Of a DNA stretch of 64,000 nucleotides, positions 1-64,000 are shown piece after piece. Positions within the stretch are counted from its first letter, which is position 1; every line of letters begins with the position of its first letter. The stretch is from Gemmatimonadota bacterium (GTDB lineage: Bacteria; Gemmatimonadota; Gemmatimonadetes; Longimicrobiales; Gaopeijiaceae), in assembly GCA_016873995.1 (NCBI GenBank), contig VGVR01000001.1, forward strand, positions 1 to 64,000, given 5' to 3'. The position numbers and the translations under genes were made by a program. Under the pieces are notes generated by a model that was not told the origin of the DNA, did no database searches, and saw only the letters and a program-made list of their open reading frames with translations.

Positions 1-1
1 C

Positions 2-103
2 CTCTCCCGTCGCATCATGACCTATATCCACCGCTACAACGACGACCCCAGGCCAATCAAGTGGACCTACGATGACCCCAGCCGACACATCCGCGTCGCT
101 TAA
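2..103 (+). pseudogene. IS630-family transposase, 3' end only (cut by window edge)
   Basis: Only the last 33 codons and the TAA stop are visible. The translated tail contains RYNDDPRPIKWTYDDPSRHI, the kind of basic/aromatic ending (YN..P.P..W.Y.DP...I) seen at the C-terminus of IS630/Tc1-type DDE transposases. The catalytic residues lie upstream of the window, so I cannot say whether the copy is intact; it is listed as a pseudogene only because the format has no partial-CDS type. It sits 184 nt upstream of an export operon whose expected ATPase gene is missing, so the insertion may have altered that locus. Confidence 0.6.
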
Positions 104-186
104 CGTTCACGTGTTACAGTCCACTAGTAGGTCTTGAAGGACTCGCGCCCGTCTCGCGTAGACGACCCGCTCGAGCCCAGAGACCT

Positions 187-222
187 CGACGGGGCGCGGT
201 GCGAAACTTCCGCGCCCCGTCG
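187..222. repeat. perfect GC-rich inverted repeat between transposase and tolC
   Basis: Arms 187-199 and 210-222 are perfectly complementary over 13 bp and enclose a 10-nt loop. No T-tract follows on either strand, so it is not a standard intrinsic terminator. It lies 65 nt upstream of the tolC-type start and could be an operator, a structured leader or a remnant of the insertion element end. Confidence 0.6.
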
Positions 223-286
223 GGCGTATGGGCAGCCGCCCCGACCCTCCCACGCCAGACTCTCCAAACCTAAGGGGACCTGGAGC

Positions 287-1783
287 ATGATGAACGGCGT
301 TCGCACGTTCGCACTCGCATCGATCCTCCTCCTGCCCGCTCGCGTCACGGCACAGGAGGCGGTACCGGCGCGCCTGTCGCTCGAGCAGGCCATCCAGATC
401 GCGCGTGGTGGCAACCCGGGATTCCGTCAGACCCGCAACGACGCCGAGCTGGCCGACTGGAACGTCCGGGAGGCGCACTCGCAGTTCTTTCCTCAGGCGA
501 CGGCGAGCGCGGGCGTGCAATGGCAGGGCGCCGGCGAGCAGCAGTTCGGTAGCCTCACGCTCGGCGACCTCGGCTTCACCAACCAACCGTCGTACTACTT
601 CTCCAATTACCGCATCGGGCTCACCTACTCGCTCGACTGGGCCACGCTCAAGGGTCCGGCCCAGGCGAAGTCGGATCGCCGGGTCACGGAAGCGCAGATC
701 GGCTTGGCCGAGTCGAACCTCGTCGCTCAAGTGACGAACGGGTACCTCGAGGTCCTCCGGCAGCAGGAGGCGCTCCGCGTGGCGCGACTGCAACTGGAGA
801 ACAGCGAGTTCAACCTCCGCCTGGCGCAGGCGCAGCTGCAGGTCGGCGTCGTCACCGGCATCGACGTCGGTCAGGCAGAGGTGCAGGTCGGTCGCTCGCG
901 CGTGCAGGTGCTCCAGTCGGAGAACGCGGTCTCGACGGCGAGCATGCGTCTGCTCCAACAGCTCGGCCAATCCGTGAGCCAGGAGTTCGAGCTCAGCAGC
1001 ACCTTCGAGCTGTCGGCTCCGACGTGGAGCGTCGGCCAGCTGGAGTCGATGGCGCTCGACGCGAATCCCACGCTCGCTTCCCGGCGGCGGTCGCGGGAGT
1101 CAGCGGAAATCGGCGTCAGCAGGGCCAGATCGCAGTACATGCCCACGCTCTCGCTCTCGACTGCCTGGACCGGGTTCACCCGTGAGGCGAGCAGCACGGA
1201 CTTCCAGGTCGCTCAGGCCCAAGCGCAGGTGCAGGGCCGCATCGCCCAGTGCATCCAGACGAACGACCTCTACTCACGGCTCGCGAACCCGCTCCCGCCC
1301 GTCGACTGCTCGCGCTTCACGTTCACCGACGCCCAGCGCCAACAGATCATCTCCCAGAACAACCAGTTCCCGTTCTCGTTCGCGCAGTCGCCGATGACGG
1401 TGTCGCTGCAGCTGAGCATCCCGATCTTCCAGGGACTCGGCCGCGAACGGAACCTGGAGAGCGCTCGGCTGCAGAGAGACGACCTGGTCGAGCAAGAGCG
1501 TGAGCAGGAGCTCGCGCTCGCAGCGGACATCGCCATCGGTCTCGCCAACGCGCAGACCGCCTACCAGAGCGCGCTGCTCGAGGAGAGCAATCGCGCGCTG
1601 GCCGAGCAGCAGCTCCGACTCGCACGCGAGCGATACCAGTTGGGCGAGATCACCTTCGTGGATCTCGTCACCGCACAGACCACGCTCGCCCAGGCGGAGC
1701 GCGATCGCGTTTCCGCGATCTTCGCCTACCACGATTTGATCACGAGCCTCGAAGCCCTCGTCGGCCGTCCCCTACGCCAGTAG
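287..1783 (+). CDS. TolC-family outer membrane efflux protein
   Basis: A 498-residue protein of the outer membrane efflux protein (OEP/TolC) family, which forms the trimeric channel through which tripartite pumps expel substrates. The start at 287 gives a clear signal peptide (hydrophobic stretch followed by TAQ|EA) and has an AGGGGA Shine-Dalgarno at 273-278; an upstream in-frame start at 134 would bury this signal. Two OEP repeats are visible as long Gln/Ala/Leu-rich helices separated by short beta segments, ending in the typical LITSLEALVGRPL. A loop in the second half carries two cysteines (AQCIQ and VDCSR) that could form a disulfide. It is 10 nt upstream of the adaptor gene and clearly co-transcribed with it. 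Confidence 0.88.
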   Translation: MMNGVRTFALASILLLPARVTAQEAVPARLSLEQAIQIARGGNPGFRQTRNDAELADWNVREAHSQFFPQATASAGVQWQGAGEQQFGSLTLGDLGFTNQPSYYFSNYRIGLTYSLDWATLKGPAQAKSDRRVTEAQIGLAESNLVAQVTNGYLEVLRQQEALRVARLQLENSEFNLRLAQAQLQVGVVTGIDVGQAEVQVGRSRVQVLQSENAVSTASMRLLQQLGQSVSQEFELSSTFELSAPTWSVGQLESMALDANPTLASRRRSRESAEIGVSRARSQYMPTLSLSTAWTGFTREASSTDFQVAQAQAQVQGRIAQCIQTNDLYSRLANPLPPVDCSRFTFTDAQRQQIISQNNQFPFSFAQSPMTVSLQLSIPIFQGLGRERNLESARLQRDDLVEQEREQELALAADIAIGLANAQTAYQSALLEESNRALAEQQLRLARERYQLGEITFVDLVTAQTTLAQAERDRVSAIFAYHDLITSLEALVGRPLRQ

Positions 1784-1793
1784 CGACAGCATC

Positions 1794-3044
1794 ATGAACA
1801 CGAGTTCCAAGATCATCATCGGCATCGTGGTCGTCGCCGTGCTCGGCTCGGCGGCGGGGCTGTCCGTCGCGCGCTCGCGACGCCAGGGCATCGAGGTCCG
1901 CACCGAAGCCATCGAGCGCCGCGAAGTGGTCGAGATCGTGACGGCGAGCGGCAACATCCGGGCGCGCCGGACGGTGGACATCAGCTCCGACGTGTCGGCT
2001 CGCGTGGCCGAGTTGCTCGTGGACGAGGGCGACGACGTCGTGCGCGGGCAGACGCTCCTCCGCCTCGAGCCGGACCAGTACCAGTCCTCCGTATCGCGCT
2101 CGGAAGCCTCGCTCGCTCAGGCCGAGGCGCAGCGTGCCCAGCAGCAAGCCAACCTGATGCGGGCTCGTCGCGATCTCGACCGCCTGCTCGCGCTGCGCCA
2201 GCGTGATTCCCTGTTGGTCAGCAGGCAACAGATCGACGACGCGACCACCACGCTGGAGGTGTCGGCAGCGACGCTCACGTCCGCCGAGCACGGCGTCTCG
2301 CAGGCGCGCGCTTCTCTGGACGAGGCGCGCGAGCAGCTCTCCAAGACGATCTTCACGGCACCCATGGACGGGAAGATCACCCGCCTGAACGTCGAGGAAG
2401 GCGAGACCGTCATCATCGGTACCATGAACAACCCCGGCAGCCTCGTGCTCACCATCGCCGACCTCTCCGTGATCGAGGCGGTGGTGCAGGTGGACGAGAC
2501 GGACGTCTCGGCCATCACACTCGGCGACAGCGCCGTGATCCGCATCGACGCGTTCGCCGATCGCGAGTTCGTGGGTCGCGTGACCGAGATCGGGAACTCG
2601 GCCATTACGCCTCCCTCGAGCCAGGCCTCGGGCCAGCAAGCCGCGATCGACTTCGAGGTGGTGCTCACGCTCGACGCGACCGATGCCCCGCTCCGCCCCG
2701 ACCTCTCGGCCACCGCGGACATCGTGGTGGAGAGCAGAAAGGACGTCCTCACCGTGCCCATCATCGCGATGACCGTGCGCGAGGACTCGACCTGGGTATC
2801 CGAGGACGACGGCGGCGACCGTGACACGCCCCGCGAGATCGAAGGCGTGTTCCTGTCGCGCGGGGGGCTGGCGACGTTCACCCCCGTCACCATCGGAATC
2901 GCCGGCCAGGAGTACTTCGAAGTCCTGTCCGGCCTGGCCGAGGGCGATACCGTGGTGGCCGGTCCCTATCAGCGCATCCGGCAGCTCGTCGAGGGCGACG
3001 CCATCGTGCCGACCGAGGACGAACTCGCCGAGGACGCCAACTAG
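1794..3044 (+). CDS. HlyD/MacA-type periplasmic adaptor protein
   Basis: A 416-residue membrane-fusion protein linking an inner-membrane transporter to the TolC channel. Residues 8-26 form one N-terminal membrane anchor; a lipoyl/biotinyl-like barrel follows (DISSDVSARVAELLVDEGDD), then a Gln/Ala-rich helical hairpin of roughly 90 residues, the second lipoyl half (TAPMDGKITRLNVEEGE) and beta-barrel and membrane-proximal domains. This order is that of MacA-type adaptors that pair with MacB ABC permeases. The neighbours (TolC-type channel upstream, two MacB-type permeases downstream) fit. The substrate cannot be read from sequence. Confidence 0.87.
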   Translation: MNTSSKIIIGIVVVAVLGSAAGLSVARSRRQGIEVRTEAIERREVVEIVTASGNIRARRTVDISSDVSARVAELLVDEGDDVVRGQTLLRLEPDQYQSSVSRSEASLAQAEAQRAQQQANLMRARRDLDRLLALRQRDSLLVSRQQIDDATTTLEVSAATLTSAEHGVSQARASLDEAREQLSKTIFTAPMDGKITRLNVEEGETVIIGTMNNPGSLVLTIADLSVIEAVVQVDETDVSAITLGDSAVIRIDAFADREFVGRVTEIGNSAITPPSSQASGQQAAIDFEVVLTLDATDAPLRPDLSATADIVVESRKDVLTVPIIAMTVREDSTWVSEDDGGDRDTPREIEGVFLSRGGLATFTPVTIGIAGQEYFEVLSGLAEGDTVVAGPYQRIRQLVEGDAIVPTEDELAEDAN

Positions 3045-3056
3045 CGGAGCCGCACC

Positions 3057-4290
<1,234 letters not shown>

Positions 4291-4298
<8 letters not shown>

Positions 4299-5598
4299 GC
4301 GCCCGGACTCGTGCGCCGCCAACACCGCCAACGCCGGCACCACGGGCGCATCCGCGGTCACTGAGGGCTTCACGATCGCGTGGGACGCATTGCGGGCCAA
4401 CCGGGTGCGCTCGCTGCTGACGGTCCTCGGCGTGGCGGTGGGCGTGTCGGTCGTCATGGCGATCGCCGCGCTGGTCACCGGCATTCGCACGAGCGTCATG
4501 TCGGCGTTCGAGTCGGCGGGGCCCAACAACTTCGTGGTGGGTCGCATCGACTTCACCGCGGTGTCCTTCTCCGACGGGAGCGGGCGGCCGCCCTGGTGGA
4601 ATCGCCCGGAGATCGAGCCGGAAGAAGCGCGCCGCATCGCGCAGCTCCCCTCCGTCCAGGACGCGCTCTACCTCTTCGACTTCCAGGTCGACCTCCAGTT
4701 CGAGAGCGAGCGAGTCGACGAGGTCATGGCGCGCGGCTTCTCGTCCGGATGGCCCGCCTATCAGCCGGGCACGTTCCTGGCCGGGCGAGACTTCACGCCC
4801 GCCGAGGTGGACCAGAACCGCGCGGTCGTCGTGCTGTCGGCGGGGCTCGCAGAAGCCCTCTTCGGCCAGCGTGACCCCATCGGCAGGGTAATCCGCGTGC
4901 CCAACGACTTCCGTGGCACGCAGGAGTCGTTCACCGTGATCGGCGTGATGCAGCCCGAGGAGAACATCTTCTCTACCGCCTTCCAGAACTTCGCGATTTT
5001 CCCCTGGACCGCGGCCGTGCGTCGCCTGCGCCAATCCGCATGGCAAGCGCAGATCTACGTGGTGCCGCGCGACTCCGTCGACATCAACCGCGCCCAGGAC
5101 GACGTGATCGCTGCGATGCGCGGCATGCGGGGGCTGGGGCCGAGCGAGGAGAACAACTTCGCCATCATGTCGTCGGCGCAGATCCTGGACATGTTCAACC
5201 GACTCACGGCCGTGTTCTTCTTGGTCATTCTGCTCCTCGCGTCGGCCGGCCTCCTCGTCGGCGGCGTCGGCGTCATCGGCATCATGCTGATCTCCGTCAC
5301 CGAGAGGACGCGCGAGATCGGCGTTCGCAAAGCGATCGGGGCCACCCGCCGCGAGATCCTCTGGCAGTTCCTCGTCGAGTCGTCGCTGCTCACAGTGGGC
5401 GGCGCCGCCGTGGGCATGGCGGCCGGTTTCGGCCTCGCCATCGCGGTGGCCACTTGGACGCCCCTCCCTGCCGAGATCCCCGTCTGGGCCGTCGGCACCG
5501 CGCTGATCATGGCAGCCGTCACGGGGATGTTGTTCGGGCTCCTCCCCGCCTACCGCGCGAGCCGCCTCGAGCCCGTCGCCGCGCTGCGGTTCGAGTAG
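4291..5598 (+). CDS. MacB/FtsX-type ABC transporter permease (second of two)
   Basis: A second permease of the same family (435 residues from this start) with the same plan: N-terminal helix after RVRSLLTVLGVAVG, a periplasmic domain, and a C-terminal three-helix unit with ERTREIGVRKAIGATRREIL. Two ATG codons are possible: 4279, which leaves no room for a ribosome site, and 4291, preceded by GGTGGA at 4274-4279 and overlapping the previous stop by 8 nt; I chose 4291. The two permeases likely form a heterodimer, as in other paired MacB-like exporters. The product ends with the normal family tail (RLEPVAALRFE). Confidence 0.83.
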
Positions 5599-5647
5599 AT
5601 TCACGCTCCGCCCGCCCCACTCCACTGCCCCATCCGAGATAGGCCAC

Positions 5648-6376
5648 ATGGCTGACAAACCGCTCGACCTGCTCGCCGTGATGTCTCACCCCGACGACGC
5701 CGAGCTCCTGTGCGGCGGCGCTATGATCAAGGCAGCGTCCCGCGGCAAGCGGGTCGGCATTCTGGACCTCACCGCAGGCGAGATGGGGAGCGCGGGGTCC
5801 GCGGAGATCCGCGCGCGTGAGTCGGCACGTGCGGCCGAGATCATGGGAATCGAGGTGCGGCGATGCGCCGGCCTACCCGACGCGGCGATCGAGAACGACG
5901 CGGCGTCGCGCCGCGTGGTGGCGGAACACTTGCGCGCGCTCCGTCCGCGCGTGGTCGTCACGCACTGGGTCGTGGGCCGCCACCGCGACCACCGGGTGGC
6001 CGCCGAGTTGGTGCGCGACGCGTGCTACATGTCCGGCCTCAAGAAGCTCGACGCCGCCGGTGATCCGTTCCGCCCGCTCAAGCTCGTCTACGCGACCGCG
6101 TTCCGTGAGGACGTGGAGCTACCCAGCTTCGTGGTGGACATCTCCCAGCAGCTCCGCAAGAAGCTCGAGGCGCTCGCGGCCTACTCGTCCCAGTTCGAGG
6201 GCGTGCGCGGGTACGGCGAGGTGTATCCCGGGGGCGAGCGCGACGTCCTCGAGCAGGTGCGTGTGAAGATGGCGCACTACGGCTCGCTCATCCGCGTGGA
6301 GTACGGGGAGCCGTACCGGGTCGGAGAGCCGTTCGACGTGGCGGATTTGTCGCAGCTGACGGTGGCGACGTTCTAG
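5648..6376 (+). CDS. bshB1: bacillithiol biosynthesis deacetylase BshB1
   Basis: A 242-residue LmbE/PIG-L zinc deacetylase. The metal motif HPDDAE is at residues 14-19 and the second histidine cluster GRHRDHRVA at 110-118, with His112 and His115. These and the overall length match BshB1, which removes the acetyl group from N-acetylglucosaminyl-malate in bacillithiol synthesis. The TAGEMG stretch is also typical of BshB1-type members. It follows the export genes by 49 nt on the same strand. bshA and bshC are not in this window. A related GlcNAc-type deacetylase is the main alternative. Confidence 0.85.
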   Translation: MADKPLDLLAVMSHPDDAELLCGGAMIKAASRGKRVGILDLTAGEMGSAGSAEIRARESARAAEIMGIEVRRCAGLPDAAIENDAASRRVVAEHLRALRPRVVVTHWVVGRHRDHRVAAELVRDACYMSGLKKLDAAGDPFRPLKLVYATAFREDVELPSFVVDISQQLRKKLEALAAYSSQFEGVRGYGEVYPGGERDVLEQVRVKMAHYGSLIRVEYGEPYRVGEPFDVADLSQLTVATF

Positions 6377-6732
6377 GGGGCCGTCGCAGCCGGGGCCACC
6401 CTGCACGACACCTCGAGGAGGAGTCGCCGCCACGACGGCACGTCGGCGCCGCGCACCTTCAGGGCCTTCGCGTCCGCCACGCCGCCGCCCGACATCCAGG
6501 GCCAGAGCCAAGCCGCGATCTCGGCGGGCAGGTGGCCCACCGGCTCGCCCGACGCGAGGTGCACCCAGACCTCGGGCTCCTCCTGGATGGGCGGATCGGG
6601 GACGAGCAGTAGCGCGTCGCCGGCCGCCACGGTCTCCAACAGCTGCTCCCGGCCCGCGAACACCGTCCCATGGACGGTCGAGCGGAAGAGCGGCGGCCTG
6701 CCTTGGGGGAACGGGGGCGGTACTCGAGTCAT
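6373..6732 (-). CDS. small HIRAN-like domain protein
   Basis: A 119-residue protein convergent with bshB1; the two genes share their last four bases. The middle contains a pattern VWVHLASGEPVGHLPAEIA that resembles the HIRAN fold signature (a value-strand, then G.(I/V)G.LP.E.A), preceded by GTVFAGREQLLE, like the start of HIRAN domains. HIRAN domains bind DNA ends or act as small stand-alone proteins. There is no membrane segment or signal peptide. The assignment rests on pattern similarity only. Confidence 0.5.
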   Translation of the reverse strand: MTRVPPPFPQGRPPLFRSTVHGTVFAGREQLLETVAAGDALLLVPDPPIQEEPEVWVHLASGEPVGHLPAEIAAWLWPWMSGGGVADAKALKVRGADVPSWRRLLLEVSCRVAPAATAP

Positions 6733-6814
6733 CGCTGGGGGTCGGCGCCTGCGGTGGGGCGGCCCGCACGGCTCGGTTAAGTTACCCCCCGCCCGGATGA
6801 GGGCAAAGCAGACT

Positions 6815-7966
6815 ATGGATCCGATCTATCTCGACTACGCTGCGACGACGCCCCTCCGGGAAGAGGTCGTCGACGCCATGGCTCCGTTCGCGCAGGCTGG
6901 GTTCGGCAACCCGTCCAGCCTGCATCGATGGGGTCGGGCCGCGTTCGCGGCATTGGAGGGCGCGCGCGAGGAGGTTGCCTCTGCGCTTGGCGCGAAGCCC
7001 TCCGAGGTGTTCTTCGTGCGGGGCGGCACGGAGTCGGACAACCTCGCGCTCCTCGGCTGGTGTGAAGCACACGGTGATGGCATGACGCCGACGCTCGCCG
7101 TGAGCGCCGTAGAGCACCACGCGGTGCTCGCGGCTGCGGAGAGCGCCGCGCGCACGGGTCACGCCCGCACGCTGGTCCTGCCGGTATCCGCGGAGGGCAC
7201 GCTCGACCTCGCCGCCGTGGCGGACGCGGTCGCCTCTCCGCCCACGCTCCTATCCGTGATGTGGGTGAACAACGAGACGGGCATGGTCCTTCCGGTCCCC
7301 GAGCTCGCGGAGCGCGCGAAGGCCGCGGGCGCGACCGTGCACACCGACGCAGCCCAGGCGCTCGGCAAGGTGCCGATCGACCTGCGCACGGCACCCCTCG
7401 ATCTGCTCTCCGCCACCGGCCACAAGCTCTACGGTCCCAAGGGCACCGGCCTGCTCTTCGTGCGCGAGGGCACGCGCGTGGCGCCGCTCCTGCACGGGGG
7501 TGGCCAGGAGCGCGCGCTCCGCCCGGGCACCCAGGACGTCGCCGGCGCAGTGGGCCTCGCGCGCGCGGTCCGCCTCGCCGTGCAGGAGCTCGAGGCCGAA
7601 GCCGCGCGGTTGATCGAACTGCGCGAGCGAATGAGCCGCGCCCTCGTCGACCGGATCCCCGGCGTTCGCATCAACGCGGTCGGCGCGCCGCGTGCGCCGC
7701 ACATCCTCAGCGTCGGCGTTCCGTCGGTGAAGGACGGCAGCGCGCTGCTCATGGCGCTCGACCTCGAGGGAGTCGCGGTGTCCGGCGGGTCGGCGTGCCT
7801 CTCCGGTGCGGCGAAGCGCAGCCACGTGATGGCGGCGCTCTACAGCCCGGGCGATCCGTTCGCCGCGGTACGCTTCTCGTTCGGGCGCCCCACGCGCCCG
7901 GCCGACGTCGACCGTGCCGTGGATGCCTTGGCGCTGGTCGTCCATCGCTCGGAGGCAGCCGCATGA
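6815..7966 (+). CDS. cysteine desulfurase (NifS/IscS family)
   Basis: A 383-residue PLP-dependent enzyme that takes sulfur from cysteine and passes it to acceptors. Lys204 in SATGHKLYGPKG binds PLP and Cys328 in SGGSACLSG is the persulfide-forming cysteine. Start 6815 (MDPIYLDYAATTPL) is the usual family N-terminus; an ATG at 6797 would add six residues. Its stop overlaps the mnmA start by 4 nt, so translation is coupled. This pairing with a tRNA thiolase argues that the enzyme supplies sulfur for tRNA 2-thiouridine, not only for Fe-S clusters. Confidence 0.92.
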   Translation: MDPIYLDYAATTPLREEVVDAMAPFAQAGFGNPSSLHRWGRAAFAALEGAREEVASALGAKPSEVFFVRGGTESDNLALLGWCEAHGDGMTPTLAVSAVEHHAVLAAAESAARTGHARTLVLPVSAEGTLDLAAVADAVASPPTLLSVMWVNNETGMVLPVPELAERAKAAGATVHTDAAQALGKVPIDLRTAPLDLLSATGHKLYGPKGTGLLFVREGTRVAPLLHGGGQERALRPGTQDVAGAVGLARAVRLAVQELEAEAARLIELRERMSRALVDRIPGVRINAVGAPRAPHILSVGVPSVKDGSALLMALDLEGVAVSGGSACLSGAAKRSHVMAALYSPGDPFAAVRFSFGRPTRPADVDRAVDALALVVHRSEAAA

Positions 7967-9051
7967 GCCGCGTGCTGGTGGCGATGTCGGGCGGCGTGGA
8001 CTCGTCGGTCGCGGCCGCGCTCCTGGTCGAGGCCGGGCACGACGTCGTGGGCGTGACCATGAAGACGTTCTGCTACTCGGCGACGCCCGCGCATTCGAAG
8101 ACGTGCTGCGGCCTCGACGGCATCACGGACGCCAAGCGGGTGGCGGACACGCTGGGCATCCCGCATTTCGTCTTCGACGTCGAGGAGGACTTCACGCGCG
8201 ACGTCATCGACGACTTCGTGCGCGAGTACGCGGTGGGGCGCACACCCAATCCGTGCGTGCGCTGCAACGGCCACACGAAGTTCCGCGACCTCATGGCTCG
8301 CGGGCGCGCGCTCGGCTGCGAGCGGATCGCTTCGGGCCACTACGTGCGCATCGAGCACGGCGCGGAGCGCTCGACGCTGCTGCGCGGGCGCGACCCTCAG
8401 AAGGACCAGGCGTACTTCCTCTGGGGGCTTCCCACCGAGCTCCTGCCCCGGCTGCTCTTCCCGGTGGGTGAGCTCACCAAGCCGGAGGTGCGCGAGCGGG
8501 CACGCACCCTTGGGCTCGTGACCGCCGACAAGCCGGAGTCGCAGGAGATCTGCTTCGTGCCAACCGGAGACTATCGGGACCTGCTGCAGAAGCGTCTCGG
8601 CACCCATCCCGCGCTCGAGCCGGGGCTCTTGGTGCGTCGCTCCGGCGAGGTCGTGGGCGAGCACCGCGGTTACGCGGGCTTCACGGTCGGCCAGCGGAAG
8701 GGCCTCGGCGGGGGGTTCGCCGAGCCGCACTTCGTGCTCGAGATCCGCGCGGCGACGCGCGAGGTCGTCGTGGGCACCCACGACGAGCTCCAGCAGGACG
8801 AGGTGACGATCGGCGAGGTGAATTGGCACGGCGCGCCGCTCTCACCTGGCGACTCGCTGCTCGTGCAGCTCCGCCACCGCGCGCCGGCGGCGCGGGCTAC
8901 GGTCGGGCACGTCGGGGACGCGGTCACGTTGACGCTCGAGGAGCCGCGAGCCGCCGTGACGCCCGGGCAGTCTGCCGTGCTGTTCGACGGGGAGCGGCTG
9001 CTGGGAGGCGGACGAATCGTCTCGGCGGCACGGCGCGCCGTCGTGGTCTGA
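7963..9051 (+). CDS. mnmA: tRNA-specific 2-thiouridylase MnmA
   Basis: A 362-residue enzyme that installs 2-thiouridine at the wobble base (U34) of tRNA-Lys, -Glu and -Gln. The PP-loop SGGVDSS is at residues 9-15. The catalytic cysteine pair is Cys98 (TPNPCVRCN) and Cys197 (ESQEICFVP). Downstream are the central and C-terminal beta-barrel domains (GYAGFTVGQRKGLG). The true start is the ATG at 7963, which overlaps the desulfurase stop (ATGA). Confidence 0.96.
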   Translation: MSRVLVAMSGGVDSSVAAALLVEAGHDVVGVTMKTFCYSATPAHSKTCCGLDGITDAKRVADTLGIPHFVFDVEEDFTRDVIDDFVREYAVGRTPNPCVRCNGHTKFRDLMARGRALGCERIASGHYVRIEHGAERSTLLRGRDPQKDQAYFLWGLPTELLPRLLFPVGELTKPEVRERARTLGLVTADKPESQEICFVPTGDYRDLLQKRLGTHPALEPGLLVRRSGEVVGEHRGYAGFTVGQRKGLGGGFAEPHFVLEIRAATREVVVGTHDELQQDEVTIGEVNWHGAPLSPGDSLLVQLRHRAPAARATVGHVGDAVTLTLEEPRAAVTPGQSAVLFDGERLLGGGRIVSAARRAVVV

Positions 9052-9055
9052 CCCC

Positions 9056-9095
9056 ACGACGGGCCGAGCGGGCGGCCGCGCCTCGTGGCCGTCGT
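9056..9095. terminator. hairpin between convergent mnmA and dnaJ
   Basis: Arms 9056-9062 (acgacgg) and 9089-9095 (ccgtcgt) are complementary, with further GC pairing inside. It lies in the 125-nt gap between two convergent genes, where a bidirectional terminator would be expected, but no T-tract follows on either strand, so the role is a guess. Confidence 0.3.
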
Positions 9096-9176
9096 CTGGG
9101 CCGATAGCGAGCTGAGCGGGCGGCGACCGACAGGGGGAGGGGGACCCGGGCCTGTCTCGCGGCCGACGCCTCGGGG

Positions 9177-10301
9177 CTAGTGCTTCAGCCCGCTCGCGTC
9201 CGCGAACTCCTCCATCGCCTTCTGCTCTGCCTCCGAGAGCTCCGCGGGGACCTGCACCAAGACCTCGACGTACTGGTCGCCGACGCGGCCTTCCTTCTGC
9301 ACACCCTGCCCGCGGATCCGGAACTTGGTGCCGGACTGCGTTCCCTTGGGGATCTTCAGCACCACCTTCTTACCCGCCACCGTGCGCACCCGGATCTTCG
9401 AGCCAAGCGTGGCCTGCACGATGTTGATCGGGACGGTGACGTGGATGTCGAGCCCTTCGCGCGTGAAGAAGCGGTGCGGTGCCACCTTGAACGTGATGAT
9501 CAGGTCGCCCGGTGGCCCCCCCTCACTCCCGCGCTCCCCCTGGCCGGATAGGCGCACCTTGGCGCCCGTGTCGACACCGACGGGAACGTTGATCTCGATG
9601 CGGCGCTGCTGACGGACGCTCCCCTTCCCCTGGCAGGAGTCGCAGAGCTGCTGCGGGATCTTGCCGCGGCCGAAGCAGGCCGGGCACGGGCGCTTCACGG
9701 CGAAGCCGCCCTGGCCGAACGCGACGGTGCCCGCGCCCTTGCACTCCTCGCAGCGACGGATCTCGGTCCCCGGCTTGGCGCCTCCGCCGTGACAGACCGC
9801 GCACTCCTCCGTGACGGATACGTCGACCGACACCTTCCCGCCGGTGATGGCAGTCAGGAACGGAATCTCGACTACGTACTCGACGTGCCCGCCTCGCTGC
9901 TTCCCTGCCTGAGGGCCGGCGCCCGGGCCCTTCTTGCCGAGGTCGAACAGCGAGCTGAAGAGGTCGGAGATGTTGCCGAAGCCGCCCTGCAGATCCTCGA
10001 AGGAGAAAGCGCCGTCCGCCCCAGGCGCTCCCCCCGGCGACGGCGCACCGGCTCGGCCGCGGCCGAACCCGAGGCCGCCGAGCTTCCGCATCTGGTCGTA
10101 CTGCTTGCGCTTGTCCGCGTCGCTCAGCACCGCGTACGCTTCGCCGATCTCCTTGAAGCGCTCGGTCGCTTTCGGGTCGCCCTTGTTGGCGTCCGGGTGA
10201 TGCGTCTTCGCGAGCTTGCGATACGACTTCTTGATCTCTTCGGCGGTCGCCTTGTCGGAGACGCCGAGGATCTGGTAGAAGTCCTTGCCCCCTCCAGCCA
10301 T
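9177..10301 (-). CDS. dnaJ: chaperone DnaJ
   Basis: A 374-residue Hsp40 co-chaperone that delivers substrates to DnaK and stimulates its ATPase. It has a J-domain with HPD at residues 35-37, a Gly/Phe-rich linker at about 75-135, a zinc domain with four CxxC repeats at 167-228 (CAVC, CEEC, CPAC, CDSC) and the C-terminal substrate-binding domains, so it is a full class A DnaJ. It starts 12 nt after grpE. dnaK and hrcA are not in the window. Confidence 0.97.
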
Positions 10302-10313
10302 CGCTCTGCGTCC

Positions 10314-10877
10314 CTAGCCGTGCTTGAAGACGGCGACGCGGGCGGGGCGTATCAGCGAGCCCTTCAGCGCATATCCCTTCTGCATCACCTGTGCGACCGT
10401 CTCGTCCTGCTCGGCGAGCTCGGCAGACACACGCATCAGCGCCTCCATCCGCTGCGGGTCGAAGCGCTCACCCACGGGATCGATGACCTCGACGCCCGCG
10501 TCCTCGAGCATGCGGCTGAACTTCTTCTCGACGAGATCGATCCCTTCCATGATCGCCTCGACGGTGGCGTTGGAGAGATCGAGCTCGGCAACTCGATGGA
10601 GGTCGTCGAGGACGGAGATGAACTTCGACAGCACGTCCGCCTGGGCCCTGCCCCACGTACCGAGGCGCTCCTGGTCGCTGCGACGTCGGTAATTGCTGAA
10701 CTCGGCGACGAGCCGCAGGTGCCGGTCGTTCAGCTCCTCGAACTGACGGCGAAGGACCTCGATCGGGTCGGAATCGGACGACTCCGCCGCCCCCGCGGCC
10801 TCGTCGGACTCCGGCGCCGTCGCAACCTCTGACACCGCGCCTTCTTCGTTGCCTACGTCTTCTGCGGATTCCGCCAT
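10314..10877 (-). CDS. grpE: nucleotide exchange factor GrpE
   Basis: A 187-residue exchange factor for DnaK. An acidic, disordered N-terminus (about 38 residues) precedes the long dimerising helix (IEVLRRQFEELNDRHLRLVAEFSNYRRR) and the C-terminal beta domain ending GSLIRPARVAVFKHG. It is immediately upstream of dnaJ on the same strand. The 62 nt between cinA and grpE show no CIRCE element. Confidence 0.95.
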   Translation of the reverse strand: MAESAEDVGNEEGAVSEVATAPESDEAAGAAESSDSDPIEVLRRQFEELNDRHLRLVAEFSNYRRRSDQERLGTWGRAQADVLSKFISVLDDLHRVAELDLSNATVEAIMEGIDLVEKKFSRMLEDAGVEVIDPVGERFDPQRMEALMRVSAELAEQDETVAQVMQKGYALKGSLIRPARVAVFKHG

Positions 10878-10939
10878 TGGCTCCGTCTCGTACGCTCCAG
10901 GACCATCGACCGTAAGTATACCACGGGCCCGAGTCGGGT

Positions 10940-12223
10940 TCAGGCCCTCGACCGCGCGTGGATCACCCTACGATAAAGCCGCGCGATTGCTTCCTGGGCG
11001 GCTCGCTCCCGGATGGCCTCGCGCCCGCCCACGAGGCTCAGGCGGTGCGACTCGACCTCGCCGTCCACGACCGTGGCGAGCCAGACCGTGCCCACAGGCT
11101 TCTCGGCCGTCCCGCCCCCGGGGCCCGCGACCCCCGTGATGCCGATGCCGGCATCCGCGCCGAAGCGCTCGGCGACACCCCGCGCCATTTGGCGGGCCAC
11201 CTCCTCCGATACCGCGCCCTGCTCGCGGAGCGTCTCGTCCGATACACCGAGCTCGCCCACCTTGACGGCATTGTCGTACGCGACGACACCGCCCACGAAC
11301 ACCTCCGACGACCCCGCCCGGTCCGTGATGCGCTTGGCGATGAGACCGCCCGTGCAGCTCTCCGCCACGGCCACGCGCCTGCCGGTCGCTGCGAGCGCGG
11401 CGTTCAGGGCCTCGACCACGTCGCCGCTCTCGGCCTCGAAGCGCCAGGGCGCCACGACGGGGCCGATCGCTCGCTCGTAACGACCGAACCAAGCCGCGGC
11501 TTCATCCGCAGACACCCCGCGCGCCGACAGCCGCAAGTCGACGCCGCGCAGGTCGGGTAGGTACGCGAGCGTCACCGGTCCACGGTCCGCCGGCAGCTCG
11601 GCCTCCAACAGCTCTGCGAGCCTCGACTCCGCGACGCCGGTCGTGTGGATGACGCGGTGGTGTACCGGGGTCAGTCGATCGCCGAGTCGATTGCGCAGAA
11701 GTGCGCCGAGGTCGCCCTCGAAGATCCCGCGCAGCTCGCGCGGCACGCCCGGCAAGAGGACCACCAGCTTCGTGTCGACTTCGAGCGCGAGCCCTGGCGC
11801 CGTCCCGTTCGGGTTGCGCAGAATCGTCGCCCCTTCGGGCACCTCGGCCTGGCTGACGTTCAGGGCGGGCATCGTGGGCAGGCCGCGAGCGCGGAAAAGC
11901 GCCTCGAGCCGCCCCAGCAAGTCGCGGTCTACGTGAAGACGTCGGCCGAAGAGATCCGCCACCGCCTGCTTGGTGACGTCGTCGGCGGTGGGTCCCAATC
12001 CGCCCGACACCAGCACGAAGTCGGCGACGTCCAGCGCGGAGCGCACCGCGCCATGGATCTCGGCGGTGACGTCGCCCACGGTGAGCTTCCTCGCCACGGG
12101 CGCGCCCAGCGCCGCCAGCGAGCGCGCCAGCCAGGCGGCGTTCGTATCGACCGTCTCCCCGTAGAGCAGCTCGTTGCCTACGGTCACGATCGCCGCCACC
12201 GGAGCGGGCGCCGCGGTCTTCAC
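10940..12223 (-). CDS. cinA: CinA: NMN amidase / competence-damage protein
   Basis: A 427-residue two-domain protein. The N-terminal half is a MoaB-like COG1058 domain (TVGNELLYGETVDTN; SGGLGPTADD), which hydrolyses ADP-ribose in studied homologues. The C-terminal half is the nicotinamide-mononucleotide amidase (VAVAESCTGGLIAKRIT, GITGVAGPGGG). GTG start; no clear ribosome site. It lies 12 nt behind pgsA and is probably read through into grpE-dnaJ. Confidence 0.93.
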   Translation of the reverse strand: MKTAAPAPVAAIVTVGNELLYGETVDTNAAWLARSLAALGAPVARKLTVGDVTAEIHGAVRSALDVADFVLVSGGLGPTADDVTKQAVADLFGRRLHVDRDLLGRLEALFRARGLPTMPALNVSQAEVPEGATILRNPNGTAPGLALEVDTKLVVLLPGVPRELRGIFEGDLGALLRNRLGDRLTPVHHRVIHTTGVAESRLAELLEAELPADRGPVTLAYLPDLRGVDLRLSARGVSADEAAAWFGRYERAIGPVVAPWRFEAESGDVVEALNAALAATGRRVAVAESCTGGLIAKRITDRAGSSEVFVGGVVAYDNAVKVGELGVSDETLREQGAVSEEVARQMARGVAERFGADAGIGITGVAGPGGGTAEKPVGTVWLATVVDGEVESHRLSLVGGREAIRERAAQEAIARLYRRVIHARSRA

Positions 12224-12235
12224 GCAATCACGACG

Positions 12236-12880
12236 TCAGTTGCGGATACCTACGACCGCGCGGTACGACCAGAGGTAGTCGAGCATGGAGTACACCGTCA
12301 GCACCACCGCGAGTGCGAGCATCACTCCGATCCACGCTCCGTGGAACTGCGCCCAGAAGCCCCATGCCGGTCCGCCCCAGCCGCGCGCCTGCGCGGTCAT
12401 GCGTAACGGATACCAGAGGAGCAGCCCTCCAACGAAGAGGGCCTGGAAGAGCGCCTTCCGCTTTCCCGACTTGCCCGCGGGGATGACCACCCCGCGGCGA
12501 ACCGCGTAGCTGCGAAACAGTGTGATGAACAGCTCCCGACCGAAGATGACGACCATGACCCACATGGGCATCGCCCCCCACCACGGAATCAAGCCCTCCT
12601 CCGTCCCCCGATTGGATACCACATAGAAGGGCACGAACGTCGCCACGAGGAGAAGCTTGTCCGCGATCGGGTCGAGAAGCTTGCCCGTATCCGTGATCAT
12701 GTCGTACCGACGCGCGAGCCAGCCATCCCAGACGTCCGAGAGCCCGGCGACCACGAAGAGCACGAATGCCCACGTACGTGCGCCGATGCCGGGCGCGATC
12801 GCGAGCACGAAGATGACGGGGCAGGCCGCGATGCGCGCGACGGTAATGATGTTCGGGAGGGTGAAGCGGCTCCCTGACAC
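12236..12880 (-). CDS. pgsA: CDP-diacylglycerol-glycerol-3-phosphate phosphatidyltransferase
   Basis: A 214-residue membrane enzyme making phosphatidylglycerol phosphate. The CDP-alcohol phosphotransferase motif D-G-x2-A-R-x8-G-x3-D-x3-D is present as DGWLARRYDMITDTGKLLDP. Several hydrophobic helices flank it. I chose the GTG at 12880 because a strong GGAGG site lies 6 nt upstream (12887-12891) and the family N-terminus (FTLPNIITVARI) follows at once; an in-frame start at 12934 would overlap the upstream gene. Confidence 0.92.
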   Translation of the reverse strand: MSGSRFTLPNIITVARIAACPVIFVLAIAPGIGARTWAFVLFVVAGLSDVWDGWLARRYDMITDTGKLLDPIADKLLLVATFVPFYVVSNRGTEEGLIPWWGAMPMWVMVVIFGRELFITLFRSYAVRRGVVIPAGKSGKRKALFQALFVGGLLLWYPLRMTAQARGWGGPAWGFWAQFHGAWIGVMLALAVVLTVYSMLDYLWSYRAVVGIRN

Positions 12881-12897
12881 CGGATGCCTCCGACCTG

Positions 12898-13380
12898 CTA
12901 CGAGAGAGACTGAACGACCAGCTTGCTCACGCACGAGAGCGTCTCGAACACACCCTTACCTTGGGTGGCGACGCCCTCGAAGTCCGGCACGCCCATCGGG
13001 TTGATCTGCGCCCGCAGCTCCGCGGGGGTCAGTACCCCAGGCATGTCGCGCTTGTTGTACTGGATCGCGAACGGGATCTTGTCGAGCTCGTATCCGTACG
13101 TCTCGAGGTTCTCGTACAGATTGTGCATGGCCTCGATGTTGGCTTCGGCGCGGGAAGCTTGCGAGTCGGCAACGAACACCAAGCCGTCGACACCCTTGAG
13201 GATGAGTCGCCGGCTCGCGTTGTAGTACACCTGCCATGGCACGGTGATGTTTCGTGGAGCCAAGTGATCTTCGGTCGATGCTCGTAGGTGGGGACGCTGG
13301 GCCGATTTGCCCGGGGCGGCGCCCGGCCAGCGGCTCATAAACTCGGCCCGGCCGCCCCAGGGGGCAAGGTTCTTGGGCAC
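12898..13380 (-). pseudogene. MglA-like small GTPase remnant lacking the P-loop half
   Basis: The frame from about residue 46 to the end is clearly MglA (a Ras-like polarity/motility GTPase): YYNASRRLILKGVDG, VFVADSQASR, QYNKRDMPG (the G4 NKxD motif) and a family-like tail. The first third does not match: there is no Gly-rich P-loop (GPGLGGKTT in MglA), no switch I, and the usual TVPGQ is TVPWQ. Intact MglA proteins are about 195 residues, this is 160 with an unrelated N-terminus. No other frame upstream restores the missing half. It cannot bind GTP normally. Likely a deletion product; GTG 13380 is only the first available start. pgsA follows 17 nt downstream. Confidence 0.65.
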
Positions 13381-13383
13381 GGG

Positions 13384-13698
13384 CTATGCAGTTCCTCCGC
13401 CGACCTCGACCGGGGGTGCACCGACCTCCGACGTCATCCGCTCGATGATCGCCTGGGCCCGGGCACGCAGGTGCCGGCGGGGCTCCCAGGCCACGAAGTC
13501 TCGAAGCAGCCGAATCGCGTCCACCGAGGCCGGCTCATTGCCCATGTGACCCAGGGCAGCAAGCCGACGGAAGGGGCGCGGACTGAAGAGATCGCGGCGG
13601 TGTAGGTGGATCTGGCGCCGCATGATATAGACCGCGAGCGCGCCCGCGGCCGCCGCGGCCAGCACCGTGGCCACCAGCACTTTGGTCGACTTCTTCAT
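13384..13698 (-). CDS. small membrane-anchored protein of unknown function
   Basis: A 104-residue protein with one N-terminal transmembrane helix (about residues 7-27) behind KKSTK and a soluble helical part (RLAALGHMGNEPASVDAIRL) that looks like a single HEAT-type helical repeat. It begins 1 nt after recR and ends just before the MglA remnant. I do not recognise a characterised family. In this gene neighbourhood a roadblock-type MglB partner of MglA would be expected, and none is present. Confidence 0.7.
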   Translation of the reverse strand: MKKSTKVLVATVLAAAAAGALAVYIMRRQIHLHRRDLFSPRPFRRLAALGHMGNEPASVDAIRLLRDFVAWEPRRHLRARAQAIIERMTSEVGAPPVEVGGGTA

Positions 13699-13699
13699 G

Positions 13700-14293
13700 T
13701 CACATCTCCCGTCGGCCGGCGAGGGCCTGTGCGATCGTCGATCCGTCCACGTACTCGAGGTCGCTCCCGACCGGTATGCCGCGCGCCAACCGGGTCACTC
13801 GGGGGCCGAGCGCGCGAATCTGCCCCTCGAGGTACACGGCCGTTGCCTCGCCTTCGACGCTCGCGTTCGTGGCTACGATCACTTCCCGGACCTCCCCTTG
13901 AGCATCGGCGATTCGTCGCAGGAGTGAAGCCACGTTGAGCTCCTCGGGTCCAACGCCATCGAGCGGCGACAGCCTACCCCCGAGGACGTGGAAGATCCCC
14001 CGAAACTGCCCGGTTCGCTCGATCGCTCCAACCTCGTAAGCCTCCTCCACCACACAGAGGACCGAGCGATCGCGCTTCGGGTTCGCGCAGATCTCGCAGA
14101 GCTCGTCCTCGGAGAAGTTACCGCACGCCCTGCACGGCCGGATGCGTTCGGCGAGCTCCACGAGGGAGCGTGACAAGCGCATCGTGTCCTCGCGCGAGCC
14201 CTTGAGCAGGTGGTGCACGAGCCTGAGCGCGGTCTTCTGACCTACGCCCGGAAGCCGCGAGAGCTCGCCTGTGAGGCGGTCGATCACCGACAC
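13700..14293 (-). CDS. recR: recombination mediator RecR
   Basis: A 197-residue protein of the RecFOR pathway that loads RecA at single-strand gaps. A helix-hairpin-helix (LSRLPGVGQKTALRL) is at residues 11-25, a four-cysteine zinc finger at Cys54, 57, 66 and 69, and a TOPRIM domain (VVEEAYEVGAIERTG) follows. Downstream of ybaB on the same strand, the common dnaX-ybaB-recR order. Confidence 0.97.
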   Translation of the reverse strand: MSVIDRLTGELSRLPGVGQKTALRLVHHLLKGSREDTMRLSRSLVELAERIRPCRACGNFSEDELCEICANPKRDRSVLCVVEEAYEVGAIERTGQFRGIFHVLGGRLSPLDGVGPEELNVASLLRRIADAQGEVREVIVATNASVEGEATAVYLEGQIRALGPRVTRLARGIPVGSDLEYVDGSTIAQALAGRREM

Positions 14294-14373
14294 GGGAAGG
14301 TCCAGACGCCGTTAGCCGGTGGCTCGAGAACGGGGGCGCCCCGCGTGGCGAGCGCCACGGAACCGGCGACCGG

Positions 14374-14700
14374 TCAGAAGAGCTTGGGGAGACCGGGCAG
14401 GTTCAGCGGCAATCCGCCGGTCGCGCGGCGCATCTCCTGCTCGTAGGCCGCGCGGGCCTTGCCCTGAGCCTCCCTGACGGCCCCGAGGACCAGGTCCTCG
14501 AGCATCTCGACGTCCCGGGCGTCCACGCAGGTGGGATCGATCTGAACGCGCTTGATCTCCCCCTTTCCATCGACCGTCACGGTGACCATGCCTCCGCCCG
14601 AGGACGCCGTGAGCTGCGTCGACTCGAGCGACTGCTGCAGCTCGGTCATCTTCGCCTGGAACTGCTGGCTGAGCCGCATCAGCTGCTGGAGATCGGTCAT
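14374..14700 (-). CDS. YbaB/EbfC nucleoid-associated protein
   Basis: A 108-residue DNA-binding protein of the YbaB/EbfC family. The N-terminal coiled helix (QLMRLSQQFQAKMTELQQ) leads into a beta sheet (GGGMVTVTVDGKGEIKRVQID) and a second helix (MLEDLVLGAVREAQGKARA), matching the family along its whole length. It starts 4 nt behind dnaX and precedes recR by 80 nt. Confidence 0.95.
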   Translation of the reverse strand: MTDLQQLMRLSQQFQAKMTELQQSLESTQLTASSGGGMVTVTVDGKGEIKRVQIDPTCVDARDVEMLEDLVLGAVREAQGKARAAYEQEMRRATGGLPLNLPGLPKLF

Positions 14701-14704
14701 GGCA

Positions 14705-16477
14705 CTACTCCATCAGTTCGAGGTCGAGTTCTTCTACAGCCTTCTGCAGGCGCGGTTCCTGGCTGTACATGGCCGTGAGCGTGTGGTCGCGCACCTCCGC
14801 TTCCGTGACTCGCGGACCCTTCTGTCGCGGTGCTTCGGGCGCCTCGAGCACGAGCTCCGCGGGCCTCCCCAGAAACGGGGCGAGTCCCTCGCGAATGGCG
14901 TTTTGCACCGCCGGTTCGCGCAACCGTTCCGAAGCGGGCACGGCCACGTTCGCGATCAGAACCCTACCCTCGGCGTCCTCGCTGACCTTCGCCGAGCGCA
15001 GGAACGCCGAGAGTCCCTTGGGCACGCCGCTCCCAGCGTCGAGCCACGCGCTCCACGCGGCCTCGGCCGACGTCGCAGCCGTGGCCGCGGGAGCGGCCGG
15101 CCGCGCGGGCTTCGCTTGCGCCGACGACGATGCAGGCGTGGTCGACGCGGGCGCCGCTCGTGACTCGGTGGTGGCCACCGAGGCCCCGGAGCCAGCCGGT
15201 CGTGCGGATGCTTCCCCAGACCGCGGCTTGGGCGCCGCCCCAGCGGACACGGCCCCGGCCGTTGGGGTGCCGCGAGCCGGTGGCGCGCTGGTCCCAGCGC
15301 CCGAAGCAGCGGGCGGGCCCGGAGGTGCACCGCCGCCGAGCGCGGCGATCAGCTCCTCGAGCGCGACCGTACGGTCGAGGAAGCTCAGCCGAAGCAGGAG
15401 CATCTCGATCGGGAGGCGCGGGTTCGGGCTGCGCCTGAGGCTCCCCTGGCTCTCCAACTCGGCGGCCGACGCGAGCATGCGTACCAGGTCGCTGGGCTCG
15501 AACCCCGCCGCTCGCTCGCTGAGCCCTCGGTGCAAATCCTCCCTCACGTCGATCGCGGCATCGGGAGAGAGGCGGATACGGAGCAGCAGCCTGAGAATGT
15601 CGAGAAGGCCATGGTAGAACTCGACGAGGTCGTACCCCTCGTCGACGAGGCGGTCCACGAGCCCGAAGACGTCACCGTGACGTCCTTCGGCGAGCACGTC
15701 GAGCAGCTCCAGGTACCGCTCCTCCTCGACCAACCCGAGCACGCGGCGCACCGACTCGGCGTCGACCTCTCCACCCGTGAGCGACATCACCTGGTCGAGC
15801 AGCGAGAGGGCGTCGCGCATACCCCCGTCGGCCTTGCGGCCCACGATGCGGAGCGCATCCTCGTCGGCGCTCACCCCCTCGCGGGCCAGCACCCCCTGCA
15901 GGCGCTCCACGATGTCGCCCACGCCGATCCTGCGGAAATCGAAGCGCTGGCACCGCGACAAGATGGGCGCTGCAGACTGCGCGATCTTCTGGGGCTCGGT
16001 GGTCGCGAACACGAAGATCACCCGCGGCGGCGGCTCCTCGAGGATCTTCAGCAGCGCATTCCACGCTTCGCGCGTGAGCATGTGCGCCTCGTCCACGATG
16101 TAGACCTTGTGGCGTCCCTCCGCGGACGGGGCATAGTGCGCGCGCTCGCGGAGCTCGCGGGCATCGTCGACGCCACGGTTGGAGGCAGCGTCGATCTCCA
16201 CCACGTCGAGGGCCGTGTGCCCACCCCAGATGCGCCCGCAGCTCTCGCACTGGCCACATGGCTCCCCCTCGGGAGTGCGATGGGGGCAGTTCAGGGCCAT
16301 CGCGAGCACGCGCGCGAGCGTCGTCTTCCCCACCCCGCGCGGCCCACAGAAGAGGTACGCGTGGCCGACTCGCCCCCCGGCCACCGCGCTCCGGAGCGTC
16401 TCCGAGACGTGCTCCTGGGTCGCCACCTCCGCGAAGGAGCGCGGACGGTACTTGGTGGCAAGCGCTATGTAGGCCAA
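14705..16477 (-). CDS. dnaX: DNA polymerase III subunit gamma/tau
   Basis: The clamp-loader ATPase subunit, 590 residues from this start. Walker A GPRGVGKT is at residues 45-52, a zinc-binding cysteine cluster (NCPHRTPEGEPCGQCESC) at about 63-76, and the DEAH-type Walker B (VYIVDEAHML) follows. The C-terminal third is an Ala/Pro-rich linker and a short tau-type domain. The TTG at 16477 starts exactly at the family N-terminus (AYIALATKYRPRSF); an ATG at 16558 lies inside the ffs RNA gene and would add unrelated residues. I see no A-rich slippery heptamer for a gamma frameshift. Confidence 0.93.
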   Translation of the reverse strand: MAYIALATKYRPRSFAEVATQEHVSETLRSAVAGGRVGHAYLFCGPRGVGKTTLARVLAMALNCPHRTPEGEPCGQCESCGRIWGGHTALDVVEIDAASNRGVDDARELRERAHYAPSAEGRHKVYIVDEAHMLTREAWNALLKILEEPPPRVIFVFATTEPQKIAQSAAPILSRCQRFDFRRIGVGDIVERLQGVLAREGVSADEDALRIVGRKADGGMRDALSLLDQVMSLTGGEVDAESVRRVLGLVEEERYLELLDVLAEGRHGDVFGLVDRLVDEGYDLVEFYHGLLDILRLLLRIRLSPDAAIDVREDLHRGLSERAAGFEPSDLVRMLASAAELESQGSLRRSPNPRLPIEMLLLRLSFLDRTVALEELIAALGGGAPPGPPAASGAGTSAPPARGTPTAGAVSAGAAPKPRSGEASARPAGSGASVATTESRAAPASTTPASSSAQAKPARPAAPAATAATSAEAAWSAWLDAGSGVPKGLSAFLRSAKVSEDAEGRVLIANVAVPASERLREPAVQNAIREGLAPFLGRPAELVLEAPEAPRQKGPRVTEAEVRDHTLTAMYSQEPRLQKAVEELDLELME

Positions 16478-16524
16478 TCGATTACGGCTTTCGGCTCGAG
16501 TCCCGTGGGACGTTCGAGGGGAAG

Positions 16525-16530
16525 AAAAAT
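16525..16530 (-). terminator. T-tract terminating ffs
   Basis: Directly after the closing stem of the SRP RNA the minus strand reads ATTTTT, so the terminal RNA helix plus this U-run forms an intrinsic terminator. It also separates ffs from the dnaX leader. Confidence 0.75.
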
Positions 16531-16626
16531 GCCCCAGGCGACCCGCAGCGACGATCACCGCACTTACCGCTGCTGCCTGCGGGGCCCTGACGGGATTCGT
16601 GAGCTTTCGCCCTGCGGACCTGGGGC
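16531..16626 (-). ncRNA. ffs: small signal recognition particle RNA (4.5S type)
   Basis: A 96-nt RNA with the SRP signature: GTCAGG on the 5' side of the helix 8 internal loop and AGCAGC on the 3' side, joined by GCC/GGC around a short apical loop. The ends pair perfectly (gccccagg at the 5' end with cctggggc at the 3' end), then a second helix (ccgcag with ctgcgg). A T-tract follows and a good promoter precedes it. The position just upstream of dnaX is a familiar one for ffs. The apical loop (CCGCA) is not a standard GGAA tetraloop, which is the only odd part. Confidence 0.88.
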
Positions 16627-16632
16627 ACGACG

Positions 16633-16661
16633 AAGCTACCCGGGGGGCCCCGGGGGGTCAA
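16633..16661 (-). promoter_or_regulatory. sigma70-type promoter of ffs
   Basis: The minus strand has TTGACC (16661-16656), a 17-nt spacer made only of G and C, then TAGCTT (16638-16633), and the RNA 5' end 7 nt further. The -35 box contains the TGA stop codon of yraN. Confidence 0.8.
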
Positions 16662-17044
16662 CGCGGAGCGTCGGGTCTCCACGCGTCCTCGATGTGCTCG
16701 ATGCGCACGTCGGAGCCGGCCACGGTGACGGCGAGCACGTCGAAGCGGACGTCCACGTCGTTCAGCCGGTGTCGCCAGAGGTACTCGCGGGCCACGATCT
16801 CGATCTCCCGCCGCTTCAGACGCGTCACCGCGTCCTCGGGGGCCCCGAAGCCGGTGCCTGCCCTCGTCTTCACTTCGACGAACGCCACCAGGTCGCGGCG
16901 GCGCACGACCAAGTCGACCTCCCGTCGGCCGAAGCGGTAGTTGCTCGCCTGGACGGTCCATCCCCGGTCGACCAGCCACGCCTTCGCGCGCGCCTCGCCG
17001 AAGCGGCCCAAGGCGTGTGGCGGGTGACCGGAATTCGGGGGCAT
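16658..17044 (-). CDS. YraN/UPF0102 family nuclease-like protein
   Basis: A 128-residue protein with the Holliday-junction-resolvase-like core of the YraN family: GRFGEARAKAWLVDRGW, then NYRFGRREVDLVVRRRD, then VAFVEVKTR, which supplies the E..D..ExK nuclease residues. The cellular role of the family is not settled. Its stop codon is part of the ffs promoter. Confidence 0.9.
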   Translation of the reverse strand: MPPNSGHPPHALGRFGEARAKAWLVDRGWTVQASNYRFGRREVDLVVRRRDLVAFVEVKTRAGTGFGAPEDAVTRLKRREIEIVAREYLWRHRLNDVDVRFDVLAVTVAGSDVRIEHIEDAWRPDAPR

Positions 17045-17193
17045 GCCGTACCATTACCCGGCCTCCGGGACGCGAACATGGCGCCGTGGGACCGCCGAAC
17101 GTCTGAGCACCGCGGCGAGCGTGGTCGCCAGCCAGGGCGAGGCCACGGGAGTGCCGCTGCCGTCCTTCGCCGCACCCGCGTGGCGGCGCGCCG

Positions 17194-18240
17194 CTACCCT
17201 GTCCGACCGCGGACGAGCGAAGGTGTCACACCCCGACCGATGGCCCGCGCGATGACCGTGATCTGCGTCATGAGCTCGGCGAACTGATCGGGGAGGAGCG
17301 ACTGAGCCCCGTCCGACATGGCCTTGGGCGGATTCTGGTGCACCTCGACGATGAGCCCGTCGGCGCCGGCGGCAACTGCGGCCCGCCCCATGGGGATCAC
17401 TTTGGCCCGCAGCCCCGTGCCGTGGCTCGGGTCCGCGATGATGGGGAGATGCGACAGCGCCTTCACGACCGGAATGGCCGTGAGGTCGAGAAGGTTGCGA
17501 GTGTGCGTGTCGAAGCTGCGGATCCCACGCTCGCACAGAATGACGTGGTCGTTCCCCTCCGCCAGGATGTACTCGGCAGCCAGGAGCAGCTCGTCGATGG
17601 TGGCCGCTAGCCCGCGCTTGAGCAGCACCGGCTTCCCCGTCTTCCCCGCTCGGCGCAGGAGCGGGTAGTTCTGCATGTTGCGCGCGCCGATCTGAATGAT
17701 GTCGGCGTACTCGGCCACCAAGTCCGCCCCCTCGGGGTCGAGCGCCTCGGTGACGATGGCGAGCCCCGTCTCTTCGCGAGCCTTGGCGAGCTGCTCGAGC
17801 CCCGCACGGCCGAGTCCCTGGAAGGCGTAGGGCGAGGTGCGCGGCTTGAACGCCCCTCCCCGGAGCACGGTGGCGCCCATGGCCCGCAGTCGGTGCGCGA
17901 TGTCGAGGATCTGCGCCTCGCCCTCCACGGCGCACGGACCCGCCATGACCACGATTTCCGAGCCACCGATGCGCGTTCCGTTGGCGAGCGTGACGACGGT
18001 GTCGGCCTCTCTCCACTCGCGCGAAACCTGCTTGTAGGGGTGAGTGACCGGGATGACCTCGAGCACACCGTCCAGTCCGAGCAGCCGACCCGAGTCCACG
18101 GCACCGTCGTTGCCGATCAGGCCGACCGCGGTGCGCTGCTCACCGGGAATCGGGCGCGCACCGTACCCCATCTCCTTGATGGTCGCGACCACCTCCTCTA
18201 TCTGGGAGGCGGATGCGCCGTGCTTCATGACGACCAACAT
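17194..18240 (-). CDS. aroF: 3-deoxy-7-phosphoheptulonate synthase (AroF/Thermotoga type)
   Basis: A 348-residue DAHP synthase, first enzyme of the shikimate pathway, condensing PEP and erythrose-4-phosphate. The N-terminal 70 residues form the ferredoxin-like regulatory domain seen in Thermotoga-type enzymes ([19 protein letters not shown]). The barrel follows with [43 protein letters not shown] and ADPSHGTG. The regulatory domain suggests feedback control by aromatic amino acids. It starts 3 nt after smc ends. Confidence 0.93.
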
Positions 18241-18243
18241 GGG

Positions 18244-21200
18244 TCAGGCCGAGGCCGCCGCTCCGGCCGCCTCCAACGCGTCCTGCAGCTTCACGCCCAC
18301 GATTGTGCTCACCCCCGGCTCCTCCATCGTGACGCCATAGATCCAGTCGGCCGCCTCGATCGTGCGTGGGTTGTGCGTGATCACCACGAACTGCGACTGG
18401 TTCTTGAAGTCCTGCAGGAGCTTGATGAAGCGCCCGATGTTGTTCTCGTCGAGCGGTGCATCGACCTCGTCCATTACGCAGAACGGGCTCGGTTTCACCA
18501 GGTAGATGCCGAACAGCAGCGAGAGCGCGGTGAGCGCTCGCTCGCCCCCGGAGAGGAGATCGATGCGCTGGGTCTTCTTGCCACGCGGAGAAGCGTGGAT
18601 CTCGATGGGCGACTCGAGCGGATCCTCGGGCTCCTGCAGCCAGATGTCCGCCTCGCCGCCCTCGAAGAGCCGCAGGAACGTCTTGCGGAAGTTGGCGCGG
18701 ATCTCCTCGAAGGTCCCCACGAAGAGATCGATCGCGGTCTTGTTGATCTCCCGAATCGCCGAGCGCAGGTCGTCGCGGGCCTGCACCAGGTCCGCGCGCT
18801 GCTTCGACAGGAAGTCGAGCCGCGTCGACTCCTCGGCGTGCTCTTCGACGGCGAGCATGTTCACGGGTCCGAGCGCGTTGAGCGCGGCGACCAGCTCGTC
18901 GAGCTCGGCCTGGAGCGCCGCGGGCTCGCCATCAACCGGCGTGGCCTCCGCGAGCAGCGACTCCCACGGCCTTCCCCACTCGCCTTCGAGGCGCTCGCGG
19001 AGCCGCTCGATGCGTCCGCCGAGCTCCTGGCGCTCCAGCTCGAGCGAGTGGCGGCGGTCGGACGCGGCGCGCTCTTCGGTGCGCGCCTCGCGCACGCGCC
19101 GCTCGGCCGCGGCCAGGGCCGAGGCCACGGCCTGCAGCGCCTCGTCGCGCTCGCGCAGGACTTCTTCTGCTTGCGTGCGCTCGCCGAAGAGCCGCTCGGT
19201 GGCCGCGTCGCCTTCTGCGCGAACCTGGCGAGCACGGGCGAGCTCCTCACGGAGGCCCTTCTCTTCCAGGTCGAGGCCGGCCACGCGCTCCTCGGCACGC
19301 GCCCTCGCCGAAGTCACCCCCGTGAGCCGTTCGGTGAGGCGAGCGTGGTCACCGTCGAGCCGGGTCACCTCCACCGCGAGGCGCGCCTCCTGCGCGCGCG
19401 TCGACTCCCATTCCTCTTGCACGGTGTCGAGGTGCGCCCGCACCGACTGCCTCTCGCCGTCCAGCGCCGACTCTTGGGCGAGCAGCGCCGCGCGGAAGTC
19501 TCTCGACTCCTTCTCGCGCTCGAGCGCACGCGTGCGCGAGGCCTTGGCACCTTCCACCTGGCGGGCGAGATCGTCGCGCACCCGGTGCATGCGCCCGCGC
19601 AAGTCTGCCTGGGCGGCGAGCTCGCCGCTGACCTCGCGATGCTCGTCTTCGGCGCCCCGGCGCTCGAGACGCGCGGCCTCGAGGTTCCCTTCCGCCGCGC
19701 TGAGCGCGCGCTCGGCAGCGGCCAACTGCGCCGCAGCCTCCCGCCGCCTCGCCGCAGCCGCCTGGTGCGCCGCGGCGATCGAGCGCAGCTCCTCGCGCCG
19801 CTCGAGCACTCCGGACCCGCGCGCCGGATCGCCCACGCGCACGATGCCGCCGCTCTCGGTGACCGGCTTGCCGTGGCCCGAGGTGTCCGAGAGCTCGACG
19901 CCGTCCAGCAGCGCGCGCACCCACGCTCCGCCGTCGCCGACCGCACGTACGCGCGCGAGCAACCCACCCGAGGCGGACGCCGCCCGCGCCGGCACCCGGT
20001 CGAGCGGCAGGAGGACCAGGCCCCCGCCCCCCCTCCACTCCGACCCGAACCAGTGCAGGGTGCGCTCCACCGCCCCTCGGTCGCGCACGACCAGCGCGTC
20101 GGCGAGCGAGCCCAGATATGCCTCGGCCGCCTCCGTCACTCCTGCCGGTGCGTCGATGAAGTCGGAGAGCGTTCCGAGAACGCCCCCGTCTCCGCGTGCG
20201 AGCGCCGCTCGTACTACCGGCTCCAGACCCTCGCGCTCGCGCTCCAACCCTTCGAGTGCCGCCTTGCGAGCCGCGAGCGCCGCCTCCGCGTCCGCCGCAT
20301 CGCGCTCGGTAGCGCGCGCTGCCTCGAACTCGGATCGCGCCGCCTGGAGCTCCCGCACGCGGTCCTCGAAGCGAGCGCCCGCCAAGCCCAGTGCCTCGAC
20401 GAGCCCGTCGACGCGGCTGGAGAAGAGGTCGCCCTGCATGTCCAGCGCGGTGATCTCCGCTGCGGTGGAAGCGAGCTCCTCGCCGACGTGGGTGAGGCGC
20501 CGCTCGAGCTCCTCCGCCTGTGCCGCCGAAGCATCGGCGTCGCCCTCGAGCTGCGCACCCCGGCGGGCGAGCTCCCGGCCCCGCACCTCGACCGCGTCGA
20601 GCTGGTCGCGCGCTTCCTGCAGGCGCGTACGCACCTCGCGCACCTCCTCGGCGTGTGCCGCAGCCAGGCCGCGCACACGCCCCAGGTCGGCGGCGACGCC
20701 CTCGAGGGTCGAGCCCAGGTCGCGCTCCTCCCCGGTCAGCGACGAGACCAACTCGCGCGCGTCGCCCCGCTCGCGGTCGATTTGGGCGAGACGGCGCTCG
20801 GCGTACGCCGCCCGCTCGTCCGCGACGGCGAGGTCGCGCTCCCAGGTGACCAGCTGCTCACGAATCGTCTGCAGGGCACCGGCCGCGGCGGTGCGCGCCT
20901 TCTCGGCTTCGACTTCCTCGATGCGCAGAGTCTCGAACTGGGTCTCCGCCGTGCGGAGCTCGGCCACCATGCTCTCGGCGGATACCAGGTCGCCCTGGAG
21001 GTCCCGCTCCACGCCTTCCAGTCGCTCGCGCAGCGTCCGCAGCTGATGGCCCACCACCGCGACCTCGACGCTCAGGCGGCGGCTGCGGAACTCGGCATAC
21101 CGCTCGGCCTTCCCCTTCTGGCGAGCGAGCGAGCGGACCTTGGTCTGGACTTCCGCGATGACGTCCTCGAGTCGCTGCAGGTCCATCTCCGCTCGCTCGA

Positions 21201-21741
21201 GCCGGCGCGTGGCTGCCTTGCGGCGGTCCTTGTACTTGCCGATGCCGGCCGCTTCCTCGAAGAGGCCCCTGCGCTCCTCCGCGCGATCCGAGAGAATCGC
21301 GTCGATCATGCGGTTCTCGATGATCGCGTAGGCGTTCGCACCCAAGCCGGTATCCCGGCACATGTCGATCACGTCCCGCAGCCTGCACGGCGAGCGGTTG
21401 ATCGAGTACTCGCTGCCCCCGTCCCGGAATACCTGTCGGCCGAGCTCGACCTCTTCGAACGGAACAGGGAGCGCACCGTCGGCGTTGGTCACCGTGAGCG
21501 CCACCGAACCGCGATTCACCGGGCGGCGACCGACCGTGCCCTGGAAGATCGCCTCCTCCATTTTGCCACCGCGGATAGCCGAAGGGCGTTGCTCACCGAG
21601 CACCCAGCGGATCGCGTCGCCGATGTTCGACTTGCCGCAGCCGTTCGGCCCCACGATCGCAGTGATGCCGTCGTGGAACTCGATGGAGGTTGCGTCCGCG
21701 AACGACTTGAAGCCGTGGACCTTCAGGGTGCGCAGCTTCAT
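18244..21741 (-). CDS. smc: chromosome segregation protein SMC
   Basis: An 1165-residue SMC ATPase. Walker A GPNGCGKSN is at residues 31-39; two long coiled coils flank a hinge at about 510-650 (GVLGTLSDFIDAPAGVTEAAE to RALLDGVELSD); the C-terminal head has LLSGGERALTALSLLFG (signature) and CVMDEVDAPLDENN (Walker B and D-loop). Length and layout are normal. The kleisin genes scpA and scpB are not adjacent. A long open frame on the opposite strand is a compositional shadow. Confidence 0.97.
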   Translation of the reverse strand: MKLRTLKVHGFKSFADATSIEFHDGITAIVGPNGCGKSNIGDAIRWVLGEQRPSAIRGGKMEEAIFQGTVGRRPVNRGSVALTVTNADGALPVPFEEVELGRQVFRDGGSEYSINRSPCRLRDVIDMCRDTGLGANAYAIIENRMIDAILSDRAEERRGLFEEAAGIGKYKDRRKAATRRLERAEMDLQRLEDVIAEVQTKVRSLARQKGKAERYAEFRSRRLSVEVAVVGHQLRTLRERLEGVERDLQGDLVSAESMVAELRTAETQFETLRIEEVEAEKARTAAAGALQTIREQLVTWERDLAVADERAAYAERRLAQIDRERGDARELVSSLTGEERDLGSTLEGVAADLGRVRGLAAAHAEEVREVRTRLQEARDQLDAVEVRGRELARRGAQLEGDADASAAQAEELERRLTHVGEELASTAAEITALDMQGDLFSSRVDGLVEALGLAGARFEDRVRELQAARSEFEAARATERDAADAEAALAARKAALEGLEREREGLEPVVRAALARGDGGVLGTLSDFIDAPAGVTEAAEAYLGSLADALVVRDRGAVERTLHWFGSEWRGGGGLVLLPLDRVPARAASASGGLLARVRAVGDGGAWVRALLDGVELSDTSGHGKPVTESGGIVRVGDPARGSGVLERREELRSIAAAHQAAAARRREAAAQLAAAERALSAAEGNLEAARLERRGAEDEHREVSGELAAQADLRGRMHRVRDDLARQVEGAKASRTRALEREKESRDFRAALLAQESALDGERQSVRAHLDTVQEEWESTRAQEARLAVEVTRLDGDHARLTERLTGVTSARARAEERVAGLDLEEKGLREELARARQVRAEGDAATERLFGERTQAEEVLRERDEALQAVASALAAAERRVREARTEERAASDRRHSLELERQELGGRIERLRERLEGEWGRPWESLLAEATPVDGEPAALQAELDELVAALNALGPVNMLAVEEHAEESTRLDFLSKQRADLVQARDDLRSAIREINKTAIDLFVGTFEEIRANFRKTFLRLFEGGEADIWLQEPEDPLESPIEIHASPRGKKTQRIDLLSGGERALTALSLLFGIYLVKPSPFCVMDEVDAPLDENNIGRFIKLLQDFKNQSQFVVITHNPRTIEAADWIYGVTMEEPGVSTIVGVKLQDALEAAGAAASA

Positions 21742-21757
21742 CCGGCGGAGGGGGCTC

Positions 21758-22510
21758 CTAGAAAATCATGACGAAGAGGGCGACGAGCAGCACGATCGCC
21801 GCGATGGCCGCCAAAGCTAACGTGCGCACCCGACCGCGTCCCTCGGGCGAGGACGCGGTCCACTCAGCGGGGCGCGCTGCCTCCGTTGCGGCAGAAGCCG
21901 CCGGGGCCCGGGAGGCGCGTGACGGCACGTCCCGCGTGACTGCGCCGGGCCCCACAAGGGCGCGAACCCGGGCTTCCAGTCCGCGGATCGCCGACGGCGG
22001 GCGCTCGCTCCGGTCCGACAGGACGACGATGTCGGACGCCGAGCCCAGGAAGGCCGCGCAACCGCTATCTCCGTCGCGGACGAAGAGGAGCAGTTTCACC
22101 CCTGCTTCCTTGAAGCCCTCGAGTAGCGTCGCCCACCGGGGGCTCCCGGGAACGGTGTTCGCATTCGCGATCGCGGTCCCCGCAGTGATGAGAAAGAAGG
22201 AACCTCCGTCCACCGGCTTCGCCACACGTCGCACCGACGCTCCGAAGAGAGCCGCGTCGCTCAGACCTTCGGTGTTCTCGACCTGCGTGAGCGTATGCAG
22301 CGTCGGGTAGTGGAGCGCACCGTCGGCGAGGATCACCTTTTCACCCCCGGCGCTCCACTTGCGGGCGAGCTCCAGAGCCGCGGTGGCGCCCCATCCGGAG
22401 GCGACCGCCATCTCCGATGCAACCACCCCGACCACGCGCCCTGCCCCGCTTCCTTCGGGGATCGAGACCCCTCCATCCACGGGTTGCCAGTCGGGTAGCT
22501 GCGCCATCAA
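21758..22510 (-). CDS. tail-anchored protein resembling a P-loop ATPase without a P-loop
   Basis: A 250-residue protein that I cannot assign to a named family. Residues 25-130 look like a ParA/CpsD-type Rossmann fold: VVGVVASEMAVASGWGATAALELARKWSAGG at the place of the nucleotide loop, then EKVILADGALHYPTLHTL at the Walker A'/B position and SFFLITAG. The expected GKT/GKS is missing (SGWGATAA). A Pro/Ala/Arg-rich linker follows and residues 227-249 form one C-terminal membrane helix with almost no residues after it, so the protein is probably tail-anchored facing the cytoplasm. It precedes smc by 16 nt, suggesting co-expression. A BY-kinase-derived pseudoenzyme is one possibility. Confidence 0.65.
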   Translation of the reverse strand: MMAQLPDWQPVDGGVSIPEGSGAGRVVGVVASEMAVASGWGATAALELARKWSAGGEKVILADGALHYPTLHTLTQVENTEGLSDAALFGASVRRVAKPVDGGSFFLITAGTAIANANTVPGSPRWATLLEGFKEAGVKLLLFVRDGDSGCAAFLGSASDIVVLSDRSERPPSAIRGLEARVRALVGPGAVTRDVPSRASRAPAASAATEAARPAEWTASSPEGRGRVRTLALAAIAAIVLLVALFVMIF

Positions 22511-22638
22511 ATCGGGTGGCAGTGAGGTGTGGTAAGGGTGGCCGACGAGGGGACTCGCCGCGCGACGGGCCTGAAGTTAGACCGTCGCCGGGAGGGGCCG
22601 AAAGCCCCCGCTAGGAGCGCGAACGCGAGTCCAGAACG

Positions 22639-22956
22639 TCACTCTTGGGGCGCGTCCCACCGGGGTGCATCGCCCCAGAGGTTCTCGAGCTGGTAGAATA
22701 CGCGCGCCTGCGGGTGGAAGACGTGGACCACGAAGTCGATGAAGTCCAACAGCACCCAGCGCCCGCCCTGCAGACCCTCGACGTGGCTCGCCGACTCGTC
22801 GCTCTCTCGGAGGCCCTCGAGCACGCGTTCGGCGATCGCCCGCACGTGCACGTCGGACGTGCCACTCGCTACGACAAACCAGTCCGTCGCAGAGGAGATG
22901 CCACGTAGGTCGAGCACGAGGACTTCTCTCGCCTTACGATCCAAGGCGAGATCCAC
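22639..22956 (-). CDS. rsfS: ribosomal silencing factor RsfS
   Basis: A 105-residue protein of the RsfS/DUF143 family that binds bL14 and blocks subunit joining. Core motifs: KAREVLVLDLRGISSATDWFVVASGTSDVHVRAIAE is read across the family start, then DFIDFVVHVFHPQARVFYQLENLWGDAP. GTG 22956 is the only standard start in frame, but the homologous sequence continues upstream (LPASVRQAV), with only CTG codons available there, so the N-terminus may begin earlier at a non-standard codon. Confidence 0.88.
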   Translation of the reverse strand: MDLALDRKAREVLVLDLRGISSATDWFVVASGTSDVHVRAIAERVLEGLRESDESASHVEGLQGGRWVLLDFIDFVVHVFHPQARVFYQLENLWGDAPRWDAPQE

Positions 22957-23030
22957 CGCCTGCCGTACCGACGCAGGCAGGTGGGATCCGTCCGCGGAAG
23001 CTTCCGGCGTGGAAGCCTTGGGCAGTCGGC

Positions 23031-23486
23031 TCAGCTCTCGTAGCGCTCCACGTTGACTTCGATGTCGACGTGAACGTCCGCGTGCAGGTGCACGGGAACC
23101 GTGGCGGTGCCGAGAGCCTTGAGAGGCTCCTCGAGCATGACGATGCGCCTGTCGAGCTCGAAGTCGAGACCCCGTGTGTTCGCCTGGTCGGCGATGTCTG
23201 CGCGCGTGACGGACCCGAAGAGCTTGCCGTCCTCGCCCGCACGCATCTTGAACGCCAAAGACATGCCCTGGAGTTGCGACGCGCGCCTGCGCGCCTCGAG
23301 GAAGTCACGGCGAGAGCGCTCCTCGGCCTGGGCCTGCTCGGCCTCCAGCCGCGCCATGTTCGCCTCGCTCGCGACGTAGGCGAGTCCCTGCGGGACGAGG
23401 TAGTTGCGTCCGAAACCGTCCTTCACGGAGACCACCGCACCCGCCTCACCGAGGTTATGCACGGCCTTCTTCAGAATGACCTTCAT
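23031..23486 (-). CDS. rplI: 50S ribosomal protein bL9
   Basis: A 151-residue bL9 with the N-terminal domain (MKVILKKAVHNLGEAGAVVSV, NYLVPQGLA), the long connecting helix (ANMARLEAEQAQAEERSRRD) and the C-terminal RNA-binding domain (FGSVTRADIADQ). It is in the usual bS6-bS18-DUF2232-bL9 order. Confidence 0.97.
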   Translation of the reverse strand: MKVILKKAVHNLGEAGAVVSVKDGFGRNYLVPQGLAYVASEANMARLEAEQAQAEERSRRDFLEARRRASQLQGMSLAFKMRAGEDGKLFGSVTRADIADQANTRGLDFELDRRIVMLEEPLKALGTATVPVHLHADVHVDIEVNVERYES

Positions 23487-23506
23487 CTCTTCCTCCGAAC
23501 GTTAGG

Positions 23507-24463
23507 TCACGCGATCCGCTCGCGAACCCGCGAGCGGAGGTCGAGCCAGGTGTCCCCGACCCCGAGCAGCACGGCCATACCCAGGAGCACCGGAGCCGCG
23601 ACGATCAGTCCCACCAGGACCGTCATGTAGCCGAACAGGGACATCCCACCACTGAGAAACACGAAGACTGCGGCACCCCGCAGCATATACAGCGCCGCCA
23701 TGAACACGATGGCGTTGGAGCCGAGCCGCACGAGTGCATCGCCCCACTGCGCGAAGATCAGCAGCAGGCCTGCGATGAAGAGCCACACGAGGTGGTCGTT
23801 GAAGCGGAAGTCGCGAAGCGGCCCGAGACCCTGATCACCTTCCCCGAGCACGCGGGTGCGGATCCACCAAGCGACTCCGAGCGCCGCGACAGAAGCCACC
23901 CCGATCAGTGCGGGAAAGACCGACGCCTGCGTCTCGGCGAGCTGTTGCATGGCGGTCACCACCGCGTCCGAGGGCGGCTGCCCGCGGCCCAACGTCGTGA
24001 GCGTGGCCAGGGCCTGCTCACTCGATGCGCGCACCTCGCCCGAGATCGCAGCATCGAGGGCGCCCCACGCGTCGGAACGCAGCGCCAACAGCCCGGCACC
24101 GACGGCACCCGCCCCGGCCACCGCACCGAGTGCCCGCGAGGACAACCGCCATCCCGGCGCCGCCAGGGTGAGAGCCAGGAAGCTCCCGGCGACCAGTACC
24201 GCCCAGGCGCGCTCGGCGTACCAGACTCCGTCGTACGTCCCCGTCACCACCACCAACAGTGCAAACGCCGCTGCCACCGCGACACCCACACGGCGCAGGC
24301 CAGGCGCAGCGAACGACGGGAAGCCGCGAAGGCCGTGCGCTACCAGCATCGCGAGGAGCGGCACGGCAATGAGCACGCCTGCGTTGACGATCGATGTCGC
24401 CAACCCGATGCCGAGCAGCCCGGCGGCGCGCGGCCAGCCGCGGCCGGGTGGGGTCTCATCCAT
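23507..24463 (-). CDS. DUF2232 (YybS-like) membrane protein
   Basis: A 318-residue polytopic membrane protein with about seven to eight hydrophobic helices, e.g. AGVLIAVPLLAMLVAHGL, LIGVASVAALGVAWWI, LVWLFIAGLLLIFA and MTVLVGLIVAAPVLLGM. The FNDHLVWLFIAGLL region and location between rpsR and rplI match the DUF2232/YybS family of unknown function. ATG 24463 has a GAGGTG ribosome site 5 nt upstream; a GTG at 24481 is less likely. Confidence 0.8.
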   Translation of the reverse strand: MDETPPGRGWPRAAGLLGIGLATSIVNAGVLIAVPLLAMLVAHGLRGFPSFAAPGLRRVGVAVAAAFALLVVVTGTYDGVWYAERAWAVLVAGSFLALTLAAPGWRLSSRALGAVAGAGAVGAGLLALRSDAWGALDAAISGEVRASSEQALATLTTLGRGQPPSDAVVTAMQQLAETQASVFPALIGVASVAALGVAWWIRTRVLGEGDQGLGPLRDFRFNDHLVWLFIAGLLLIFAQWGDALVRLGSNAIVFMAALYMLRGAAVFVFLSGGMSLFGYMTVLVGLIVAAPVLLGMAVLLGVGDTWLDLRSRVRERIA

Positions 24464-24489
24464 CGCCGCACCTCGCTCCACCAGCGCTC

Positions 24490-25131
24490 CTACGCTTCGC
24501 GCCCGCCGGTATACGGCAGTAGCCCGAGGTAGCGCGCGCGCTTGACGGCACGTCCCAGTTGCCGCTGGAAGGCGGATGTGACCTTGGTGGTGCGCTTGGG
24601 CAGGATCTTGCCCTGTTCGGCCACGAAGCGGGAGAGCGTCGACACGTCCTTGTAGTTGAGCAGCGTGATCGCGGGACCATCCATCCGACGCCGACGGCCA
24701 CGCGCGCCCTGAAACTCGGGTGGCGCCTTGTCCGGATCGTCGTCCTCGTCGTCGCCCTCGTCCTCGTCGTCCCCTTCACCGTCGCGTTCGCGTGCTTGCA
24801 CGTGGGCAGGGACCTCCGCCACGATCGATTGCCCCTTCGTGGGCTCTCCCTCGTTGAGCACGAGCAGGTAACGGATGACCTCGCCGTCGAGTCGGAGGAG
24901 CCGCTCGAACTCGGGAAGGGCCTCCCCGGCCGCGCGGAATTGGGCCACAGCATAATACGCGCTGGTGCGCTTCTTGACGGGATACGCCAACTGGCGGGTG
25001 CCCCAGTGGTCGACTGCGACGACTTCGCCGCCCTGGGCGACCGCGAGTGCGTGGAACTTCTCGAGCTTGGACGTCACCGCGGCTTGGTCGAGCGCGGGGT
25101 CGAGAATGTAGACGACTTCGTAGAGCCGCAT
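24490..25131 (-). CDS. fused 30S ribosomal proteins bS6 and bS18
   Basis: One uninterrupted 213-codon frame encodes two ribosomal proteins. Residues 1-110 are bS6 (MRLYEVVYILDPALD; STRQLAYPVKK-like strand; IRYLLVLNE). Residues about 113-135 are a very acidic linker rich in Asp, Glu and Gly. Residues about 140-210 are bS18 (LNYKDVSTLSRFVAEQGKIL; RQLGRAVKRARYLGLLPYT). bS6 and bS18 bind each other and 16S rRNA as a heterodimer, so a fusion is structurally sensible. There is no stop codon or frameshift between them and no strong ribosome site in front of the only internal ATG (24684). ATG 25131 has GAGGGA upstream. The N-terminal cysteine region common in other bS18 proteins is missing. Confidence 0.92.
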   Translation of the reverse strand: MRLYEVVYILDPALDQAAVTSKLEKFHALAVAQGGEVVAVDHWGTRQLAYPVKKRTSAYYAVAQFRAAGEALPEFERLLRLDGEVIRYLLVLNEGEPTKGQSIVAEVPAHVQARERDGEGDDEDEGDDEDDDPDKAPPEFQGARGRRRRMDGPAITLLNYKDVSTLSRFVAEQGKILPKRTTKVTSAFQRQLGRAVKRARYLGLLPYTGGREA

Positions 25132-25423
25132 GTTCGGTGTTCCCTCGGTCCGTGGTTGCGTTACGGGCCCCGCAGGTCGGCCCTCCGATGCGGAGGAGGG
25201 GGTGCGGAGCGGGATCGATGTCTGTGCCACCCGCCCGGTGGGGCGGAGTTGCGGCCGGGAAGCTATACAAAGCCCCCTAGGGTGAAAAGCCGCCCGCGGG
25301 CATCCCCCCAGCGGGCAGCATTCGCAGGCCACAACGCCCATATTGCACGGGCAACCGAGGTGGCCGTGCGCGGGTCAGCGGCGCCACTTCCCCTCCCCGT
25401 CACCCGTTCCGAGCCTTGCACCG
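25132..25423. other. divergent intergenic region between the bS6-bS18 gene and the OPT transporter
   Basis: A 292-nt gap that must hold promoters for both directions. On the minus strand a weak pair TTTTCA (25288-25283) and TATAGC (25267-25262) with a short 15-nt spacer could serve the ribosomal operon. I see no RNA gene and no clear L6/S18 type leader structure. Confidence 0.35.
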
Positions 25424-27355
25424 ATGGTCGACCGAGAGCTCACCGTCCGGGGACTCCTCCTCGGGGCCGCCATCGCGGCGGTCTTCACGGCTGCCAACAT
25501 CTACCTGGGCCTGAGGGCCGGCATCACCATCGCGTCGTCCATTCCGGCGGCCGTCATCTCGATGGGGATCTTGCGGGCGTTCAACACCGGCACGATCCGC
25601 GAGAACAACATCGTCCAGACCGTGGCGTCGGCGGGTGGGACGCTGTCGGCCATCATCTTCGTCCTGCCGGGACTCGTCATGGTGGGATGGTGGCGGGACT
25701 TCCCATTCCTGCAGACGGTCCTCGTGTGTGCCCTCGGCGGAACCCTCGGAGTCCTCTTCTCCATTCCGCTGCGCCGCGCGCTGGTCGTGAATTCGTCGCT
25801 CCCCTACCCGGAAGGCGTGGCGGCCGCCGAGGTGTTGAAAGTCGGTGCCCGCGCAGACGAGGCACCCGCCAACGTCATGGAGCGGACACGCGGGCCCTTC
25901 GTCGTCCTCTATGGAGCGTGCGCGGCCGCGGTGATGCAGGTCGCGACCTACCTCGGCGCGGCGGCCCCGCTCTTCGAACGCTACTTCCGCGTCGGCTCGG
26001 GCGTGAGCGGGTTCAGCACGGCGTTCTCCCTCGCCCTGATCGGCGCCGGGCACCTGGTCGGCCTATCCGTCGGTATGGCGATGCTCGCCGGTGTGCTGAT
26101 CGCGTGGGCGGGCGTCATCCCGATCTACTCGGCGGGCCTCGCAGGGGACATCGCCGAGCTCGCCGGACAGGTCCGCGCCGACAAGGCGCGCTTCATCGGC
26201 GCGGGCGTGATCGGCATCGCTGCTATTTGGAGCCTCGTGACCCTGGTGAAGCCCGTCTACCAGGGGCTCGCCGCCACCATGCGCGCCGCGCGAAGTGCCG
26301 GGGCGGTCGGCTCCGACGATCGCGACATCTCGGTGGCGCACATCGCCTCGCTCAGCCTCGTCTGCCTGGTGGCGATCGGGTGGCTGCTGCATGACTTCGT
26401 AGCCAGCGGGCCGCTGGAGCGATTCGGGTGGCCGCTCGTCGTGGGTGGCGTGCTGTTCACCGTCGTGGTCGGCGCATTCATCGCGACGGTGGCCGGCTAC
26501 ATGGCGGGCCTGATCGGCGCGTCGAACAGCCCGGTGTCGGGCATCGGCATCCTCTCCATCGTGGCCGCCTCTCTCCTGCTCGCGCTGTTCATCCAGCCAC
26601 AGGTCGATGCCGGAGCGACGAACGCGCTCGTGGCGGTCGCGTTGTTCGCAGTCGCCATAGTGTTCTCGATCGCGACCATCTCGAACGACAACCTGCAGGA
26701 TCTGAAGACCGGCCAGCTCGTGGGGGCATCACCGTGGAAGCAGCAGGTCGCGCTCATCATCGGTGTGATCGCGGGGTCGCTGGTGACGCCCGTCACGCTC
26801 AACATGCTCAACGCGGCCTACGGATTCCCGGGTGACCCGAATCGTGCCGCCATCGCGGCGGAGCCGCTGGGCGCACCGCAGGCCACGCTCATCTCCACGC
26901 TCGCAAGGGGCGTCCTGAACTCCGACCTCGACTGGAGTCTGATCGGGTACGGGGTGCTCATCGGCATCGCCGTGATCGTCTTGGACCAGTTGCTGGGGGC
27001 GATGAAGGTGCTGCGCCTGCCTCCGATGGCGGTCGGGATCGGCATCTACCTGCCGATGGACGTGACCATGCCGGTGATCATCGGGGCGGTCCTGGGATGG
27101 CTCTACACGAGGTCGATCGCCCGGTCGGAGCAGTCCGCCATGCTCGAGCGCTTCGGCGTCTTGCTCGCGTCCGGGCTGATCGTGGGCGAAAGCCTGCTCG
27201 GCATCCTCTACGCGGGATCGATCGCGGCAACCGGAGAGGAGGCGCCGCTCGCGGTGCTGAGCGGTTTCGCCGCGGCCCCCGTGGTCGGCGCCGCGCTCTT
27301 CGCCGTCCTGGTCGCCACCAGCTATCGCTGGGTGAGCCGGCAGGCGTCGGTGTAG
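25424..27355 (+). CDS. OPT family oligopeptide transporter
   Basis: A 643-residue inner-membrane transporter of the oligopeptide transporter (OPT) superfamily, with about 15 hydrophobic helices. Typical opening: ELTVRGLLLGAAIAAVFTAANIYLGLRAGITIASSIPAAV. Other family segments are SLPYPEGVAAAEVLKVG, GLIGASNSPVSGIGI and NDNLQDLKTGQLVGASPWKQQ. Bacterial members take up small peptides or metal chelates; the substrate is not predictable. ATG 25424 begins the conserved region, so the upstream in-frame start at 25343 was not used. Confidence 0.9.
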   Translation: MVDRELTVRGLLLGAAIAAVFTAANIYLGLRAGITIASSIPAAVISMGILRAFNTGTIRENNIVQTVASAGGTLSAIIFVLPGLVMVGWWRDFPFLQTVLVCALGGTLGVLFSIPLRRALVVNSSLPYPEGVAAAEVLKVGARADEAPANVMERTRGPFVVLYGACAAAVMQVATYLGAAAPLFERYFRVGSGVSGFSTAFSLALIGAGHLVGLSVGMAMLAGVLIAWAGVIPIYSAGLAGDIAELAGQVRADKARFIGAGVIGIAAIWSLVTLVKPVYQGLAATMRAARSAGAVGSDDRDISVAHIASLSLVCLVAIGWLLHDFVASGPLERFGWPLVVGGVLFTVVVGAFIATVAGYMAGLIGASNSPVSGIGILSIVAASLLLALFIQPQVDAGATNALVAVALFAVAIVFSIATISNDNLQDLKTGQLVGASPWKQQVALIIGVIAGSLVTPVTLNMLNAAYGFPGDPNRAAIAAEPLGAPQATLISTLARGVLNSDLDWSLIGYGVLIGIAVIVLDQLLGAMKVLRLPPMAVGIGIYLPMDVTMPVIIGAVLGWLYTRSIARSEQSAMLERFGVLLASGLIVGESLLGILYAGSIAATGEEAPLAVLSGFAAAPVVGAALFAVLVATSYRWVSRQASV

Positions 27356-27374
27356 GCCCAGTCGCGGGTCGTCT

Positions 27375-28577
27375 TCAGCCTGCCAGCACCCGCTGCACGG
27401 CGACGATCAGCTCCGGGTAGCGCTCGAACGCCCAGCGCGCCTCCTCGACGTCGAGGCGCTCGCGGTTCGTATGCGCGAACCGTTCCTCACCGGGCGCGAA
27501 CCCCACGGTCGGGATGCCGTGCACGCCGCACGACCACCCGCCGTCCGTGGCGAAGCTCCAGGGGCGCACGACCGCCGAACCCGCGGCCTCGAAGCGGCGA
27601 CCGACGCTGCGGGCGGCAGCGCGGACGACGGGGTGCTCGGCGCTCATCAGGAATCCCGGCGTATGGAGGGCCACGTCCTCCTCGAGGCCGGTGTAGGTAC
27701 GCTGACGCTCGCTTGCGAGACGCACGTCCCACGTGAGCCCGGTGGATGCCGTGCCGATGCGGCCCCCGATCGCCTTCCGAACGCGCGCGAGGAGCGCCGG
27801 CCCGTCCGCTCCCGGCAGCACGCGCCAATCGACCGCGACGACGACCAGGTCGGGAATGACGTTCCGCGTCTCGGGTCGCACGTCGACCATGGTGGCGACG
27901 AGGCTCTCGGGTCCGAGCACGGGATCACTCGTACGCGCGCCCGCGACGTCGCGCACGCCGGCGAGCACGTCCCCGAGCAGGTCGAGCGCGTTGCTGGCCC
28001 GCTCGGGCACGCTCGCATGGCCCGCGACGCCCTGGATCACGATCTCGAGCTCCGCGCGCCCTCGGTGGCCGATGCAGATGTCGCCGTGGGTCGCCTCTCC
28101 GAGGATCACGGCCGCCGGATCGACGGTGCCGCTCTCCAGCAAGTGGCGCATGCCCAACCCACCACGTTCCTCGAGCACCGTGTGCGCGACGATGACGTCG
28201 CCCGGTGCTTCATCGATGAGCGCCGCTGCCGCATACGTCTGCAAGGCGAGCGGGCCCTTGATGTCCATCGCCCCGCGGCCGTGTAGGAAGCCACCCTCGA
28301 CCGCACCCGAAAACGGCGGCACCTCCCACTCGGAGTGATCGCCCTCGGCTACCACGTCCAGGTGCGAGGAGAGCATGACGGGCGGCGCCTCTCCTCGCCC
28401 CCGCGCGACGCCGATCACGTTGCCGACGTCGTCCACGCGCACGTCCGCGAGCCCGAGCGCCTCCATCTCCTGCTTCACGCGCGCGGCGACGTCGGCCTCG
28501 CCACCGGGCAAGCCCGGAACGCGAACGAGGTCCGCGGCGAACGAGAGCGCACCCTCGAACGACGCGGACCTCGTCAT
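27375..28577 (-). CDS. M20 family metallopeptidase / deacylase
   Basis: A 400-residue zinc hydrolase of the ArgE/DapE/CPG2 (M20) family. Metal and catalytic residues are visible: His72 in SSHLDVV, Asp105 in GRGAMDIKG, the Glu136-Glu137 pair in TVLEERGG, GEATHGD, and a late His in GEERFAHTNRE. A dimerisation domain sits between the two catalytic halves. The exact substrate (N-acyl amino acid, succinyl-diaminopimelate or peptide) cannot be told. It lies 47 nt behind hppA, separated by a tandem repeat. Confidence 0.87.
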   Translation of the reverse strand: MTRSASFEGALSFAADLVRVPGLPGGEADVAARVKQEMEALGLADVRVDDVGNVIGVARGRGEAPPVMLSSHLDVVAEGDHSEWEVPPFSGAVEGGFLHGRGAMDIKGPLALQTYAAAALIDEAPGDVIVAHTVLEERGGLGMRHLLESGTVDPAAVILGEATHGDICIGHRGRAELEIVIQGVAGHASVPERASNALDLLGDVLAGVRDVAGARTSDPVLGPESLVATMVDVRPETRNVIPDLVVVAVDWRVLPGADGPALLARVRKAIGGRIGTASTGLTWDVRLASERQRTYTGLEEDVALHTPGFLMSAEHPVVRAAARSVGRRFEAAGSAVVRPWSFATDGGWSCGVHGIPTVGFAPGEERFAHTNRERLDVEEARWAFERYPELIVAVQRVLAG

Positions 28578-28588
28578 GAGCGTCCTTG

Positions 28589-28624
28589 GCTGCGTATCAG
28601 CTGCTGCGTATCAGCTGCTGCGTA

Positions 28625-28630
<6 letters not shown>
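28589..28630. repeat. three tandem copies of a 14-bp unit
   Basis: The unit gctgcgtatcagct occurs at 28589, 28603 and 28617, the last with one changed base. The third copy contains the TGA stop codon of hppA (minus strand). The unit fills most of the gap between hppA and the M20 gene and looks like a slippage expansion. Confidence 0.85.
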
Positions 28631-30754
<2,124 letters not shown>

Positions 30755-30805
30755 GAGATCAGTTCCTCAATCAGTTGAACGGATGGTCCACCCGTGCTGC
30801 CCTTT

Positions 30806-31369
30806 TCATCGATTGAAGCGGTTCATCGCCGCTTCCACGCCCTCGGCAACCCACACCTCCACCGCCTTGGTCAAATCGGGTAGCAAGCCCACCACGACTT
30901 CTTCGTCCTCGCCCGGCAACGGCGAGAGTACCCAGTCGGCCAGGTCGATGCCCTCCGGCTTACGCCCCACCCCTATGCGAATCCGCGCATAAGCTTCGGA
31001 TTGGAGCGCGCCCGAGACGGACTTCAGTCCGTTGTGCCCGCCCGCACTCCCGTCGGGCCGGAACCGCACCTTCCCCACGTCCAGCGCCGCGTCGTCGACG
31101 ACCACCAGGAGATCTTTGGTGAGATCGAACGCCTCGATCTCCCCGAACGACCCCACGGCCAGGCCGCTGCGGTTCATGTAGGTCGTGGGCTTCACGAGTC
31201 GAACCGACTCGTCCCCCACCCATCCCTCCGACACGAGCGCCCTGCCCTCGCGCCGGAACGTCTCGAAGTCCCAGTCGTACGCCAGCCGATCCACCACCCA
31301 CCACCCCACGTTGTGGCGGGTGGCGTCGTATTCCGGACCCGGGTTCCCGAGCCCCATGACGACTTTCAT
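30806..31369 (-). CDS. pth: peptidyl-tRNA hydrolase
   Basis: A 187-residue Pth that frees tRNA from stalled peptidyl-tRNA. Catalytic features: LGNPGPEYDATRHNVGWW with Asn and the base His, TYMNRSG, and VVDDAALDVG. GGHNGLKS is the remaining conserved block. It follows rplY by 24 nt; prs-rplY-pth is a common bacterial cluster. Confidence 0.97.
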   Translation of the reverse strand: MKVVMGLGNPGPEYDATRHNVGWWVVDRLAYDWDFETFRREGRALVSEGWVGDESVRLVKPTTYMNRSGLAVGSFGEIEAFDLTKDLLVVVDDAALDVGKVRFRPDGSAGGHNGLKSVSGALQSEAYARIRIGVGRKPEGIDLADWVLSPLPGEDEEVVVGLLPDLTKAVEVWVAEGVEAAMNRFNR

Positions 31370-31393
31370 GCGGCCCGAAGTCGCAGGGTGTGA

Positions 31394-32125
31394 CTAGTCC
31401 TTCTCCTTCTTGTCCTTCTTGTCGCCCTTCTCGGCCTTCTCGCCCTTGGCGGCAGCGCCTTCCGGAGCCGCAGCCGCAGCGCCCTCGGCCGCCGCGGCGC
31501 CCTCGGCGCCCTCCGCCACCTCGCCCTCGAGCGTCGGCACCGTGGTGACGACCTCCTCGACGAGCTTCGGAATCGCGACCGAGCAGACGGTACGATCGGG
31601 AGGAATCCGTGCCTCGACTCCCTCGCCGAGCTTGATGTCCGATACGTGCAGCGCGCCGTTCAGCTCGAGGCCCGTGACGTCGAGCTCGAACGCCTCCGGG
31701 ATCTTGGACGGGACGCAACGGATCGGCAGATCGTGCACCATCTGCTCGAGCACGCCGCCGCCGAGACGGACGCCCGCGGGCACGCCCAGCAGGCGCACTG
31801 GCACTTCGAGGTCGACGGCGACGCCTTCCTGAATGCGCAGGAAGTCCACGTGCAGCATCGCGTTGCGCCACGGGTGCGTCTGGATCTCGCGCACCAGCGT
31901 CTGGTAGGGCTTCTTCTCGCCCTCGACGTCCAGGTCGACGATGGTGTTGTCGACCGAGATCGAGTGGAAGAGAACCTCGGCGTCATGTGCATCCACCGAG
32001 AGGTGGATCGCCTCGAGCTCGCGACCGTAGAGCACCGCGGGGACTCTGCCCTCGCGGCGCAGTGTGCGCGCGGCTCCCTTGCCGGAGTTGTCGCGCTTTC
32101 TCGCCTTCAACGTTGCCTTGGCCAT
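31394..32125 (-). CDS. rplY: 50S ribosomal protein bL25 (Ctc/TL5 type)
   Basis: A 243-residue long-form bL25 that binds 5S rRNA. The N-terminal L25 domain (RKRDNSGKGAARTLRREGRVPAVLYG) is followed by the TL5 C-terminal domain (HVDFLRIQEGVAVDLEVPV; LGEGVEARIPPDRTVCSVAIP) and a low-complexity tail rich in Ala, Glu and Lys ending KKDKKEKD. It lies between prs and pth. Confidence 0.96.
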   Translation of the reverse strand: MAKATLKARKRDNSGKGAARTLRREGRVPAVLYGRELEAIHLSVDAHDAEVLFHSISVDNTIVDLDVEGEKKPYQTLVREIQTHPWRNAMLHVDFLRIQEGVAVDLEVPVRLLGVPAGVRLGGGVLEQMVHDLPIRCVPSKIPEAFELDVTGLELNGALHVSDIKLGEGVEARIPPDRTVCSVAIPKLVEEVVTTVPTLEGEVAEGAEGAAAAEGAAAAAPEGAAAKGEKAEKGDKKDKKEKD

Positions 32126-32166
32126 CGTCTCATTTCCTCGTCAACGGACCGGGATCGCCCCAGTCC

Positions 32167-33138
32167 TTACTCTTTGTCAGTCGAAACTTCCTCGAACAGC
32201 TCGGTCACCGACTCGTTCGAGTGCACGTGGTCGATCGCCTTCGCCAGCAGGTCGGCCACCGACAAGACTCGAAGAGTACTGAACCGCTTGTGCTCCGGCA
32301 CCTCGATCGTGTTGGTCACGACCATCTCTTCGAGCGGCGCATCGCGCAGCCGAGAGACCGCCTCGCCCGAGAAGAGCGCGTGGGTCGCGGCGGCGTACAC
32401 CGCTCTGGCGCCGCGCTCTTTCAGCGCGTACACCGCGTTCGTGAGCGTGCCAGCCGTGTCCACCATGTCGTCCATGATGAGGCACGTCATCCCCTCCACA
32501 TCACCCACGACGTTCAACACTTCGGACAGATTCGCCTTCGGCCGGCGCTTGTCGATGATGGCGAGGCTCGCGTCCAGCCGGCGCGCCGTCCCCCGCGCCA
32601 TCTTCGCCGAGCCCACGTCGGGGGCCACGATCACCAGGTCCTTCAACCCGAGGCCCCGGAAGTACCTCGTGATGACCGGGGCCGCGTAGAGGTGGTCCAC
32701 CGGGATGTCGAAGAACCCCTGGATCTGATGCTGGTGGAAGTCGATGGAGATGACGCGATCGGCGCCCGCCGCGACGATGAGGTTCGCCACCAACTTGGCC
32801 GCAATCGAGACACGCGGCTGGTCCTTGCGGTCCTGACGCCCATAGCCGAAGTAGGGGATCACCGCGGTGACGCGGGCGGCCGAGGCACGATGGGCCGCGT
32901 CGATCAGGAGCAGCAGCTCCATGATGTTCTCGGCCGGAGCCGGCGTGGACTGCACGATGTAGACGTCGCGGCCACGCGCATTCCGGTCGATACGCACGAA
33001 GATCTCGCCGTCCGAGAACTGCTTGACCGTAGCCGCGTCGGGCGACTTGCCGATCAGCTCCCCGATCTCCTGGGCCAGGGGGCGATTCGCCCGCCCGGTA
33101 AGGAGGAGGAGGGGTCCTCGGGCGTAGGTGTCGTCCAT
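32167..33138 (-). CDS. prs: ribose-phosphate pyrophosphokinase
   Basis: A 323-residue PRPP synthase transferring pyrophosphate from ATP to ribose-5-phosphate. Landmarks: NRPLAQEIGELIG, KQFSDGEIFVRI, YFGYGRQDRKDQPR (flexible catalytic loop), DFHQHQIQGFFDIPVDHL, and the PRPP loop IMDDMVDTAGTL. ATG 33138 is the family start; the frame is open much further upstream but that part is unrelated and includes the palindromic element. Confidence 0.96.
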   Translation of the reverse strand: MDDTYARGPLLLLTGRANRPLAQEIGELIGKSPDAATVKQFSDGEIFVRIDRNARGRDVYIVQSTPAPAENIMELLLLIDAAHRASAARVTAVIPYFGYGRQDRKDQPRVSIAAKLVANLIVAAGADRVISIDFHQHQIQGFFDIPVDHLYAAPVITRYFRGLGLKDLVIVAPDVGSAKMARGTARRLDASLAIIDKRRPKANLSEVLNVVGDVEGMTCLIMDDMVDTAGTLTNAVYALKERGARAVYAAATHALFSGEAVSRLRDAPLEEMVVTNTIEVPEHKRFSTLRVLSVADLLAKAIDHVHSNESVTELFEEVSTDKE

Positions 33139-33236
33139 GACGTTGGCTGGAGGCCGGATCGGGGGCCAGGCTGCGGAACAACAGCCCGCAAAGTTAGAAA
33201 GCGCGCGGGGGATGGTCAACGCGAGATCGTTCCCCC

Positions 33237-33412
33237 CGGAGGGTGCGGTGCCCCCATCGTCGGGGGCGCCGGCAGGCACGAGTCGGGGTGTCACGCCCCC
33301 ATCGTCGGGGGCGCTTCGCTCCAGATGCTTCGCATCTGAAGCCCCTCCTCCGGGGGCATGACACCCATCCTTCCGACCGCACCTGCCCCTCCTCAGGGGC
33401 ATCGCACCCTCC
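33237..33412. repeat. nested palindromic intergenic element with four related hairpin units
   Basis: Four copies of a unit GGGTG(T/C)(C/G)(A/G)(C/T)GCCCC followed by a GGGGC arm occur here, two on each strand, so the array is itself an inverted repeat. Outer arms 33241-33254 and 33396-33409 match 13 of 14; inner arms 33286-33300 and 33352-33366 match 14 of 15. Each unit folds into its own hairpin (gccccc/gggggc at 33250-33267 and 33295-33312; gcccc/ggggc at 33341-33357 and 33385-33400). A central 7-bp hairpin lies at 33322-33338. It occupies most of the 314-nt gap between prs and the secreted-protein gene; the rest shows nothing else. Confidence 0.75.
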
Positions 33413-33452
33413 CCGGGGCCGACTGCGTCGAGGGACGCGCGGTAGGAAGGCT

Positions 33453-35243
33453 CTAGCGGGCCACGACCCGGAACGTCCTCCGGGTCACGGCGTCCGAACG
33501 CCCCGGGGCGCGTACGGTGAGCACCACGGCGTACTCCCCCGGGTCGAGCTCCGGGAGGGCGAGGTCGAGGTGGCGAAAGAGCACGCACGGGCGCTCGGGA
33601 GCAGGCTCCTGCCAGGCGAGGCGCATCGAAGCGGGGCGCGCGGTGAGCCGCAGCGCCTCGCCGAGGCGGCGCAGGAGGCCCCGGCCGGCGCGCTCGACGG
33701 ACACCTCGAAGTCCAGGGTCTCGTCGCGAAAGCCGAGTCCGGACACCTCCCAGGCGATCGCGAGGCTTTCCTCCGGCCGTATCTCCGGCCGCGCAAGCGC
33801 CGACGCGAGCGCCGCTTCGAGCGACGTCGGCGTCCGGTCCATAGGCTCGAGCAACAACACGTCGGAGAGCGTGGCCACATCCGAAGGGGTCGGCGATCGC
33901 TCGTAGCCGGTGCGCAGCCTCCCCGCCCTCCGCCGCGCCGGGCTCCAGCTCTCGGCCGAGATCAACCACGCGCCGGCGGGCAGGTCGATCATGAGTGCGC
34001 CGGTCGCGGAACCAGTCTGCTGTGCCGCCACGCGCTCACCCCCATCGACGGGCACCGCGAAGAGCCCGATGCGGTCGGGGAGGTCCGCCTGGTCGCCGGC
34101 ATCCATCCAGGGGCGCGGGTGATCGTGCTCCGCGTGGAAGGTCGTGTCCTCGGGGAGGTCATGTGTGGCCACGACCACGACACGCTCGCCCCGCGGGAAG
34201 AAGGCGAGCTGCCCGTCCATGGGCAGGAGCACCGGCGCATACGGTGGCGCGTATAAGCTTCTCGGCAGCCCATGCTCCGCGACGAGGTCCTCGGGCGTCG
34301 CCTGGGTCGGGTCCGCCAGCACAGACCCGCTCGGTAGATAGTCCCTCCCTTCCTGCTCCTTGTGTCCGGTGACCCCGAATGGCGCGCTCGGAGTCGAGCC
34401 ACGGGTGCGCTCCCAACCGACCTCCCAACCGTGACGCACGGTCAGCTCCTCGAGGTCCCTCCCCCAGCGAATCCGGTACGGATTGCGGGCACCGTCCTTG
34501 AGGGTGGCCACAGTCCAGCGCGCGAAGTGCGCGGTCATCCGGTCATTGCCATCGACGAGATAGAGCGGGTCGGACAGCCACCAGAGGCGGTCGAGCAACA
34601 CGTCGAGCGTCCCGTCGGCTGCAGTCACGCCGGCCCCGAGGACCCGGCGCGCCTCGCGGTCCACGGCCCGTTCGGGCACGCGCCACTCGAGCGCGAGCTC
34701 GGGGTCCATGAGCGCGAGCGAGCGCTCGAACGCGCCCTCGGCCTCGCCGTAGCGAAGGAGCGCGTGGAGCGCCAAGCCCTCGAGCGCCGCACACCACCAC
34801 GTGCTCGCACCACTGGCGCAGCCCAAGGCCGCCTCGAGCGCGGCGCTCGCGTCTCCGGCCTCCACGCGGTACCAGACGCGCTGGCCGAGAACCCAGTCGT
34901 CGGTGGGAATGAGCTTCTGCAGGGAGTCGAGCCCGTGAAGCAGCTCGGCACGGAGAGCGACCACGTCTTCGGGCTCAGGTGTGGGGATCCATTCACCTTC
35001 CCCGAACCAGGTGCAGAACCGACGCACGACTTCGTCGCAGGGCCCGCCGCCGGCGCCAAACGTGAGGGGGAAGTACCGCTCCCTGGCGCGCTCGAACCTG
35101 GCCTGGAGCGACCGTGCAGCGCCGAGCGCATCCCCCGGCTCCGCGGCGACGTCCACCGTGTCCTCGCCCGCCACCACCGCCTGCCCCGACGCCGCCGCCG
35201 GGCAGACCGCGAGGACCGCGACGAACCACCTCCAGAAGCGCAT
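33453..35243 (-). CDS. secreted protein of unknown function
   Basis: A 596-residue protein with a clear signal peptide (MRFWRWFVAVLAVCPAAASGQ). The first half has helical, TPR-like stretches with Cys and Trp pairs (GCASGASTWWCAALEGLALHA) and a segment LWWLSDPLYLVDGNDR that is reminiscent of the N-terminal region of GWxTD-type proteins; the second half is beta-rich and ends in a domain resembling an extracellular sandwich (GEYAVVLTVRAPG). I do not recognise a characterised family. The start codon lies only 3 nt behind the 3' end of tRNA-Gln, leaving no space for a ribosome site. Confidence 0.75.
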   Translation of the reverse strand: MRFWRWFVAVLAVCPAAASGQAVVAGEDTVDVAAEPGDALGAARSLQARFERARERYFPLTFGAGGGPCDEVVRRFCTWFGEGEWIPTPEPEDVVALRAELLHGLDSLQKLIPTDDWVLGQRVWYRVEAGDASAALEAALGCASGASTWWCAALEGLALHALLRYGEAEGAFERSLALMDPELALEWRVPERAVDREARRVLGAGVTAADGTLDVLLDRLWWLSDPLYLVDGNDRMTAHFARWTVATLKDGARNPYRIRWGRDLEELTVRHGWEVGWERTRGSTPSAPFGVTGHKEQEGRDYLPSGSVLADPTQATPEDLVAEHGLPRSLYAPPYAPVLLPMDGQLAFFPRGERVVVVATHDLPEDTTFHAEHDHPRPWMDAGDQADLPDRIGLFAVPVDGGERVAAQQTGSATGALMIDLPAGAWLISAESWSPARRRAGRLRTGYERSPTPSDVATLSDVLLLEPMDRTPTSLEAALASALARPEIRPEESLAIAWEVSGLGFRDETLDFEVSVERAGRGLLRRLGEALRLTARPASMRLAWQEPAPERPCVLFRHLDLALPELDPGEYAVVLTVRAPGRSDAVTRRTFRVVAR

Positions 35244-35246
35244 GGA

Positions 35247-35317
35247 TTGGCCCGGGTGGATTCGAACCACCACCGCCGGTTCCAAAGACCGGTGTCCTGC
35301 CATTAGACGACGGGCCA
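35247..35317 (-). tRNA. tRNA-Gln (anticodon TTG)
   Basis: A full cloverleaf: acceptor tggcccg/cgggcca, D-arm closing with GGAC, anticodon stem ccggt/accgg with loop CTTTGGA (anticodon TTG), a 4-nt variable loop and T-stem ggtgg/ccacc with TTCGAAT. U1-A72 is typical of tRNA-Gln. The CCA end is not encoded (TCC follows), so the CCA-adding enzyme encoded at 40934 is needed. Confidence 0.95.
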
Positions 35318-35390
35318 GCGAGACCATCCTACCCGAGCCCGGGGGGGCCGTTCAAGGCCCTGGCCCTGTCGCAGCTTGTACGCTGGACGC

Positions 35391-36272
35391 TCAACCCACG
35401 GCGGGCGCGGGCAGCCGCTCCAGCGTCCGCGCGGCCCGGCATGGCCATCCCAGCTGCTGCGTGAGCAGGCCTGCAGCCCGCGCGGCAGCGTCCCGGCTCG
35501 CGAACATCCCGAAGACGCTGGAGCCGCTCCCGGACATCATCGCGAACGTCGCACCGGCCGACGTGAGCGCCCCGAGCGCACGCCCCACCTCCGGGTGGCG
35601 GCCGACGATGATCGACTGGAAGTCGTTGGCGGCACACGCAGCCACGTCCGCCCAACCGCGTGGCATCGGGGTCTCCCCCGCCGGCTCGAGCGTCCCGCCC
35701 CTTCTCGCAGCGGCCAGCGCCGCATACGCCCCCGCGGTGGCGACGTGCACCGGTGGAGACACGATCACCAGGTCCGCGGACGGAAGCGGGCGCAGTGGAT
35801 CGAGCCGCTCCCCCCGGCCCCGTCCCCTGGCCAGCGGGCTCTCCCCGAGGAAGAACGGCACGTCGGAGCCGAGCACCGCCGCCGACTCCGTGAGTCGCGC
35901 GTCGTGAGCCCCGACGCCGAGCAGGAACGCCAGGCAGCTCAGGACCGCTGCGGCATCCGACGAGCCCCCACCGAGGCCGGCGCCGGCGGGCACATGCTTG
36001 ACCAGCGTGATGTCGACGCCGTCCACGAGGCCGAAGTCGGCCGCGAACCGCTCCGCAGCGCGATAGGCCAGGTTCTCCGTGACGGGGCCCACGTCAGCCC
36101 CCGACACCTGGAGGCGGATGCCCGGCTCGCCGAGCCTTACGGACACCTCGTCTGCGAGGTCGATCGCCTGGAAGAGCGTATCGATCTCGTGGTAGCCGTC
36201 CACGCGACGCCCGAGCACGCGCAGGCGGAGGTTCACCTTCGCAGGCGCGGCAACCCGCGCGGTAACGCTCAC
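35391..36272 (-). CDS. ispE: 4-diphosphocytidyl-2-C-methyl-D-erythritol kinase
   Basis: A 293-residue GHMP kinase of the MEP isoprenoid pathway. Motif I: PAKVNLRLRVLGRRVDGYHEIDTLFQ; ATP motif PAGAGLGGGSSDAAA; C-terminal MMSGSGSSVFGMF. The ATGA overlap at 36269-36272 couples it to the upstream flippase-like gene. Confidence 0.95.
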   Translation of the reverse strand: MSVTARVAAPAKVNLRLRVLGRRVDGYHEIDTLFQAIDLADEVSVRLGEPGIRLQVSGADVGPVTENLAYRAAERFAADFGLVDGVDITLVKHVPAGAGLGGGSSDAAAVLSCLAFLLGVGAHDARLTESAAVLGSDVPFFLGESPLARGRGRGERLDPLRPLPSADLVIVSPPVHVATAGAYAALAAARRGGTLEPAGETPMPRGWADVAACAANDFQSIIVGRHPEVGRALGALTSAGATFAMMSGSGSSVFGMFASRDAAARAAGLLTQQLGWPCRAARTLERLPAPAVG

Positions 36273-37333
36273 GCGCCCCTCGAGCTCGACCCCTCGGTTG
36301 GGTGCGCGGCGTGCTCGATCTCCTCCTCGACGCGCTCCTCCGCCTCACCCACCTCGCCGAGCGATAACCCGAGGCGCCACGCGTACCAGAGACCGATGAG
36401 CGTGATAGGAACCCAGCCGCCGAAGTGGTATCCGAACGCGAACGCCAGCGACTGCGCGTCGCTCACGCCGTACACGTCGCTGAGCGCGATCGTGGCGGAG
36501 GCGTGGAACGTGCCGAAGAAGCCCGGCGCCGCCGGGAGCGCCACCCCGAACCCCACCACCGCCTCGGTGAAGATCGCCGACACGAACCCGGTGTCGATGC
36601 CGAAGGCCAGCATGCCGAGCCAGAACGAGACGCCGTGCCAAGTCCAGAACGCGAGCGTCCAGGCGAGCCCGAGCGCGAGCAGCTTCGGATCGCGCATGAT
36701 CGCGATCGACTCGAGAAAGGCGTCGAGCCCCGCCAGGATCGGCGCCGCGACCGGCTTGGGCAGGACCTGCGCAACCTTGTGAGCGGCTCGCACGAAGAGT
36801 TTTGGCCACACCGCCATCACGACGAGTGCGAGCAGCACCACGGCGACCGCCATCACTGCCGCCCGCAGTAGCACGGCGCCCGCACCGGCCGACAGCACCC
36901 CCGCCGGAAATCCCGGGGCGAGGATCGGCAAGACGAGGAAGAGCAGGAGCACCACGCCGTCCATGAACCGCTCGATCACCAGCGTGCCGAACGCCGCACT
37001 CGCCGTGATCGGCTCGACTCGACTCAGCGCGTAGGCTCGCGCGAACTCCCCCACCCTCGCGGGAAGGATGTTGTTCGCCATGAAGCCGATCGACACACAC
37101 GCGAACCGTGAACGAAGTCGCGTGTCTGCCCGCACGGGCTTGAGGAGCACGTGCCACCTCATGGCCCGCAGCACGAATCCGAACGTCGCGACCGCCACCG
37201 AGGCGAGGAGTAGCCACGGGTTCCCGGTCCGGATGTTCGCCCACACGTCCCCGAAGCTCACGCCGGACAGCGCCCACCAGAGCGCCAGGACGGTGACCGC
37301 GAGCCCGGCGAGGGCCTTACCCCAGTGCTTCAC
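36269..37333 (-). CDS. UPF0104 / lysylphosphatidylglycerol synthase-like membrane protein
   Basis: A 354-residue polytopic protein of the UPF0104 family (the transmembrane region related to MprF and AglD flippase domains). Conserved blocks: [63 protein letters not shown] and [16 protein letters not shown]. About eight membrane helices, with a charged acidic C-terminus. Members are thought to move lipids or lipid-linked sugars across the membrane. Coupled by 4-nt overlaps to pdxJ and ispE. Confidence 0.85.
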
Positions 37334-38061
37334 GCGTGCGACCGCGCCCGCCGAATGATCTCCGCCATCTCCCGCACCGCTGCTTCCATGCCCGTGAAGA
37401 GCGCGCGCGACACGATGCTGTGACCGATGTTCAGCTCCTCGATCTCGGGGATCGCGGCCACGGGGTGCACGTTCTCGTACGTCAGGCCGTGGCCCGCGTG
37501 CACGGCGAGGCTCAGCTTGCGCGCCAGCGAGGCCGCTCGGTTGAGCCGCTCGAGCTGGCCGCGGCGCTCGTCGCCCCGGGTGTTGGCGAACTCACCCGTG
37601 TGCAGCTCCACCGCGTCGGCACCCATCTCGACGGCGGCTCGTATGGACGCTTCGTCCGGGTCGATGAACAGCGAAGTGCGGATCCCGGCGCCGGCGAGGC
37701 GCACGAGCGCCGCCTTCGTGGCCTCGAGCTGCCGGCCGGGGTCGAGCGCGAGCCCCCCCTCCGTGGTGACCTCTTCCCGCTTCTCGGGCACGAGGGTGGC
37801 CTGCATGGGCCGCAGCTCGCACGCGAGCGACACGATCTCGGAGGAAGCCGCCAGCTCGAGGTTGACGACGGTGCGGACGGTCTGCATGAGCAGGCGCACG
37901 TCGCGGTCCTGGATGTGCCGCCGGTCCTCACGCAGATGCACCGTGATCCCGTCGGCGCCCCCGAGCTCGGCGAGCACGGCCACCCTCACGGGGTCGGGCT
38001 CGTCGGTGCGGCGAGCCTGCCGTACGGTCGCGACGTGGTCGATGTTGATGTACAGGCGCAT
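37330..38061 (-). CDS. pdxJ: pyridoxine 5'-phosphate synthase
   Basis: A 243-residue TIM-barrel enzyme closing the pyridoxine ring in the DXP-dependent vitamin B6 pathway. Motifs: [68 protein letters not shown] and [19 protein letters not shown] 38061 has a GAGG site 6 nt upstream; the family begins exactly here. Confidence 0.96.
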
Positions 38062-38173
38062 CACTGCCTCGCTCCGACCTTTCAGGGCCCCTTTACGGGT
38101 TTGCCGCCCGCTGATTCCGACCGGCGCAAGATAACGCGGCGGTGGCGCGGGAAGGTGCGTGGAGTCGCGGACG

Positions 38174-39463
38174 TCACGACACGTCCTCCAGGCGCACGCC
38201 CGCCCTTCCGGCGAGATGCCCGAGCAGCGGCTTGGGCACCCAGGCGGTGACCGATATTTGCGCATCCTCGTCGCGCCGCGAGACCACCTCGCCCTCGCGG
38301 TAGAGCGCGGCGAGCACCTCGCCGTCGGCGGCCGACAGGTGCACGATCACGTGCGTCAAACGAGCGAGCACGCGAGACCTCAGGACGTCGCGGAGCGCGC
38401 CGAGACTCCCCTGGTCGAGGGCCGACACGAAGACGGCCGGAGCGGACCCCACTTTCTCGATCCGCTCGCGCAGCGCTTGCTCCTCGGCATGCGTGAGCCG
38501 GTCTACCTTGTTGAACACGAGGATCGTGTCCTTCTCCGCGAGGCCCAGCTCGGCGAGGACGTCGTTCACTACCTCGAAGTGCTCCTCCCAGTCGGAGTGG
38601 GAGGCATCGATCACGTGCAGCAGGACGTCCGCCTCGCGCGCCTCCTCCAACGTCGACCGAAACGAGGCGACCAAGTCGTGCGGAAGCTTGCGAATGAAGC
38701 CGACCGTATCGGTGACGAGGGCCTCGTGGCCCGCGCCCAGCTCCACTGTGCGCGTGGCTGAATCCAGCGTCGCGAAGAGCCGGTCCTCTACGAAGAGGTC
38801 CGCACCCGACAGGCTCCGCAGCAAAGACGACTTCCCGGCGTTGGTGTAGCCGACGAGCGAGGCCCGGAAGCGCTCACTTCGTCCGTGGCGCTGCACGGCC
38901 CGAGCCGTCGTCACGTCCTCGAGCTTCCGCTTCAGCTCGCTGATGCGCTTGCCGATGAGGCGCCGGTCGGTCTCGATCTGCGTTTCGCCCGGACCGCGCA
39001 GCCCGATCCCGCCTCGCTCGCGCGAGAGGTGCGTCCACATCCGTTTGAGCCGCGGGAGCAGGTACTCGAGCTGGGCGAGCTCGACCTGCATCTTCGCCTC
39101 CTTCGACCTCGCGCGCGTGGCGAAGATGTCCAGGATCAGCTCGGACCGATCCATGACTCGCACGCCGAGCAGCTCCTCCAAGCCCTTCCCCTGCGCGGGA
39201 CTCAACTCCTCGTCGAAGATGACGAGGTCGGCGCCGGTCTCCTTGGCGAGCGCAGCGACCTCCTGCGCCTTTCCTTCGCCGATGTAGTAGCGCGGATGCC
39301 GCTCGGCGATGCGTTGCGCGGTGGACCCCACGACGCTGCAGCCGGCGGTATCGGTGAGCCGTGCCAGCTCCGCGAGGTGCTCTTCGGCCAGACGTTTCGG
39401 AAGGTCTCGGTCGGGGGCTCCGACGAGCAGCGCGCGGTCTACCGGCCTCCGGACGTCGATCAA
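38174..39463 (-). CDS. hflX: GTPase HflX
   Basis: A 429-residue ribosome-binding GTPase that splits stalled ribosomes. N-terminal HflX domain ([25 protein letters not shown]), the Gly-rich linker [21 protein letters not shown], then the G domain with [25 protein letters not shown] and [11 protein letters not shown] start with an upstream GAGGT/AGGA; no better codon in frame. About 110 nt separate it from pdxJ. Confidence 0.94.
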
Positions 39464-39534
39464 TTCCGTTGCGATCCTGCTACCTCCACGCTGCGATTAC
39501 TCGGGCACCCATCGAACGATAGCCACCTCGCTCG

Positions 39535-40941
39535 TCAGCGAGAACCCGCCTCGCTCTCTCCGGAGCCCGAGGCGCCTCCGCCGCGACGTCGCGCGTTCCA
39601 GGCAGCGAGCCGCTCCGCGATCGCCGTCTCCGCGCCGGAGCTGCCCGGCCGATAGAACACCGACCCGCGCAGCTCGTCCGGCATGTACTCCTGGCGCGCG
39701 ACACCACCTTCCTCGGCGGGATCGTACCGGTATCCCCGTCCGTAACCGAGGTCCTTCATGAGGTCGGTCGGAGCGTTCCGGATGTGCAGCGGGACCGCTG
39801 CCCCCGGAGTCTCGCGCGCCTTCGCGAGCGCCGCGCCCCACGCCTCGTACGCCCGGTTCGACTTCGGCGCGCTGGCCAGGTAGATGGCCGCCTCCGCGAG
39901 CGCGAGCTCGCCCTCCGGGGCCCCCAGGAAGTGGAACGCTTCTTTTGCTGAGACCGCCATCTGGAGCGCCGCGGGATCGGCGAGCCCGATGTCTTCGACC
40001 GCCATACGCACCAGTCGTCGGGCGATGTAGAGCGGATCTTCGCCGCCGTCGATCATGCGCGCGAGCCAGTAGAGCGCGCCGTCGGGATCGCTTCCACGCA
40101 CCGCCTTGTGCAGCGCGGAGATGAGGTTGTACTGCTCCTCTCCACCCTTGTCGTAGGTGGCGAAGCGGTGCTGGAGCGCCTCGCGCGCGACGGGCAGCGT
40201 GACGTGCCCGCTCTTGCCGACGAGTGCACCTGCGGCCTCCAGGACACCCAGCGCCCGGCGCGCATCCCCGTCGGAGGCGACGGCGATGAAGTCGAGTGCA
40301 TCTGGGTCGACGGTGAGAGCGTCCGTCGCCAGGCCCCGCTCCGCGTCCGCGAGCGCTTCGCCGAGAATCGAGCGCACCTCGGACGGTGCGAGCGCATTCA
40401 AGACGTACACCGGCGCGCGCGACAGCAGCGGACGCACGACCTCGAACGAAGGATTCTCGGTGGTCGCTCCGATCAGGATGACCGTGCCGCGCTCGACGTG
40501 CGGCAGGAATGCGTCCTGCTGTGCCTTGTTGAAGCGATGGATCTCGTCGCAGAACAGAATGGTGCGCCTCCCGGTCGTGCGGAGCCGCTCGTCCGCCTCG
40601 GCCATGATCTCGCGCACGCGCGCGATCCCTTCGGTCACCGCGCTGAACGCGACGAACGTGGTTGCGCTCTCTGCGGCGATCAGCCGCGCCAGCGTCGTCT
40701 TCCCACTTCCGGGCGGCCCCCAGAGGATCATGCTTCCCGGGCGGCCCGCCTTGATCATGGCGCGAATCGCCTTGCCCGGGGCCAGCAGGTGCTCCTGCCC
40801 CCGGAACTCAGCCAGCGTGCGCGGCCGCATCCTGGCCGCCAAAGGCGCCGAGCGCGAAGGTGCACTGAGCTCCGGGGGTGGTGCGGGAGTCCTTGACGCA
40901 CGGCCTCGCTCCGGCGCCCCGAAGAGATCGAGGTCAGCCAC
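39535..40941 (-). CDS. rarA: replication-associated recombination ATPase RarA (MgsA)
   Basis: A 468-residue AAA+ protein related to clamp loaders, acting at stalled forks. Walker A GPPGSGKT is at residues 75-82, Walker B ILFCDEIHRF follows, sensor-type GATTENPSFEV, and the C-terminal tetramerisation part (YNLISALHKAVRGSDPDGALYWLARM). GTG 40941 overlaps the end of the CCA gene by 8 nt; an in-frame start at 41082 would sit deep inside it. Confidence 0.94.
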   Translation of the reverse strand: MADLDLFGAPERGRASRTPAPPPELSAPSRSAPLAARMRPRTLAEFRGQEHLLAPGKAIRAMIKAGRPGSMILWGPPGSGKTTLARLIAAESATTFVAFSAVTEGIARVREIMAEADERLRTTGRRTILFCDEIHRFNKAQQDAFLPHVERGTVILIGATTENPSFEVVRPLLSRAPVYVLNALAPSEVRSILGEALADAERGLATDALTVDPDALDFIAVASDGDARRALGVLEAAGALVGKSGHVTLPVAREALQHRFATYDKGGEEQYNLISALHKAVRGSDPDGALYWLARMIDGGEDPLYIARRLVRMAVEDIGLADPAALQMAVSAKEAFHFLGAPEGELALAEAAIYLASAPKSNRAYEAWGAALAKARETPGAAVPLHIRNAPTDLMKDLGYGRGYRYDPAEEGGVARQEYMPDELRGSVFYRPGSSGAETAIAERLAAWNARRRGGGASGSGESEAGSR

Positions 40942-42223
40942 TCGTGCGCTCCTTCTGGGCGAGCGCGAGCGCGCGCTCGGCGAGCTGCTGACGCTCGTTT
41001 CGCGTGGGATCCTCGAGCACCCAGTCGAGCAGCTCGTCCAAGATCCTTCCGAAGTGGGGCCCGGGCTTGAGTCCGAGCGCAATCAAGCCGCGACCGTCCA
41101 GGGCCAGGTCACCGACCGCGAGCGGCGGTGCCGAGCCGCGCACCGTTCTGGCGCGTCGCCACGAAGCGACCACGGCACCCACGCGGTCGGCGGCCCCTAT
41201 GCGGCGCTCCGCGAGCGCCCGAGCGAGATCCAGCCTCGCGAGCGCGGCGAGTCGACCAGGGCCGCTAGCGCTCAGCCACCTACGAAACGCAGCTGAGTCG
41301 GCGCTCGCTTCCGGAAGCGGGGCCGCCGCCGCACGATAGGCCGTCTCGTCCACCTGGGCGTTCGAGAAGCGGAGGCGCATGAGGAGCGCCGCCGTCTCGG
41401 CCGGCGTCAGCTCGCGCAGCAGCGCAGCCAGCCGGAGCATTGACCGACCCTTCGGCACTTCGTCGACGGCACCCATGGAAAGGGCCCAGCGCTCGCGCCC
41501 CCCCGGCCATGCGTGACTGAGCGCCTCGAGCTCCGCGTAGAGGACGCGTAACGCCCCCGACGCGGCATACAAGCCGAGGGCGCGTGACGGCGCCGCGTCT
41601 GCGTCCAGCACTTTCACCAACTCGTCCCTGATGCGCTCTGCCGAGAGCGACGTCAGATGGTCCACGAGCTCGCAGAGGGCGGCCCAGGTCGCCGCTTCGA
41701 TCTCCATCCGGAATAGCCCAGCGAACCGAAACGCGCGCAGGATGCGGAGGTAGTCCTCGCGAAAGCGCTCCTCGGGTCGGCCGACGGTGCGCAGCACGAG
41801 CCGCTCCATGTCCGCGACACCGCCGAAGGGGTCGAGGAGCTCCTCGCGCAAGGGATGCCACGCGATCGCGTTGATCGTGAAATCGCGTCGCGCGAGGTCT
41901 TCTTCGATCGTCTGCGCGAACGCGACCACCGCGTGCCGCCCGTCCGTCTCCACGTCGCGGCGGAACGTCGTCACCTCGTACAGCGTGTCGTCCTTCAGGA
42001 CGCCGACCGTGCCGTGCTCGACGCCGAGCGGCACCGTCCGCCGGAAGATCCTCTGGACCTCCGCCGGGCGTGCACCCGTGGCGAGGTCCCAGTCGCCCGA
42101 GGGACGCCCTAGCAAAACGTCTCTCACGGCTCCGCCCACCGCCCAGGTGTCGTGCCCGGCCTCCTCGAGTTTACGCGCGATCCAGCGAACGGCGTGCGGC
42201 GCGGACGGTTTCGGCGAGCTCAT
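40934..42223 (-). CDS. cca: CCA tRNA nucleotidyltransferase (class II)
   Basis: A 429-residue polymerase adding or repairing tRNA 3' CCA. Motif A: WAVGGAVRDVLLGRPSGDWDLAT with the DxD pair; motif for base/ribose contacts RRDFTINAIAW; D(Y/L)xRxxRA-like REDYLRILRAFRFAG. The C-terminal half is helical. It could also be a plain poly(A) polymerase. Start 42223 overlaps the SDR stop by 4 nt. The tRNA in this window lacks an encoded CCA, so the addition activity is required. Confidence 0.92.
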   Translation of the reverse strand: MSSPKPSAPHAVRWIARKLEEAGHDTWAVGGAVRDVLLGRPSGDWDLATGARPAEVQRIFRRTVPLGVEHGTVGVLKDDTLYEVTTFRRDVETDGRHAVVAFAQTIEEDLARRDFTINAIAWHPLREELLDPFGGVADMERLVLRTVGRPEERFREDYLRILRAFRFAGLFRMEIEAATWAALCELVDHLTSLSAERIRDELVKVLDADAAPSRALGLYAASGALRVLYAELEALSHAWPGGRERWALSMGAVDEVPKGRSMLRLAALLRELTPAETAALLMRLRFSNAQVDETAYRAAAAPLPEASADSAAFRRWLSASGPGRLAALARLDLARALAERRIGAADRVGAVVASWRRARTVRGSAPPLAVGDLALDGRGLIALGLKPGPHFGRILDELLDWVLEDPTRNERQQLAERALALAQKERTSG

Positions 42224-43017
42224 CCCGCGAGAACGGAGCCTCCGTTCACGTTGAGGACCTCCCCGGTCACGTGGCGCGCGAGGTTCGAGCACAGGAACAG
42301 GATCGGGCCGGCGATGTCCTCCGCCGTTGCCACCCTGCCGATGGGAATCCCCCGCACGATCCTCTCGCGCCCTTCATCGTCGAGCGCGGCGGCAGCCATC
42401 TCGGTGTCGACCCAGCCAGGGGCGACCACGTTCACGGTGACGCCCCGACCTCCCAACTCCACGCAGAGCCCCTTCCCCATGGAGATGAGCGCGCCCTTCG
42501 TGGCGGCGTAGTCGGCATGGTACGGCTCGCCGCGCTGCGCCGCCGTGCTGCTGACGAGCACGATGCGCCCGTCAGGCCTCAGGCGGCGAGCTGCGGCCCG
42601 ACAGACGTAGAAGACGGCGTGCAGGTTCGCGGCCAAGGTCTCGTGCCACTGCGCGTCGCTCATGTCCACGAGTGGCACGTCCTGCGGCGGCCACACGCCG
42701 TGGTTCCCGACGAAGATGTCCAGACCCTCGAACTCCTGGTCACCCCGCGCGAAGAGCGCCTCTGCGTCCTCGGCGCGCGACAGATCTCCTGCTTCGGCCC
42801 ACGCGTGCGCGCCGAGCGCTCGGCACTCGGCCACCACCGCGTCCGCGTCGGCGCGCCGAACGCGGTAGCCGATCCCCACGGAGGCGCCGGCTCGCGCGAG
42901 GAGCAGCGCGGTGGCCCGACCGATCCCGCGCGAGCCGCCGGTCACGATCGCGTTCTTTCCTCGCAAGTCGGCGAGCGGCCGCGCGGGCTCGGCGGTGCGC
43001 TTGCTTCGGGCAGTCAC
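42220..43017 (-). CDS. short-chain dehydrogenase/reductase (FabG-like)
   Basis: A 265-residue classical SDR. The cofactor motif TGGSRGIG is near residue 29, NHGVW replaces the usual NNAG, the catalytic Ser is in VLVSSTAA and the YxxxK is YAATK. GTG 43017 overlaps the gmhA stop (GTGA). FabG-type 3-oxoacyl reductase is the closest pattern, but the substrate is unknown. Confidence 0.88.
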   Translation of the reverse strand: MTARSKRTAEPARPLADLRGKNAIVTGGSRGIGRATALLLARAGASVGIGYRVRRADADAVVAECRALGAHAWAEAGDLSRAEDAEALFARGDQEFEGLDIFVGNHGVWPPQDVPLVDMSDAQWHETLAANLHAVFYVCRAAARRLRPDGRIVLVSSTAAQRGEPYHADYAATKGALISMGKGLCVELGGRGVTVNVVAPGWVDTEMAAAALDDEGRERIVRGIPIGRVATAEDIAGPILFLCSNLARHVTGEVLNVNGGSVLAG

Positions 43018-43586
43018 GGCGAAAGAGCCCGGTCCGCGAGCTCGCACACGATGTGGCCGATCGTGAGGTGCACCTCTTGGGCGCGCGCCGGCGACGCGGT
43101 CGGTACCACGATGGCGAGGTCGACCCGGTCTCGCAGCGTACCCCCGCCATTGGCGAGCAGCGCCGCCGAGCGGACTCCCATCTCGCGTGCCGCGTCGGCC
43201 GCGAGCACCAAGTTCCTCGACTCGCCGCTCGTGGAGTGCAGGACGAGCAGGTCCCCTGGGCGAGCGAGCGCACGAACCTGACGCTCGAACACACGCTCGA
43301 AGCCCAGGTCGTTGCCCCCGGCAGTGAGGACCGACGTATCGGTGGTGAGCGCGAGCGCGGCGAGCGGTGCCCGCTCACGCCCGAAGCGTATCACGTACTC
43401 CGCAGCCAAGTGCTGGGCGTCAGCCGCCGAGCCCCCGTTGCCACAGAACATCACCTTGCCGCCACCGCGCAGTGTATCCACCACCACTTCGCCCAGCTTA
43501 CTGATCGACCCCGCCAACTCCTGACCCACGCGTTCGGTCACTCCGGCATGTTCGGCGAGCGCAGCTCGCACTGCCGAGACGCTCAC
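43014..43586 (-). CDS. gmhA: phosphoheptose isomerase (SIS domain)
   Basis: A 190-residue SIS-domain protein of the GmhA family, converting sedoheptulose 7-phosphate to heptose 7-phosphate for ADP-heptose and LPS cores. Motifs: MFCGNGGSAADAQHLAAEYVIRF, TTDTSVLTAGGND, HSTSGESRN and the late EVHLTIGHIVCELAD. GTG 43586 overlaps the upstream stop. Another sugar-phosphate SIS isomerase is the alternative. Confidence 0.88.
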   Translation of the reverse strand: MSVSAVRAALAEHAGVTERVGQELAGSISKLGEVVVDTLRGGGKVMFCGNGGSAADAQHLAAEYVIRFGRERAPLAALALTTDTSVLTAGGNDLGFERVFERQVRALARPGDLLVLHSTSGESRNLVLAADAAREMGVRSAALLANGGGTLRDRVDLAIVVPTASPARAQEVHLTIGHIVCELADRALSP

Positions 43587-44410
43587 GCGCTCGACCGCTG
43601 CAGGAGGCCACGCACGCGAGACCAGAAGCGCCGCTCGTTGGGAAGCACCGGAACCGGGAGCGGGGGCTCGTCCGACAAAATGCGCCCCGGGTTGGTCCGG
43701 CAGACATAGTGCAGGATCTCCTGCGCGCCCATGCTCTCCAACAGCTCCCACGCCTCGTCCTTGTAGACCTTCAGGCTCGAGTGTCCGTGAAAGTCGGAGG
43801 ACAGGTAGTCGACCCAGCCACGCTCGAGCAAGCTGAGCGCGGTCCGTTGCGCCTCGGATCCATAGCGCCCCACCAAGGATCCATAATTCACCTGCAGATA
43901 GGCCCCGGCGTCGCGCCACTGACCGGCCACGCCGATGGCTTGCCCCATGCCGGCGTAGCGCTCGGGGTGCGCCACGATGGGGCGGTACCCATTCTGCCGG
44001 ATGCGAGACAGCGCACGCGCGGTGGCCGGGGGCAGCTGGAGGCGGGGCCACTCCACCAGCACGAACGACGTGCCGGCCATGCGAATTCTGGGGTCGGAGA
44101 GGTCGACCTCCGGAACGTCGATGCACACCTCGTGGCCGCGCTGGAACTCCACTTCGGGGAAGCTCTCGCCGATGGCCGCAGCGGCCCGCTCCCAAGCTGC
44201 CGTGACCGCTCTCAGCCTGCTCTCCAGGCGCGCCGCGTCGAGCGTGAGGCTTCCGTCGATGTGCGGCGTGGTGATGATCCTGCGGATGCTCGCGCGCGTC
44301 ATGCGCTCCATGGAGTCGACCACGGCGGACAGGTCGCGCGCGCCGTCATCCACCCCGGGCACGAGATGGTTGTGGACGTCGACCAGCGCGGTAGGGTCCC
44401 GGTGGCTCAC
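43583..44410 (-). CDS. CpsB/YwqE-type tyrosine-protein phosphatase (PHP family)
   Basis: A 275-residue PHP-domain metallophosphatase. Metal motifs: DVHNHLVPGVDDGA at residues 11-24, TTPHIDGS, RGHEVCID and the late SSDFHGHS. These proteins dephosphorylate BY-kinases that control capsule or exopolysaccharide chain length. No BY-kinase gene is adjacent. Linked to gmhA by a 4-nt overlap, which suggests a surface-polysaccharide context. Confidence 0.88.
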   Translation of the reverse strand: MSHRDPTALVDVHNHLVPGVDDGARDLSAVVDSMERMTRASIRRIITTPHIDGSLTLDAARLESRLRAVTAAWERAAAAIGESFPEVEFQRGHEVCIDVPEVDLSDPRIRMAGTSFVLVEWPRLQLPPATARALSRIRQNGYRPIVAHPERYAGMGQAIGVAGQWRDAGAYLQVNYGSLVGRYGSEAQRTALSLLERGWVDYLSSDFHGHSSLKVYKDEAWELLESMGAQEILHYVCRTNPGRILSDEPPLPVPVLPNERRFWSRVRGLLQRSSA

Positions 44411-44419
44411 CGGCGTGCC

Positions 44420-44704
44420 TCAGCCCTGCGTCGCGGCCAGGATGCCGCGCAGCGCGGCCTCGGGGTCGTCGGTCTCGAGGGCCGCCTCACATGCGTACGT
44501 GAAGAGCGCGTCGGCCTCGAGCAGACGGAACGCGCTCTCGCGCACGCGCCCAGGACGGGCACGCGCTGCGGCCAGCCGGGCTCGGCCTTCGTCGGCCAAC
44601 GCAACGTGCGGCGCCACATCCACCCCTGCGATGTGCACCCTCTCCGCCAGGTCTGCCGGTGGCGGTGGCCGGCGCGCTTCCATCCAGGCGGCCAGCGAGG
44701 TCAC
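44420..44704 (-). CDS. small hypothetical protein downstream of alaS
   Basis: A 94-residue, Ala/Arg-rich helical protein with no membrane segment or known motif. Its GTG start overlaps the alaS stop by 4 nt (GTGA), and the CpsB-type gene starts 9 nt after its end, so it sits in a tight operon; this supports it as a real gene. Function unknown. Confidence 0.65.
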
Positions 44705-47346
44705 CGCGAGCCCACCGCGAGAAGCTCCCGAACTGTCGCCGCGCCCGCCGTGAGTGCCTCGTCGACGCGGCTCGGGTCCTCCACACCGGCTTGCGCCATG
44801 TGCGGACGGCCGCCCCCTCGACCTCCGACGATCGTCGCGACCTGGCGCACGATCGCATCCGCGCGCACGCCCCGACGAATCAAGTCGGCCGTCACGAACG
44901 CGAACAGCGCCTGCTTCTCACCCGGCAGCTCCGCCGCGATCACGGCGACGCCCTGCTGGTCGCTCGCCAGGAAGGCGTCGCCCCACTTGCGCGCGTCGTC
45001 CGCGCCGCGGGCCTTCAGGCGAAGGCCTCGGTACTTGGCCGTAGCGCCACCGGTGAGGGACAGCGTCTCCGTGGCCACGTCGATCTCTCCCGCGCCGCCG
45101 CCCGCGCGCATCTCGTCGATGAGTGATTCGAGCTCCGCCCTCTCCTCGAGGATCTGGGCCGCCCGGTTCATCAGATTCTCGGGGACGGTCTTGAGGGTCT
45201 GCGCCACGTCCGAGAGAGCCTGCTCCTTCGCCGCGAGGTATTGAAAAGCGCCACGCCCTGTGAGCGCCTCGATGCGGCGCACACCTGCCGCCACGCCCGA
45301 CTCGCTCACCAAGCGGAAGAGACCGATCTCCGCCGTGACGCTGGCATGCGTTCCACCGCAGAGCTCCATGCTGACGCCCGGGATGCTCACCACGCGCACC
45401 TCGTCGCCGTACTTCTCGCCGAAGAGGGCCATCGCGCCCGCCTTCACAGCATCCGCGTGCTTGCGGTGGTCGATCTGGACGGGGTGGTTGGCCCACACTC
45501 CCTCGTTCACCATGTCTTCGACGCGCCGCCGCTCCTCGGGGCTCATCGGAGCCGTATGAGCGAAGTCGAAGCGGAGCCGGTCCGGGGCAACGAGCGAGCC
45601 GCGCTGGACCACGTGCTTGCCGAGCACCGAGCGCAGCGCCGCGTGCAGCAGGTGTGTAGCGGTATGATTGCGTACGGTGTCGCGACGCGCGGTAGCGTCG
45701 ACCTCCGCGATCACCTCGAGCGGGCGCGTCGGCTGTGACGGAAACGCCCCCGTGACCGTACCGGAGACCGCAGTCCGCCCGCTCACCTTCACCACGTCCG
45801 ACACGTGGACCGTCCAACCCTCTCCGCGCACCGCACCCACGTCCGATACCTGTCCGCCGCTCTCCACGTAGAACGGGTTCTCGCGAAGCACGAGCCCGAT
45901 GCGCGCACCGTCGACGCGGCAGGCCAGTACCTCCGTCCGGGCGGCTAGCCTGTCGTATCCGATGAACGACTGCTCCTTGTCGAAAAGGGGCGTCCAGCCT
46001 TCTTCGTCTGCCCCGCTTCCGAGCGTCTGTTGGCTCGCGGCCCGGTCCGCGCGCGAGCGGGAGCGCTGCTCCTCCAGCGCCAGCTCGAACCCTGCCACGT
46101 CCACCTTGTATCCGCGCTCAGCGGCCATCAGCTCCGTCAGGTCGAGCGGGAAGCCGAACGTATCGTACAGCTTGAAGGCCTCCACGCCCGGGATCGTGCC
46201 GCCCGTCCCCGAGGCGAGCTCCTCGAAGCGGGACATGCCACCCTCGATCGTAGCGAGGAAGCGCTCCTCCTCTGCACGGGTCGACGACAGCACGTGTCCT
46301 CGTTGCTCGTCGAGCTCTGGATAGGCCGCCTTCATCGTGTCGATGAGCACCTCGACGACGCCCACCAGCGTGGGCTCTCGGCGCCCGAGCAGCCATGCGT
46401 GGCGCACCGCGCGGCGCAGGATCCGGCGCAGCACGTAGCCGCGACCCTCGCTCGAGGGAAATACGCCGTCGACGAGCAGGAAGCCCACCGCGCGCGCGTG
46501 ATCGGCGAGCACGCGGTAGCTGACGGCGCGCTCGGAGCTGCGGTCGTACGGGCTCCCCACCAGCTCCCCCACGCGCGTGAGCAACGGCGCGAACACGTCC
46601 GAGTGGAAGACCGAGTCGGCGCCCTGCAGTACGGCCGCCAAGCGCTCGAGCCCCGCACCCGTATCGACGCACGGAGCTGGAAGCGGGTGCAGCACGCCCT
46701 TCGGGTCCCGGTCGTACTGCATGAAGACCAGGTTCCACAGCTCGACGATCGTGCCGGCCGCGTTCAGTTCCACGAACTCTTCGGTGCTCGGTACGTGCGA
46801 GCGGGAGGTCCTCAGGTCGTAGTGCAGCTCCGAGCAGGGACCGCACGGGCCCACGTCCGCCATCTGCCAGAAGTTGTCCTTGTCGCCGAGTCTGTGGATG
46901 CGGTTCTTGGGCAGCCCGACCTCCCCAGCCCAGAGCTCCGCCGCTTCGTCGTCCGTATGATGGACGGTGGCGAAGAAGCGATCTGGGTCGAGGCCGTAGA
47001 CTTTCGTCATCAGCTCCCAGGCGAAGCCGATCGCATCCTTCTTGAAGTAGTCCCCGAAGGAGAAGTTGCCGAGCATCTCGAAGAACGTGAGATGCCGGGC
47101 CGTGCGGCCGACCTCCTCCAGGTCGTTGTGCTTCCCGCCCGCGCGCACGCATTTCTGCGCCGTGGCCGCCCGTGCGACCCCGATCCAGTCCTCACCGAGA
47201 AACACGCGCTTGAACTGGACCATGCCCGCGTTCGTGAAGAGCAGCGTCGGATCGTTGCCCGGGACGAGCGACGAGCTCGGCAGCACGGAGTGCCCGTGCG
47301 CCCGGAAGTACTCGAGGAAGTGACGGCGGATCTCGGCGGTCTGCAT
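44701..47346 (-). CDS. alaS: alanyl-tRNA synthetase
   Basis: An 881-residue class II synthetase with an editing domain. Catalytic core: [48 protein letters not shown]. The editing domain carries [13 protein letters not shown] and [15 protein letters not shown] (zinc/catalytic His and Cys). The C-terminal DHHA1/C-Ala part ends [14 protein letters not shown]. The start at 47346 is the family N-terminus; the open frame extends upstream without homology. Confidence 0.96.
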
Positions 47347-47507
47347 GAATCGGGCGTGGGGTGGCGAAGGACCGTAAGGATAATCGGGGGCAAGCGTTGC
47401 CGAGAGGGCCGCCCGCACCGACGCAGCACCCGGACGCCCACGAGTCCGCAGACGCCGGAGCGCCCGCGGCCTCGGGAACCTCCCCCTCGCTCGATCCCTG
47501 CTACTCC

Positions 47508-48662
47508 CTAATCGTCGACGCTCTCGAAGGTCTCCCCCGACGAGCCCGCACCTCCGCTCCGGCCTCTCTCTGCGGCCGCCCCGAGCGCCGCACGCACGCG
47601 GGCTTCGATCTCGGTGGCGATGTCCGGGTTCTCCACCAGGAACACCTTCGTGTTCTCCTTCCCCTGCCCCAGGCGCATGTCGCCGTACGAGAACCACGAG
47701 CCGGATTTGTCGAGGATGCGGTGCTCGACGCCCAGGTCGACCAACAGACTCGTGTGGCTGACGCCCTCGTTGTACTGGATGTCGAATTCCACCTGGCGGA
47801 ACGGCGGCGCACACTTGTTCTTGACCACCTTCACGCGCGTGCGGTTGCCGATGACGTCCTGCCCGTCCTTGATCGCACCGATGCGGCGGATGTCGAGCCG
47901 CACCGAGGCGTAGAACTTGAGCGCCCGCCCGCCCGAAGTCGTCTCGGGGCTGCCGAACATCACGCCTACCTTCTCCCGGATCTGGTTGGTGAAGATCACG
48001 GAGGTGTTCGAGCGGTTGACCGCACCCGTGAGCTTGCGGAGCGCCTGGCTCATGAGGCGGGCCTGCAGGCCGACGTGCGTATCCCCCATCTCGCCTTCGA
48101 TCTCCGCGCGTGGCACGAGCGCCGCGACCGAGTCGATGACGACGACATCGATCGCGTTGGAGCGGATGAGCACCTCGGCGATCTCCAGCGCCTGCTCGCC
48201 CGTGTCGGGCTGCGAGACCAATAGGTTGTCGACGTCGACGCCGAGCTTGCGCGCGTAGTTCACGTCGAGGGCATGCTCCGCGTCGATGAACGCAGCGATG
48301 CCGCCCGCGCGCTGCGCGTTGGCGATGACTTGGAGACAGATGGTCGTCTTACCGGACGACTCTGGGCCGTAGATCTCGCTGATGCGGCCGCGCGGAATCC
48401 CGCCGATCCCGATCGCCGCGTCCAGGTTGATGGCGCCGGTCGAGATCGCTTCGATGACCGCGGACGCCCCGTCCTCGCCCATGCGCATGATCGCGCCTTT
48501 CCCATACGACCGCTCGATCTGGGAGAGCGCCGTGTCGAGCGCCTTCTTCTTCTGATTCTGGTTCTGCTCCGACTTCTTCGGGTCGGACTTCGTGTCGCTC
48601 ATCTTTCGGTCGCTGAGTTTGCTGTCGCTGACTCGTGGATCGGTCGCCTGGGCGGTGGCCAT
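47508..48662 (-). CDS. recA: recombinase RecA
   Basis: A 384-residue RecA. Walker [10 protein letters not shown] is at residues 99-107; [22 protein letters not shown] is the Walker B region; loop 2 is [22 protein letters not shown]. The core is canonical but is preceded by a 40-residue hydrophilic extension with repeated SD/K units ([18 protein letters not shown]), longer than usual. ATG 48662 has a GGAGG site 4 nt upstream. recX does not follow; alaS does, 161 nt downstream. Confidence 0.96.
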
Positions 48663-48719
48663 CTCCCCTCCGTGTAGGCTTCGGTGGCCCTGGATGCGGG
48701 TTCCGGCACCCAAGGTATA

Positions 48720-48763
48720 CGACCCGAAGATAAAGCGAAAGTCCTTTTTTGCTCTTCGGGTCG
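48720..48763. promoter_or_regulatory. perfect inverted repeat upstream of recA
   Basis: Arms 48720-48730 (cgacccgaaga) and 48753-48763 (tcttcgggtcg) are perfectly complementary over 11 bp and 22 nt apart, 58 nt upstream of the recA start. On the minus strand a possible -10 box TATACC (48719-48714) begins right at the end of the inner-facing arm, so the repeat would cover the -35 area. It may be an operator. No canonical LexA box (Gram-negative or Gram-positive type) is seen. Confidence 0.5.
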
Positions 48764-48883
48764 ACTGAAGCCTACGGGGCGCGATGGGGCGCTGGAATGT
48801 GTGTTTGGGACGTCACACTTGCGAGCACCGTTCCGCGTTCGGCACGTTAGGGACACCCCCCCCAGGCCCAACGCTGGGAACGA

Positions 48884-49318
48884 ATGGACGCGCCGGCGAA
48901 CGTTCGCTCCCGTCTCCGATTCGACCGTCTGGACCACACCACGACCCCTGATGGGTCGGGGCTGGTTTCCGTGAGGCTCGAGTGGGGCGGGCAGACCTAC
49001 GAGGGGACCGTCCCCTGCCTCCAGACGCAACAGGGGATCATCCAAGCCGCCTCCCAGGCCACGCTTCGGGCCACGCTCGCCTCCCGGCCGAGCAACGGGA
49101 ACGGCCACGGGCTCGAGCTCGAGGTCGGAGGGGTGAAGGCCGTGAAAGCATTCGACGGGTGGGTCGTCGTCACGCGCCTCAACGGGTCGCGGGGCGACGA
49201 GAAGATGCGCCTCCTCGGCGCCGCCCCCTGTGAAGGGGAAGGAGATTTGCCGAACGCCGCCGCGAAAGCCGTGCTCAACGCGAGCAACCGGGTGATGGAG
49301 CAGCCGATCGCGCGGTAG
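48884..49318 (+). CDS. hypothetical protein, small alpha/beta domain
   Basis: A 144-residue protein, unrecognised by name. The pattern is a strand (LVSVRLEWGGQTYEGTVPC), a helix (QGIIQAASQATLRATLAS), two strands (LELEVGGVKAVKAFDGWVVVTRLN) and a final strand-helix (KMRLLGAAPCEGEG..PNAAAKAVLNASNRVME). A similar strand-helix-strand-helix arrangement ending in A..AVL.A.NR occurs in small uncharacterised proteins elsewhere. It is divergent from recA and followed by yaeQ 70 nt later. Confidence 0.7.
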   Translation: MDAPANVRSRLRFDRLDHTTTPDGSGLVSVRLEWGGQTYEGTVPCLQTQQGIIQAASQATLRATLASRPSNGNGHGLELEVGGVKAVKAFDGWVVVTRLNGSRGDEKMRLLGAAPCEGEGDLPNAAAKAVLNASNRVMEQPIAR

Positions 49319-49388
49319 ATTCCGCGCCCGATCGAGAAGCCCCGCCTGCGTTCTCGACGCTACACCCGCACGCGAGAACGCCATTCCG

Positions 49389-49934
49389 GTGGCCCTGCCC
49401 TCCACCATCCACACGTTCGAGATCGACCTCTCCGACGTCGATCGCGGCGTGTACGAGGCCCTCTCGCTCAAGGTGGCCCGCCACCCGTCCGAGACGGAGG
49501 AGTACCTCGTCGCGCGCGTGCTCGCGTACTGCCTCGAGTACACGGAAGGACTGGCGTTCTCGCGGGGCCTCGCGGAGCCCGACGAGCCTGCGCTCTCGGT
49601 ACGCGACCTCACGGGCGCCCTCGTGTCGTGGATCGAGGTGGGGCTGCCGGACGCGGACAGACTGCACAGGGCCAGCAAGGCGGCGCCGCGCGTGGCGGTG
49701 TACACCCACAAGGAAGCGCGGCACCTCGTGCGGCAGCTGGCAGGTGAGCGCATTCACCGCATTGACGAGCTCGAGCTCTATGCGATCGACCGCGGGCTGA
49801 TCGCCGAGCTCACGAGTAGACTCGACCGGCGCATGGCCATCGGCGTGTCCGTCAACGATCGTCACCTGTTCGTGACCGTGGGTGGCCAGACGTTCGAGGG
49901 GCGAGTGGAGCGGGTGGCCGCCGTGGGAGCGTGA
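49389..49934 (+). CDS. yaeQ: YaeQ family protein
   Basis: A 181-residue protein of the YaeQ family, which has a PD-(D/E)xK-like fold but no firmly known function. Conserved blocks: TFEIDLSDVDRGVYEALSLKVARHPSETEEYLVARVLAYCLEY, PDEPALSVRDLTG and IEVGLPDADRLHRASK. GTG start. It has no obvious partner; the neighbouring genes on the same strand are small proteins of unknown role. Confidence 0.85.
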   Translation: MALPSTIHTFEIDLSDVDRGVYEALSLKVARHPSETEEYLVARVLAYCLEYTEGLAFSRGLAEPDEPALSVRDLTGALVSWIEVGLPDADRLHRASKAAPRVAVYTHKEARHLVRQLAGERIHRIDELELYAIDRGLIAELTSRLDRRMAIGVSVNDRHLFVTVGGQTFEGRVERVAAVGA

Positions 49935-50081
49935 GGGTGGCTTTTGCGAGCCCGCCAGGCACGCAGGTAGCGACGCGCAGGTAGCGACACGCAGGTAGCG
50001 AAAGGGAACGCCGCAGCCACGGAACTCGTATTGCCCTCACGTCCGTACGCCCAAGAGGACCCGGGAGGTGTGTCAGGCTGC

Positions 50082-50519
50082 ATGAAAGCACTCGGCTGGG
50101 TCCTCGTAGCGCTCGCGACGTTCATGTTCGTGGGATATCTGGGCGCCGACGTCGCCGGCGCCGAGGCGATCGCCGCATTGATCATCACGGTGCTGCTGCC
50201 GGGCGCGGCTGGCGCCGCGCTGATCTCCGGTCGGCTCGGGACCCGGAGTCGACTCGACGCGCGCCGCGAGGCGCTTCGGCGTCAGACCCTCGAAGCCGAG
50301 CTGCTGCGTCTCGCGCGCCGGCACGCGGCGCGGCTCACGGTCGTCGAGGTCGTCAGCGAGCTCGCAGTCTCGCCCGACGAGGCCAAGGAGGCCCTCGATG
50401 CCCTGGCCGTGCGAGGCCTGGCGGACTTCGAGGTCACTGACTCGGGCGTGGTCGTGTACGTCTTCCACGACGTGAGGCACATCGAGGACAAACACGACTC
50501 GCGAGGCCTTCTCGAATGA
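50082..50519 (+). CDS. membrane protein with C-terminal winged-helix-like domain
   Basis: A 145-residue protein with two N-terminal membrane helices (ALGWVLVALATFMFVGYLG and AIAALIITVLLPGAAGAALI) and a charged linker (RSRLDARREALRRQ), then about 70 residues resembling a winged helix: AELLRLARRHAARLTVVEVV, a second helix around SPDEAKEALDALAVRG, and a wing (ADFEVTDSGVVVYVF). ATG 50082 opens the first membrane helix. It overlaps the next gene by 4 nt, so the two proteins are likely made together. Confidence 0.7.
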   Translation: MKALGWVLVALATFMFVGYLGADVAGAEAIAALIITVLLPGAAGAALISGRLGTRSRLDARREALRRQTLEAELLRLARRHAARLTVVEVVSELAVSPDEAKEALDALAVRGLADFEVTDSGVVVYVFHDVRHIEDKHDSRGLLE

Positions 50520-51196
50520 CCGCTCTCCAGACGCGGCTCCCGTGTCCGGTGTGCCTCGGAGTGAAGATGGAGAAGGTCAGGCTCTCGACGCGCCGCGCCG
50601 TGGGGGATGACGCCCTGGTCCTCGACCACTGCGGTCGCTGCGGCGGCGTGTGGTTCGAGGCCGGTGAGGTCGCGCGACTCCGCGGGATCGACGCGAGCGC
50701 GCTGTGGAAAGCGATCGTGCAGCGCGAAGACGTGCACGCGATGGTGTGCCACCGCTGCAGCGCACTCGTTGCACGCACGGAGCCGGTGTGCTCCGCGTGC
50801 GGATGGAAGGTCGTGCTCGACTGCCCCGAGTGCGAGCGCCCCATGAGCATCCAGGAGCGAGACGGGCTGCGCCTAGACTACTGCGCGACCGACAAGGGCG
50901 TGTGGTTCGACCACGACGAGCTGACCAGCATCTGGAAGATGCAGGCGGGTGCGCTGGTGCGGCGCGGCCGCGGACGCGACCTCGACGTACCGGTCGGCCT
51001 CGAGGTCCTGCTCTTCGACCCGTTCGTTCTCTACTACGGTGTGTCCGCGGCCGCGCACGCCGCGGGCGCGGCCGGGCATGCGCTCGCGTCGTCGGGCGCG
51101 GTCGAGGCTGCGGGTGGAGTCGTGGAGGCCGCGGGGGACGTCGCCGCGTCGCTCTTCGAGGCCATCGCGGAGATCATCGGAGGGATCTTCGGCTAG
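50516..51196 (+). CDS. tandem zinc-ribbon (zf-TFIIB-like) protein
   Basis: A 226-residue protein with three Cys clusters. Ribbon 1 uses Cys10, 13, 39 and 42 (CPVC ... CGRCGGVWFEAGEV); a middle rubredoxin-like knuckle uses Cys78, 81, 92 and 95; ribbon 2 has Cys103, 106 and 123 but Asp at the fourth position (YCATDKGVWFDHDEL). The GVWF(D/E) tail is the zf-TFIIB family hallmark. The C-terminus (about 165-226) is Ala/Gly-rich and amphipathic. Its start overlaps the membrane winged-helix gene (ATGA). Confidence 0.8.
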   Translation: MTALQTRLPCPVCLGVKMEKVRLSTRRAVGDDALVLDHCGRCGGVWFEAGEVARLRGIDASALWKAIVQREDVHAMVCHRCSALVARTEPVCSACGWKVVLDCPECERPMSIQERDGLRLDYCATDKGVWFDHDELTSIWKMQAGALVRRGRGRDLDVPVGLEVLLFDPFVLYYGVSAAAHAAGAAGHALASSGAVEAAGGVVEAAGDVAASLFEAIAEIIGGIFG

Positions 51197-51231
51197 GCGA
51201 CGAGCTTTGAGCGAGCGCTGACCCGCCCCCC

Positions 51232-52662
51232 CTACCGTATCCCTCGCTCGTACCTCGCCCACACGCCGGGCCGCACCGGAATGAACAGCACCACGAGCGG
51301 TCGCTCGGCGGTGCGGTCCGCGAAGACCGGGACGTTGTTGTAGACGCCGACGCGCGCGATCTGGTTGCAGTCGAGCGTGAGCTCTTCGGGCCACTTGCCG
51401 AAGTCCGCCCGCTCGAACGTTACCACGGCATTCCCGTCGTACCAGAACGCGCCCCCGGCGTACGTGCCAGCGAACGTGAGCGCAGGCCGGAGCGAGCGCA
51501 CCGACGTGAGCTCCGGTCCTACGAGCGTGTCGCCCGCCGCGGTAACACGGATGGGGATGCTCTGCCCGGTCGCGAGGCAGATCTCACTGTCCACGCCTTC
51601 GGGCGGCGGCGGCGGCGCAGCGGCCGCCACGACGACGGTGTCGGGCGGGGGTGCCGGCAGAACGATCGTATCGGGCTCGACGCGCCGCATCATCTGCGGC
51701 CGACAGCGGAAGTTGCGATGCCCGGAACACATGCCCACCGACAGGCTTATACCGAGCTTCCCCTTCTGGTACTCCGAGTAGTGGCCGCCGGCGGGCTCTG
51801 CGTGGTTGGACGCGAGCCACTGGACCCCTGCGCGGAATCCCTCCCAGTCATACTGCAGGCCGACGTTCACGTCGAAGCCGTTGTGCTCGGCCACTACGGT
51901 GAGCATGGACACCGGGCCCGTGCGCAGGTGCACCGACGTGCCGTAGAACCAGCCGTTCGCTGCGCCGTCCCCGTAGAAGTCGAGTTCACCACCCTGCTTG
52001 AACATCCCGCCGCCGTATCCGAGGGAGAACGTGATGTCGTTCTCCCAGACGCGCCCGCCAGCATCGAAACCGCGGAGGTAGGCGGTCGCGACGCCGTACG
52101 GCGTGAGGTTCGAGCCCTTCGTGTACGAGCGCGCCAATCTCGGGTCCGAGAATCCGAGGCGGCTCGGCGCGTAGCGCGCACCGTCGGCGAAATCGGGGCT
52201 GGTCAGGTAGCGCGCGCCGACCGCGAGCCCAAGGCCCTGGTCCACGGGCTCCCATAGGCGCACGCGCCCGAAGAGGCCCCACACCTTGCCGCCCGCGTCA
52301 CCCGCCTTCAGCGACTGAACGGCGACGCCGGCCTCCGCACGGTCGAAGAGGCCGACGGCGACCGATGAATCCCAGTGATAGGCGCTCGCCCCCGGGCCGA
52401 AGCCGACCGTGTTCCCGGCGCCATCGACCAGAGCGGTCCGGTCGAGGCCGACCCAATGCCCCGAATAGGTGGCCGTGCCCATGAAGTGCGGGAGCACACT
52501 CGACACGGGGATGTCGATGAGCCCCGAGCCGTAACGGAGCGTGCTCGGCATCGTCGGGGTCTGCCCCGCCGGGCTGGTGGCCTGGCCGTTCGCGGAACCC
52601 GCAGCGACGAGCAGTGCGACGGCCGAAACGAGCGCGGCCCTGGTCGTCCTTTCGGCCGGCAT
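51232..52662 (-). CDS. outer-membrane beta-barrel protein at the end of the ccm operon
   Basis: A 476-residue secreted protein. A signal peptide (LVSAVALLVAAGSANGQ) precedes a beta-rich region of about 290 residues resembling YjbH-like barrels (STLRYGSGLIDIPVSSVLPHFMG; alternating strands such as VGLQYDWEGFRAGVQWLASNH). A Pro/Ala/Val-rich linker (PAPPPDTVVVAAAAPPPPPE) and a C-terminal beta domain of about 115 residues follow. It is 13 nt downstream of ccmD and likely read with it. Function unknown; a barrel plus periplasmic domain is my inference. Confidence 0.65.
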   Translation of the reverse strand: MPAERTTRAALVSAVALLVAAGSANGQATSPAGQTPTMPSTLRYGSGLIDIPVSSVLPHFMGTATYSGHWVGLDRTALVDGAGNTVGFGPGASAYHWDSSVAVGLFDRAEAGVAVQSLKAGDAGGKVWGLFGRVRLWEPVDQGLGLAVGARYLTSPDFADGARYAPSRLGFSDPRLARSYTKGSNLTPYGVATAYLRGFDAGGRVWENDITFSLGYGGGMFKQGGELDFYGDGAANGWFYGTSVHLRTGPVSMLTVVAEHNGFDVNVGLQYDWEGFRAGVQWLASNHAEPAGGHYSEYQKGKLGISLSVGMCSGHRNFRCRPQMMRRVEPDTIVLPAPPPDTVVVAAAAPPPPPEGVDSEICLATGQSIPIRVTAAGDTLVGPELTSVRSLRPALTFAGTYAGGAFWYDGNAVVTFERADFGKWPEELTLDCNQIARVGVYNNVPVFADRTAERPLVVLFIPVRPGVWARYERGIR

Positions 52663-52675
52663 CGCTAGCACGGGC

Positions 52676-52900
52676 CTACTTCCCGAGTCGCTCCTCAATG
52701 TCCTTCAGGCGACTCCCGATCGAGACCACCCACGCGAGCACGAGCAGGATGACGACCGCATACGCGATGAACACGTGCCAATACGCACGGAGGCCACCGA
52801 TCGACTCGGCGGCTGTCGACTGGGCAGCGAGGTGAGCGAGCGGGCCCAAGAGCAGCAGTGCAGCGAGGGCGAACGGAAGGAGCTTGGAGAGTCTGGACAT
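52676..52900 (-). CDS. ccmD: CcmD-family protein
   Basis: A 74-residue small membrane protein. The conserved helix GLRAYWHVFIAYAVVILLVLAW ends in a basic/acidic helix (SRLKDIEERLGK) as in CcmD, which stabilises the heme-export complex CcmABC with CcmE. Unusually it has an extra N-terminal signal-like helix (LLPFALAALLLLGPLAHLAAQ). It follows ccmC by 9 nt. Confidence 0.8.
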   Translation of the reverse strand: MSRLSKLLPFALAALLLLGPLAHLAAQSTAAESIGGLRAYWHVFIAYAVVILLVLAWVVSIGSRLKDIEERLGK

Positions 52901-52909
52901 GGTGGCCGG

Positions 52910-53602
52910 TCAGGCGATGGCGCGGCGAGCGCGCTGTTGGAGTTCGTGGCGCAGTCCCTCGAGCGCGTAGCGGAGCATGAAGAAGCCCGCGAAGAGGAGG
53001 GTGAATACGCCGACGCTGGTGAGCAGCAGCGTGAGCATGTCGCCCGGGAGCGACGGACCTTCGGGTGTGATCACCACGGGCTCTGGATGGAGCGAGCGGA
53101 ACCAGACCACACTCAGGTGGATGAACGGGATCAGCAGCGAGCCGACGATCGCGACCACGGCGCTGAAGCGCTTTCCCTGGTCCGGGTTCTCGGTCGAGCG
53201 GCGCACCATGAAGTAGCCGAGAAAGATGAACCAGAGAAGCAGTGTGAGCGTCAGGCGGGGCTCCCACGTCCAGTACGTCCCCCAGGCGATCTTCCCCCAG
53301 AGCGGACCAGTGGTGAGCATGATCGTGCCGAACACCATGCCGCCTTCGGCTGCGCTCTGCGCAGCCCAGTCGAGCCTTTCGTCGCGCAGCCACAGGTACA
53401 TGGCGCTCGTCAATGCCGCGATGCCGAAAGCGAGGAAGCTCGTCCACGCAGCGGGCGGATGCACGTAGAAGATGCGCTGCACGATGCCCTGGCTCGCCTC
53501 GGTCGAGACCCAGAAGAACGAGAGCCAATAGACGTACCCGAGCCCGAGTAGTCCAAGCGCAGCGAGCACGGTGCCCGCCCGACGAATTCCTGTGATCGAC
53601 AT
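52910..53602 (-). CDS. ccmC: heme exporter subunit CcmC
   Basis: A 230-residue, six-helix membrane protein of the heme-handling family. The Trp-rich periplasmic motif WGTYWTWEPRLT and two His contexts, FYVHPPAAW and IHLSVVWFRSLH, are the heme-binding signature. It passes heme to CcmE. Follows ccmB by 6 nt. Confidence 0.93.
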   Translation of the reverse strand: MSITGIRRAGTVLAALGLLGLGYVYWLSFFWVSTEASQGIVQRIFYVHPPAAWTSFLAFGIAALTSAMYLWLRDERLDWAAQSAAEGGMVFGTIMLTTGPLWGKIAWGTYWTWEPRLTLTLLLWFIFLGYFMVRRSTENPDQGKRFSAVVAIVGSLLIPFIHLSVVWFRSLHPEPVVITPEGPSLPGDMLTLLLTSVGVFTLLFAGFFMLRYALEGLRHELQQRARRAIA

Positions 53603-53608
53603 TCGTTG

Positions 53609-54289
53609 TCAGTCCTCCACGACGAAACGAAAGAGTCCGGCTCCCGCAGCGAGCGCCACCAACGCGAACGCCGCGAGCATTTTGAGGTTTCCGGCAACTT
53701 CGGCGACCGGCCGACCCGCGAGCAGCCTCCCCGTGGCGCCCGCCCCGTAGATCACCATCGGTACGAGAAGCGGGAATACGAGGATGGGCAACACCGTCTC
53801 CCCCATGCGCGTTCCCGACGACACCGCGGCGAAGAGCGTCCCGAGCGCCACGAACCCGAGCGAGCCGAGCCCGAGCGCGAGCAGCACCGCCCCGGGGCTC
53901 GAGCCGATCTCGAGGCCGAAGAAGAGCATGAAGACGCCGAGCACGAGCAGGGCGACCGCGTAGAGCAGCGCGAAGTTCGAGATCGCCTTGCCCAGGAAGA
54001 TGGCGTCCTTCGGCGCAGGGGACATGAGCACGCCCTGCATTGCGGCGTCCTCGGCCTCGATGTGGAACGTGCGACCGATGCCGAGCAGGCCGTCGAATAC
54101 GATCGTCATCCAGATGAGGCCCGCAGCGATGTCCTGCGCCCGCACCACGCTCCGGTCGGTGGCGAAGCTGAAGAGCACGCCCGAGAGCACCGCGAATGCC
54201 GCCATGGCGGCGATGCGCTCGCGCGTGCGCAGCTCGAGCAGCAGGTCCTTCCACACGACCACGCCGACCTGGCGGAGGTAGAGGCTCAA
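53609..54289 (-). CDS. ccmB: heme exporter subunit CcmB
   Basis: A 226-residue ABC permease with about six helices (WKDLLLELRTRERIAAMAAFAVLSGVLFSF; GTLFAAVSSGTRMGETVLPILVFPLLVPMVIYGA). The E-L-R-T-RE-RI pattern is the CcmB start. TTG 54289 overlaps the ccmA stop (TTGA); a longer frame reaches into ccmA and has no homology. Confidence 0.92.
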   Translation of the reverse strand: MSLYLRQVGVVVWKDLLLELRTRERIAAMAAFAVLSGVLFSFATDRSVVRAQDIAAGLIWMTIVFDGLLGIGRTFHIEAEDAAMQGVLMSPAPKDAIFLGKAISNFALLYAVALLVLGVFMLFFGLEIGSSPGAVLLALGLGSLGFVALGTLFAAVSSGTRMGETVLPILVFPLLVPMVIYGAGATGRLLAGRPVAEVAGNLKMLAAFALVALAAGAGLFRFVVED

Positions 54290-55077
54290 GCCCGCACCCC
54301 CGCCCCGTCGTCGACGACTTGGTGGTAGAGCCGCTCGAAGCGGAGCTCGTCGATGTCGGCGCGCACCCCCTGCCATGCGAACCTACCCCGCACCTGAATC
54401 GCCACGCGCGTGGCGAGCGCGAGTCCTTCGGCGAGGTTGTGCGTGACCATGACCACAGTGCGCCGATCTGCGCGCAGCTCCTGCAGCACGCCGCGCAGCA
54501 CGCTCGCCGCGGCTGGATCGAGGCCCGTATAGGGCTCGTCGAGCAGCACGAGCTCAGGGTCGTGCAGCAGCGCACGCGCGAGCGCGAGGCGCTGGCGCAT
54601 GCCGTGGGAGAGCTTGCGGACCGCGAAGTGGGCTCGGTCGGCGAGGCCCACTCGCTCCAGGCGCGCGCGGACGCGGCGGTCCAGGTCGTCGAGCCCGAAG
54701 AGCTTGCCGTAGAAGCGCAGGTTCTCCTCGGCGGTGAGCTGCTGGTAGAGAAAGCCCTGGTGCGAGAGCATGCCCACCCGGCGCCGCCACTCACCGTCCG
54801 AGAAATCGAGCGGCACACCCCCGATGGACACGGTGCCGCTCGTTGCGCGCATCATGCCGCCGAGCATCTTCAGCAAAGACGACTTCCCGGCGCCGTTCGG
54901 CCCGAACACCGTGAGGAAGTCGCCGCGCACGAGTGTGAGGTCGATGCCGTCGACGGCAATGACGGCGCCGTACTCACGCACGAGGCCCTTGGCCTCGACC
55001 ACCAACTCCGCCCCAGTCCCCACGGACTCGTGCACGGAGGCCGCGAGCGCTCGTTCCTGCTCCGCGGCGACGATCAC
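54286..55077 (-). CDS. ccmA: heme exporter ATPase CcmA
   Basis: A 263-residue ABC ATPase. Walker A GPNGAGKSS, Q-loop SHQGFLYQQLTAEENLRFY, signature LSHGMRQRLALARALLHDP, Walker B LVLLDEPYTGLDP, His switch VTHN. The signature has SHGM instead of SGGQ, as in CcmA proteins. GTG 55077 overlaps the upstream stop by 4 nt. It energises release of heme-loaded CcmE. Confidence 0.93.
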   Translation of the reverse strand: MIVAAEQERALAASVHESVGTGAELVVEAKGLVREYGAVIAVDGIDLTLVRGDFLTVFGPNGAGKSSLLKMLGGMMRATSGTVSIGGVPLDFSDGEWRRRVGMLSHQGFLYQQLTAEENLRFYGKLFGLDDLDRRVRARLERVGLADRAHFAVRKLSHGMRQRLALARALLHDPELVLLDEPYTGLDPAAASVLRGVLQELRADRRTVVMVTHNLAEGLALATRVAIQVRGRFAWQGVRADIDELRFERLYHQVVDDGAGVRA

Positions 55078-55529
55078 CGCCTCGCTCCGCCGGCGGTCGC
55101 TCCTTCGAGCGCGTGCCCGCACGCGGAGCAGAAGCGGCTCCCCGGCTCATTGGTGAAGCTGCACCCGATGCAGACGACGCCGTTCTTGAGCCCTGCTCGC
55201 ACGCGCGCGATCTCGGCCTCGATGGCCGCATCGGAGTCGGTGGCAGCGGGGCCAGCGCCGCGCGCCGCCTCATCGGCTTCGAGCGCGGCGAGCGCCTCGG
55301 CGGTCAGCTGGCTCTTGAGCGAGCGGTAGTCGTCCTGGTCGAGCTTGCCGGCGAGGAAGTCGTACTCGACGTCGCGGAGCGCGAGCAGGGCGACGCGCTT
55401 GCGCGCCTCCGTCTCGGTAAGCTCGTTTTCCTCCCGGTCGAGCGAGGCGTGCAGTCCTTTCACCACTGGCTGCATGATGAAGAGGAGGACCGCCGCGACG
55501 ACGAGCGCCACGCCCACGTAGAGCGTCAC
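55074..55529 (-). CDS. CcmI-like membrane protein with zinc ribbon
   Basis: A 151-residue protein in the ccm operon. It has one N-terminal membrane helix (GVALVVAAVLLFIMQPVV), a CcmI/CcmH-type helical stretch (ALRDVEYDFLAGKLDQDDYRSLK), an Ala-rich linker and a C-terminal zinc ribbon (CIGCSFTNEPGSRFCSACG). The middle resembles the apocytochrome-chaperone part of CcmI, but no TPR domain follows. GTG start, 19 nt after ccmF. A role in presenting apocytochrome is an inference from position. Confidence 0.75.
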   Translation of the reverse strand: MTLYVGVALVVAAVLLFIMQPVVKGLHASLDREENELTETEARKRVALLALRDVEYDFLAGKLDQDDYRSLKSQLTAEALAALEADEAARGAGPAATDSDAAIEAEIARVRAGLKNGVVCIGCSFTNEPGSRFCSACGHALEGATAGGARR

Positions 55530-55548
55530 GGGAGCTCCCCGGTCCGGG

Positions 55549-57612
55549 TCAGTCCGCTGCCCCGGCGGTGGCTGGCTCGGCTACGGGCTCGGCCTCGGCG
55601 AGCCGCTTCCGGTCGACGCTCGGCCAGAGCGCGATCAGCGTGCCCGCGGTGAGCATCAGGCACCCGATCCAGATCCAGCTCACGAGCGGCTTGATCAGCA
55701 CCTGGAGATCGAACCCCTGCGCGTCCGACTCGGCCGCGACCGCGCCTTCGATGTCGTCGAGGGCGGACAGAATGAGATACAGGTCTTCGCCAACGTAGGA
55801 GCGAATGCCCACCTCGGTCATTGGCGGTGCGCCCGCCTCCTGCGTGGTGTAGCGCCGCTTCTCCGTGGTGAGGATGCCCTGCGGCTCTCCGTCCTTCACG
55901 ACGGAGATAGTGGCGATCGCCTGCCACATGAGGTTGCGCTGCCCGTTCGCCAGCGAGACCGACAGCCCCTCGTACGTGAGCTGGTAGGTGCCACCCATCG
56001 GCGAGGTCACCTCGGCCACGTCGCCGGGGACCATGTGGAAGCGCTCGTCCACGTTGTACGCCGCGCCGGCGAACGCCATGAAAATGAGCACGATGCCGAC
56101 GTGCACGATGTAGCCGCCCCACCGGCGCCGGTTTCGCGACACGAGGTGGAAAAGCGCGGTGGCGTATCCCTCGTTCTCGATGCGCGCGCGCGCCCGAGTC
56201 GCTTTCCAGAACTCGGTGACAATCACGGTGAGCACGAACGCGCCGATGCCCCAGGTCACCAGCGCGAGAGGATGGTGCGCTCCCATGATCCAGATGGTCG
56301 CGGCCGCCACGAGCCCGACGATCACGGGCGTCATGAAGTTCCTCTGCAGGTTCTTCTTCGTCGCGCGCCGCCAAGCGATGACAGGACCGATGCCGGCGAG
56401 CGCCAGGAGCGCGAGGCCGATGGGGAAGTTCACGCGCTCGAAGAACGGCGGACCCACGCTGATCTGCTGGCCGGTGACGCCCTCGGAGATGAGAGGGAAC
56501 ATCGTCCCCCACATCACGGTGAACGCTGCGCCGACGAACAGCAGGTTGTTGAAGAGGAACGCAGACTCGCGCGAGACGAACGACTCGATCTGGTTCTCGG
56601 AGCGGAGCTGCGGAAGCCGGTACAGGATCAGGATGATGGACGCGGCGAGCACCGAGCCCATGAAGCCGAGGAAGATGTACGCGATCCGGAGCTCTTGGGC
56701 GAACGAGTGCACGGATTCGATGAGCCCGGAGCGCGTGAGGAACGTCGCGAAGACCGTGAGCAGGAACGTCAGCAGCACGAGCGACATGTTCCAGACCTTC
56801 AACATGCCGCGGTTCTCTTGGATCTGGATCGAGTGCAGGAACGCGGTGGCGGTGAGCCACGGGAGCAGCGACGCGTTCTCGACCGGATCCCAGAACCAGT
56901 AGCCGCCCCAGCCGAGCTCCTCGTAGGCCCAGCGCATCCCCATGACGATGCCGACAGAGAGGAAGAGCCAGCTGGTGAGGATCCACCGCCGCGTGAGCTG
57001 GATCCAGCGCGCGTCGAGACGGCCTGACAGCAGCGCCGCCACCGCGAACGCGAACGGCACCGTGAACGCCGTGAAGCCGAGGTAGAGCGTCGGCGGGTGG
57101 ATCGTCATCCAGTAGTTCTGGAGTTGCGGGTTCAGCCCCTGGCCGTTCGCGGGCGTGAAGCCGAGGCGCTCGAACGGGTTCACGTCCGCGAAGAGCAGGA
57201 CGATGATGAAGAACGCGAGGATGGTCTGGAGCACGCCCGCGACGTAGGGCATGAACTCGCGGTTCTTCGACCGGTTCAGGAAGACCGCGAGCGAGGAGAA
57301 GAACGCGAGCAGGAGCGCCCAGAAGAGCAGCGAGCCGCGCTGCCCAGCCCAGAGCCCCGTGATCTTGTAGAAGAGCTCGAGCTCGCGGTTCGAGTAGTTC
57401 GCGATGTAGTAGTAGTCGAACCGGTCCGTCAGGAACGCCGTCATGATCCCGGCGGAAGCCAGGATCAGGAGACCGAAGACCGCGTATACGCTACGCTCTG
57501 CGCTGAGTACCAGATCGCCGCGCTGGGTCCGGCCCCCGGTGTATCCGAGGACCATCCCCCACAGCGCGACCGGTAGTGAGATCCAGAGAGCGAACTCCCC
57601 GAGGAGCGTCAC
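55549..57612 (-). CDS. ccmF: heme lyase CcmF
   Basis: A 687-residue polytopic protein that attaches heme to apocytochrome c. The Trp-rich heme loop is WGGYWFWDPVENASLLPW; other blocks are LLFWALLLAFFSSLAV, MTIHPPTLYLGFTAFTVPFAFA and FLTRSGLIESVHSFAQ. It has about 14 to 15 helices and a late periplasmic domain. GTG 57612 overlaps the ccmE stop (GTGA). Confidence 0.95.
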   Translation of the reverse strand: MTLLGEFALWISLPVALWGMVLGYTGGRTQRGDLVLSAERSVYAVFGLLILASAGIMTAFLTDRFDYYYIANYSNRELELFYKITGLWAGQRGSLLFWALLLAFFSSLAVFLNRSKNREFMPYVAGVLQTILAFFIIVLLFADVNPFERLGFTPANGQGLNPQLQNYWMTIHPPTLYLGFTAFTVPFAFAVAALLSGRLDARWIQLTRRWILTSWLFLSVGIVMGMRWAYEELGWGGYWFWDPVENASLLPWLTATAFLHSIQIQENRGMLKVWNMSLVLLTFLLTVFATFLTRSGLIESVHSFAQELRIAYIFLGFMGSVLAASIILILYRLPQLRSENQIESFVSRESAFLFNNLLFVGAAFTVMWGTMFPLISEGVTGQQISVGPPFFERVNFPIGLALLALAGIGPVIAWRRATKKNLQRNFMTPVIVGLVAAATIWIMGAHHPLALVTWGIGAFVLTVIVTEFWKATRARARIENEGYATALFHLVSRNRRRWGGYIVHVGIVLIFMAFAGAAYNVDERFHMVPGDVAEVTSPMGGTYQLTYEGLSVSLANGQRNLMWQAIATISVVKDGEPQGILTTEKRRYTTQEAGAPPMTEVGIRSYVGEDLYLILSALDDIEGAVAAESDAQGFDLQVLIKPLVSWIWIGCLMLTAGTLIALWPSVDRKRLAEAEPVAEPATAGAAD

Positions 57613-58046
57613 GGGGCGGTGCCGTCGGTCGCCAGATCCTCGGGGGCGGCTTCGTAGCGGCTACCGCACTTCGTGAGCATCGTGGCGGCCTCGAACACGC
57701 CGTCAGCGCGGAGCCGACCTTCGAGCACCACCTCCACCTCGTCGGTGAACGTGTCCGGGAGCGCATCGCGGAACTCGACCGGGAACGTGACCGAGGCGTC
57801 GACGAGGTCGTGCACGATGAAGCGGTGCAGCAACTCGCCCTCGACGCGCTCGTAGCTCCCCTTCACCACCTGGCCGGACACCTTCACGCCCACGTCGCGG
57901 AACGTCGGATCGGCCTCGACGCGCTCCATGAGCTCGACCGGGGTGAGATAGTAGACCATCGTCTCGCTCACACCCGTCCAGATCAGGTACGTCACCACGG
58001 CAGCCACGCCGACCAGGCCCACCATGAAACGGCCGTTCTTCCTCAT
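57609..58046 (-). CDS. ccmE: cytochrome c maturation heme chaperone CcmE (CxxxY variant)
   Basis: A 145-residue periplasmic heme chaperone with one N-terminal membrane anchor (FMVGLVGVAAVVTYLIW) and an OB-fold. The heme site of classical CcmE is His in HDENY; here the matching segment reads TKCGSRYEA, i.e. the CxxxY variant known from Desulfovibrio and archaea. The end of the protein is short and acidic. First gene of the ccm operon, preceded by about 290 nt without another gene. Confidence 0.9.
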   Translation of the reverse strand: MRKNGRFMVGLVGVAAVVTYLIWTGVSETMVYYLTPVELMERVEADPTFRDVGVKVSGQVVKGSYERVEGELLHRFIVHDLVDASVTFPVEFRDALPDTFTDEVEVVLEGRLRADGVFEAATMLTKCGSRYEAAPEDLATDGTAP

Positions 58047-58340
58047 GTCTGCCTCCCTGGGGTGGCGCGGTGCGCCTGACGTACGGGCCCAATTTAGTCG
58101 GCTCGTCGGAGAGCCATCCAGTCCGGGAAAGTCCGTACTCGGCTGTCCCGACCTACCCTGAAGCCACGTTCTGCGCGGGTTCTGGTGCCGTTCGTGTACC
58201 CGAAAGACACCGTGGCGGTGCCGGGAGTTGAGGGGCCCCTGCGCCCACGGGGTCGGCGGCAGGCGGCCCGGGCCGCCGGAGCCCCGCGGCGAGGCCGCCC
58301 TGTCAGTAGACGCGACCCGAAACCTCCGCTGCGCGGAGCC
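58047..58340. other. intergenic region upstream of the ccm operon
   Basis: About 294 nt with no gene, between the start of ccmE and the end of the minus-strand vapC. It should hold the ccm promoter and the vapC terminator, but I see no convincing promoter boxes, terminator or RNA structure. Confidence 0.4.
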
Positions 58341-58775
58341 CTACTCCTGGACCCCCGGAGCGTCGACCGCCACGACCTCCAACTCGTCGATACCGGCGAA
58401 ATCCCCAGGGTTACACGTGTAGAGTGGCAGCGCGTTGGCCAGAGCAGTCGCAGCGATCATCGCGTCCAACGACCGAGCCGCGGGCTTCCGGCCCGACCTC
58501 CGCAGCGATGCCGCCACCCTCCCGAAGGCTCTCGCAGCAGCCGCGTCGAACGGGAGCGGATGGAAGTCGGCTTCCGCCTGCTGGAGATGCGCTTGTCGAG
58601 CCGCGCGCTCCTCGTGGGTGTCCGCCACCAGGGGTCCAACCGACAGCTCCGCGAGCGTGACCGCCGTGATCATCGGTTCGCGCGGAAGCGACTCCGGATC
58701 CTCGATGCGAGAGAGAAGGATCACCGTGCTCGTGTCCAACACCCCACGCGTGTGGACCGAGACAGGCGCCTTCAC
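58341..58775 (-). CDS. VapC-type PIN-domain toxin (minus-strand module)
   Basis: A 144-residue PIN RNase. Acidic residues are in LDTSTVILL, LAELSVG, SLDAMIAATALA and CNPGDF, the usual D-E-D-D spacing. Such toxins cut tRNA or rRNA and are held by the cognate antitoxin. GTG 58775 overlaps the antitoxin stop by 4 nt (GTGA). Confidence 0.9.
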   Translation of the reverse strand: MKAPVSVHTRGVLDTSTVILLSRIEDPESLPREPMITAVTLAELSVGPLVADTHEERAARQAHLQQAEADFHPLPFDAAAARAFGRVAASLRRSGRKPAARSLDAMIAATALANALPLYTCNPGDFAGIDELEVVAVDAPGVQE

Positions 58776-59008
58776 AGCGAGGTGTCGAGCGCGCGATCGA
58801 TATCCCGACGCAAGGTGCGCGCGTCGACCGGGGGAAGACCCCGCCATCGCTCTAGCAATGTCTCGGCCGGGAGGCCTCTGGGTGCAACCGGGTGCAATTC
58901 AGCGATCGGGCTTCCGTCGAGAGTGACCGTGAGAGACTCACCACGCGCGACACGCTCCAGGATGCGCCCGCCCTTGTGACGAAGATCCCTCACTGTGACA
59001 TCGGCCAT
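58772..59008 (-). CDS. Phd/VapB-type antitoxin (minus-strand module)
   Basis: A 78-residue protein. The N-terminal Phd/YefM-like fold reads DVTVRDLRHKGGRILERVARGESLTVTLDGSPIAELHP; the C-terminal tail (RDIDRALDTSL) binds the toxin. ATG 59008 lies 5 nt behind the predicted -10 box, so the mRNA is probably nearly leaderless; an ATG at 59023 would lie in the promoter. Confidence 0.88.
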   Translation of the reverse strand: MADVTVRDLRHKGGRILERVARGESLTVTLDGSPIAELHPVAPRGLPAETLLERWRGLPPVDARTLRRDIDRALDTSL

Positions 59009-59013
59009 AAGGC

Positions 59014-59042
59014 ATGGTATCACCGGTGAAACATCGCGTCAA
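59014..59042 (-). promoter_or_regulatory. promoter of the minus-strand vapBC module
   Basis: Minus strand: TTGACG (59042-59037), 17-nt spacer, TACCAT (59019-59014). A perfect palindrome tcaccggtga lies in the spacer at 59020-59029 and is a likely autoregulatory operator. The ATG is 5 nt downstream of the -10 box. Confidence 0.65.
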
Positions 59043-59114
59043 TGGCGTGCCAGGGGCCCCACCGAGGTCTGTCCGTGTAACCGCAGGATCCCACCTGGAC
59101 TGCGCGATGCTCCG

Positions 59115-59148
59115 TTGACCCCGGTGCATCACTGGTAGCATCATGATG
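59115..59148 (+). promoter_or_regulatory. promoter and operator of the plus-strand vapBC module
   Basis: TTGACC (59115-59120), a 15-nt spacer, TAGCAT (59136-59141). A perfect 10-bp palindrome catcatgatg (59139-59148) overlaps the -10 box and abuts the ATG at 59150, which fits an operator for the ribbon-helix-helix antitoxin. The leader would be almost absent. Confidence 0.5.
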
Positions 59149-59149
59149 T

Positions 59150-59374
59150 ATGACGCGCACCACCATCTCGCTACCGGACGATTTGTATAAGCGCCTTCGG
59201 CATATCGCAGCGGAGGACGCAACCTCCGTCGCGGCCCTGGTGCGTGAGGCCGTCGAGGCGAAGATCCGCTCTCACCGTCCGCGCCCCCGCAGCCTTGGTG
59301 CGGGCGCGTCGGGCGTCGCCGATACCGCTCGGCGCACCGGGGAGGAACGGCCGGAGCCGCGCCCGTGGCGCTGA
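59150..59374 (+). CDS. ribbon-helix-helix antitoxin (plus-strand module)
   Basis: A 74-residue CopG/MetJ-type antitoxin. The DNA-binding unit is MTRTTISLPDDLYKRLRHIAAE with DATSVAALVREAVEAKI as the second helix; the C-terminal basic, Pro-rich tail would wrap the toxin. It overlaps the toxin gene by 10 nt. A different antitoxin family from the minus-strand module. Confidence 0.88.
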   Translation: MTRTTISLPDDLYKRLRHIAAEDATSVAALVREAVEAKIRSHRPRPRSLGAGASGVADTARRTGEERPEPRPWR

Positions 59375-59790
59375 TCCTCGACACGGGGCCTTTGTATGCG
59401 TCACTCGATCGAAGCGATCAGGACCACCAGGCCTGTCGGAGGCTGATCGAAACGGCGAACGAGCCGATCGTGATTCCGGCGCCGGTGCTCGTCGAGGTGG
59501 ACTACTGGATCCATCGACGTCTGCACGTCGGAGTCCTCGTCGCGCTGCTCGACGACATCGTTGCCGGTGCCTACGAGGTCGAAGAACTGGTGCCGGAGGA
59601 CTACGGCAGAATCCGCGACTTGAGCGATAGCTACGGGGACGTCGGCCTCGGGTTCGTGGATGCCGCGGTTCTCGCCGTGGTCGAGCGATTTTCCGAGGAG
59701 AAGCTCGCCACATTGGATGAGCGCCACTTTCGCGCGGTCCGCCCGCGCCATCGCAACGCGCTTCGGCTGCTACCGGCGGACGTGCCTTAG
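59365..59790 (+). CDS. VapC-type PIN-domain toxin (plus-strand module)
   Basis: A 141-residue PIN RNase. Acidic residues: LILDTGPLYASLDRSD, PVLVEVDYW, GFVDAAVLAVVERF and TLDERHF. GTG 59365 is the start that overlaps the antitoxin. It converges on glpK with a 4-nt overlap of gene ends. Confidence 0.9.
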   Translation: MALILDTGPLYASLDRSDQDHQACRRLIETANEPIVIPAPVLVEVDYWIHRRLHVGVLVALLDDIVAGAYEVEELVPEDYGRIRDLSDSYGDVGLGFVDAAVLAVVERFSEEKLATLDERHFRAVRPRHRNALRLLPADVP

Positions 59791-61289
59791 CCTTCGCGGT
59801 CCCGCGCCCAGTGGACCGCAGCGCGCACCGCCCTCCCCCACCCCTCCTTGAGGCGCGCCGCCTCCGCGGGCGCCAGCACAGGCTCGAAGCGCCGCGGCGC
59901 GCCCTGCGCGGCCAAGAAGTCGGCGCCGCTCGCCCACACGCCGGTCGCGAGCCCGGCGAGCCCCGCGGCGCCGAGCGCGGTCGTCTCGACGAGCGCAGGG
60001 CGCCGGACCGGCACGCCGAGCAGGCTCGCCTGGAACGTCATGAGCCAGTCGTTCAGCGCCGCCCCGCCGTCCACGCGCAGCTCGGCGGTCGGTACACCCG
60101 AGTCAGCCTCCATCGCGGACAGCACCTCGGCCGTCCCGTACGCCATCGCCTCGAGCGCCGCACGCACCACGTGCGCCTTCGAAGTCCCGCGCGTGAGCCC
60201 GACGAGCATGCCGCGCGCCTCGGGCTCCCAATGCGGCGCGCCCAGCCCGACGAACGCGGGCACGAAATACACGCCGGCGTTGTCCTCGAGCGGGCGGGCC
60301 ATCGCCTCGGACTCGTCCGCCCGGGTGACGAGGCCGAGCATGTCGCGCAGCCACTGGATGGCGGCACCGGCGATGAACACCGAGCCCTCGAGCGCGTAGG
60401 CCACGCCCCCGGTGGCATCGCACGCCGCGGTGGTGAGGAGGCCGTGCTTCGATGGCACCGGCTGCGACCCGGTGTTGAGCAGCAGGAAGGCGCCGGTGCC
60501 ATACGTGTTCTTCGCCAGCCCGGGCGTCCAGCATCCCTGCCCGAAGAGCGCGGACTGCTGATCGCCCGCCACCCCTGATATGGGCGCGTCGATGCCGAGG
60601 TGCTCACCGAGCGCCGTGCCGAAGTCGCCCGCGCTCGGCCGCACCTCGGGCAGGAGCGCGCGCGGGACGCCGAGCAACTCGAGCGCCCACGGGTCCCACG
60701 CGCGCTCGCGCAGGTTGTAGAGGAGCGTGCGCGACGCGTTGGTCGGATCGGTGGCGTGCGTGCGGCCGTTGGTGAGGCGCGCTACCAGCCATGTGTCGAT
60801 GGTGCCGACCGCGAGGTCCCCACGTTCGGCGCGCCCGCGCAGGTCCGGTCGCTGTTCGAGGAGCCAAGCGATCTTGGTGCCGGAGAAGTAGGGATCGAGC
60901 ACGAGCCCGGTGCGGGCGCGCACCTCGGCCTCGTGGCCCGCCACCTTCAATGCGCGGCACATATCGGTCGTGCGCCGGTCCTGCCAGACGATCGCACGCG
61001 CGACGGGCTCGAGCGTCTCGCGGTCCCAGAGCACGACGGTCTCGCGCTGGTTCGTGATGCCGACCCCGCGCACGTCGGCGTTGCCGCCAGCCGCCGCGAG
61101 CGCTTCCCGCGCGACCCTCCGGCTCACCTCCCAGATCTCGTTCGCGTCGTGCTCGACCCACCCGGGCTTCGGGAAGTGCTGCGTGAACTCGGAGTACGCG
61201 CGGCCGAGGATGCGGCCGTCCCGGGCCACGACGAGGCAGGTGGTGCCCGTCGTCCCCTGGTCGATCGCGAGTACGGAAGGTGTGCCCAT
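59787..61289 (-). CDS. glpK: glycerol kinase
   Basis: A 500-residue FGGY-family kinase. N-terminal AIDQGTTGTTCLVV, the substrate/ATP blocks WQDRRTTDMC, TIDTWLVARLTNG, YGTGAFLLLNTG and the C-terminal GLGAPHWEPEARGMLVGLTRGTSKAH and DGGAALNDWLMTFQASLL. Length is normal. It phosphorylates glycerol to glycerol-3-phosphate; no uptake facilitator or dehydrogenase is adjacent. Confidence 0.95.
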   Translation of the reverse strand: MGTPSVLAIDQGTTGTTCLVVARDGRILGRAYSEFTQHFPKPGWVEHDANEIWEVSRRVAREALAAAGGNADVRGVGITNQRETVVLWDRETLEPVARAIVWQDRRTTDMCRALKVAGHEAEVRARTGLVLDPYFSGTKIAWLLEQRPDLRGRAERGDLAVGTIDTWLVARLTNGRTHATDPTNASRTLLYNLRERAWDPWALELLGVPRALLPEVRPSAGDFGTALGEHLGIDAPISGVAGDQQSALFGQGCWTPGLAKNTYGTGAFLLLNTGSQPVPSKHGLLTTAACDATGGVAYALEGSVFIAGAAIQWLRDMLGLVTRADESEAMARPLEDNAGVYFVPAFVGLGAPHWEPEARGMLVGLTRGTSKAHVVRAALEAMAYGTAEVLSAMEADSGVPTAELRVDGGAALNDWLMTFQASLLGVPVRRPALVETTALGAAGLAGLATGVWASGADFLAAQGAPRRFEPVLAPAEAARLKEGWGRAVRAAVHWARDREG

Positions 61290-61313
61290 GTGCGTCTCAG
61301 CAGCGCGAGTCGC

Positions 61314-62012
61314 TCAACGCTGGATCGGAGTCAGTCGCCCGAAGTCGTAGCGCCACCCGGCGCGGGCGAGCAGGTCGAGGAAGGCACCCACCGGGAAGCC
61401 GACCACGCAATAGTAGTCCCCATCGATCGAGTCGACCAACGCGGCACCGAGCCCTTGGATCCCGTAGGCGCCCGCTTTGTCGAGCGGCTCGCCCGTCTGC
61501 ACGTAACGGCGCGCGACGTCGCGGTCGAATGGCCGGAAGCGCACGGCGGCGCGCGCGACCGACGCCAGCGTACCGTGTCCGCCAGCGAGGGCGAGGCCGG
61601 TGAAGACCTCGTGCGTCCGCCCCGCCAAGGAGAGGAGCGTCGTCACCGCATCTTCGGCGTCGCTCGGCTTCGAGAGCACGCGACCGTCGATCACGACCAC
61701 GGTGTCGCCGCCGACCACGAGCGCGTCTGGTTCTCCTGCGGCGACGAGCCCGGCCTTCGCGCGCGCGAGACGCTCGACGTGCGCCAACGGCGTCTCGCCC
61801 GGCGAGTACGACTCGTCCACGTCGGCGGGGCGGACCTCGGGCGCGAGCCCGAGCTGGCGGAGCACGTCGGCACGCCGCGGCGAGCCGGACGCGAGCACGA
61901 GTCGCGGACGGCCAACGGCCGACGTCGACTCAGCGGATCCCGATCCCGGCGGCGGCGCCATCAGTCCCTGTCCATCGACTTCGGGGGCGTCGAGTCGCGG
62001 ACCATCAGTCAC
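61314..62012 (-). CDS. maf: Maf family nucleotide pyrophosphatase
   Basis: A 232-residue Maf/YhdE-type pyrophosphatase that hydrolyses dTTP/UTP or m7GTP. Core: LVLASGSPRRADVLRQLGL, VDESYSPGETP, DALVVGGDTVV, GRTHEVFTGLAL and GEPLDKAGAYGIQG. The first 35 residues are an unconserved extension. GTG 62012 overlaps dtd by 8 nt; an internal later start is possible. Confidence 0.9.
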   Translation of the reverse strand: MTDGPRLDAPEVDGQGLMAPPPGSGSAESTSAVGRPRLVLASGSPRRADVLRQLGLAPEVRPADVDESYSPGETPLAHVERLARAKAGLVAAGEPDALVVGGDTVVVIDGRVLSKPSDAEDAVTTLLSLAGRTHEVFTGLALAGGHGTLASVARAAVRFRPFDRDVARRYVQTGEPLDKAGAYGIQGLGAALVDSIDGDYYCVVGFPVGAFLDLLARAGWRYDFGRLTPIQR

Positions 62013-62448
62013 GATCGAGGACCAGCGTGACCGGCCCGTCGTTCACGAAGTCGACCTCCATCATCGCGCCGAACTCACCCGTCTCGACTCTGCGCGACGT
62101 CTTCGACCGGAGCGTACGCACGAAGTCGCCGTAGAGCGCATCCGCGACGTCCGGCGCGGCCGCATCCACGAAGCTCGGGCGCCTCCCCTTGGATACGTCG
62201 CCATACAGGGTGAATTGGCTCACCACGAGCAAGTCGCCGCCGACTTCCTCGAGCGAGCGGTTCATCTTGCCTTCGTCGTCGGCGAAGACGCGTAGCCCGA
62301 GCACCTTGTCGGCCATCCAGTCGACCTGCGGCTGGCCGTCACCGGCCTTGAAGCCCACCAGGAGTAGGTGGCCGCGCGCGATCCTCCCGACCACGCGTCC
62401 GCCGACCCTGACCTCCGCGCGGGATACGCGCTGGAGGACGATCCTCAC
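62005..62448 (-). CDS. dtd: D-aminoacyl-tRNA deacylase
   Basis: A 147-residue enzyme removing D-amino acids from mischarged tRNA. Motifs: RIVLQRVSRAEVRVGG, LLLVGFKAGDG, LLVVSQFTLYGDVSKGRRPSF (catalytic SQxT) and the late VNDGPVTLVLD with the conserved NDGP-type segment. GTG 62448 overlaps the glmS stop by 4 nt; a longer frame upstream is a shadow. Confidence 0.95.
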   Translation of the reverse strand: MRIVLQRVSRAEVRVGGRVVGRIARGHLLLVGFKAGDGQPQVDWMADKVLGLRVFADDEGKMNRSLEEVGGDLLVVSQFTLYGDVSKGRRPSFVDAAAPDVADALYGDFVRTLRSKTSRRVETGEFGAMMEVDFVNDGPVTLVLDRD

Positions 62449-64000
62449 TCGACGGTGACCGACTTCGCCAGGTTGCGCGGCTGGTCCACGTCCGCGCCGC
62501 GCAGGACGGCCATGTGGTACGCGAGCAGCTGCAGCGGGACGGTGGTGAGCACGGGGAGCAGGCACGGGATCGTGTGCGGGACCTTGATCATGTAGTCGAC
62601 CTTGTCCTGCAGCTCCGGCGCGTCGTCGCTCACGACCGCGATGATGCGCCCGTGCCGCGCCTTCACCTCTTCGATGTTCGACACGACCTTCTTGTAGACC
62701 GCGTCGCGCGGGGCGAGCACCACCACCGGCATGTCGTCGTCGATGAGCGCGATGGGCCCGTGCTTCATCTCCGCAGCGGGATATCCCTCGGCGTGGATGT
62801 AGCTCACTTCCTTGAGCTTGAGTGCGCCCTCGAGCGCCACCGGGAACTGATAGCCGCGGCCCAGATACAGGAAATTGCGGCAGTCCATGTAGGCCTTGGC
62901 GACGTCCCGCACCTCGTCGTTCACCTTCAGCACCTCTTCCACGAGATACGGCAGCTCCTGCAGGGCGCTCACGATCTCGCGTCCCTGCAGGGCCGACAGG
63001 TGGCGCCGGCGCCCCATGAACAAGGTGAACAGGGTGAGCGCCACGAGCTGGCTGGTGAACGCCTTCGTCGACGCCACGCCGATCTCGGGCCCGGCGTGCA
63101 GATAGATGCCGAAGTCCGTCTGGCGCGCGATGGTGGAGCCGACGGCGTTCACGATGCCCATGGTCTTGGCACCGTTGCGGGTCGCCTCGTGCATCGCGGC
63201 GAGCGTGTCCGCCGTCTCGCCGGACTGGCTGATGGCGACCGCGAGGGTGACCTCCTCGATCACCGGGTTCCGATAGCGGAACTCCGACGCGTACTCGACG
63301 CTGGTCGGAATGCGCGCGTACTCCTCGAGCATGTACTCGCCTACCAGGCTCGCGTGCCAACTGGTTCCACATGCCGAGATGATGATGCGCTTCACCGCCG
63401 CGAGCTCCGTTTGGTGGTCGCGGATGCCGCCGAGCCTCGCGTCGCCTTCCTCCTCGAGCAGCCGGCCGCGCATCACGTCGCGCAGGCTGTTCGGCTGATC
63501 GTAGATCTCCTTCAGCATGAAGTGCTCGAAGCCGCCCTTCTCGATGGCGGCCAGGTCCCAGGTCACTTCGTGGCGCGCCCGGGCGACCTCCGTACCCTCG
63601 AGCCGGAAGGTGCGGTATCCGTCGGCGTCGATCACGGCATAGTCGCCGTCGTCCAGGTAGACGACCTCGCGCGTATGCGCGATCACCGCGGCCGCATCCG
63701 AGCCTGCGAGCATCTCGCCCTTCTGGCCCACGCCGATGAGGAGCGGGCTGCCGTTGCGGGCGAGCACGATCTTCCCTGGATCGCGCGAGGAGATGACGGC
63801 GATGCCGTAAGCCCCGTCCACTTTGCGAAGCGCGGCGGCCACCGCGGTCTCGAGCGGCTGGCCTTCGTTCCAGAGGAAGTCGATCAGGTGCACCACGACC
63901 TCCGTGTCCGTCTCGGAGGTGAACTGGTACCCCTCCTTCTTGAGCTGCTGCCGGAGCGCATCCGCGTTATCGATGATGCCGTTGTGGACGAGCGCGATCT
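62445..64000 (-). CDS. glmS: glutamine-fructose-6-phosphate aminotransferase (5' end outside window)
   Basis: The C-terminal 517 codons of GlmS, which makes glucosamine-6-phosphate for peptidoglycan and LPS. The visible part starts within the glutaminase domain (IALVHNGIIDNADALRQQL; SETDTEVVVHLIDFL), continues through two SIS domains (ISACGTSWHASLVGEYMLE; AISQSGETADTLA) and ends PRNLAKSVTVE. The start codon lies beyond position 64000. dtd, maf and glpK follow on the same strand. Confidence 0.96.
   Translation of the reverse strand, partial: IALVHNGIIDNADALRQQLKKEGYQFTSETDTEVVVHLIDFLWNEGQPLETAVAAALRKVDGAYGIAVISSRDPGKIVLARNGSPLLIGVGQKGEMLAGSDAAAVIAHTREVVYLDDGDYAVIDADGYRTFRLEGTEVARARHEVTWDLAAIEKGGFEHFMLKEIYDQPNSLRDVMRGRLLEEEGDARLGGIRDHQTELAAVKRIIISACGTSWHASLVGEYMLEEYARIPTSVEYASEFRYRNPVIEEVTLAVAISQSGETADTLAAMHEATRNGAKTMGIVNAVGSTIARQTDFGIYLHAGPEIGVASTKAFTSQLVALTLFTLFMGRRRHLSALQGREIVSALQELPYLVEEVLKVNDEVRDVAKAYMDCRNFLYLGRGYQFPVALEGALKLKEVSYIHAEGYPAAEMKHGPIALIDDDMPVVVLAPRDAVYKKVVSNIEEVKARHGRIIAVVSDDAPELQDKVDYMIKVPHTIPCLLPVLTTVPLQLLAYHMAVLRGADVDQPRNLAKSVTVE

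Follow-up and report, generated by a model that had tools for sequence, protein, structure and literature searches.

A tRNA-Gln gene three nucleotides ahead of a secreted-protein gene in a Gemmatimonadota bacterium probably yields a transcript processed to a near-leaderless mRNA

The window analysed here is the whole 64,000 nucleotide stretch of DNA from a Gemmatimonadota bacterium. Its minus strand carries a tRNA-Gln(UUG) gene followed by a long gene for a secreted protein (Table 1). ARAGORN, Rfam and the sequence itself placed the junction as ...CCCGGGCCA-A(35247)-TCC-ATG(35243-35241), with TCC at 35246-35244, and the 3-nt spacing claimed in an earlier sequence-only reading of this DNA is real. 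The 596-codon open reading frame from this ATG opens with MRFWRWFVAVLAVCPAAASGQA, and inspection by eye agreed with the earlier view that this is a good signal peptide. The next in-frame ATG, GTG or TTG is the GTG at codon 23, beyond the hydrophobic stretch, and no later start preserves the signal peptide. The window protein itself had no match in Pfam and NCBIfam, TIGR04514 (GWxTD domain) included. TIGR04514 was matched at E 0.01 or better by 3 of 28 homologues and a TPR model by 1 of the 28, and a profile built from the 28 homologues matched designed TPR proteins at about profile positions 145-180. The likeness to GWxTD domain proteins lies in those three homologues and the difference in the window protein's own lack of a match, and the protein is most aptly described as distantly related to GWxTD-domain proteins, with a part that resembles TPRs. 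Downstream on the same strand lie prs and rplY, and a promoter of its own is possible for prs, given TTGACC-17-TAACTT seen by eye ahead of the gene. The interval between the secreted-protein gene and prs (window 33180-33450) holds repeated palindromes of the type CCCCCGACGATGGGGG. The upstream neighbour is presumably ispE, a name that we took from gene order and the GHMP kinase domains. Elsewhere, the window encodes a bacterial small SRP RNA (16528-16626, minus strand).

Table 1. Features at the tRNA-Gln junction, in window coordinates
Feature	Position	Strand	Basis or remark
prs, ribose-phosphate pyrophosphokinase, next gene downstream	32167..33138	-	Pfam
Secreted protein gene, 596 aa; best called a distant GWxTD-domain relative with a TPR-like part	33453..35243	-	
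Part coding for the signal peptide, about 20 codons	35184..35243	-	by eye, using a signal peptide cleavage rule
TCC, entire spacer from tRNA to start codon	35244..35246	-	predicted 3-nt leader after predicted RNase Z cleavage
tRNA-Gln(UUG)	35247..35317	-	ARAGORN and Rfam (65.4 bits); no encoded CCA; discriminator A at 35247
-10-like hexamer TAGGAT, 8 nt ahead of the tRNA	35326..35331	-	below the threshold of the consensus scanner
-35-like hexamer TTGAAC of the tRNA-Gln promoter	35350..35355	-	pattern conserved in relatives
ispE-type GHMP kinase, upstream neighbour	35391..36272	-	GHMP kinase domains

A homologue of the secreted protein was found in 53 of the 59 genomes searched, a list that includes the window genome. 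Of 154 genomes of the order, 81 matched a tRNA pattern; their tRNA-Gln loci, together with others, made up 105 loci, with some places represented twice (L011 = L032; L031 = L103). ARAGORN confirmed tRNA-Gln in 86 of these and the remaining 19 were excluded from the junction counts. Of the 86 loci, 36 showed the order tRNA-Gln, homologue, prs and many others end before prs would be reached; in G126 and G127 prs lies directly behind the tRNA with the homologue absent there. Downstream sequence reached 120 nt or more in 77 unique junctions, of which 50 had a homologue within 300 nt of the tRNA and 27 had none. The gap from tRNA to start was 3 nt in the window genome (G000), 5 nt from the discriminator in G004, 31 nt in G002 (a genome of the same genus as the window genome), 45 nt in G132, about 58 nt in G028 and more than 500 nt in several genomes of genus g26. 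The comparison of this junction across related genomes, suggested as a check by the sequence-only reading, thus showed the order of tRNA-Gln, secreted-protein gene and prs to be widespread in the family but with a gap that runs from 3 to more than 500 nt. With such variation we rejected the idea that the family as a whole keeps a 3-nt junction; what is conserved is the gene order, of which the short leader is a locally extreme form and not the rule.

Gaps of 5 nt or less were observed in one clade (G000, G003 and G004) and in two separate lineages, G033 and G137. On a prs tree the short gaps required 3 changes, at least 2 of which were forced by well-supported branches. Two of these five cases are weaker. 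G003 has the same TCCATG junction, but frameshifts break its gene, which may therefore reflect either an assembly error or a pseudogene, and in G137 a TTG 54 nt downstream is a possible start. The proteins of G000 (3 nt) and G004 (5 nt) are only about 57% identical. Among the 50 unique junctions in which a homologue lies within 300 nt, 6 had an ATG 0-6 nt past the discriminator as compared to 2.7 expected from the local ATG frequency. This close ATG was in frame and open in 4 of the 50 as compared to 0.9 expected, an excess that is merely mild as two of the four are close relatives. When the phylum sample was scanned for a Gln-like tRNA followed by a close ATG, a scan that covered only tRNAs whose 3' half is Gln-like, 6 of 395 genomes had the pattern, all from this family and one of them (G009) out of frame. 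Among the 47 tRNAs of the window genome, tRNA-Gln(UUG) alone was followed at a few nucleotides by a convincing long gene. The open reading frames close to tRNA-Val(CAC), tRNA-Pro(UGG), tRNA-Pro(GGG) and tRNA-Leu(CAA) were set aside, their translations showing by eye either spurious-looking starts or better-fitting later ones. A trigger-factor-like gene of this genome, named by eye, starts 34 nt behind tRNA-Leu(UAG) (L127) without a clear Shine-Dalgarno site.

A sigma70-like promoter, TTGAAC-18-TAGGAT, precedes tRNA-Gln, and in close relatives its spacing to the tRNA is 7-8 nt. Of 78 unique upstream 70-mers from relatives, 39 contained a loose form of this promoter (TTGnnn-15..19-TAnnnT), as compared to a mean of 1.5 in shuffles and 3 of 210 control windows. 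Neither a promoter nor a terminator was detected by a consensus scan of 32900-35500, which is stricter than the conserved loose pattern. The position of the hexamers puts the predicted transcription start at about 35318-35320. As the 3-nt gap has no space for a separate promoter and the promoter ahead of the tRNA is conserved, the transcript most likely begins a few bases from the tRNA, and tRNA-Gln would most likely be almost the entire leader of the secreted-protein transcript. These observations, together with the lack of a detected terminator, support the earlier proposal that the two genes share one transcript, and tRNA-Gln and the secreted-protein gene very likely form a tRNA-mRNA operon.

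The genome encodes RNase Z (335 bits, over the cut-off) and the window contains a gene of the CCA-adding enzyme type (PF01743 at G000:C1:41789-42145). As judged by acceptor-stem pairing, 45 of the 47 tRNAs of this genome have no encoded CCA, and T or CT directly follows the discriminator in 40 of the 47. tRNAs without encoded CCA are expected to be cleaved after the discriminator. With RNase Z, the CCA-adding enzyme and so many tRNAs without CCA, a cut after the discriminator would be expected at tRNA-Gln, leaving an RNA that begins 5'-UCCAUG. The sequence-only reading had proposed release of a 3-nt-leader mRNA by RNase Z-type cleavage. The part on cleavage gained support, as the enzymes for an exact cut after the discriminator are present, but the 3-nt leader is not conserved and most relatives would have leaders of tens to hundreds of nucleotides. 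Of the routes by which this mRNA would be released, RNase Z cleavage has the most support. In Propionibacterium acnes, described as lacking an obvious tRNase Z, 5' ends of downstream cleavage products were mapped near most tRNA 3' ends, that of a tRNA-Gln included (PMC3848588).

Translation initiation was assessed using the 60 window genes, for which genes and starts were picked by a simple codon model so that the Shine-Dalgarno counts are rough. Sites of at least 5 bases were found at 9 of the 60 chosen starts as compared to 41 of 801 internal start codons, and sites of at least 4 bases at 25 of the 60 as compared to 136 of the 801. No Shine-Dalgarno site was present ahead of the ATG of the secreted-protein gene. 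This is ordinary, and only weak evidence for a near-leaderless mRNA, because most window genes are without one; for the same reason a ribosome site within the tRNA, which the earlier reading had considered necessary, is not needed. In the predicted processed mRNA the 5' end folded weakly, its initial 14 nt being unpaired, and 197 of 200 shuffled versions of the 60-mer folded at least equally well. We defined an mRNA as near-leaderless if its 5' end and start codon are less than 8-10 nt apart, against which the leader predicted from the sequence is 3 nt. Translation of this RNA is probable.

Taken together these data suggest a model that we consider, on balance, the better supported one. The tRNA-Gln promoter would produce one RNA that starts no more than a few bases from the tRNA and continues into the secreted-protein gene, a step to which the sequence points strongly. 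The tRNA would be excised by RNase P and RNase Z. From the enzymes present and the missing CCA we infer that RNase Z would cut directly behind the discriminator, so that the mRNA begins with UCCAUG, and the ribosome would then initiate at the near-leaderless AUG without a Shine-Dalgarno site. The locus would thus probably make a tRNA-mRNA transcript that is processed to a near-leaderless mRNA. A stronger form of this model, in which the tRNA is the whole 5' leader in the G000 clade, RNase Z cleavage turns on the AUG and secreted-protein output is coupled to tRNA-Gln maturation as tRNA punctuation in a free-living bacterium, is tentative and we regard it as doubtful.

The tRNA promoter could instead simply leak into the gene, with the short-leader mRNA hardly translated and the tight packing a result of neutral spacer loss. 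Passive read-through of this kind would agree with a gap length that varies freely over the family and with the mild excess of in-frame close ATGs, but G000 and G004 have kept the frame and the signal peptide despite their wide divergence, which argues that the protein is made from some start, and we consider this explanation rather unlikely. It is improbable that the mRNA comes from a promoter inside the tRNA, or from the direction of ispE, and is translated while carrying all or part of the tRNA. The ispE-type gene does lie upstream on the same strand, but no sigma70-like site was found by the scan and a folded cloverleaf would mask the region ahead of the AUG. By far the least probable is a longer protein translated from an upstream in-frame ATG inside or before the tRNA. 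The frame of the secreted-protein gene is indeed open through the tRNA as far as the ATG at 35327, but the signal peptide suits the later ATG, the 3' half of tRNA-Gln is by its nature stop-free in all three frames, and, counted from the tRNA, homologues in relatives occur in each of the three frames. The open frame across the tRNA therefore carries no meaning, and we rejected coding through the tRNA.

Mitochondrial mRNAs have leaders that are short or absent. In mitochondrial tRNA punctuation, tRNAs lie between reading frames and their excision by RNase P and RNase Z frees the mRNAs (PMC11469412, citing Ojala et al. 1981). The tRNA-Gln junction shares with this system a tRNA that abuts a reading frame (here at 3 nt), an RNase Z in the genome together with a tRNA without encoded CCA, and, as predictions, release by excision and a short leader. 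It differs in being one junction on a bacterial chromosome, with predicted cleavage and ordinary bacterial ribosomes. As the arrangement is neither general, with a single convincing case among the 47 tRNAs of the genome, nor conserved, given the range of gaps in relatives, we did not assign it to tRNA punctuation, which it would resemble in its working without being a member of that class. Bacterial tRNA-mRNA cotranscripts include tyrT-tpr and thrU-tufB. Another, yifK-argX-hisR-leuT-proM, is parted by processing (PMC3879156), and the tRNA-Gln locus would share with such cotranscripts a tRNA and a protein gene on one RNA with a separation by processing that is here predicted. In the yifK operon as described there the mRNA lies ahead of the tRNAs, whereas here it lies behind the tRNA at 3 nt. 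Release from a tRNA cotranscript by RNase Z has likewise been proposed for the archaeal Tko-sR44 (PMC4247193), although the downstream RNA freed there is a small non-coding RNA and here would be an mRNA. Bacterial mRNAs have been counted as leaderless at leaders of less than 10 nt (PMC4681348) or of 5 nt or less (PMC6448022). The predicted 3-nt leader, the AUG start and the lack of a Shine-Dalgarno site are shared with these mRNAs, but in the available text of both papers the short leader arises from the transcription start whereas here it would arise from tRNA processing. Our literature search, for which subscription papers were largely out of reach, found no report of bacterial mRNA release through tRNA 3' processing.

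Translation of the processed RNA, if it occurs, would make this a natural example of a near-leaderless bacterial mRNA that owes its 5' end to tRNA 3' processing instead of to a transcription start, and a bacterial counterpart to mitochondrial mRNA release. The gaps of 3, 5, 31 and 45 nt and longer in relatives offer a ready series for the effects of leader length and tRNA processing upon initiation. In the Baikal genome (L032 1831-3500, L011) the homologue is split by frameshifts, from either an assembly error or a pseudogene. In genus g25, L003 starts with an ATG where the sister genomes L096-L099 have a leucine codon (CTN), so the start there must differ or be non-standard. In genus g12 (L019, L034-L043) a homologue lies about 30 nt after tRNA-Gln with an apparently strong Shine-Dalgarno site, AAGGAGG, followed by ATC; most of these genomes have no ATG, GTG or TTG at the expected start, suggesting a possible conserved non-standard start codon.
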